Origin: Chloroflexota bacterium | GTDB taxonomy: Bacteria; Chloroflexota; UBA11872; VXOZ01 | Direction of reading: 5' to 3' | Assembly: GCA_022824225.1 (NCBI GenBank) | Contig: JAJEAH010000029.1 | Location: forward strand, 1-32,022 | DNA: 32,022 bases | In this document: in pieces, positions 1 to 32,022 of the stretch | Layout of the letters: each line of letters begins with the position of its first letter | Position numbering within the stretch: position 1 is the stretch's first letter | Translations under genes and position numbers: made by a program | The notes under the pieces: generated by a model | What the model saw: only the letters and a program-made list of their open reading frames with translations | What the model was told of the DNA's origin: nothing | Database searches by the model: none

Positions 1-30
1 ATCCTGAGCCAGGATCAAACTCTCCATAAC
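1..30 (-). rRNA. rrs: 16S ribosomal RNA, 5' end only
   Basis: The reverse complement of positions 4-23 matches the universal 16S 5' motif AGAGTTTGATCCTGGCTCAG, which corresponds to E. coli positions 8-27. By that alignment the mature 5' end lies near position 30, and the gene runs leftward out of the window. A promoter and leader lie immediately upstream at 31-190. Only about 30 bases are present, so the sequence cannot be used for taxonomy. The exact mature end depends on processing and is estimated. Confidence 0.95.
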
Positions 31-160
31 AAAACGATTGCAAAAAGCAATTCCGCCTCGTCCCAGAACGTCACAGACCCCGCTCTCCAACGAAGAACAC
101 TCTTACCTTCATCACTCTTTACCTGTTAATGTGCCGCCTGCTAAAAAACAGGCAAAAGCC
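31..160 (-). other. 16S rRNA leader region with two small hairpins
   Basis: This is the stretch between the rRNA promoter and the mature 16S 5' end. On the transcribed strand it contains a hairpin GCCTG...CAGGC with a T-rich loop at 136-153, close to the expected start site, and ATTGC-TTTTT-GCAAT at 37-51 close to the mature end. Such leader stems usually take part in rRNA processing or antitermination; that role is inferred. No convincing boxA was seen. Confidence 0.5.
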
Positions 161-190
161 ATCTTACCATCTACGTGGGCAGCGAGTCAA
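161..190 (-). promoter_or_regulatory. Sigma70-type promoter for the rRNA operon
   Basis: On the minus strand a -35 box TTGACT (185-190) and a -10 box TAAGAT (161-166) are separated by 18 bp. Each hexamer differs from consensus at one position. It points toward the 16S gene and predicts a start near position 154, giving a leader of roughly 125 nt. No AT-rich UP element is visible upstream. Call is by motif match and position only. Confidence 0.6.
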
Positions 191-348
191 TAGACGCGAG
201 TGAGGAATTGGGCAGAATCGGACTTGGCCTGTGGGCAAGCGGATAGCCGCACCCAGCCACACCCGGAGCGACTTCTCGCCCTGTCATTGTCTCCTTCGAC
301 GAACTCAACGTACACTCCGCGACGTAGGATCTCGCGTTGGGGGCCGTC

Positions 349-376
349 TTAGATTCCTCGCTCCACTCGGAATGAC
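349..376. repeat. Single arm of the TGTCATTC palindromic repeat
   Basis: This segment reads AGATTCCTCGCTCCACTCGG followed by AATGACA. It matches the right arm of the 77-bp palindromes at 11754-11830 and 11980-12056 almost base for base. No matching left arm is visible nearby, so it looks like a solo or decayed copy. It is followed after about 60 bp by a tandem array of the same arm core. Confidence 0.6.
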
Positions 377-439
377 AGAGTGGTAAAGAGGATCAAGGTG
401 GTGCGCTCAACCGGCCGCACATGCAGCAGGGGATGAGTG

Positions 440-603
440 GCTCCACTCGGAATATCGAAGCTGCACGCGGAATGACACAAGTGGGTGCACGCGGAGTGAG
501 GAAGCTGCACTCGGGATGAGAATGCTGCACTCAGATTGGCAATGCTGCACTCGGATTGACACAGCCACACTCGCAATGACAAGACTGCACTTGGAATGAC
601 ATA
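440..603. repeat. Degenerate 20-bp tandem repeat array (core CTGCACTCGGAATGACA)
   Basis: About eight units resembling GCTGCACTCGGAATGACACA follow one another. Units starting at 504, 524, 544, 564 and 584 keep an exact 20-bp period; those at 440, 460 and 486 are spaced slightly differently. The unit core is the tip of the right arm of the palindromic repeat found at 349-376 and near 12 kb. This suggests that the array grew by tandem amplification of one arm of a mobile palindrome. No function is evident. Confidence 0.65.
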
Positions 604-1016
604 CATGCGGAATCGCACAGCCATCGAGTTTGGGGCTGCAAAATCCCGCGAGTGTATCACGCGACTATTGCCGCCGTGCCACTCCCCTTGCGAGTGCCTC
701 CCGCACTTCGCAATTGTGGGCCCCGGGGGCACTGGGGATGCGCCACCATCGGCTGGCGGCCGTGCAGTCTTGCCGCCGACGCACGCCCAGCGCCGGACCA
801 TCGTGCCCGGCGCAGCGCACGGGTTGCCCCCACAGGGAGCTTGCGAGGCAGGTGTATTGACCCATACGACCACGCAAGGCGCATGATACAATGGGCGCGC
901 ATCGAGCGGGCATCCGACAGAAATTGCGCCAAGGAGCCGTATTCGGCATTGCCGTGGCACATCTGGCGGTGATCGGCAGCTCGGTTACATTGCATCACGG
1001 GGAGTTGGTCGTCACA

Positions 1017-1964
1017 TTGAGGGTTTTGGTTGCGGGCGGCGCCGGCTTCATCGGCTCCCATCTCTGCGATTACTTAGTCGCCGAGGGGAACGAAGTCGTG
1101 GCCGTAGACAACTATATTACGGGCCGGGCGCAGAATGTCGCGCACCTGGCCGGGCACGAGCGGTTCACGTTGCGAGAGCACGACGTCACGCAACCGTTTG
1201 CCTGGCGCGGCGACGCAGTCTTTCACCTGGCAAGCCCCGCCAGTCCGGAGGGCTACCTGCGCCACCCATTTGAGACTCTCTGGGTAAACGCTGCCGGCAC
1301 CGACGTCCTCTTGGACTTGGCGCGAGAAAGCAACGCGAAGTTCCTGTTTGCGTCTACTTCCGAAGTATACGGCGATCCCTTGGTGCACCCGCAAACGGAG
1401 GCCTATTGGGGCAACGTAAACCCGGTGGGTGTGCGGGCGTGCTATGACGAGGGCAAACGCTTCGGCGAAGCCTTGACGATGGAATACGTGCGGCAATACG
1501 ACGTGGACGCCCGCATCATTCGCATCTTCAACACTTACGGCCCGCGCAATGACCCCGGCGATGGCCGCGTGGTGCCGAACTTCATTGCGCAGGCGCTGTC
1601 GGGGCAACCCATTACCATCTACGGCGACGGTTCCCAGACCCGCTCGTTCTGCTACGTCAGAGACCTCGTACGCGGCATGGCGGCGGCCATGTTTACGCCC
1701 GGCACCCAGGGTGAAGTCCTCAATCTAGGGAATCCTGACGAACGCTCCATACGCGATTTTGCCGCAACTATCATGCGTCTCACGGGGGCCGAGGCGCCCA
1801 TCGTGCACCGGCCGCTCCCGGCTGATGACCCTAAACGGCGGCGTCCCGACATCACGAAGGCGCAAGAACGGTTGGGGTGGCGGCCCACGGTCTCACTGGA
1901 AGAGGGGCTGGGCGAGACGATCGCGTACTTCAGACAAGAGCTTGGTAAGCAGACTCTTCCCTGA
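1017..1964 (+). CDS. UDP-glucuronate decarboxylase-type NAD-dependent epimerase/dehydratase
   Basis: A short-chain extended dehydrogenase of about 315 residues. Enzymes of the UXS type convert UDP-glucuronate to UDP-xylose in the cytosol with bound NAD, feeding surface polysaccharide synthesis. Visible features are the N-terminal nucleotide-binding motif GGAGFIG (residues 7-13), the HLASPASP stretch, STSE (about 113-116), and the catalytic Y143-x3-K147 in CYDEGKR. IFNTYGPR, DGRVVPNFI and GDGSQTRSF follow; this combination is characteristic of UXS rather than GalE. The open frame extends upstream to 891, but TTG at 1017 is preferred because homology begins there and GGGGAG lies 12 bp upstream. 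It stands alone on the plus strand. A related dTDP- or UDP-sugar 4,6-dehydratase is less likely. Confidence 0.85.
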   Translation: MRVLVAGGAGFIGSHLCDYLVAEGNEVVAVDNYITGRAQNVAHLAGHERFTLREHDVTQPFAWRGDAVFHLASPASPEGYLRHPFETLWVNAAGTDVLLDLARESNAKFLFASTSEVYGDPLVHPQTEAYWGNVNPVGVRACYDEGKRFGEALTMEYVRQYDVDARIIRIFNTYGPRNDPGDGRVVPNFIAQALSGQPITIYGDGSQTRSFCYVRDLVRGMAAAMFTPGTQGEVLNLGNPDERSIRDFAATIMRLTGAEAPIVHRPLPADDPKRRRPDITKAQERLGWRPTVSLEEGLGETIAYFRQELGKQTLP

Positions 1965-2280
1965 TCCCGGCTTGTGGACTGAAATAGAGTTTCGCAGTCA
2001 TGTTCGCTGGCTGCGCCTTATTTGCTGTGAGCTTTCGTGTTCCTTCCGCGAGAGACGTGCGCCTCGTGCACGCACGGCCCTGCGGGCTACCTTCGGGATT
2101 CTCGTTAGCGGGCGCTTAGATTGGGCGGAACCTGCTGGACGAAACGTGCCGGCGTAATTGTATGCCGCGACCGGAAGCTACCCGATGCGCGCGTGTGCTG
2201 CCTGGGCGCGGTGCTTTGCATCTCGGTGACGGAATGACTATGCTGGTTGGGGGAAAGTAGCACGTAAAGGAGAGTGGTAG
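1965..2280. other. Spacer between UXS-like and FAH-family genes
   Basis: 316 bp without a supported gene. An open frame on the plus strand runs across it only as a continuation of an alternative frame of the upstream gene. GC-rich inverted segments occur around 2040-2120 but none is followed by a T-run. The right end holds a plausible promoter for the next gene. No tRNA was seen. Confidence 0.5.
2216..2244 (+). promoter_or_regulatory. Candidate promoter for the FAH-family gene
   Basis: TTGCAT (2216-2221) and TATGCT (2239-2244) are separated by 17 bp, a good spacing for a housekeeping sigma factor. The predicted start near 2251 leaves a short leader before the AAAGGAG ribosome binding site at 2266-2272. 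Motif match only. Confidence 0.4.
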
Positions 2281-3042
2281 GTGAAATTCGTTCGCTACCA
2301 GGAAGGCTCGCGCGCGGCCTGGGGAATCGTCGAAGGTGACAGCGTCACACCGGTTAACGGCGATCCGATCACGGGTTGGACGAGGACCAATCGGACGCTC
2401 GCGCCGTGGGACCTGCACGTTCTTCCGCCTGCAACGCCATCGAAGGTTATTTGCGTCGGCCTCAACTATAAGCTCCACGCCGAAGAGAGCGGGATGGAGA
2501 TTCCCAAGGAGCCGATGCTGTTTCTCAAGCCGCCAACGGCCGTTATCGGCCACGAGGAGGACGTGGTCTATTCGCACCTGACGTCACGGCTTGACTACGA
2601 GTGTGAATTGGCCATCATCATCGGGCAGACGGCGCATCGCGTCTCGGTGGAAGACGCGTTGAGCGTTGTGGCCGGCTATTCCTGCGCAAACGATGTCAGC
2701 GCGCGTGACCTGCAAAGTCAGGATGGACAGTGGGCCCGCGCCAAGGGGATGAACACGTTCTGCCCCCTGGGGCCGGTGCTCGTGAACGAAATCGACCCGG
2801 TGGGACTGCGCATTCAGACCAAACTCAACGGCGAAACCAAGCAGGACAGCAACACCGCCGATATGGTGTTCAAGCCCGACTTCATCGTGCACTACGTTTC
2901 GCAGGCGTTCACGCTGCTGCCGGGCGACGTGATCATTACCGGCACGCCGAGTGGCATCGGCCCGATGCAGGTCGGCGATCGCGTGGAAGTGCTCATCGAT
3001 AACATCGGCACGCTTGCCAACCCCATCGTGGCGCCGGACTAG
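2281..3042 (+). CDS. Fumarylacetoacetate hydrolase (FAH) family protein
   Basis: 253 residues, the length of single-domain FAH-family hydrolases and isomerases that cleave or isomerise 2-oxo or beta-diketo acids in aromatic and sugar-acid catabolism. The metal site is intact: E107 and E109 in DYECEL and D138 in NDVSARD. Also visible are VGLNYKLHAEE (about 59-69), RAKGMNTFCPLGP (about 153-165) and the C-terminal GDVIITGTPSGIG signature. The GTG start at 2281 is fixed by AAAGGAG about 8 bp upstream. The exact substrate cannot be deduced; 5-carboxymethyl-2-hydroxymuconate isomerase, oxaloacetate decarboxylase and 2-keto-3-deoxy-sugar-acid hydrolase activities all occur in the family. It has no operon partner here and is followed by a repeat array. 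Confidence 0.88.
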   Translation: MKFVRYQEGSRAAWGIVEGDSVTPVNGDPITGWTRTNRTLAPWDLHVLPPATPSKVICVGLNYKLHAEESGMEIPKEPMLFLKPPTAVIGHEEDVVYSHLTSRLDYECELAIIIGQTAHRVSVEDALSVVAGYSCANDVSARDLQSQDGQWARAKGMNTFCPLGPVLVNEIDPVGLRIQTKLNGETKQDSNTADMVFKPDFIVHYVSQAFTLLPGDVIITGTPSGIGPMQVGDRVEVLIDNIGTLANPIVAPD

Positions 3043-3596
3043 GCCTCGCGCTCCGCACACAGGAGAGAACGCCGTTCGCGCTGAGCTCCGCCGCAGCGCC
3101 GCTGCGTAGCCCATGGCGCAAATGGGGACTTACCGTTCGCGCTGAGCTCAGTCGAAGCGCAACCGCTAGGCCCTGTGGAACAACAACCGCCGTTCGCGCT
3201 GCGCCTAGTCGAAGCGCTACCGCTAGTCCCCACTAGAATAGGATCCGCCGTTCGCGCTGAGCCTAGTCGAAGCGCCGCTACGGAACCCATGGCGCAAATG
3301 GGGAGTTACCGTTCGCGCTGAGCTCAGTCGAAGCGCTACCGCAAGGGCAAAGAAGAAAAAGGGGAACCGCCGTTCGCGCTGAGCCTAGTCAAAGCGCTAC
3401 CGCTCTAGGCTGCGATACCAGCAGCAGTCGTATTGCGCCGGTGCACAATTCTCGGCCCGGGCCTCGCAACTGCCATGGATTCCTGCTGAGGACAAAGGCG
3501 CGTACCCCGATATGTTCCGCCCTACTGAGACCACTGTCGACCATGCCGCCGCGGCGCAGACTGCGGCGGCGTTAGTCTTTCCGCAGCCCGCCGTCG
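3043..3596. other. Repeat-rich spacer between convergent genes
   Basis: 554 bp between the FAH-family gene and the convergent sfsA. The first 360 bp hold six copies of a palindromic repeat (3073-3403). The remaining part (3404-3596) has no gene I can support. It contains a GC-rich inverted repeat (CGCCGC...GCGGCG, about 3547-3571), which could sit downstream of sfsA on the minus strand but lacks a T-run. Open frames across this area are not convincing. Confidence 0.5.
3073..3403. repeat. Six regularly spaced copies of a palindromic repeat (not CRISPR)
   Basis: Copies begin at about 3073, 3134, 3191, 3249, 3310 and 3371, so the period is 57-61 bp. Each copy is about 30 bp and reads approximately CGTTCGCGCTGAGCTCAGTC then GAAGCGCTACCG. 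The centre of the best copies, CTGAGCTCAG, is a perfect palindrome flanked by GCG and CGAAGCGC, so each copy could fold into a hairpin. The copies differ at several positions, and the intervening DNA is partly repeated: the same 19 bp occurs at 3110-3128 and 3286-3304. This suggests growth by duplication of larger blocks. No cas gene is nearby. Confidence 0.75.
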
Positions 3597-4295
3597 CTAA
3601 TCGACGACGACCGGAATGCGCCGGTCCAGTGTAATCTCCGCAGGCGACACCACGCATGTATATGCCAACAACTCTACCCCACAATCGTGAGCCTTGCGCA
3701 AGGCTGCGGCGAATTCCGGGTCGGTCCGTTGATTGGCGGCAACGCTGTGGGCATCGGCGCGCTGGACGACGAAGCAGACGACGGCCTGCGCGCCGCACTC
3801 TCGCACCCGCATAAGTTCGCAGAGGTGGCGGCGGCCTCGGGCCGTCGGCGCGTCGGGAAAGAGCGCGTGTCCCGCCTCCACCAATGTGACGGACTTCGTT
3901 TCCAGCCAGCACTGACCGGTCTCCCCGCTCAGCAGGAAGTCAAGGCGGCTTGCGCCAATCTTCCGCTCTTGTTCCCAGGAAGCATATTGGCTGAATTCCG
4001 GCAGCGCCCCCTGATCTAGGGCCTCGCGCACAAGTTGGTTCGGCAGCCGGGTATCGAGCGAGACCAACTCCTGCCCTTGCGCTACGAGCCAGAGCTGGTA
4101 GCCTGTCTTGCGGTGCTGGCCGGGCTTGGGTTCCAGCCAAACACGGGCGCCGGGCCGCAGGAGTTCCCGCAGGCGGCCGGGATCGGGCAGATGTGCGCGG
4201 ATGGGAGCGCCGGCGCCGGGAATCCGCACGAGACAGGTAAAGCGGTTGGGACGAGCGACGAAGCGCCCGTGGACAAGAGGGTGCGGGAGTTTCAA
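3597..4295 (-). CDS. sfsA: SfsA family DNA/RNA nuclease-like protein
   Basis: 232 residues, the usual SfsA length. SfsA has an N-terminal OB-fold and a PD-(D/E)xK nuclease-like domain; the E. coli protein was named for sugar fermentation stimulation and binds DNA, and its cellular role is still unsettled. The signature HLPDPGRLRELL is at 35-46. The nuclease-like motif is visible as D119 (ASRLDFLL) with E132 and K134 (WLETKSVTLVE), followed by FPDAPTARGRRHL. The TTG start at 4295 overlaps the stop of the preceding ADP-ribosylglycohydrolase-like gene by 4 bp (TTGA). There is no good Shine-Dalgarno sequence, so translational coupling is likely. It is the last gene of the minus-strand run. Confidence 0.9.
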   Translation of the reverse strand: MKLPHPLVHGRFVARPNRFTCLVRIPGAGAPIRAHLPDPGRLRELLRPGARVWLEPKPGQHRKTGYQLWLVAQGQELVSLDTRLPNQLVREALDQGALPEFSQYASWEQERKIGASRLDFLLSGETGQCWLETKSVTLVEAGHALFPDAPTARGRRHLCELMRVRECGAQAVVCFVVQRADAHSVAANQRTDPEFAAALRKAHDCGVELLAYTCVVSPAEITLDRRIPVVVD

Positions 4296-5203
4296 GAATC
4301 AGATTCGGCGAGCGCGCAGATCCGGTCGGCTAGCTCGACAAACGCGTCAACGTCTTCCAGGCGTTGCCACCACCGGTCGGGTATGTGGGAAAGGCCGTAG
4401 GCCGCGCCGGCCAACGCGCCGCAGACTGCCCCCGTGGCGCGGCTCGCGCCGCCCAAGTTCACGGCCTCGACCAGCGCTGATTCCGCGGACTCCGTGCGCA
4501 ACAGGCAGACGATGGCGGCTTCCAGGGCGTTGAATGCCAGCGTGGACGAATGGATGTAGGCAGTCGCTTCGAGCTGCGACAGGCGCTCCAAGACCGGCAT
4601 GGGCGCATCGTAGTCTTCCAAGTGGTCGATGATAAGTTTGAGGGATTCCTCGATGTTGTTGCCGGCGATCAACGCGGCAATGACGAGATTCAGCGTAACG
4701 GCCGCCCAACTCCACACGCGGTCGTAGTGTGTGAGCCGCGCGCTGCTATAGGTGGCGGCGATGTTGTGTTCAGGGTTGCCAGCGAACATGAGGCCCAGCG
4801 GCGCACAGCGGCCAACCACGTGGATGCCGGTTGTCTTGCCGCCGGACTCCCAAAACGTCAACGACGAGGCGTGTTCCCACATCATGCCGGTCGCGACTTT
4901 CGCGAGCGCGCGGTTGGTGACGTCTTGCGAGAGGACGCCTTGTGAACTGAACGACCACGCGACGAGGCGTTGCAGCGCATCTTCCGGATCGTACTCGCCG
5001 CACGCTACCAGACTCTCCGCCAAACACCGCGCCTGATTGGCGATCTCGCCGGCCCGAATGGGATCTGGCCCCCGCACGTCGCGCAGAACGCCGTAGCGAG
5101 CGCGAATGTCCCCGCGCTGCATATTCTCCGTGGCCGCGCCGAGACACTCGCCGACGGCAAGCCCCGCCAGTGTGCCTCGGTAGCGGTCGAGTTGCTCAAG
5201 CAT
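4292..5203 (-). CDS. ADP-ribosylglycohydrolase-fold protein, apparently inactive
   Basis: 303 residues with the all-helical ADP-ribosylglycohydrolase (ARH/DraG) fold. Family members remove ADP-ribose from proteins using two metal ions held by conserved acidic residues. The scaffold is clear: LAVGECLGAATE (15-26) sits where GDALGA..E is usual, GEIANQARCLAESL (52-65) where TDDT..A..L..SL is usual, ARLTHYDR (155-162), and NLGGASRATGAV...LAGAAYG (249-270) where GGDTDT is usual. In all three motifs the metal-binding Asp residues are replaced (D19 to E, DD to NQ, GGDTD to GGASR). Hydrolase activity is therefore doubtful; a binding or structural role is possible. No strong Shine-Dalgarno sequence precedes the ATG at 5203. 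It follows the archaemetzincin-like gene by 59 bp and overlaps sfsA. Confidence 0.8.
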   Translation of the reverse strand: MLEQLDRYRGTLAGLAVGECLGAATENMQRGDIRARYGVLRDVRGPDPIRAGEIANQARCLAESLVACGEYDPEDALQRLVAWSFSSQGVLSQDVTNRALAKVATGMMWEHASSLTFWESGGKTTGIHVVGRCAPLGLMFAGNPEHNIAATYSSARLTHYDRVWSWAAVTLNLVIAALIAGNNIEESLKLIIDHLEDYDAPMPVLERLSQLEATAYIHSSTLAFNALEAAIVCLLRTESAESALVEAVNLGGASRATGAVCGALAGAAYGLSHIPDRWWQRLEDVDAFVELADRICALAESDS

Positions 5204-5262
5204 TTGTGTGTATTCTCAGGTGTAGTCTCTTGAGACGGTGAAAACTGACCGGCACATCAAGT

Positions 5263-5994
5263 CTAATTTACGGAGAAGTGCAAGCTGAATACGACCGAAC
5301 GCAACTCGTGCCGGCACTTCGAGCACAACGCCAGACCTGGATTTGCCGCGGCGGCAACCGACATCAAGTCATCGATGGACTGGGCCTCATACATGGTGCA
5401 CTTCGCGTCGCAAGGGCGCGCCCGATCGCCGGATGCCGTTCCCGGCGCATGTGCTGACAGATCGGCAGGTGGCAGTCGTTCGGGCAAGCCGACCAGGTGG
5501 CCGAAATTGTGCATTACCAAGCTGCGCAAGCACTTGAGGCGCAACTCACGGTCGGCGATATGACCCAGGTGGCGGACGGAAATCGCGGTGATGAGTTGGG
5601 GCTCGGTGCACGCGAATACCGAAGGGCAGGCGCCGTTTGATTCCTGGGTGTCGTTGCAGAGATCTGTATGCAGGAGGGCGAGCACGAGATGCGGTTCCGC
5701 ATGTTGCCACGGCTCGTAGCGTACGATCTCGAACAGCGTCGCCGCAGAGACTTGCCCCGTTTCCTGGTCCAAGCTTGATTCCCAGTACCAGCGAAATGAA
5801 TGATACGCATCCCAGCCAGCCTTGTCGTTCAGTACCCAGTTGCCGTACGGTCGCAGCAGAATGGGCGCAAGACCGATGTTTTGCTCCAACGCGACGCCTT
5901 GCAGAAACCGCAGGAACTCACGCATCGCGCTGATGGTCTCCTTGGCGTCCGCTTCGCTGACGCCCTCCGACCACACGATGGAAATCGGCTTCAT
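5263..5994 (-). CDS. Archaemetzincin-like (peptidase M54-like) protein, catalytic site altered
   Basis: 243 residues. The C-terminal half resembles archaemetzincins, which have HExxHxxGxxH followed by four structural zinc cysteines and a Met-turn. Here H162-N-F-G-H166-LVG is seen, then C195-x3-C199-x-M201 and C224-x2-C227. The catalytic Glu is Asn163 and the third zinc ligand position is Glu172 rather than His, with a longer insertion before the cysteines. The structural C4 site is kept while the catalytic site appears lost. The N-terminal half (about 1-110) is unfamiliar. The open frame extends upstream to 6201, but ATG at 5994 lies 2 bp after the stop of the DUF4432 gene and begins plausible protein (MKPISIVWSEG). 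Family assignment rests on motif order only. Confidence 0.6.
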   Translation of the reverse strand: MKPISIVWSEGVSEADAKETISAMREFLRFLQGVALEQNIGLAPILLRPYGNWVLNDKAGWDAYHSFRWYWESSLDQETGQVSAATLFEIVRYEPWQHAEPHLVLALLHTDLCNDTQESNGACPSVFACTEPQLITAISVRHLGHIADRELRLKCLRSLVMHNFGHLVGLPERLPPADLSAHAPGTASGDRARPCDAKCTMYEAQSIDDLMSVAAAANPGLALCSKCRHELRSVVFSLHFSVN

Positions 5995-5996
5995 GT

Positions 5997-7064
5997 CTAC
6001 GCATTCTGTGCCAGAGAGTCGATTGCGCGGGCGCCGTCCGCCACGCCGAACTCCAGATGAAACGTCTGCGTCTCCCCCGGAGCCAGAAAGCGCAACCGGC
6101 CTTCGCTGCGCTCGACGGCGCGCCCCAGCGGCAGGCAATTGCCCGGCTCCAAGCCAACGACGTATTCGTCGCTGTTCATCATCTTCCACTCCGTGAAGCA
6201 AGGGAGTTCCAGCGGGTCATAGCGGACGTAGAGGCCGATGCCGTCTCCCAGGCGCGGGTTGACGATGGCAGCCTGCACGCGGCCGTCAGCCCCCGGCTTC
6301 ATTGCATGGAAATAGACCCGCTCGGCGTAGGTGGGGTCGGGATCTTCGAAGGAGTCGTAGCTCTCGCAACCCTCCCGGGCCGCGTCATCTCGCGGCGTCA
6401 CGTTTTCCGTAGGCAGCACGAGGCGCGCATCGGGATGAACCAAGGGAAAACCGACATTTACATGGTAGAGCAGCATGAATGGGCTTGGGTTGCGCCCAAT
6501 GTTCTCCACGCTGTCTTCGACGTAAAACCGCGCTTCGCCGAGTCGCGCCCAAATGCAGCGCGTGAGCGCCAGGGTGTCGCCAAAGACTGTGCTCTCCGTC
6601 ATCTTGCCTTGCACGCGCATCACGTACTCGTCGCCTTGCCATTCATTGTCCACCAGGACATTGCGCGCGGCGGTATAGGAGATGCGGCCGTGTATGCCGA
6701 GGTCCTCGTCACCGTCGGGACCGGGAGCACCCAGGTACGTGAGCCCGCAGGTGGTGATGAGACCGCCAAAGAAACCGCGCAACCAGCCCACGCCCGGCGC
6801 CTCGAAATACGCACTGTGCACGTCGCCGGTGCGGGACCGCCAGGCGAGAGGGATGCCCTTGTACTCCGCGTGCGTAATGTCCAGCCCGCGCGTTGGCGAA
6901 ATCCACAGATTGAGCCCCGTACCCGTGCGCATTTCGGCGGCCAGCATGGCGTCTTCCGGGCCCTCCTCCCAGCGCAAGCGACGCGCGCCGCCCAGTTGGT
7001 CCATGTTGCCAACGCGGCTGAGGAGTTCGTCTCGCGTATAGGTTGTATCCCAGAGGGTTGGCAT
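5997..7064 (-). CDS. DUF4432 family, aldose 1-epimerase-like protein
   Basis: 355 residues of the galactose mutarotase-like beta-sandwich superfamily, DUF4432 branch. Features are GTGLNLWISPTRGLDI (about 48-63), which resembles the conserved N-terminal region of the branch, GFFGGLITTCGLTYLGAP, GIHGRISYT, LLYHVNVGFPL and VVGLEPGNCLPLGR near the C-terminus. Members are thought to bind or isomerise sugars or sugar acids, but the substrate of this branch is generally unknown. The ATG at 7064 directly follows the TGA of the YraN-family gene, so the two are very likely cotranscribed and coupled. The archaemetzincin-like gene starts 2 bp after its stop. Cytosolic; no signal peptide is visible. Confidence 0.8.
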   Translation of the reverse strand: MPTLWDTTYTRDELLSRVGNMDQLGGARRLRWEEGPEDAMLAAEMRTGTGLNLWISPTRGLDITHAEYKGIPLAWRSRTGDVHSAYFEAPGVGWLRGFFGGLITTCGLTYLGAPGPDGDEDLGIHGRISYTAARNVLVDNEWQGDEYVMRVQGKMTESTVFGDTLALTRCIWARLGEARFYVEDSVENIGRNPSPFMLLYHVNVGFPLVHPDARLVLPTENVTPRDDAAREGCESYDSFEDPDPTYAERVYFHAMKPGADGRVQAAIVNPRLGDGIGLYVRYDPLELPCFTEWKMMNSDEYVVGLEPGNCLPLGRAVERSEGRLRFLAPGETQTFHLEFGVADGARAIDSLAQNA

Positions 7065-7439
7065 TCAGTTCGCTTCCACAGCGCTGCGGATCAGGGTAAT
7101 GTCGGGCTTCACTTTGGGATTGCCAAAGACGGCCACCACGTCAATGCGCCAATCGCCGGATTCGCGCGCGGTATCCAAGAGATAGTGTTGCGCGGCCGCG
7201 ATGATGTGGGCGGCTTTGGTGGGCGTGACAGCCGCTTGCGGCGGGCCAAAGGCGGAGGAACGCCGCGTCTTTACCTCTACGAACACGATGGCGTCGCCTT
7301 CCCGGGCGACGATGTCTAACTCTCCGGCCGGCGTGCGATAGTTCCGGTCCAATATTTCATAGCCGTGGCGGGCAAGGTAACGGGCGGCGATGTCTTCGCC
7401 CCAGCGACCGATTGCCAACCGTTGCTTGCCCGAAGTCAC
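7065..7439 (-). CDS. YraN/UPF0102 family endonuclease-like protein
   Basis: 124 residues, the standard UPF0102 length. The fold is restriction endonuclease-like; the cellular role is unproven, though the gene is often next to rnhB, as here. Visible motifs are GRWGEDIAARYLARHGYEIL (the family N-terminal signature), NYRTPAGELDIVAREGD with GELDIV carrying the acidic pair, and FVEVKTRRS with the E-x-K catalytic-type motif. The longer frame to 7700 overlaps rnhB and is not needed. GTG at 7439 is chosen because homology starts there and GGGAGA lies about 8 bp upstream. It begins 19 bp after rnhB ends. Confidence 0.88.
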   Translation of the reverse strand: MTSGKQRLAIGRWGEDIAARYLARHGYEILDRNYRTPAGELDIVAREGDAIVFVEVKTRRSSAFGPPQAAVTPTKAAHIIAAAQHYLLDTARESGDWRIDVVAVFGNPKVKPDITLIRSAVEAN

Positions 7440-7458
7440 AGTGTACTCTCCCTGGCCT

Positions 7459-8235
7459 TCATTCGGCAGCTTGGGCAGCGCCCGCCGCCACTGCGGGGTA
7501 CGCTGGGCCTTGCGATACGGTCCCCGGTGCCGGGCCGGGCATTGTCGCGGGGCCCGCCCGGTCGGACTCAGGCGGCACGAGTTGAGCGGAGGCGCGCATG
7601 ACCGGCTTGAATGAGGCGCGATGGATAGCGCACGGGCCGTTGTCCAGCAAGGCCTGCTGGTGCCGCCTCGTGCCGTAGCCCTTGTTGCTGGCGAAGTCAT
7701 AGTGCGGATAGACCGTGTCGAAGCGCCGCATGAGCCGGTCGCGATGCACTTTGGCCAACACTGACGCCATAGCCACGGCGAGGCAGCGTTGGTCCGCTTT
7801 GTCGTGGGATTCGATTGGGATGGGCGCGTCCTGCAGCTTCACCGCGTCAGTAAGCAGAATGTCCGGCGCGCGTTGCAACGAGGCGGCCAGAATGGCATAG
7901 GCGCGCAGAATCGCCACCCGGACGGCGGAGCCAAAGCCAATCTCCGCAATTTCGCGCGACGACGCCGCGCCAACGCTCCAAGCAGCCGCATGGACTTTGA
8001 TGCTGGGCGCCAGTAGCGCGCGTTGCTTGGGGGTAAGGAGTTTCGAATCGTCGATGCCGTGGAGCGCCGCAGGCAGCGAACGATAGAGCGGGGGGTGGAC
8101 AGCGACCATGCCGGCGACCACGGGGCCCGCCCAAGCGCCGCGCCCGACCTCATCCGTGCCGGCAATCAAGGTAGCGCCCCGGCCAAGCCAGCTATCTTCA
8201 ATCGCGAGGTTGTTCATGCGAACGGATGTGCGCAT
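7459..8235 (-). CDS. rnhB: Ribonuclease HII
   Basis: Cleaves the RNA strand of RNA-DNA hybrids, including single ribonucleotides misincorporated in DNA. Catalytic carboxylates are visible: D28 and E29 in GTDEVGRGAWAGP, D130 in LLTDAVKL and D166 in KVHRD. IDDSKLLTPKQR (61-72) and HYDFASNKGYGT (178-189) are family signatures. The conserved domain ends near residue 214; about 44 further residues rich in Pro, Ala and Gly form a low-complexity tail that is unusual for the family. The start is uncertain: ATG at 8235 or the internal ATG at 8217, neither with a good Shine-Dalgarno sequence. It lies downstream of rplS beyond a strong hairpin. Confidence 0.95.
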   Translation of the reverse strand: MRTSVRMNNLAIEDSWLGRGATLIAGTDEVGRGAWAGPVVAGMVAVHPPLYRSLPAALHGIDDSKLLTPKQRALLAPSIKVHAAAWSVGAASSREIAEIGFGSAVRVAILRAYAILAASLQRAPDILLTDAVKLQDAPIPIESHDKADQRCLAVAMASVLAKVHRDRLMRRFDTVYPHYDFASNKGYGTRRHQQALLDNGPCAIHRASFKPVMRASAQLVPPESDRAGPATMPGPAPGTVSQGPAYPAVAAGAAQAAE

Positions 8236-8243
8236 TACACACT

Positions 8244-8275
8244 AATGCCCGCTGGACGAGACGCAAGCGGGCATT
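8244..8275 (-). terminator. Perfect 10-bp hairpin between rplS and rnhB
   Basis: AATGCCCGCT at 8244-8253 is perfectly complementary to AGCGGGCATT at 8266-8275, with a 12-nt loop. On the transcribed strand it lies 20 bp after the rplS stop and 8 bp before the first rnhB start codon. The downstream bases are not a T-run, so it is not a canonical intrinsic terminator. It may be an attenuator, an RNA 3'-end protecting stem or a partial terminator that lowers rnhB expression relative to rplS. Confidence 0.5.
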
Positions 8276-8295
8276 CCTTCCGTATGAGTTGTCGT

Positions 8296-8640
8296 TTACC
8301 GGCGCTCCTTGATGCGCGCGGCTTTGCCGACGCGGTCGCGGAGGTAATAGAGCTTGGCGCGCCGGACTTTGCCGCGCCGCACGACCGTGAGGCTCTCGAT
8401 GCGCGGAGAATGCAGCAAGAACGTGCGCTCCACGCCAATGCCATGGGTGGTGCGCCGCACGGTGAAGTTCTCGTTTATGCCGGCAGACCGCCGGCCCAGC
8501 ACCACACCTTCGAACGCTTGGACCCGCTCTCGGCCGCTCTCCACCACCTTGACGTTGACGCGCACTGTGTCGCCCGGAGCAAATTCAGGCACGTCAGACT
8601 TCAATTGATCCTGCAGAATCTCATCGATTATCATCGTCAT
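8296..8640 (-). CDS. rplS: 50S ribosomal protein L19
   Basis: 114 residues, normal length for L19, which sits at the subunit interface and contacts 16S rRNA in bridges. [28 protein letters not shown], the ING-type region [15 protein letters not shown] and the C-terminal basic end [20 protein letters not shown] are all typical. ATG at 8640 is used, although ATG at 8634 is an alternative; neither has a strong ribosome binding site. It follows trmD after 62 bp, the normal rimM-trmD-rplS order. Confidence 0.97.
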
Positions 8641-8702
8641 CTCTATGTTTCATGGCGCTGCCGCACGATTGTCACTCTAGCTACAGTAGCACATTGTTCC
8701 GC

Positions 8703-9440
8703 TCATTCGCAATGCGCCTTGTCGCCAAGTATAGCCTTGTCCGCTACGCTCAACTCGACGCGTGCGATCAGGTCGGGTCGACGCGCCTGCGTGCGCAGCA
8801 GCGACTGTCGTCGGCGCCAGTCGGCGATCCGCTGGTGGTCGCCGGAGAGCAAGACAGCGGGCACGTCCATGCCCCGGTAGGAGGCGGGACGCGTGAACTG
8901 CGGGTATTCCAGTAGTCCGGCGGCATGGGATTCTTCCTGGAGCGCCGCAGGCCCGCCGCCGAGGACCGCCGGAACGAGGCGCACGGCGGCATCCAGCGCC
9001 ACGAGCGCAGGCAATTCGCCCCCGCTCACCACGTAATCGCCAATGCTCAACTCTTCGTCTACCAGGTGGGTCGCCACGCGTTCGTCCACGCCTTCATAGC
9101 GGCCGCAGAGGAGAATCAAGTGTCCCTTGCCGGCCAACTCTTCAGCGCGCTGTTGCGTAAAGAGGCGGCCGGCGGGGCTCAGCAGTACCACGTGGGCCTG
9201 GGGCGTTGCGAGGTCGTCCACCGCGCGAAAGAACGGCTCCGGTTTCATCACCATGCCGCTGCCGCCACCGAAGGTATAGTCGTCGGTGACCCGGTGCTTG
9301 CCTGCCGCCCAGTTCCGCAGTTGGTGCACCGCGACCGTCAACTGACCTCCTCGCACTGCCCGGCATAGCGTGCCGTGGGCCAGGGGTCCGCGAAAGTAAT
9401 CTGGAAAGAGCGTGAGGATGTCAACGCGCAGTGGCTGCAT
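8703..9440 (-). CDS. trmD: tRNA (guanine-N1-)-methyltransferase TrmD
   Basis: 245 residues. TrmD methylates G37 N1 of tRNAs that read CNN codons, using S-adenosylmethionine bound in a deep trefoil knot, and so prevents +1 frameshifts. The protein begins LRVDILTLFPDYF and contains DYTFGGGSGMVMKPEP, the knot segments LLCGRYEGVDERV and LSIGDYVVSGGELPAL, then EESHAAGLLEYPQFTRP. The frame opens at 9455, but ATG at 9440 fits the family start and has GAGG 5 bp upstream. Unusually, 298 bp separate it from rimM. Confidence 0.97.
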   Translation of the reverse strand: MQPLRVDILTLFPDYFRGPLAHGTLCRAVRGGQLTVAVHQLRNWAAGKHRVTDDYTFGGGSGMVMKPEPFFRAVDDLATPQAHVVLLSPAGRLFTQQRAEELAGKGHLILLCGRYEGVDERVATHLVDEELSIGDYVVSGGELPALVALDAAVRLVPAVLGGGPAALQEESHAAGLLEYPQFTRPASYRGMDVPAVLLSGDHQRIADWRRRQSLLRTQARRPDLIARVELSVADKAILGDKAHCE

Positions 9441-9738
9441 GAGCGCCTCTACCAAGGCTTGCTAGAGTTTCTGCGGTCAGCGCGGCCCGCACGCGCAGAT
9501 TCGTAAGGGGGGCAGGAACGAGAGCACGACCTCAGGCCATTATTGGACCGACGGAGCCGCGCCAGACGGCGTTGTGGGCAAGGCCGCCACCATTTGAGGG
9601 CGATTTAAGGACTTAGGGACTGCACGCGGCCCACGGCAGTCTCACTCTCACGGCGATAGACGCTGGCGGCGCCGCGGCAGCGAACGAGAAAGCTGGCGGC
9701 GCGCGGCCAAGGTTGGGCATGCGAGTGGTGGCACGACC
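9441..9738. other. Spacer between rimM and trmD
   Basis: 298 bp that interrupts the normally compact rimM-trmD pair. No open frame worth calling, no tRNA and no clear terminator or promoter was seen. A 12-bp motif, GCTGGCGGCGCC or GCTGGCGGCGCG, occurs twice (about 9662 and 9692), suggesting a small duplication. It might host a secondary promoter for trmD, but none matches consensus. Confidence 0.4.
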
Positions 9739-10302
9739 CTAGTCGGGCAGCAGCCCCGGGAGCAGCCGCGCCGTAATCTGCCGTGCATCCAAATCGACAG
9801 CGCGAATCACATCGGCGATGGCGGGCAATAGCACCTCCCCGTGTTGCTCGCCGCGCACGAGGTAGACATCGTTGCTGCCGGTGGTGATAATCTCGGCGAC
9901 GACGCCCAGGTGTATACCGTCTTCAGTGTAGACGTCTAGTCCCTTGATTTGGTGGTGATGATAGTTGCCTTCCGGGAGTGGCGGCAATTCGGCTTCGGGG
10001 AGGGCAATGTACGCGCGGGCCAACTGGGCCGCGGTGTCCCGTGAATCGATGCCGGTCAGCTTGAGGAGCACGCCCTTAGGCGTGAAGCGGACCTTCTCTA
10101 CGACGTGTCGTGTGTGCGCATCCCCAAAGTACAGGGACTTGACGGCGCGGAACCGATCGGGAAAGTCCGTAAGCGGCTCCACGCGCACCTCACCGCGGAT
10201 ACCGTGGGCCGATCTGACTCTGCCGATGATGAGCCAACCGCTGTACGCGCCCTCTTGCCGCACACGCGCGGCTGTCTGATCGCCGGGATGCCTGGTAGCC
10301 AA
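9739..10302 (-). CDS. rimM: 16S rRNA processing/maturation protein RimM
   Basis: About 187 residues. RimM assists 30S assembly at the 3' head domain through S19 and 16S helices. The N-terminal RimM barrel is seen in GWLIIGRVRSAHGIRGEVRVEPLTDFPDRF, and the C-terminal PRC-barrel in NYHHHQIKGLDVYTEDGIHLGVV...VLLPAI. TTG at 10302, 1 bp past the khpA stop, is proposed as a coupled start; GTG at 10263, giving 174 residues, is equally possible. Neither has a good Shine-Dalgarno sequence. The longer frame to 10380 overlaps khpA and is not favoured. Confidence 0.93.
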   Translation of the reverse strand: MATRHPGDQTAARVRQEGAYSGWLIIGRVRSAHGIRGEVRVEPLTDFPDRFRAVKSLYFGDAHTRHVVEKVRFTPKGVLLKLTGIDSRDTAAQLARAYIALPEAELPPLPEGNYHHHQIKGLDVYTEDGIHLGVVAEIITTGSNDVYLVRGEQHGEVLLPAIADVIRAVDLDARQITARLLPGLLPD

Positions 10303-10303
10303 G

Positions 10304-10642
10304 CTAGATGATGTCCAGCGCCACGCGGCGGCTCGATTCACCCGCGGCGGCGCGCATAACCGTCCGGAGCGCCTGCGCAATGCGGCCGTCTCTTCCGATC
10401 ACGCGTCCCTTGTCCTCGTCGGCCACGCGCAACTCGTAGACCACCGCCTGAGAGCGCACGATTTCGCGCACCTGCACGGCCTCCACGTCGCGTACGAGAC
10501 CATAGGCAACGAACTCGATAAGGCCGGTGAGCGCGGGTATGGCGCCGCTGTCTTCCCGGTAGTCGCGACCGCCCCTACCCCACTGGCGAGGTCCGCGGCG
10601 TCCGCCGTCACGCGGCGGCCTGCCGGAGCGTCTATCGTACAT
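10304..10642 (-). CDS. khpA: KH-domain RNA-binding protein KhpA (YlqC family)
   Basis: 112 residues. KhpA is a small single-KH RNA chaperone, known in Firmicutes to pair with KhpB/Jag and affect cell division. The KH domain occupies about 37-112, with LIEFVAYGLVRDVEAVQV and the GxxG loop in GRVIGRDGRIAQALRTVM. The first 35 residues are an Arg/Gly-rich extension not present in the shortest family members and may add nonspecific RNA binding. ATG at 10642 is 2 bp after the rpsP stop, the standard neighbour. The open frame reaches back to 10717 inside rpsP, but that start is not needed. Confidence 0.92.
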   Translation of the reverse strand: MYDRRSGRPPRDGGRRGPRQWGRGGRDYREDSGAIPALTGLIEFVAYGLVRDVEAVQVREIVRSQAVVYELRVADEDKGRVIGRDGRIAQALRTVMRAAAGESSRRVALDII

Positions 10643-10644
10643 CC

Positions 10645-10887
10645 CTAGGCCTCCAGTCCGGCGCCTTGCAGCAGCTTGCGTACGCGGTCTGTGGGTTGCG
10701 CGCCCTTCTGCAGCCACGCCTGCGCCCGCTCTGTGTCGATTTCTACCGTCGACGGTTCGGTGCGCGGGTTGTAGTGCCCCAGAATCTCTAGGTGACGGCC
10801 GTTGCGCGCCGTCGCGGCGTCGGCAACGACGACCCGATAGTGCGGCTGCTTGCGCTTGCCGATGCGGGCAAGTCGAATTCTAACCAA
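10645..10887 (-). CDS. rpsP: 30S ribosomal protein S16
   Basis: 80 residues. It begins VRIRLARIGKRKQPHYRVVVADA, a textbook S16 N-terminus, and contains HLEILGHYNPRTEP. S16 binds the 5' domain of 16S rRNA early in 30S assembly. The start is TTG at 10887, confirmed by a strong AGGAGG (10897-10902) 9 bp upstream. It is the first gene of the rpsP-khpA-rimM-trmD-rplS group. ffh, often upstream in other bacteria, is absent here and is replaced by a cupin gene. Confidence 0.97.
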   Translation of the reverse strand: MVRIRLARIGKRKQPHYRVVVADAATARNGRHLEILGHYNPRTEPSTVEIDTERAQAWLQKGAQPTDRVRKLLQGAGLEA

Positions 10888-10896
10888 AGCGTTCTT

Positions 10897-10902
10897 CCTC
10901 CT
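10897..10902 (-). promoter_or_regulatory. Strong ribosome binding site of rpsP
   Basis: AGGAGG on the minus strand, 9 bp before TTG at 10887. It decides the start of rpsP in favour of the TTG codon. Confidence 0.85.
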
Positions 10903-11026
10903 GGACTACGTCCGATGGTCTAACGTACATACAGACTGCTATCGTTCGTTTGTCGTTCCCGTGTGACAGGCCCGGTTTCGTCTGCAGCGAGCGCCGATCT
11001 ACAGGGCAGTCAGCTTGCCGCAGACC

Positions 11027-11084
11027 TGCGGCGGTTCATACGCCTCTTCGCTAACCGGCCTCCCAGCGCGGGACTTGCGGTTAG
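11027..11084 (-). other. Two hairpins between the cupin gene and rpsP
   Basis: CTAACCG (11051-11057) pairs with CGGTTAG (11078-11084) and encloses a second 4-bp stem (GGGA/TCCC). A further compact hairpin GCCGCA-GACC-TGCGGC lies at 11027-11042. Both lie downstream of the cupin gene and 140-200 bp upstream of rpsP. They might act as cupin transcription end signals or as rpsP leader structures. No T-run follows and no convincing rpsP promoter was found in 10888-11140. Confidence 0.35.
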
Positions 11085-11140
11085 GGAAAGCGCGCTGTGG
11101 GCACCCCGCCGCGCAGCCACTCGGCCCAAACGCGCGTTGC

Positions 11141-11467
11141 CTAGTCGTCCTTGTATTCCTCTCGCGGCGGCGAGAAAATGTCGAGGACGACTGTGGGCTC
11201 GTCCGCCGCGGCCGCATGTGGCGTGTTGCCGGGAATCACGTAGGTTTCTCCCGGCTTGAGCGAGAGCAACTCCGTGCCTATGGTGAGCTTCAACGTGCCT
11301 TCCAGAACGTACCCCGATTGTTCATGGGGATGGTGATGCAGGGGCACATCGCCGCCGGGAGCGAAGATGATCTGGCAGATCATCGTACGCTCGCCATACG
11401 CCAGCGTCTTGCGGTGCACGCCGGCAAACATTTCAACCGGGTCTACGTGAGCGGCATTTGCGCGCAT
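11141..11467 (-). CDS. Small single-domain cupin protein
   Basis: 108 residues forming one cupin barrel. Motif 1 is seen as [22 protein letters not shown] (about 43-64), with three candidate His metal ligands and a Glu. Motif 2 is [15 protein letters not shown] (about 72-86), with the fourth His. The metal site therefore looks intact. Small cupins of this type bind metal and small ligands; some act as dioxygenases, isomerases or sensors, and the substrate cannot be deduced. ATG at 11467 has only a weak ribosome binding site. A TATAGT -10-like box lies about 30 bp upstream, without a matching -35. Confidence 0.8.
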
Positions 11468-11676
11468 GGGTAAGCTAGGTGTTCACTTTCTCACTATAGT
11501 TCAGTCTTCCGAATGGGCGCATGCTCCGGAGTTTCGGGCGCACGGGCACCCAAGCCCAAGCGCGGGTGCACCGCTCTATCGTAGCAAATGCGCCGTCTGC
11601 CAACAAGCGCGATTAGTAGGTAGTGACGTGGGCTGCACAGGTATGAGTCTGAGCGCAAACGACTGTCCCTCGAAAA

Positions 11677-11778
11677 GTCATTCTGAGGAGCGCCGCCAAA
11701 AGGCCAATCTGAGGAGCGCGGCTAATAGGCCATTCTGAGGAGCGCAGCCGGACTGTCATTCTGAGGAGCGCAGCGACG
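11677..11778. repeat. Tandemly iterated left palindrome arms, 26-bp period
   Basis: The sequence CATTCTGAGGAGCGC, or a close variant, occurs at about 11679, 11705, 11731 and 11757, a period of 26 bp. The last one is the true left arm of the palindrome at 11754-11830. A shorter version with two copies (11957 and 11983) precedes the second palindrome. This is expansion of the left arm, whereas the array at 440-603 is expansion of the right arm. Confidence 0.65.
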
Positions 11779-11830
11779 AAGAATCTATCGCCGGGAGCGC
11801 TCTAGACTCCTCGCTGCACTCGGAATGACA
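11754..11830. repeat. 77-bp imperfect palindrome, copy 1 (MITE- or REP-like)
   Basis: It begins TGTCATTCTGAGGAGCGCAG and ends CTGCACTCGGAATGACA. The ends are inverted repeats sharing TGTCATTC, GAG, GCAGCGA and a TCTAGA-like inner part, with a small bulge and a central GGGAGCGC loop. No coding capacity. Family resemblance to nonautonomous palindromic elements is inferred; no transposase gene is in the window. Confidence 0.7.
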
Positions 11831-11979
11831 TGTGGCCTAGCCTGGCAAGAAGTTCAAGGCAACAACAACTACTTCCCCCAACATGCGCGATTGTCAGGTA
11901 TTGACTTGGGCTGCACTGGCATGAGTTTAGGCGCGAACTGCACCTCCTCGAAGTGTCATTCTGAGGAGCGCAGCCGGAC

Positions 11980-12056
11980 TGTCATTCTGAGGAGTGCAGC
12001 GACGAAGAATCTAGAGTCGGGAGCGCTCTAGATTCCTCGCTGCACTCGGAATGACA
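11980..12056. repeat. 77-bp imperfect palindrome, copy 2
   Basis: Same length, orientation and arms as the copy at 11754-11830, with a few substitutions. Its inner arms are better paired (AATCTAGA against TCTAGATT). It sits within the second unit of the 226-bp tandem duplication, so it probably arose by block duplication rather than independent insertion. Confidence 0.7.
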
Positions 12057-12194
12057 TGCGGCCTAGCCCAACAGAGAGTTCAAGTCAACAACCACTACTT
12101 CCCCCAACAAGCGGCATTGAGATTTGACAAGGCCGGTGCTACGATGGGAGGGAGCAATCGTCACCATCCCAGCCCAATCGACGCGAGGTAAGGC

Positions 12195-12848
12195 TTGCTT
12201 TCCCAGCTTGGAAACCCTGAAGTCTTCCTTGGTCTGCTTCTCGCACTTGTTGTTGGAATCTCCGTGCATGAATTCAGCCACGCGTGGATGGCGAATCGGC
12301 TTGGCGATCCCACCGCTCGCTCCCAGGGCAGGCTGACCCTCAACCCCCTGTCGCATCTCGACCTCTTGGGCGCCTTGATGATCTTCCTTATCGGCTTTGG
12401 CTGGGGCAAGCCGGTGCCGTACAATCCCGGCAACCTGCGCAACGGTCCGATTAGTGGCGGCGCCATGGTGGCGGCGGCAGGTCCCGCCGCAAATGTCATA
12501 ACGGCCGCAGTGCTCGGTTTGGTGGTCCGTAACCTGATCACGTCCTCCGACCTGGCATCGAATACGACCGCGGCGTACATCGTAACGATTCTCATCATCA
12601 TAGTTCAGATCAATATCGCGTTGGCCGTCTTCAACGTCATCCCCATTCCGCCCCTGGATGGCTACCGCATTCTGTTGCGCATCCTGCCGCCGCACGTCGT
12701 CCCGACCCTGGCACGGTTCGAGGTGCAGGGCCCTTTCCTGCTGCTCTTGATCGTGCTGGTGGACCAGTGGTTTCTGCGCATTGGGATCTTCCAAGCGATT
12801 CTTGGTCCGCCGGTAACCTTCTTCCTGCGCCTCATTCTCGGCACGTAG
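12195..12848 (+). CDS. Site-2 protease family (peptidase M50) membrane metalloprotease
   Basis: 217 residues, a compact SREBP cleavage-type M50 protease without PDZ domain. The zinc motif H25-E-F-S-H29 lies in the first membrane segment, and the third ligand D155 is in NVIPIPPLDGYRIL. Several hydrophobic segments are visible (about 11-24, 88-112, 126-150 and 170-185). Such proteins cut substrates within the membrane, for example anti-sigma factors, but many of this short type have no known substrate. TTG at 12195 is the only start possible after the in-frame TAA at 12189, and GAGG lies 6 bp upstream. scpA begins 1 bp after its stop, so the three plus-strand genes likely form one operon. Confidence 0.87.
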   Translation: MLSQLGNPEVFLGLLLALVVGISVHEFSHAWMANRLGDPTARSQGRLTLNPLSHLDLLGALMIFLIGFGWGKPVPYNPGNLRNGPISGGAMVAAAGPAANVITAAVLGLVVRNLITSSDLASNTTAAYIVTILIIIVQINIALAVFNVIPIPPLDGYRILLRILPPHVVPTLARFEVQGPFLLLLIVLVDQWFLRIGIFQAILGPPVTFFLRLILGT

Positions 12849-12849
12849 C

Positions 12850-13626
12850 ATGAGTTCGCCTTTGCCAATCGTCCGCCTGGCCATCTTCGAGGGCCCGCTG
12901 GATGTGCTCTACGGGCTCATCCGCGAGCAGAAACTGGACATAACGGAGCTCTCCCTTGTTGCCGTGACCCAGCAATTCTTGGCGCACGTGGCACGTCTGG
13001 AGGAGCAGGACGGGCCCGTATTGGCGCGCTTCCTGCGGGTGGCCGCGCAGTTGATGTACGGCAAGTCACAGGCGCTGCTGCACGAGCCGCAGGACGCGGA
13101 TGAAGAGGCGGAAGAATCTCTGGAAGAGCAACTGAGGGGCTATGAGCGGTTTCGGCGTTTGATGGAAACGGTGGCGGCTTGGCAGGATGAGCGCGACGTG
13201 GCGTTCCAACGCAGCGCGCCTGTGGCCGTGCCGGCGCCGCTCCCTGCCCCGGAACTCGTGAATTATGCGCCGGAAGACCTGGTCAGCGCGCTGGCGGCGG
13301 TACTGGAAGAGAAGGAAGAGGATCTACCGGCAGTGGCACGGCGCACCGTGCACGTCGAGACCTACCTCGAGCGTATCGAGATGCAGCTTGCAACGCGCGG
13401 CCAGGCCGGTTTTCGCGATCTGATTGGGTCGGCAGAGTCTCTGGAGGAGATTGTGGTGGCGTTCCTGGCGGTGCTGGAATTCTTGCGTTTGCGCAAGGCA
13501 ATCGTGCGCCAGGCCAAGCTCTACGCTGACATTCTCATACTGCCAACTGACGGCAACCGGCCTGAAGCCGAGTCTCGCAGCGGGATTGCCGGGACGGCGG
13601 CCGGAGCCGCCCAAGAGACGGCGTGA
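12850..13626 (+). CDS. scpA: Segregation and condensation protein A
   Basis: 258 residues. ScpA is the kleisin that bridges the SMC heads, with ScpB bound to its middle, in the bacterial condensin complex. The N-terminal signature VRLAIFEGPLDVLYGLIREQKLDIT (8-32) is diagnostic, and the C-terminal winged helix covers EEIVVAFLAVLEFLRLRKAIVRQ. An acidic middle segment (DADEEAEESLEEQL) and a Pro/Ala linker lie between them. ATG at 12850 directly follows the M50 stop. scpB starts 16 bp downstream. Confidence 0.94.
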   Translation: MSSPLPIVRLAIFEGPLDVLYGLIREQKLDITELSLVAVTQQFLAHVARLEEQDGPVLARFLRVAAQLMYGKSQALLHEPQDADEEAEESLEEQLRGYERFRRLMETVAAWQDERDVAFQRSAPVAVPAPLPAPELVNYAPEDLVSALAAVLEEKEEDLPAVARRTVHVETYLERIEMQLATRGQAGFRDLIGSAESLEEIVVAFLAVLEFLRLRKAIVRQAKLYADILILPTDGNRPEAESRSGIAGTAAGAAQETA

Positions 13627-13642
13627 AAGGCGGGTAGTCTGG

Positions 13643-14218
13643 GTGCCGTTACCGCTCACCGCACGTATCGAGGGTCTCCTGTTCGTGGCCGAGCGGCCGC
13701 TCACGGCGGAGGAGATTGCGCGGGTAGCGGGTGAATCGACCCACGCGGTGGCAGCAGCCCTGGCTGAGCTTCAGAGCGCCTGGCGCGACCGGGGCATCAT
13801 GCTGCAGGAGCAGGGCGGCGCCTATCTGCTGGTGTCTCACCCGGACGTGGCGCCGGACATCCGCAGGCTGCTGGGACTGCACCGGGGGGAGCGTTTGACC
13901 AAGGCCGTGCTCGAGACTCTTGCCATTGTCGCCTATTACCAGCCGGTTACGCGCGCCGAAATCGAGCGCATGCGCGGCGTAAATGCAGACCACACGTTGG
14001 CAGTCTTGGTCGGCCGCGAACTGGTTGCGGCGGGTGAACGCCGCCAGACTCCTGGGCGACCGATAGAGTACGGCACGACCTTTGAGTTTCTCAAGCGCTT
14101 TGGTCTCACGAGCTTGGCCGACCTGCCGGATCGGGAGCGTTTCCTGGCCGCGGCGGCAGAAAACGACGCGAGCAGAGAAGAATCCGAGGCCGGCGACAGT
14201 ATTTCAGGCAGCGGCTGA
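13643..14218 (+). CDS. scpB: Segregation and condensation protein B
   Basis: 191 residues, normal ScpB size. It has two winged-helix domains: IEGLLFVAERPLTAEEIARVAG (about 8-29) and KAVLETLAIVAYYQPVTRAEIERMRGVNAD (about 89-118), followed by GRPIEYGTTFEFLKRFGLTSLADLP. It binds the ScpA kleisin in the SMC complex. The frame is open from 13424 inside scpA, but GTG at 13643, just after scpA, is the natural start, with GAAAGG 12 bp upstream. The last 20 residues are acidic and Ser-rich. Confidence 0.94.
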   Translation: MPLPLTARIEGLLFVAERPLTAEEIARVAGESTHAVAAALAELQSAWRDRGIMLQEQGGAYLLVSHPDVAPDIRRLLGLHRGERLTKAVLETLAIVAYYQPVTRAEIERMRGVNADHTLAVLVGRELVAAGERRQTPGRPIEYGTTFEFLKRFGLTSLADLPDRERFLAAAAENDASREESEAGDSISGSG

Positions 14219-14513
14219 GGCCGGGAAATAGGCGCCGGAGACAGGCCGGAGGCCGGGCGTAGGGCGACTGGGTACGCCTCTAGTTCTGTGCCGTAACCAC
14301 GCAGCATCGCGGCGCGGCAGGAGTAGGAGTGGGGGGCTTGCCTACTGTGCAGACAAGTGTCTCTTGTGAGACGCACCGCCTCCCGCGTACGCGCTGTAGA
14401 ATCTACAGTCGGGTCACAGGCAGGCGGCATATACGCCCAGAAGGCGGGAAGCCGCAAACAGCGGCATGCGCGTTCCGGGCGAGACGAACTGATCGATGGG
14501 CAGAACGCGTAGT
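14219..14513. other. Spacer between convergent scpB and rpsI
   Basis: 295 bp between two converging operons, with no supported gene. It contains several small dyads: GTCTC-TTGT-GAGAC (14359-14372), CTGTAGAATCTACAG (14394-14408) and GCCGC-AAACA-GCGGC (14451-14465). None is followed by a T-run on either strand, so a canonical intrinsic terminator for the ribosomal supercluster was not found even though one is expected here. Confidence 0.5.
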
Positions 14514-14912
14514 CTAGCGCTTTGTGTACTGGGACGCCTTGCGGGCCCGCTTCAGGCCGTACTTCTTTCGTTCCTTAACGCGGGCGTCACGGGTCAGCAT
14601 GCCGGCCTTGCGCAGGGAGGGCCGGTACTGTTCATCGGCGTTCACCAGCGCCCGCGCGACGCCATGGCGTATGGCATCGGCTTGCCCGCTCATACCGCCG
14701 CCGACTACTTTCGCTGACACGCGGAAGCTGGCGCCAATTAAGTCGAGCGGCTCCTGAACAACATTCTGGTGCAAGGCCCGGGGGAAATAGTCTTCGACGG
14801 GCTTGCCATTGACAATGATGCCGCGTTCGCCGCCATAGAGGCGAATTCGCGCCACGGCCTCTTTGCGCCGTCCCACGCCCACGTAGTACGGGGCGCTGCT
14901 TTCACTGCTCAT
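14514..14912 (-). CDS. rpsI: 30S ribosomal protein S9
   Basis: 132 residues. S9 binds the 30S head, and its C-terminal tail reaches the P-site t[33 protein letters not shown] and the [19 protein letters not shown] segment are classic, and the protein ends with the conserved basic [11 protein letters not shown] tail. ATG at 14912 overlaps the rplM stop by 11 bp and has GGAG about 9 bp upstream. It is the last gene of the supercluster. Confidence 0.98.
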
Positions 14913-15369
14913 CGTTGTTCGCTCCTATCGTATTGTCGTGGAATGGCTCCGGCTGCTGGGCTTCATGGGGATGGTCGGGGCCGGCGTAGACCTTCAGCTT
15001 CTTCAGCATAGCGCGCCCCAGCCGGTTGTGGGGCAGCATGCCCCGCACCGCATGTTCGATCACGCGGTTTGGCTTTCGCTCCATTTGGTCGCCCAATTGG
15101 ACGGCGGAAAGGCCACCGGGGTAGCCGGAGTGCCGGTAGTACGTCTTCTGTTCTCGCTTGCGACCGGTGACGACAATGTTGGCGGAGTTGACGACAATGA
15201 CGTAGTCGCCGGTGTCGATATTGGGAGCGTAGTGCGGCTTGTGCTTGCCGCGCAGCACGTGGGCAATGCGGGAGGCAAGTCGGCCAAGCGTCTGTCCGGT
15301 TGCATCGACCACATACCAGCGACGTTCAACGTCGGCGGTGCGTGTCGCCAGTGTTACGGCGGTCTTCAT
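14902..15369 (-). CDS. rplM: 50S ribosomal protein L13
   Basis: 155 residues. L13 is an early-assembly 23S rRNA-binding protein. [44 protein letters not shown] and the [25 protein letters not shown]-like region are diagnostic. The C-terminal extension after [16 protein letters not shown] is slightly longer than usual and overlaps rpsI. It pairs with rpsI, as in most bacteria, and follows truA by 15 bp. Confidence 0.98.
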
Positions 15370-15384
15370 ACTTCTTGGTCCTCT

Positions 15385-16194
15385 TTATTCCTTAACTGGG
15401 CCGGCCGATGCCGGATATTCTACCCGGACCAAACATAGCCCTTTGGCCGGGGCGGTCGGCCCCGCTAACGCCTTATTCGCGGAGGCCAGTACGCGCTTCA
15501 TGTGGTCAGCGGGCTTGCGTCCTTCGCCAATTTCCAGCGCCGTTCCAACAATCCGGCGCACCATGTGGCGCAGAAACGCATTTGCGCCAATACAGATGCG
15601 CACCATGTCTCCATCCCGACGGCACGACGTTCGTATCACTTCTCGCACAGTTATCGCGTCCTCGGGTTCGCCAGCGGCAAAGGCCCGGAAGTCGTGACTT
15701 CCCACCAAGGCTTGCAGCGCCTCATTTATTGCAGGCGCGTGCAGAGGGTGGCTCCGGTGCAGCGCGAACCGCTCCAGTAGCGGTGATCGCGTCGCAGTAT
15801 TCAAGATGTCGTACCGGTACCACCGGCTAGCCGCGCTGTAGCGGGCATGGAAGCCCGCTTCCGCTCGTGCTACCTCCACAACGGCCACCGACTTTGGCAA
15901 CATCGCGTTCAGCGCTCGCCGCAGGTCGCCGGGCGTGTGCCGCCATGGTGCACTAAAGTGGACAACCTGCCCGCTTGCGTGCACACCGGCATCTGTTCTG
16001 CCGGCAGCCACCACCCGTGCCGCGCGCTGCGTGATGCGCTCGACTGCTCTTTCCAGTTCTGCTTGGACCGTGGGCTCACCGATTTGTATCTGAAAGCCAC
16101 GATAGGGAGTGCCGTCGTATGCTACCACACAGCGGTACGTGGGGATGTCGTCTCCCCCGCCGGGATCCTCAATGTTGGTTTCCTTCTGCAGCAC
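15385..16194 (-). CDS. truA: tRNA pseudouridine(38-40) synthase TruA
   Basis: 269 residues. TruA makes pseudouridine at positions 38-40 of the anticodon arm. Catalytic Asp68 is in AAGRTDAGVHASGQVVHF. YRCVVAYDGTPYRGFQIQ near the N-terminus and the C-terminal FLRHMVRRIVGTALEIGEG match the family. The first 18 residues (MLQKETNIEDPGGGDDIP) are not conserved, and the GTG start at 16194 has no clear ribosome binding site, so the true N-terminus may be shorter. Location between rplQ and rplM is common. Confidence 0.95.
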   Translation of the reverse strand: MLQKETNIEDPGGGDDIPTYRCVVAYDGTPYRGFQIQIGEPTVQAELERAVERITQRAARVVAAGRTDAGVHASGQVVHFSAPWRHTPGDLRRALNAMLPKSVAVVEVARAEAGFHARYSAASRWYRYDILNTATRSPLLERFALHRSHPLHAPAINEALQALVGSHDFRAFAAGEPEDAITVREVIRTSCRRDGDMVRICIGANAFLRHMVRRIVGTALEIGEGRKPADHMKRVLASANKALAGPTAPAKGLCLVRVEYPASAGPVKE

Positions 16195-16269
16195 CTTTCA
16201 TTCGTATCCGGCCCACCGTACCGGTCATCGTGACCCGCGGTTGTGGTCTTGGGGAGGGCCTCAGAAAGC

Positions 16270-16623
16270 CTATTCGACCAACTGAACCATCATCATCTGG
16301 GCGCCGTCGCCCCGGCGCGTAGCCAAACGCAACGTGCGCGTATACCCGCCCGGCCGATCGGCGTACCGCGGTCCGAGCTCAGTAAAGAGATGGTGAATGG
16401 CATCCTGGTGCGGCAGCCGCGAGAGCGCGGTGCGCCGGGCATGCAAGTCGCCGCGTTTGGCCAGCGTAATTAGCCGGTCCATGCGTGAGCGCACTTCTTT
16501 TGCCCGCGCCACCGTGGTATGCACTTCGCCGTTGAGCACGAGTGTGCCAAGCAGGTTGCGGCACAGCGCCTCACGCTTGCCCTTGTCCCGGTTGAGCCTG
16601 CGCACGGCATTTCTCTTCTTCAT
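16270..16623 (-). CDS. rplQ: 50S ribosomal protein L17
   Basis: 117 residues. L17 lies near the polypeptide exit tunnel. RLNRDKGKREALCRNLLGTLVLNGEVHTTVARAKEVRSRMDRLITLAKRG is the typical N-terminal region, and the protein ends in a beta segment with TRTLRLATRRGDGAQMMMVQLVE. The ATG overlaps the rpoA TGA (ATGA), which indicates translational coupling. A 75-bp gap separates it from truA. Confidence 0.98.
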   Translation of the reverse strand: MKKRNAVRRLNRDKGKREALCRNLLGTLVLNGEVHTTVARAKEVRSRMDRLITLAKRGDLHARRTALSRLPHQDAIHHLFTELGPRYADRPGGYTRTLRLATRRGDGAQMMMVQLVE

Positions 16624-17585
16624 ACCGGCACCTCCTCAACTTCCTCGGCGTCGCCAGCGCCATTGGATTCCGTCAGAATCAGGTCGCTCTGCGCCAGCTT
16701 CTCTTTCACCTCAGACAGCGTCTTGGCGCCCAGGCCTTGGATATTCAGCAGGCTCTCCTCATCCATGGCCAGCAGTTGCTCGACGGTGCTGATGCCGCCG
16801 CGCCGCAGGGCGTTGTAGGCGCGATTCTGGAGTTGCAGCGATTCCAAGGGGGTTGACGTAACAGGGTTCTGCCGCGCGATACCCACTTCGATGCGTTGCG
16901 CCAGGGGGTGAAAGTCTCGAATCAGAGAAAAGTAATCGCACAGAATCTGCCCGCTCTGGCCCAGTGCGGTCTCCGGCGTCAGCGTGCCGTCGGTCCACAC
17001 CCGCAGGATCAGAGCGTCCAAGTCCGTGACTTGCCCCACGCGAGCGTGCTCCACGCGGTACTCTACGCGCCTAATGGGCGTGAAGATCGCGTCCACGGGC
17101 ACAACACCAATCGGGGTGTCCTCCTGGGAATCGGAAAGCGTAAAGCCAATGCCCTGTTCCACCGTCAAGTACATTTCCAATTCCGCGTCGTCGCTATCGA
17201 GCGTCGCGATGATCTGATCGGGATTCACGATCGAGATCTCCGGCGGGCATTGGATGTCCGCCGCGGTCACGTTGCCTTCCCGTTTCACGGAGAGGAAGAG
17301 CTCGATGGGATTTGTGGCCGTGGAGGTCAGGCGAATGCGTTTGATGTTCAGGATGATCTGTGTGACGTCTTCGGTAACGCCGGGAATATCGGCAAACTCG
17401 TGCAAGACGCCGGTAATCCGGATAGACGATATAGCTGCGCCGGGCAGGGAGGATAGGAGCACCCGTCGCATTGCGTTTCCCAGCGTATGACCATAGCCGC
17501 GTTTCAGCGGTTCGATGCGAAAATGTCCGTAGTTGTCCTCTGTTTCAATTATTCTTACTTCGGGTTGTACTTCCTGCAGTTCCAA
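16620..17585 (-). CDS. rpoA: DNA-directed RNA polymerase subunit alpha
   Basis: 321 residues. The N-terminal domain (about 1-235) dimerises and scaffolds beta and beta': FRIEPLKRGYGHTLGNAMRRVLLSSLPGAAI is diagnostic. The C-terminal domain (about 255-310) with LQNRAYNALRRGGISTVEQLL...LLNIQGLGAKTLSEVKEKL binds UP elements and activators. A short acidic tail ends the protein. The start is TTG at 17585, supported by GGAGGT 8 bp upstream; the next in-frame Met is too far inside the domain. It follows rpsD after 86 bp and overlaps rplQ by 4 bp. Confidence 0.98.
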   Translation of the reverse strand: MELQEVQPEVRIIETEDNYGHFRIEPLKRGYGHTLGNAMRRVLLSSLPGAAISSIRITGVLHEFADIPGVTEDVTQIILNIKRIRLTSTATNPIELFLSVKREGNVTAADIQCPPEISIVNPDQIIATLDSDDAELEMYLTVEQGIGFTLSDSQEDTPIGVVPVDAIFTPIRRVEYRVEHARVGQVTDLDALILRVWTDGTLTPETALGQSGQILCDYFSLIRDFHPLAQRIEVGIARQNPVTSTPLESLQLQNRAYNALRRGGISTVEQLLAMDEESLLNIQGLGAKTLSEVKEKLAQSDLILTESNGAGDAEEVEEVPV

Positions 17586-17593
17586 TGGGAATT

Positions 17594-17599
17594 ACCTCC
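17594..17599 (-). promoter_or_regulatory. Ribosome binding site of rpoA
   Basis: GGAGGT on the minus strand, 8 bp before TTG at 17585. It fixes the unusual TTG start codon of rpoA. Confidence 0.8.
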
Positions 17600-17671
17600 C
17601 AATACACGATGCGTTCAGGTCTTCGCGGCGTGCGGCAAGACGCCGCCGGCCGCGGATGCCGGGCAGCCGGC

Positions 17672-18301
17672 CTACCGCCGGGAGTAGTACTCGACGATGA
17701 GTTGCTCGTTTAGGTCTGCGTCGATCTCCTGGCGTGTGGGCAAGGATAGAATCTTGCCTTCGAGTTTTTCCTGATCCAAGGAGAGCCAAGCCGGCACAGC
17801 CACAGAACTCAGCCGTTCCGCGGCCGTCTTGAAGTACTCATTGTTGCGACTCTTCGCAAGGACGCCCAACACGTCCCCTTCGCCCACGAGTGCCGAAGGA
17901 ATGTCGCACTTGCGGCCGTTAACTGCAAAGTGGCCGTGGCGCACGATCTGCCTGGCTGCCGCGCGTGAAGACGCAAACCCAAGCCGGTACACGACGTTGT
18001 CGAGGCGTGTTTCCAGGAGTTGGAGCAGCGTTGTGCCCGTAACGCCGGGCCGAGACGTTGCCAACGTAAAATACTTGCGAAACTGGCGCTCGAAAATGCC
18101 GTACATGCGCCGCGCCTTCTGCTTCTCGCGCAAGCGCAAGCCATAGTCCGAAATCCGGCGCCGCATATTGGTGTGCATGCCGGGAGGTCTATTGCGGTTT
18201 TCAACCGGACATTTGGGTGTGAAGCACTTGTCCCCCTTTAGAAAGAGCTTCTGCTCTTCCCGGCGGCACAGTCGACACACTGGGCCAACATATCGTGCCA
18301 T
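17672..18301 (-). CDS. rpsD: 30S ribosomal protein S4, zinc-binding form
   Basis: 209 residues. S4 nucleates 30S assembly by binding the 16S five-way junction and often represses its operon. The N-terminus carries C9-x2-C12-x13-C26-x4-C31, the C+ form with a structural zinc. The S4 RNA-binding domain is [38 protein letters not shown] (about 93-130). ATG at 18301 has GAGGAG about 7 bp upstream. Confidence 0.98.
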
Positions 18302-18330
18302 GAACTCTCCTCAAAACTCCTGAACTATGC

Positions 18331-18720
18331 CTAGACGCGCCGGCGCCGGGGCGGTCGGGGACCGTTGTGCGGCACTGGCGTCACGTCGGTGATGCTGATA
18401 ACTTGTATGCCGCCCGCTTGTAGTGAGCGAATGGCGGATTCTCGCCCTGAGCCCGGGCCATTCACGGAAACTTCCACTTGTCCCATGCCGAAGTCTGCGG
18501 CCTTGCGGGCTACGGTTTCCGCGGCAACCTGCGCCGCGTAGGGCGTACCCTTGCGAGAGCCGCTAAATCCCGCCGAACCGGAGCTTGCCCAGCAGAGCGT
18601 GTTTCCATTCATATCGGTGATGGTGATCAGGGTATTGTTGAAGGTCGAACGAATGAAAGCCTTGCCGCGGGCAACGGTGCGGCGTTCGCGTCGGCGTGGG
18701 CGTGAGCGTGTTTCCGGCAT
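18331..18720 (-). CDS. rpsK: 30S ribosomal protein S11
   Basis: 129 residues. S11 lines the mRNA path at the platform near the Shine-Dalgarno helix. [46 protein letters not shown] and [38 protein letters not shown] are diagnostic. GAGGAAAG precedes the ATG. The gap to rpsM is 21 bp. Confidence 0.98.
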
Positions 18721-18741
18721 TGACTACTTTCCTCGGTACGG

Positions 18742-19125
18742 TTACTTCTTCAACACAGCCCGTTTGCGGCCGGCAACAGTCTTGGGCCGGCCCTTACGGG
18801 TACGTGCATTCGTGCGTGTGCGTTGGCCGTTCGTCGGCAGGCCGCGCCGGTGCCGCAATCCGCGATAGCAGCCGATTTCGATCAGCCGCCCGATATTCTG
18901 TTGCACTTCGCGCCGCAAGTCGCCTTCCACAAGGTGGTTGCCGCCGATGACGTCACGGATCCGGGTTACCTCGTCTTCCGTGAGGTCTTGGACTTTCGTA
19001 TCCGGCATCACCTGGGCCTTCTCCAGGATCTTGTACGACGTCGAGCGCCCAATGCCGTAGATATAGGTCAGGCCTACCCACACGTGCTTATCGCGCGGCA
19101 GGTCTACGCCAACTATTCGTGCCAT
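18742..19125 (-). CDS. rpsM: 30S ribosomal protein S13
   Basis: 127 residues. S13 forms inter-subunit bridges in the 30S head. [26 protein letters not shown] at the start and [26 protein letters not shown] near the end are diagnostic. It ends in the conserved basic tail. ATG at 19125 follows a strong AGGAGG. It follows rpmJ after 51 bp. Confidence 0.98.
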
Positions 19126-19176
19126 GCTCCACCTCCTATGGACGCCAGCCGTTCTACCGGGGCGAACGGATGCCCC

Positions 19177-19290
19177 TTAGCCTTGTCGCTGCTTGTGGCG
19201 GGGGTTCGTGCAAATGATACGCACGACTCTGCGGCGGCGTATCACCTTGCACTGCTCACAGCGCCGCCGCACTGATGATTGCACTTTCAT
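19177..19290 (-). CDS. rpmJ: 50S ribosomal protein L36, zinc-binding form
   Basis: 37 residues, full length. It begins [20 protein letters not shown] and ends [11 protein letters not shown]. The zinc ligands C11, C14, C27 and H32 are all present, so this is the C+ paralogue. L36 stabilises 23S rRNA near the peptidyl transferase base. GGGAGGAG lies about 10 bp upstream of the ATG. It sits between infA and rpsM as in most bacteria. Confidence 0.97.
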
Positions 19291-19295
19291 AGTCT

Positions 19296-19520
19296 CTATC
19301 TCCTCCCTCGCCAGGTAATCCTGCCCCGGGTAAGGTCGTAGGGCGAAAGTTCTACTGTTACCCGGTCGCCTGCCCCTACTCGAATGAAATTGAGGCGCAG
19401 CTTGCCGGAGAGGTGGGCCATGACCTCGTGGCCGTTGTCCAACTCCACGCGAAACTCCGCGTTTGGCAGAACGTCCTGCACCACTCCTTCGATTTCGATT
19501 GTGTCTTTCTTCTTTGGCAC
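19296..19520 (-). CDS. infA: Translation initiation factor IF-1
   Basis: 74 residues, the usual IF-1 length. A single S1/OB-fold domain: [41 protein letters not shown]...[22 protein letters not shown]-1 binds the A site during initiation and stimulates IF-2 and IF-3. GTG at 19520 is chosen over the GTG at 19532 because it gives family length and has GGAG with a 6-bp spacer, whereas the upstream codon has only a 3-bp spacer to AGGGAG. It follows map after 23 bp. Confidence 0.96.
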
Positions 19521-19543
19521 CGCTGTCTCCACGCGCTCCCTAG

Positions 19544-20332
19544 TTACGCAACTTTGGTCAGGATCTCCGGACCTGCTTCCGTAATCACGATCGAGTGTTC
19601 GTAGTGTGCTGAAAGGCTACCGTCGGCGGTAACTGCCGTCCAGCCGTCGTCAAGGACTTTAACCCGCCAGTCGCCGAGCGCTACCATAGGCTCGATGGCG
19701 ATTGTCATTCCCGCGCGCAATTCCAAACCCTCGCCGGCGTCACCGAAGTTAGGCACTTGCGGGGCTTCATGCATTACTTTGCCGATACCGTGTCCGACGA
19801 AATCCCGTATGACGGCAAGCCCTTGGGCTTCCACCCACGACTGAATAGCGAAGCCGATGTCGCCCAGGTGGTTGCCCGGCACGGCCGCCGCGATGCCACG
19901 GCGCAACGCTTCGCGGGTGGCGTGCATCACCCGTTCCGCTTCAGCGCTTGCGCTGCCAATCGCATAGGTTACTGCCGCATCGCCGTGCCACCCGCTATAG
20001 ATGGCGCCGACGTCAACGCTTAATATATCCCCTTCCCGCAAACGGTACTTGCTCGGTATGCCGTGCACCACTTGCTCATTCACCGATGCGCAGATCGTGC
20101 ACGGGAACCCATGGTACCCCTTGAAAGACGGCACAGCCTTGCGCTTCTTTATCTCGGCTTCTGCCAGCGCATCCAGTTCTGCCGTTGTCGCGCCAGGCAC
20201 TGTATGCTCGCCGAGTAGCGCAAGGACTTCAGCTACTATCTTACCCGCTGAACGCATGTGGCGCAACTGTCGCGGTGTTTTGAGTTGTATCGATCGTGTC
20301 ATTTTCACGTCACGTGCTCGCCGGTGGGCCAT
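19544..20332 (-). CDS. map: Methionine aminopeptidase, type I
   Basis: 262 residues. It removes the initiator Met from nascent proteins with small second residues. All five metal ligands are present: D107, D118, H181, E214 and E245, in [28 protein letters not shown] and YEHSIVI. ATG at 20332 is 1 bp after the adk stop and has GGAG 5 bp upstream; the internal ATG at 20302 lacks a ribosome binding site. Cotranscribed with adk and infA. Confidence 0.97.
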
Positions 20333-20333
20333 T

Positions 20334-21014
20334 TCACTCCGCGTCGAGCGCGCTCAGAATGCCTTGGATACTCCCGGTGACGTCTTCTATCGATTGCGAG
20401 CCGTCCACTTTGCGGAGCAGGTGTTTCTTCCCGTAGTAGTTGAGGAGAGGCTGGGTTTGCTCGCGGTAGACTGAGATTCGTTTGCGGATGGTCTCCGGTT
20501 GGTCGTCTACTCGCTGCTGCAAGGGAAGGCCGTCCAAATTGCACTGGCCGGCTACGCGCGGCGGGTTCTTGGACAGGTGGTACGAGTGACCGCGGGGGCA
20601 TACGCGCCGGCCTTCGGTCCGTTGTACGATCTCTTCCGTGTCACTGCGGATCTCGATCACCGCGTCAACCTGTTGACAGAATTCCGCCAGTGTTTGGTCC
20701 AGCGCCTCGGCTTGCGCAACGGTGCGTGGAAAGCCATCCAGCACCACTCCTTTCTCGAGTTCCCGGGCACAGAGCTCTTCCTTTACCATCGCTACCACCA
20801 GGTGGTCCGGCGCATACTCGCCTCTGGTGTAGAACTCCTTAGCTTGCCGGCCCAGTGGAGTCTGGGCCTGGATATTGTGCCGGATGAGATTCCCGGTGGA
20901 TAGGTGCCGGAGCCCAAAGCTCGCGGCGATGGCCAGCGCTTGTGTACCCTTGCCGGCGCCAGGCGGACCCAAGAGTATGACGTTGAGCGTCTTCGTGAAG
21001 GTCAGCTTTGCCAC
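20334..21014 (-). CDS. adk: Adenylate kinase with altered zinc lid
   Basis: 226 residues of the long-lid class. It interconverts ATP plus AMP and two ADP. The P-loop GPPGAGKGT is at 16-24, and GNLIR, LDGFPRT (92-98) and GRR..C follow. The lid (about 134-172) normally has four zinc ligands in CxxC...CxxC/D. Here C139 is followed by PRGH with one residue missing, and C158 is followed by NLD, so only C139, C158 and D161 (perhaps H143) could bind metal. The GTG start shares one base with the secY TAG. Confidence 0.96.
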   Translation of the reverse strand: MAKLTFTKTLNVILLGPPGAGKGTQALAIAASFGLRHLSTGNLIRHNIQAQTPLGRQAKEFYTRGEYAPDHLVVAMVKEELCARELEKGVVLDGFPRTVAQAEALDQTLAEFCQQVDAVIEIRSDTEEIVQRTEGRRVCPRGHSYHLSKNPPRVAGQCNLDGLPLQQRVDDQPETIRKRISVYREQTQPLLNYYGKKHLLRKVDGSQSIEDVTGSIQGILSALDAE

Positions 21015-22351
21015 TAGCGCAGGAATCCTTCGTACTGGCGCATGAGCAACTGGGCTTCAAGGTTCTTCATGGTATCTTGCACGACACCGACGACGATGAG
21101 CATGCCCGTGCTGCTCAGCATGAGGGCCTGCACGCCGGTTATCCCCTGAATTATGAACGGAGATACCGCGATGAGTCCCAAAAAGAGGGCGCCGGCGAGC
21201 GTGATGCGGAAGATCACACTGTTCAGGTACTGCGACGTGGGCCTGCCGGGTCGAATCCCGGGTATGAACCCGCCGTTCTTCTGCAGGACTTCAGGGATAT
21301 TCTGCTGCTGGAAAATGATGGCGGTGTAGAAGTACGTAAACGCCACGACCAGCAAGAAATAGAGAGTCCAGTAGAGCGGCGCTTGAGGATCGAACGCGCT
21401 GATGACGAAAGATGCGACGCTCCTTATCCATCCCGCATTCGCTGCCTGGAAGTAACTGGCTACCGTGCTGGGGAAGATCAGGAACGATATCGCGAAGATC
21501 AGGGGAATCATGCCCGCGGAGTTGATCTTGAGCGGTATATGGGTGGTCTGGCCGCCATACTGCCGCCGGCCGTGCATGCGCTTGGCGTAGTGCACGGGAA
21601 TGCGCCGCTGGGCCTCGTACATCACCACGATGCCGACCACAATGAGAATGGCAAGCGCGCCAATGATGAAGAGCGTGAGCGTGGCGGTGCCGCCGGTCTG
21701 ACCCAGCACGGCCTGGCCGATGGTGGTTGGCAGCCGGGCGACAATGCCGGCGAAGATGATGAGCGAAATGCCCTGACCGATGCCGTTCTCCGTGATGAGT
21801 TCGCCTATCCACACCAGGAACATGGTGCCCGCCGTCATGCTGATGATGAGGGACAGGCTGCTCAGAAACGTCGCGCTATCGAAGAGGTTGAAGCCGCGAA
21901 TCACCCCCATCTGGGTGAAGATCGTGGCCTGGCCGAAGGCCGAAAGCACGGCCAGCGGCACGGTGCCAATGCGCATGTACTGGTTCATGCGGGCCCTGGC
22001 GCTCTCGCCGCCTTCCCGCGACATGGCTTGCAGTGCGGGAATTACCGGCGTCATCAATTGCACGATGATCGTCGCCGTAATGTACGGGTAGACGCCCATG
22101 GCAACGATTGAGAAGTTGGCCAGCGCGCCGCCAGAGAACATATCCAGCAAGCCCAGGAACTGCTGTTGCTGAAAGAGCTCCTGCAGGGCTTGCCGGTCTA
22201 CGCCGGGCACGGGTATGTGCGCCGCGAATCGAAAGACCGTAAGCAAGCCTAACGTAAAGATGAGCTTGCGCCGGATGTCGGGCAGCTTGAAGGCGTTATA
22301 GGCGGCTTGAATGAGCGACGGGGACTTCTGTGAAGGGGTGGATACGGCCAC
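21014..22351 (-). CDS. secY: Preprotein translocase subunit SecY
   Basis: 445 residues, ten transmembrane helices. It is the central pore of the Sec translocon in the cytoplasmic membrane. The N-terminal SLIQAAYNAFKLPDIRRKLIFTL, the plug region, PYITATIIVQLM and IPGIRPGRPTSQYLN are typical of SecY. The start is GTG at 22351, 6 bp after rplO, with GGGAAGG upstream at a somewhat long spacing. The gene shares its last base with the adk start, matching the usual rplO-secY-adk-map order. Confidence 0.98.
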   Translation of the reverse strand: MAVSTPSQKSPSLIQAAYNAFKLPDIRRKLIFTLGLLTVFRFAAHIPVPGVDRQALQELFQQQQFLGLLDMFSGGALANFSIVAMGVYPYITATIIVQLMTPVIPALQAMSREGGESARARMNQYMRIGTVPLAVLSAFGQATIFTQMGVIRGFNLFDSATFLSSLSLIISMTAGTMFLVWIGELITENGIGQGISLIIFAGIVARLPTTIGQAVLGQTGGTATLTLFIIGALAILIVVGIVVMYEAQRRIPVHYAKRMHGRRQYGGQTTHIPLKINSAGMIPLIFAISFLIFPSTVASYFQAANAGWIRSVASFVISAFDPQAPLYWTLYFLLVVAFTYFYTAIIFQQQNIPEVLQKNGGFIPGIRPGRPTSQYLNSVIFRITLAGALFLGLIAVSPFIIQGITGVQALMLSSTGMLIVVGVVQDTMKNLEAQLLMRQYEGFLR

Positions 22352-22357
22352 GCGGCG

Positions 22358-22801
22358 CTAGCCTTCCCTTACACTGCCGCCGGCCGCCTCGATCTTAGCG
22401 CGTGCGGCTTGGGAAAACTTGGGCGCTTGCACGGTAAGCTGGTGGGTGAGTTCGCCGTCGCCAAGCACTTTTACCTGCGTGGACCGGGCGAGACCCCGCG
22501 CAACCATATCCGCGGCGGTTACCGTGTCACCAGCGGCGAACGTGCGCTGAAGATCGCTTACGTTCACCGGATCGTAGACGACCCGGAAGCGAGCATTGCT
22601 GAAGCCGCGCCGGTGGGGCAAGCGCCGCACAAATGGCGTCTGGCCGCCCTCAAACCACGCGGGGACGCCACCACCGGACCGGGACTTCTGGCCTTTCGTG
22701 CCACGTCCCGCCGTCTTATGGCCTCTGCCGCCGTGTCCGCGTGCGACGCGCTTGCGCCGCCGTCTGGCGCCAACCGCTGCGCGGAGCGCGTGTCGTTCCA
22801 T
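22358..22801 (-). CDS. rplO: 50S ribosomal protein L15
   Basis: 147 residues. L15 binds 23S rRNA late in 50S assembly. The glycine- and arginine-rich N-terminus (RKRVARGHGGRGHKTAGRGTKGQKSRSGG) and EGGQTPFVRRLPHRRGFSN are diagnostic. The first 14 residues differ from the common MKLHDL start but align in length. ATG at 22801 has AGGACAG about 8 bp upstream. Confidence 0.97.
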   Translation of the reverse strand: MERHALRAAVGARRRRKRVARGHGGRGHKTAGRGTKGQKSRSGGGVPAWFEGGQTPFVRRLPHRRGFSNARFRVVYDPVNVSDLQRTFAAGDTVTAADMVARGLARSTQVKVLGDGELTHQLTVQAPKFSQAARAKIEAAGGSVREG

Positions 22802-22817
22802 TGCATTCTGTCCTGTT

Positions 22818-23102
22818 CTACTGGCTCGACGATTGCGAGGCTTTTTCAGCAGACGGCGAAGTCTCTTCGACGGGCTGCGGAGCTGCTTCGACGGACTGCG
22901 AAGTTGCTTCGACGGACTGCGAAGCTGCTTCGACGTCTACTAGATGCGAGACCTTGCGTATCATGCCCCGCACGGCCGGCGTGTCGTCATGCTCGACGAC
23001 TTGCTGGCGTTTTCTTAGTCCCAGCGCCGTAACCGTTTGCTTCTGGTCTTTGGAAAAACCGATTGGGCTCTTGCGCAATCTTACCGATAGCTTAGCCGCC
23101 AT
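22818..23102 (-). CDS. rpmD: 50S ribosomal protein L30 with a heptad-repeat C-terminal tail
   Basis: 94 residues; bacterial L30 is normally about 60. The core (1-56) is standard: [49 protein letters not shown]. It is followed by five 7-residue units [28 protein letters not shown] and AEKASQS (57-91), then SSQ. The tail is encoded by a 21-bp tandem repeat. ATG at 23102 overlaps the rpsE end by 11 bp. The tail is probably disordered and solvent-exposed. Confidence 0.93.
22865..22935. repeat. 21-bp tandem repeat inside rpmD
   Basis: Three complete units start at 22865, 22886 and 22907, each close to CTTCGACGGACTGCGAAGCTG, followed by a partial fourth. Each unit is itself a small dyad (CTTCG...CGAAG). 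The period equals seven codons, so copy-number changes keep the reading frame. The unit encodes the VEA(A/T)SQS heptad of the L30 tail. Confidence 0.85.
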
Positions 23103-23682
23103 TTGCTTCATTCTCTTTCTCAGTCTGGGCAGCAGCGTCGGCCGGGGCCGCGGCAGCCGGGGCTTCCTCGGCGGCCTGCGCGGGCTGGCGGCGTCTGCGG
23201 CCCAACCGGGCATACGCGGAGTCCGGGCTTTGGAGCAAGCCGAGAGCCACCATAGTTGCCTTGACGACGTTGATGGCGTTGTTCGAGCCAAGGGACTTGG
23301 TGAGGATGTCGTGCACTCCCGCCGACTCAACCACCGCGCGCACCGGGCCGCCGGCGATCACACCCGTGCCGGGCGCCGCGGGCTTGAGCATAACCCGTGA
23401 GGCGCCATACTTCGCCGTGATGTCATGGGGTATGGTGGTGCCCGCCAGAGGGACGCGCACCACTGCCTTGCGCGCTTTCTCGCCGCCCTTGCGTATGGCT
23501 TCCGAAACTTCACGCGCTTTGCCAATGCCGATGCCGACGTGACCGTCGCCATCGCCAACCACTACCACCGCGTTGAAACTGAACGTGCGTCCCCCGCGCA
23601 CCACCTTAGCCACGCGGTTGACGTTGACCAGCCGTTCTTCGAGATTCAGCGAAGCCGGATCGATAGACACGCTCTCTGGCAT
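23092..23682 (-). CDS. rpsE: 30S ribosomal protein S5
   Basis: 196 residues, longer than the usual 165. S5 has a double-stranded RNA-binding-like domain and secures decoding fidelity at the mRNA entry channel. [32 protein letters not shown] and [36 protein letters not shown] are diagnostic. A C-terminal tail (about 165-196) is rich in Ala, Glu and Pro. ATG at 23682 has AAGG 7 bp upstream and is preferred over GTG at 23703, which has none. Confidence 0.97.
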
Positions 23683-23703
23683 AGTTTCCCTTGCCTTGCT
23701 CAC

Positions 23704-24081
23704 TTAGAATTTCAGGCCGGCTTCCCGCGCCGCTTCGGCGAGGGCCTGCACGCGGCCGTGATACTGGTAACCGGCTCGATCGAAGACCACCGTCTCAATT
23801 CCTTGCTCCCGCGCGCGCTCGGCGACCGTCTTGCCTACTATAGCAGCCTGCGCCCGCTTGGATTGGCCGGGCTCGATCTGCCCGCGAACCGCAGACTCAA
23901 TGCTGGATGCCGAGGCCAACGTATGGTGCGCTGAATCGTCGATGACTTGGGCGTAGATGTGCCGGCTGCTGCGAAACACATTCAGGCGCGGCCGTTCCGG
24001 CGCCCCGTTGACCTTGGCTCGCACGCGCCGTTGGCGCCTGGCACGAGCGCTCAGAGCTTTTCTTCCTGGTATCAACCGCAT
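23704..24081 (-). CDS. rplR: 50S ribosomal protein L18
   Basis: About 125 residues. L18 binds 5S rRNA with L5. [32 protein letters not shown] and the C-terminal [26 protein letters not shown] are diagnostic. The frame opens at 24099, but ATG at 24081 has AGGA with a 7-bp spacer and matches the family start. An 85-bp gap with a weak hairpin (24111-24126) separates it from rplF. Confidence 0.97.
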
Positions 24082-24166
24082 TGCCCATTCCTGGTTCATT
24101 CAACGCCTAGGCCTGTGAACCCAGGCAGTAGTGATAGGTTCCTTCGATTCCACTCTGGCTTTCAGG

Positions 24167-24718
24167 CTATTCGCCAGTGCCCACCTTGCCGGCCTTGCCG
24201 GCCTTGCGGCGCACGTATTCGCCGCGGTAGCGAATACCTTTTCCGAGATACACTTCCACTTCACGCTTGGCGCGGATATTCGCGGCAACTTGCCCAACCA
24301 GCCGCTTGTCCGTGCCTAGCACATGTATCGTGGTAGGGTTCTCGACCTCAAGGGTGATGCCTGCCGGCGGCGCAAACTCCACCGGATGCGAGTAGCCGAG
24401 TTGCATCACGAGCTTGCCGCCGGTGAGCTGGGCCCGGTAGCCGGTGCCCTGCAGTTCCAGAGTCTTGCGAAAGCCCTCCGTAACGCCTTGTACCATATTG
24501 GCAATCAAGGCGCGGGTGAGGCCGTGCAGCGCCCGGACTTCGCGTTCTTCCGACGTGCGTCCCACGGCCACCGAACCGTTTTCCAGGGCAACGCTAATGC
24601 CGGGCTGGGCCTCCAACGACAACTCGCCCTTCGGTCCTTTTACACTTACGGTGGACGCCAGCACATTTACTTCCACGCCGTTTGGCAGTGGGATAGGTTG
24701 TTCTCCGATTCGAGACAT
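24167..24718 (-). CDS. rplF: 50S ribosomal protein L6
   Basis: 183 residues. L6 lies near the factor-binding centre of the 50S. SRIGEQPIPLPNGVEVNV, VSVKGPKGELS and the C-terminal GKGIRYRGEYVRRKAGKAGKV are diagnostic, with the IRAKREVEVYLGKGIRY variant of the usual IR motif. AGGA precedes the ATG. It starts 11 bp after rpsH. Confidence 0.98.
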   Translation of the reverse strand: MSRIGEQPIPLPNGVEVNVLASTVSVKGPKGELSLEAQPGISVALENGSVAVGRTSEEREVRALHGLTRALIANMVQGVTEGFRKTLELQGTGYRAQLTGGKLVMQLGYSHPVEFAPPAGITLEVENPTTIHVLGTDKRLVGQVAANIRAKREVEVYLGKGIRYRGEYVRRKAGKAGKVGTGE

Positions 24719-24729
24719 TGCTTCCTGCC

Positions 24730-25131
24730 TTACCAGACGTAACAGAGAACTTCGCCGCCGATTTTGCGTTGCCAGGCTTCCCTGCCCGTCATCACGCCGG
24801 AAGAGGTCGAGAGAATCACAGTGCCGATACCCCCCATGACGCGGGGTATCTCACTCTTGCCTGCATACACGCGCAATCCCGGCTTGCTCACCCGTTGCAG
24901 GCCGAGCAGGACGGGCGCACGTTCGTCGGTGTACTTCAGGCTGACCCGCAGCATTGCCTGCACTGACTGTTGATCTACCAATTCAAAAGCGCCGATATAG
25001 CCTTCTCGCTGGAGAATGTTGAGAATGGCCGTCTTCATCTTCGAAGCCGGAATAGTCACGTGGGTATGGCGCGCTTGGATGGCGTTGCGTATCCGCGTCA
25101 GCATATCGGCGATGGGATCGGTCATGGTCAT
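24730..25131 (-). CDS. rpsH: 30S ribosomal protein S8
   Basis: 133 residues. S8 binds the central domain of 16S rRNA and in some bacteria represses the spc operon. It starts [18 protein letters not shown] and ends [26 protein letters not shown], both typical. ATG at 25131 or 25125 may be used; the ribosome binding site is weak. Confidence 0.98.
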
Positions 25132-25155
25132 GGGTGGTATTCTCTTATCTGCGTA

Positions 25156-25365
25156 CTACCAGCTTGACTTCGTGACGCCCGGCAAGAGTCCCTGCAACGC
25201 GGCCCCGCGGAAGCAGATACGGCACAGACCGAACTTGCGCATGTAGGCGCGTGGGCGGCCGCACTGTGAGCATCGGTTGCGAAAGCGCACAGGATACTTC
25301 ATGCGGCCCTCTGCCAACAACTTGCGTTGCTTGCGCCATTTGGCAATTTTTGACTGCTTTGCCAC
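25156..25365 (-). CDS. rpsN: 30S ribosomal protein S14, type Z (zinc-binding)
   Basis: 69 residues. The zinc ligands C32, C35, C48 and C51 are present in [20 protein letters not shown], and the protein ends in the conserved VTKSSW. About 8 residues (RKQRKLLA) near the N-terminus make it longer than the typical 61-residue form. GTG at 25365 has AGGAGA upstream. S14 joins the 30S head late in assembly. Confidence 0.97.
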
Positions 25366-25378
25366 GGGGTTGCGTCTC

Positions 25379-25948
25379 CTAGCTCGCTATTTGGTTGGCT
25401 TCCTGAGCCAGCGGCATGCCCAACTCTCGCAGAAGGAAGCGCGATTCCTCATCGGTCTGGGCAGAAGTGACGATCGTTACTTCCAAGCCCCGTACCCGGT
25501 CCACTTTGTCGTAGATTATCTCCGGAAAGACGAGCTGTTCGCGCAGCCCCACCGAGTAGTTGCCGCGGCCGTCGAAGGCATTGGGCGACACGCCCCGAAA
25601 GTCGCGAATTCGGGGAAAGACTACGTTGAAGAGTTTCTCCAAGAAGTAGTACATGCGCGTCCGGCGCAGGGTGACTTTCGCGCCAATCGCCTGGCCCTCG
25701 CGCAGCTTGAAATTCGCTACGCTCTTCTTGGAGCGAGTGACGATGGGCTTCTGACCCGTAATCGTCGTGAGGTCGCCCACCGCGTTGTCCAGGGCGCGCG
25801 CGTCATCCAGCGCCTCGCCCAGGCCGATGTTCACCACGACTTTCGTGACCTTCGGCGCTTGCATAACGGACGTGTAGCCGAATTCCTTGATTAAGGCAGG
25901 CCGTACGTCATTCTCATAGAGCTGCAGCATGTGAGGTCGTTCTACCAT
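25379..25948 (-). CDS. rplE: 50S ribosomal protein L5
   Basis: 189 residues. L5 binds 5S rRNA and contacts the P-site t[65 protein letters not shown] and [29 protein letters not shown] are diagnostic. ATG at 25948 follows AGGGGTG; an internal ATG at 25930 is possible. Confidence 0.98.
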
Positions 25949-25957
25949 TTCACACCC

Positions 25958-26278
25958 CTAGTCCTGGCCGATGATTTCTTGGCAGTGCTTGCAGACGCGC
26001 CCCTTGCTGCCGTCGTCCAAGATGCGATAACCGATTCGCGCGGCCTGATCGCAGTGCGGGCAGACGAGCATCACGTTTGACGTTGCCAATGGCGCCGGCA
26101 TTTCGATGATGCCGCCGGGCTGCATGGGCGGCATGGGCCGCTGGTGGCGCTTGACGACGTTGATGCTATCCACCACCACCTTGCCGTCAGCTTTGATCAC
26201 TCGCATGACCCGGCCGCGCTTGCCCTGGTCCTTGCCCGTGAGCACTTCCACTTGGTCGCCCGACTGTATGCGTTGCAT
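25958..26278 (-). CDS. rplX: 50S ribosomal protein L24 with zinc ribbon
   Basis: 106 residues. The KOW domain covers QSGDQVEVLTGKDQGKRGRVMRV (5-27). L24 starts 50S assembly by binding the 23S 5' domain. The C-terminus has C73-x2-C76 and C96-x2-C99, a zinc ribbon found in L24 of several phyla but absent from E. coli. ATG at 26278 is used because GGAGG (overlapping the rplN end) lies 12 bp upstream; the frame extends further only as an overlap of rplN. Confidence 0.97.
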   Translation of the reverse strand: MQRIQSGDQVEVLTGKDQGKRGRVMRVIKADGKVVVDSINVVKRHQRPMPPMQPGGIIEMPAPLATSNVMLVCPHCDQAARIGYRILDDGSKGRVCKHCQEIIGQD

Positions 26279-26282
26279 AGTA

Positions 26283-26651
26283 TTACAGCACCTCCGGCGC
26301 TTGGGAGATGATGCGCATGAACCCCATCTCTCGCAATTCCCTGGCCACCGGGCCAAAGATCCGGGTACCCCGGGGCATATTCTGCGGGCCCAACAGCACA
26401 GCGGCGTTGTCATCGAAACGGATGCTGGAGCCATCTGCCCGACCGTACTCTTTTGCCGTCCGGACGATAAGGGCTCGCACAACTTCCCCTTCGCGCACCT
26501 GGCCGATGGGAACTGCCTCTTTTACGGACGCGACGATGATGCTGCCCACGCCGCCGTATTTGCGCCGGGAGCCGCCCAAGACGCGTATGCACATGATCTC
26601 GCGCGCGCCCGAATTGTCGGCAACCTTGACTCGAGACGTATCTCCGATCAT
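26283..26651 (-). CDS. rplN: 50S ribosomal protein L14
   Basis: 122 residues, exactly the normal length. [53 protein letters not shown] and the C-terminal IISQAPEVL are diagnostic. L14 forms inter-subunit bridges and contacts L19. The ATG at 26651 overlaps the rpsQ stop by 4 bp; a longer frame to 26783 is only overlap with rpsQ. Confidence 0.98.
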
Positions 26652-26971
26652 TCCACCAATTCTCCCACTTCTTCCTCGAGAGAACGCGCCTCTTGCATCG
26701 ATTGCTCGCTTCTCTGCAGCACTTCCACGACCCGCCAGTGCTTGCGCTTGGAAAGAGGCCGGGTTTCTTCGATGAGCACCCAATCGCCTGCGTGGATGTC
26801 GTTATCCGGGCTGTGCGCCAGGTATTTCTTCGTGCTGCGCACGGACTTCTTATACAACGGATGCCGGCGCACACGGGTCACGGCGACCACGACGGACTTG
26901 TCCATCTTGTCGCTTACCACGGTCCCTTTTCGCTGTTTCCGGCGGCCGGTCACACTCGTTGCGTCAGTCAT
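26648..26971 (-). CDS. rpsQ: 30S ribosomal protein S17
   Basis: 107 residues; about 85 is usual. The core has [73 protein letters not shown]. About 23 acidic residues follow ([20 protein letters not shown]). S17 binds the 5' domain of 16S rRNA. ATG at 26971 fits the family start; GAGG lies upstream. Confidence 0.97.
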
Positions 26972-26987
26972 GTTGAGACTCTTATCC

Positions 26988-27194
26988 TCATTCACCCGGC
27001 AATGCCGAGGTCTTCTCATGCAGTATTGTCTTGATCCGCGCGATTTCGCTGTACAGGATTCCGAAACGAGCGGGGTTTTCCATTTGCACGGTTGCTTGCT
27101 GGGACCGCAGGCTAAACAACTCGGCCTGGGCTTCGTCCAGCCGTTGTTGCAGGGCTTCCATGCTCAGCCCACGTAATTCCGCCGGTTTCGTCAT
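26988..27194 (-). CDS. rpmC: 50S ribosomal protein L29
   Basis: 68 residues. L29 is a two-helix protein at the polypeptide exit and part of the trigger factor and SRP docking site. [54 protein letters not shown] is diagnostic. AGGAAG lies upstream of ATG at 27194. It stands between rplP and rpsQ as expected. Confidence 0.97.
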
Positions 27195-27216
27195 TCCCGT
27201 TCTTCCTAGCAGTCCT

Positions 27217-27639
27217 CTAGATGATTTCCGGTGTTTCCCGCGAGATGAAACGCGTCTTCACGGACAACTTGTGCGCGGCGCGAAGCATTGCTTCCTGCGC
27301 CACCTCTTGCGGCACGCCCGTCAGTTCGAAGATGATGCGGCCGGGTTTGACGATGGCCACCCACTCTTCCGGCGGCCCCTTGCCGCCGCCCATCCGGACT
27401 TCCACGGGTTTCTTGCTCAGGCCTTTATCCGGGAAGATGCGGATCCACATTTGTCCGCCTCGCCGGATGTGGTGGGTGATGGCGCGACGGGCAGCCTCGA
27501 TTTGCCGGTTGTCCACCCAGCCGCCTTCGAGAGACTGCAGGGCGTAATCGCCGAATGCGATAGTGGCTCCGCGCTGGGCCTTACCCCGGCGGTGGCCGCG
27601 ATGCATCTTCCGGTGCTTCGTCCGTCTTGGCATCATCAT
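27217..27639 (-). CDS. rplP: 50S ribosomal protein L16
   Basis: 140 residues. L16 organises the A-site tRNA-binding region of the 50[22 protein letters not shown] and [40 protein letters not shown] are diagnostic. Three ATG codons in a row (27639, 27636, 27633) make the exact start ambiguous. It lies 2 bp after rpsC. Confidence 0.97.
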
Positions 27640-27641
27640 GG

Positions 27642-28490
27642 CTACGATCGCTCACTCTCTGGCGTGCGGCTACGGCCGTCTCTGGGCGGTGGCCGCCGGC
27701 CACGCCGTTCGCCTGACCGTTCCGAAACCCGCCGGGGGCGTCGTCTCCGGCGCCTGGGAGGCGGGGCCGGGGTCTCTTCTCGTGCCGCGGTCTGTTGCTG
27801 GGCGTAGAACTCTTCGGGAGTTACGTCCCCGGTATAGATCCACACTTTCACGCCCAGGATGCCATAAGTCGTCCTGGCTTCCGTAAAGCCGTAGTCTATG
27901 TTTGCCCGCAGGGTCTGCAAGGGTACCGTGCCGCGGATTTCCTTTTCGCTGCGGGACATTTCCGCGCCGCCGAGCCGGCCGCCAACCATGAGCTTTACGC
28001 CGATTGCGCCGGACCGCACCACCCGGTCCGCGGCCATCTTGATGGCGCGCCGGGGCGATACGCGCCGCTCCAATTGCTCTGCCACCGCCCGTGCCACCAG
28101 ATAGGCATTCGTTTCGGGCTGCTTGATCTCAATGATGTTCGTGCGCACGATCTTGCCGGTCAAGTCCCGCAGGTCTTTGCGCAACTGGGCTTGGGCGGAA
28201 CCGCCGCGCCCAATGACGATACCGGGGCGCGCGGTATGGATGTCCACCTTGATCGTGGTGCCCGCGCGTTCGATGTCCACCTGTGAGATGCCGGCGCCCA
28301 TGCTGCCGCGTCGACCTCCCCTGCCGCTCGGCGCTCCCAATTGGGGTTGCTCGAACTGCGCGATGACGGCCTTGCGTATCCGGCTGTCTTCTTCCGCCAG
28401 TGCTGCGTAATCCTTATCGGCATACCACCGGCTGCTCCACGTGCGATTGAAGCCAAGGCGGAATCCCACTGGGTGAACTTTACGCCCCAC
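27642..28490 (-). CDS. rpsC: 30S ribosomal protein S3 with arginine-rich tail
   Basis: 282 residues; the conserved part ends near 230. The KH domain appears in [27 protein letters not shown], and the C-terminal domain in [31 protein letters not shown] with [12 protein letters not shown]3 helps form the mRNA entry tunnel and its helicase. The last 50 residues are Pro- and Arg-rich ([12 protein letters not shown], then [16 protein letters not shown]), a longer basic tail than usual. GTG at 28490 shares one base with the rplV TAG. Confidence 0.97.
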
Positions 28491-28834
28491 TACGCTAGCT
28501 CTCCTTGATTCTCAACGATCACCGTCACGTGACTGGTCCGTCGTTTCAGTAGCCCCCACTGGCCCCGGGACTTTGGGTCGATCCGCTTGAAGGCCGGACC
28601 CTTATCCACCAAGACGTTTGTCACCGTCAGGCTGGCCGGGTCCAGACTATACGTGTTTTCCGCATTCGCCACGGCGGAGCGCACCACCTTGGCCAGCGTG
28701 CGGGCGGTGGGGCTGGGCAAGAACCGCAGGATCGCCAATGCCTCGCCCGCGGACCTACCGACTACGGTCGCCGCCACCCGCCGCGCCTTGCGCGGGGAAA
28801 CGCGGAGAAACTTTGCTGTTGCTTGTACTTGCAT
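28490..28834 (-). CDS. rplV: 50S ribosomal protein L22
   Basis: 114 residues. L22 lines the polypeptide exit tunnel with its extended beta hairpin. KFLRVSPRKARRVAATVVGRSAGEALAILRFLP and the C-terminal VTNVLVDKGPAFKRIDPKSRGQWGLLKRRTSHVTVIVE are diagnostic. It overlaps rpsC by 1 bp and follows rpsS after 18 bp. Confidence 0.98.
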   Translation of the reverse strand: MQVQATAKFLRVSPRKARRVAATVVGRSAGEALAILRFLPSPTARTLAKVVRSAVANAENTYSLDPASLTVTNVLVDKGPAFKRIDPKSRGQWGLLKRRTSHVTVIVENQGELA

Positions 28835-28852
28835 AAACGTCGTCCTCAGCGA

Positions 28853-29134
28853 CTAGCGTACCTGTGTCGCCCGGTCTTCACGTGAGTGGCCGCGAAACTG
28901 GCGCGTCGGCGCGAATTCACCCAATTTGTGACCAACCATATTCTCCGTAACGTATACGGGTACGTGCCGCCTGCCGTCGTGGACGGCAATTGTATGTCCG
29001 ACCATATCCGGAAAGATCGTAGACGCCCGCGACCACGTGCGCAAGACGCGCTTCTGGCCGCTATCATTCATTGTCTGAATGCGCTTTAGGAGCTTCTCGT
29101 CGACGAAAGGTCCCTTCTTTAGCGACCGCGACAT
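28853..29134 (-). CDS. rpsS: 30S ribosomal protein S19
   Basis: 93 residues. S19 lies in the 30S head and works with S13 and Rim[20 protein letters not shown] and [51 protein letters not shown] are diagnostic. GGGAGAG precedes the ATG. It lies between rplB and rplV. Confidence 0.98.
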
Positions 29135-29149
29135 ACTTGTATTCTCTCC

Positions 29150-29980
29150 CTAGCGCCCGTACCGGCGCCGCAAAATGAACTTGTCAGACGGCTTGCGCTT
29201 GCGCGTACGCAGTCCCAACGTCGGTTTGCCCCAAGGCGTCTTCGGGCTCGCCATGCCGATAGGCGCTTTTCCTTCACCCCCGCCATGCGGATGGTCGCTG
29301 GGATTCATAGCGGAGCCGCGTACCGTGGGCCGTTTGCCTCGCCAGCGCGCGCGCCCGGCTTTGCCGGTGGATATGCCGAAGTGATCGACATTGCTCGCCC
29401 GACCGACGGTCGCCGTGCAATTCAAGTGCACCCGGCGGAGCTCACCCGACGGCAGCCGGATGACGGCAAAGTCAGTCTCCTTGGTCATGAGTTGCACCGA
29501 TGAACCGGCGCTGCGCGCCAACTGCCCGCCGTGGCCGGCCTGTAACTCAACGTTGTGTACCGCCGTGCCGGCGGGAATGTTCGCCAGCGGCAAACTGTTG
29601 CCGGGGCGAATTGGCGCATCCGGGCCCGCGAGCACCGTATCGCCGACGCTCATCCGCGCTGCGGCCAAAATGTACCGCTTCTCCCCGTCCCGGTAAGCGA
29701 TCAGCGCTATGCGGGCGCTCCGGTTCGGGTCGTATTCGATCGTCTTTACCGTACCGGGAATCCCTATCTTATCACGTTTGAAGTCTATCGTTCTATAGCG
29801 GCGCTTGTGGCCACCGCCGCGATGCCGCACCGTCAGTTTGCCGGAGACGTTGCGACCGGCGTTCTGCTTCTTGCCCTTGGTGAGGCGGCGCTCAGGCTTC
29901 TTACGCGTAATGTCATCATTCTCGACCGCGCTCATGCCGCGCCGGCCGGGAGATGTAGGTTTGTACGTCTTGATAGGCAT
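29150..29980 (-). CDS. rplB: 50S ribosomal protein L2
   Basis: 276 residues, normal length. L2 is needed for subunit association and peptidyl transfer. [15 protein letters not shown] at the start, [16 protein letters not shown], and [32 protein letters not shown] with the conserved catalytic-region His are diagnostic. Confidence 0.98.
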
Positions 29981-29996
29981 TTGCCGGTTCTTTCCC

Positions 29997-30284
29997 CTAG
30001 ACGCCGCTAAACAAGTCGATCGTCTGGCCCTGCTGCAGGGTCACGATCGCTTTCCGCCAGCGCGCCGTGCGATAGCGGTGCCTGCCCCAGCGCTTTTCCT
30101 TACCGGGCACGTTTACAACATTCACTGCCAACACGGTCACGCCGAACGTCTCTTCTACCGCCCGCCGCACGTCGATCTTATTCGCGTCCAGCGCCACGGC
30201 AAACAGGAATTTGCTCTGCTCGGCGAGCAGCGTGCCTTTCTCTGTGATGAGCGGTCTGATCAGAACTTCGTGTGCTTGTTTCAT
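29997..30284 (-). CDS. rplW: 50S ribosomal protein L23
   Basis: 95 residues. L23 sits at the tunnel exit and is the main docking site for trigger factor. [56 protein letters not shown] is diagnostic. ATG at 30284 overlaps the rplD TGA (ATGA); the longer frame to 30308 is overlap with rplD. Confidence 0.97.
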
Positions 30285-30907
30285 GACTGCCCCCAGAGCT
30301 GTTCGCACGCGGCGACGGCCTCGGCGTCGAAGATTACGTGCTCGAAGACGACCACCTCGCGCACGCTCAGCGTGCTCGGCCGCGAGAGCGCGACGTCGGG
30401 CAGGTTGCGGATGGAGAGGATGAGCTCTTCTGTCGGCCTGTCTGTCACGTAGAGCACGCTGCCGGACACGCCCAGCGTATCGAGGAACACCACCTGTTCC
30501 TTGGTGCGTATCGTCGTGTCCGCAAACTTATCGACCACGAGCAGCCGCTGTGCCTGGGCCTTTGCCGACAGTGCCGAGAACATTGCCCTGCGCCACATTT
30601 TCCGGGGCATGGCAACGTGGTAATCACGGGGATGCGGGCCGAATGTCACGCCGCCGGTCCGCCAGATGGGCGAGCGTCGGCTGCCGTGCCGGGCGCGGCC
30701 CGTGTGCTTCTGGCGCCACGGCTTGCGGCCGCCGCCCCGCACGTCGCTGCGCGTCTTGGTGCTCGCGGTGCCCAACCGCTGTCCGGCTTCATCCCGGATG
30801 ACGGCTTGGTGCACCAGATCCTCGTGGGGCTCGATGCCGAAGATCCCTTCAGGCAGGTCGGCGCTGCCCGAAGGATTGCCTTGCGAATTGTATGCTCTTA
30901 CTTCCAT
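30281..30907 (-). CDS. rplD: 50S ribosomal protein L4
   Basis: 208 residues. L4 binds 23S domain I and reaches the tunnel with a long loop; in some bacteria it represses the S10 operon. GTASTKTRSDVRGGGRKPWRQKHTGRARHGSRRSPIWRTGGVTFGP is the conserved loop, followed by NLPDVALSRPSTLSVREVVVFEHVIF. It starts 6 bp after rplC. Confidence 0.98.
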   Translation of the reverse strand: MEVRAYNSQGNPSGSADLPEGIFGIEPHEDLVHQAVIRDEAGQRLGTASTKTRSDVRGGGRKPWRQKHTGRARHGSRRSPIWRTGGVTFGPHPRDYHVAMPRKMWRRAMFSALSAKAQAQRLLVVDKFADTTIRTKEQVVFLDTLGVSGSVLYVTDRPTEELILSIRNLPDVALSRPSTLSVREVVVFEHVIFDAEAVAACEQLWGQS

Positions 30908-30913
30908 TGCCTG

Positions 30914-31579
30914 TTACCCACTCGCCTGCGTAGAACCAGGTGCTTTCTTTGCCGGGCGGACTTTCAGCAACGTGCCCGGACCGCCGGGTACGCCGCCTTT
31001 TATCAGCAGAATGTTCCGGTCGCCTAGGACTCCCATGACGCGCAAGTTCTGCACCGTTACGACATCCTGGCCCATGCGACCGGCCATTTTCTTCCCCTTC
31101 CACACGCGGCCCGGCGTTGTGCCCATGCCAACCGCGCCGGGTGCGCGCCAGCGGTCGGACTGACCATGGGTCTTCTGTTGACCGCTAAAATTGTGCCGCC
31201 GCATGACGCCGGCAAAGCCCTTGCCCTTGGATACGCCGGTCACGTCCACCATTTGTCCCGTGGCGAAGAGGGCAACGTCCAGTGTTTGGCCGGTCTCGTA
31301 CTCACTTGAATCTGCCACGCTGAACTCTCGCAACTCCGTCGGAACGGTGGCGTCGTCGCCGAGGTGCTTCTCCGTATGACCCCGCGCGGGGCGTGATACG
31401 CCTTTCCGCCGTTCGCCGAAGCCGAGTTGCACGGCACTGTAGCCGTCCGCGCCTGCGGCGCTCTTGACCTGAACGACAGTGCATGGCCCGGCTTGCACCA
31501 CCGTAACGGGCACGGCGGCGCCGTCCTCATCGAAGACTTGGGTCATTCCGATTTTTCTGCCGATCAAGCCAACTGACAT
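30914..31579 (-). CDS. rplC: 50S ribosomal protein L3
   Basis: 221 residues. L3 lies close to the peptidyl transferase centre and is among the first assembly proteins. LIGRKIGMTQVFDEDG at the start, then VDVTGVSKGKGFAGVMRRHNFSGQQKTHGQSDRWRAPGAVG, TPGRVWKGKKMAGRMGQDVVTVQNL and RNILLIKGGVPGGPGTLLKVR are diagnostic. AAGG lies 11 bp before the ATG. Confidence 0.98.
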   Translation of the reverse strand: MSVGLIGRKIGMTQVFDEDGAAVPVTVVQAGPCTVVQVKSAAGADGYSAVQLGFGERRKGVSRPARGHTEKHLGDDATVPTELREFSVADSSEYETGQTLDVALFATGQMVDVTGVSKGKGFAGVMRRHNFSGQQKTHGQSDRWRAPGAVGMGTTPGRVWKGKKMAGRMGQDVVTVQNLRVMGVLGDRNILLIKGGVPGGPGTLLKVRPAKKAPGSTQASG

Positions 31580-31592
31580 ACCGCGGGAACCT

Positions 31593-31904
31593 TTACATTG
31601 ACTTCATTTCGATATCTACACCGGCTGGCAATTCCAACCGCAGGAGCGCGTCCATGGTCTTCGCATTGGGTTCGAGCACGTCGATGAGCCGCTTGTGCGT
31701 GCGCACCTCGAACTGCTCGCGCGAATCCTTATCGATGAATGCCGACCGGATCACCGTGTATTTGTTGATCTCGGTGGGAAGCGGGATTGGGCCCGCGATG
31801 CGGGCGCCGGTTCCCTGAGCGGCGCTGACGATTTGCCCCGCCGACTGGTCCAGGACCCGGTGGTCGAACGCCTTGAGTCTGATGCGGATGGTCTGCTGCG
31901 CCAT
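31593..31904 (-). CDS. rpsJ: 30S ribosomal protein S10
   Basis: 103 residues, the standard length. S10 (NusE) sits in the 30S head and also joins NusB in rRNA antitermination. [60 protein letters not shown] and the [12 protein letters not shown] end are diagnostic. It begins 2 bp after the tuf stop. Confidence 0.98.
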
Positions 31905-31906
31905 GG

Positions 31907-32022
31907 CTACTCCAGGATTTTAGTAACGACGCCGGCGCCGACGGTGCGGCCGCCTTCGCGGATAGCGAAGCGGACGCCTTCTTCGAGGGCGACGGGGTTG
32001 ATGAGGTGGATAGTCATGGTGA
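31907..32022 (-). CDS. tuf: Elongation factor Tu, C-terminal end only (gene continues to the right)
   Basis: About 38 residues are visible, ending [14 protein letters not shown] then [19 protein letters not shown] and a TAG stop. This is the highly conserved C-terminus of domain 3 of EF-Tu. EF-Tu brings aminoacyl-tRNA to the ribosome as a GTP complex. Being 2 bp from rpsJ, it very likely shares the transcript of the str-S10 region, with fusA, rpsG and rpsL expected beyond the window edge. Confidence 0.95.

Follow-up and report, generated by a model that had tools for sequence, protein, structure and literature searches.

A gene on the minus strand of the window, i.e., the whole 32,022-nucleotide stretch of Chloroflexota DNA analyzed here, encodes a protein with the look of an archaemetzincin but HNxxH in place of HExxH, and raises the question of what such a protein does when its protease motif is gone. 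The earlier note on this locus, made from the sequence alone, had recognized in the 243-residue translation the motif order H-x3-H-x2-G, C-x3-C-x-M, C-x2-C of the M54 family and had proposed either loss of proteolysis with retention of the fold or a rewired metal site. The contig carrying the gene belongs to a 3.37-Mb assembly. Positions of the gene, its neighbors, and the relevant protein segments are collected in Table 1.

Table 1. Features of the locus and of the encoded protein, in window coordinates
Feature	Position	Strand	Remarks
CDS, archaemetzincin-like protein without the catalytic zinc motif	5263..5994	-	243 aa; ATG at 5994, stop at 5263 (ORF list and translation); ORF, 52-member family, dN/dS well below 1
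Upstream gene, DUF4432 (PF14486)	5997..7064	-	stop 2 bases ahead of the ATG of the family gene
Downstream gene, ADP-ribosylglycohydrolase (PF03747)	4292..5203	-	Pfam
Next gene after ADP-ribosylglycohydrolase, SfsA (PF03749)	3597..4295	-	Pfam
N-terminal part, residues 1-148	5551..5994	-	71-145 match the archaemetzincin N-terminal domain; 1-70 unaligned
EPWQxxxxHxD block, residues 94-104	5683..5715	-	lowest mean entropy of 15 blocks
Degenerate active-site helix, residues 162-172, HNFGHLVGLPE	5479..5511	-	place of HExxHxxGxxH in canonical enzymes
Genus-specific insert, residues 173-194	5413..5478	-	weakly constrained; alignment, pN/pS
First half of the Cys4 site and Met-turn Met, residues 195-201, CDAKCTM	5392..5412	-	
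Second half of the Cys4 site, residues 224-227, CSKC	5314..5325	-	
C-terminal Asn243, last residue	5266..5268	-	Asn in 49 of the 51 members reaching it, Ser in 2

Library models placed the window protein only loosely. No Pfam or NCBIfam model matched it above its cut-off; PF07998 (Pfam M54) did not match it at all, Pfam returned nothing of note, and NCBIfam NF033823 gave a weak match to this single sequence (E 1.9e-4, 21.4 bits versus a cut-off of 145). Among the 39 members of its family that were scanned, seven matched PF07998 at E≤1 (best E 0.0031) and 23 matched the NCBIfam archaemetzincin model at the same threshold (best 1.4e-10). Profile comparison was far more telling. As the canonical set, we used 15 HExxHxxGxxHC enzymes of other Chloroflexota, all of which match Pfam M54 at E≤1 and one of which has HELAHTWG, with a different Gly-His detail. 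The family profile aligned with the canonical profile over residues 71-235 with 98% probability (E 2.1e-13) and with the motif residues in register, which bears out the motif order recognized in the earlier note; with more family members included, the probability was 98.3% (E 1.9e-14). Halves compared alone with hhalign also matched, at residues 71-145 for the N-terminal pair (91.2%, E 9.9e-7) and with 96.9% (E 1.4e-10) for the C-terminal pair, versus 0.1% and 0.4% for crossed halves and maxima of 3.8%, 2.3%, and 5.6% in 50 column shuffles each of the whole, N-terminal, and C-terminal profiles. The N-terminal half had been suspected of being a new domain; the match of residues 71-145 to the archaemetzincin domain argues otherwise and leaves only about the first 70 residues unaligned. 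Searched against the PDB, the family profile hit the Archaeoglobus archaemetzincins 3zvs and 4axq first (E 1e-4). These comparisons indicate that the family is homologous to archaemetzincins at the level of the M54 superfamily, and on this sequence evidence the window protein would keep the metzincin fold. AlphaFold2, run on the window sequence with four close ones (five in total), returned only a low-confidence model (pLDDT 36.2, pTM 0.28).

The M54 archaemetzincins (AfAmzA, 3zvs/4a3w/4axq; MkAmzA, 2x7m) align with the family in the N-terminal domain from approximately residue 71, at the place of the active-site helix, at the Met-turn, and at the Cys4 site, whose M54 pattern CX3-4CXM...CXXC after the active site is present in the window protein. 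The family differs from them in that it lacks HExxHxxGxxH throughout, has about 70 rather than about 40 residues ahead of the first common block, adds a GxW/WY/EPWQ/HxD block and a C-terminal extension ending in Asn, and scores far under the curated cut-offs.

Relatives of the window protein were found in 27 of the 41 genomes of its class, and a single-sequence search retrieved the same 27. Of 400 genomes sampled evenly across the phylum, 33 were carriers, six of them outside that class; 199 genomes from the class of one of these six yielded 20 carriers, 19 of them new, and 29 genomes of another class yielded five, all counted before. The family totals 52 members including the window's, two of them fragments, all from Chloroflexota and spanning at least three class-level groups, and the search of viral contigs returned no relatives. 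HExxH occurs in none of the 52. The general-base position, read in the window protein as N163 (codon AAT) just as first described, is Glu in a single member of 51 (L082), where it is flanked by two Gln. The comparison with orthologues had been named beforehand as the one that could expose an artifact; with no HExxH orthologue among the 52 members, a local mutation or sequencing error is ruled out. In the phylogenetic tree, 40 family rows were split from the 15 canonical rows with an SH-aLRT of 100, in line with one loss of the catalytic site, although this tree of Chloroflexota rows does not prove a single origin.

It could be argued that a catalytic-type metal is still bound, by a rewired set made of H162, H166, and E172. 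All three residues stand in the window protein, and two members (L079 and L103) have His, His, and Asp at the three positions. This set is, however, inconstant even among the closest relatives: in the genus of the window (n=6), the helix reads HNFGH in three proteins and HNFGR in the other three, where H166 is replaced by Arg. Position 172 holds E, N, T, T, L, and T, i.e., it is non-acidic in five of six. Across the family, 20 of 51 members retain the two His, and only three, the window's included, combine them with a possible third ligand, so that 48 of 51 lack the set. The reading of Glu172 as the third zinc position therefore holds for its place in the alignment but not for a ligand role, as Glu is found there in the window protein alone among the 51 relatives with a residue at this position. 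Because the His/His/Glu set varies within the genus itself, the catalytic metal site is, judging from the alignment, dismantled rather than rewired, and we consider a rewired site very improbable. The family proteins would bind no catalytic zinc.

What the family has kept lies elsewhere. The four-Cys site, reported as intact in the window protein, is indeed present (C195-x3-C199-x-M201 and C224-x2-C227), with C199 and C224 in 51/51 members and C195 and C227 in 48/51, one fragment of the 52 being too short; at residue 201, 38 of the 51 have Met and 13 have Leu. In Methanopyrus AmzA and CarG, the Cys4 site is described as a structural zinc site whose loss destabilizes the protein (PMC3427221). 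It probably also binds a structural zinc in the family, holding the C-terminal domain together. Loss of proteolysis, which belongs to the first of the two outcomes originally proposed, is thus predicted for all relatives found, with the Cys4 site kept in nearly all. Three f109 members (L112, L113, and L115) have a gap at position 195 and CxxH for CxxC, with His at 227; the Cys4 site is therefore not absolute, and these proteins have a changed structural zinc site or none. The canonical HExxH enzymes L059, L062, and L066 of some Chloroflexota also lack the last Cys of CxxC, reading FCSAH, LCTRH, or FCPKH.

The most conserved segment of the family is N-terminal. Mean entropy was 1.13 bits for the EPWQxxxxHxD block (residues 94-106), 1.26 for C..C.M, 1.76 for the active-site helix, and 2.25 for the bulge/edge-strand region (residues 124-133). 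P95, W96, Q97, and H102 are found in 52/52 members, and E94 and D104 in 51/52. Among 31 representatives (80% clustering), W8, G51, W53, Y70, P95, W96, Q97, H102, L112, S139, and G165 are invariant, and Y64, W69, E94, and D104 occur in all but one. The window protein itself has Val at residue 104 (GTG, 5683-5685); a change from GAC or GAT to GTG takes two base changes, so that one sequencing error does not explain it. A retained peptide cleft was also considered and dropped as an argument: the strand that follows the edge strand is conserved (S139, 51/51), but the bulge/edge region is variable.

Such conservation may signal a new enzymatic or small-ligand site built from E94, Q97, H102, and D104 together with W53, Y64, W69, and Y70, which would make the protein a different kind of enzyme or sensor. 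The near invariance of the block, its position as the least variable of the 15, and the conserved C-terminal Asn all suit this idea, and the conserved polar residues E94, Q97, H102, and D104 would fit a catalytic or ligand site too. However, the window protein carries Val104 in that very site, the block is mostly aromatic and equally suited to packing or protein binding, and the Pfam and NCBIfam scans gave no convincing match to an enzyme family. We regard a new site of this kind as unlikely, if well short of negligible. The same tentative standing applies to a wider proposal, i.e., that the metzincin fold was protease-dead before several Chloroflexota classes diverged and carries a newly evolved N-terminal functional site (GxW, Y, WY, and EPWQxxxxHxD plus the C-terminal Asn) that would serve a different chemistry or ligand sensing rather than a passive scaffold.

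Selection on the family is strongly purifying. Median Nei-Gojobori dN/dS was 0.13 in the genus of the window (7 of 15 pairs usable) and 0.063 (15/15 pairs) and 0.069 (45/45 pairs) in two other genera. Between the window gene and its congeners, dS ranged from 1.5 to 2.6, with one value not computable; this is near silent-site saturation, and the window's own pairs are therefore less informative. Constraint is uneven along the protein: the insert at residues 173-194 changes fast and nearly neutrally (median pN/pS 0.84), versus 0.21 for residues 1-148.

Gene order also bears on whether the gene is maintained. DUF4432, the family gene, ADP-ribosylglycohydrolase, and SfsA follow one another in each of the five loci examined in the genus, and the gap of 2 bases between the DUF4432 stop and the ATG makes translational coupling likely. 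The wider neighborhood comparison covered 39 loci, one per member, out of the 52 members, and among them no adjacent gene was common to most families. Neighbors are DUF4432 and ADP-ribosylglycohydrolase in f1, and two genes without a Pfam match followed by arginyl-tRNA synthetase in f3. In f4, the family gene comes directly after an M17 aminopeptidase gene in 3/3 loci (L030, L086, and L087), with M17 assigned by Pfam in L086 only and by blast cluster in L030 and L087; in f42, a cyclophilin gene is the neighbor in 2/3 loci. In two f3 genomes (L089 and L031), a member of the DUF4432 blast cluster also lies no more than three genes away from the family gene, on the opposite strand; this may be chance.

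If the gene were a non-functional copy, decaying or mis-assembled, this would account for Val104 and Glu172, both unique to the window protein, and for the nearly neutral insert. It would not account for an intact full-length frame, for a dN/dS that stays well below 1 in each of three genera, for the gene order kept in the genus, or for the finding that 21 of the class's 24 best genomes carry the gene. This reading is largely refuted, and we give it hardly any weight.

Inactive relatives of proteases often act as decoys, and a review of inactive metallopeptidases notes that pseudoenzymes sometimes regulate active cousins (PMC11266112). The family protein might accordingly bind substrate without cutting it and so regulate an active archaemetzincin of the same cell. 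Genome content speaks against such a role: a canonical archaemetzincin above the NCBIfam cut-off was found in 16 of the 400 sampled genomes and in 0 of the 33 carriers among them, so that the protein is not serving an active paralogue, and the region that would hold the substrate (residues 124-133) is the variable bulge/edge-strand segment. The rate of 16/400 predicts only one or two such enzymes in 33 genomes, and 0/33 is therefore no sign of avoidance. Overall, a decoy role appears most improbable. In the class of the window, a single canonical archaemetzincin turned up (L066/L083, on G026:C342); it covers just the C-terminal part of the profile in a 135-aa open frame and is truncated or frameshifted. 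Frames of 417 to 500 aa in f25 (L069 and L072-L076) match the archaemetzincin model partially at 28 to 40 bits and perhaps represent another metzincin group.

The closest functional parallel is CarG of Myxococcus xanthus. The literature on it describes a protein without protease activity that binds two zincs and forms a tight complex with CarD, together with which it is encoded (PMC8156234), and that acts in transcription without binding DNA (PMC8156234, PMC9304148). Its motif is HQxxHxxExxHC, with three His kept (PMC8156234), and Cys-to-Ser changes in its Cys cluster abolished complementation (PMC3427221). Like CarG, the family is a bacterial non-proteolytic relative of the archaemetzincins with the Cys4 site kept; unlike CarG, it has lost the His set, and the window gene lies beside DUF4432 and ADP-ribosylglycohydrolase rather than CarD. 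NF033824 (Myxo_non_zincin, "non-proteolytic archaemetzincin-like protein"), which from its name and length is probably the model of CarG, scored 16 bits versus the 250 needed and matched only the C-terminal 38 residues of the window protein. CarD itself is disfavored as a partner, as the window genome has no CarD-sized PF02559 protein. Its sole PF02559 match lies within a 1167-aa frame, and across the genus the matching frames measure about 1160 aa, a size that fits Mfd, except for one of 666 aa at a contig edge.

Collectively, the evidence favors, as the somewhat better than even whole explanation, a non-proteolytic protein of the archaemetzincin superfamily that works as a Cys4-stabilized binding module. 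Its parts differ in strength. That the protein is a dead protease is highly probable from the family alignment, while a role as adaptor, argued by analogy with CarG, is plausible at slightly under even chances. The translation shows no hydrophobic N-terminal stretch, and the product is accordingly predicted to be cytoplasmic. There, it would act by binding instead of cutting, with the Cys4 zinc stabilizing the module and no catalytic zinc. The binding surface would most likely be the N-terminal block G51-x-W53, Y64, W69-Y70, E94-P-W-Q97, and H102-x-D104 rather than the old cleft, and the mode of action may be that of a CarG-like adaptor with a partner other than CarD.

Human AMZ1 and AMZ2, archaemetzincins like the relatives of the family, keep the HExxH that the family lacks. 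In openly licensed literature, we found no paper on the family of the window protein, and the review of inactive metallopeptidases has no mention of archaemetzincin, M54, or CarG (PMC11266112). Inactive archaemetzincins are nonetheless already known: besides CarG, human AMZ1 lacks the third His, and its activity has been doubted (PMC3427221). What is new in this family is that it is more thoroughly disarmed and has a new conserved N-terminal block. It thus represents a second case of a dead archaemetzincin besides the well-studied CarG, more fully disarmed and under strong selection, which raises the question of what use is made of the archaemetzincin fold without its catalytic zinc and provides a short list of residues with which to test it.
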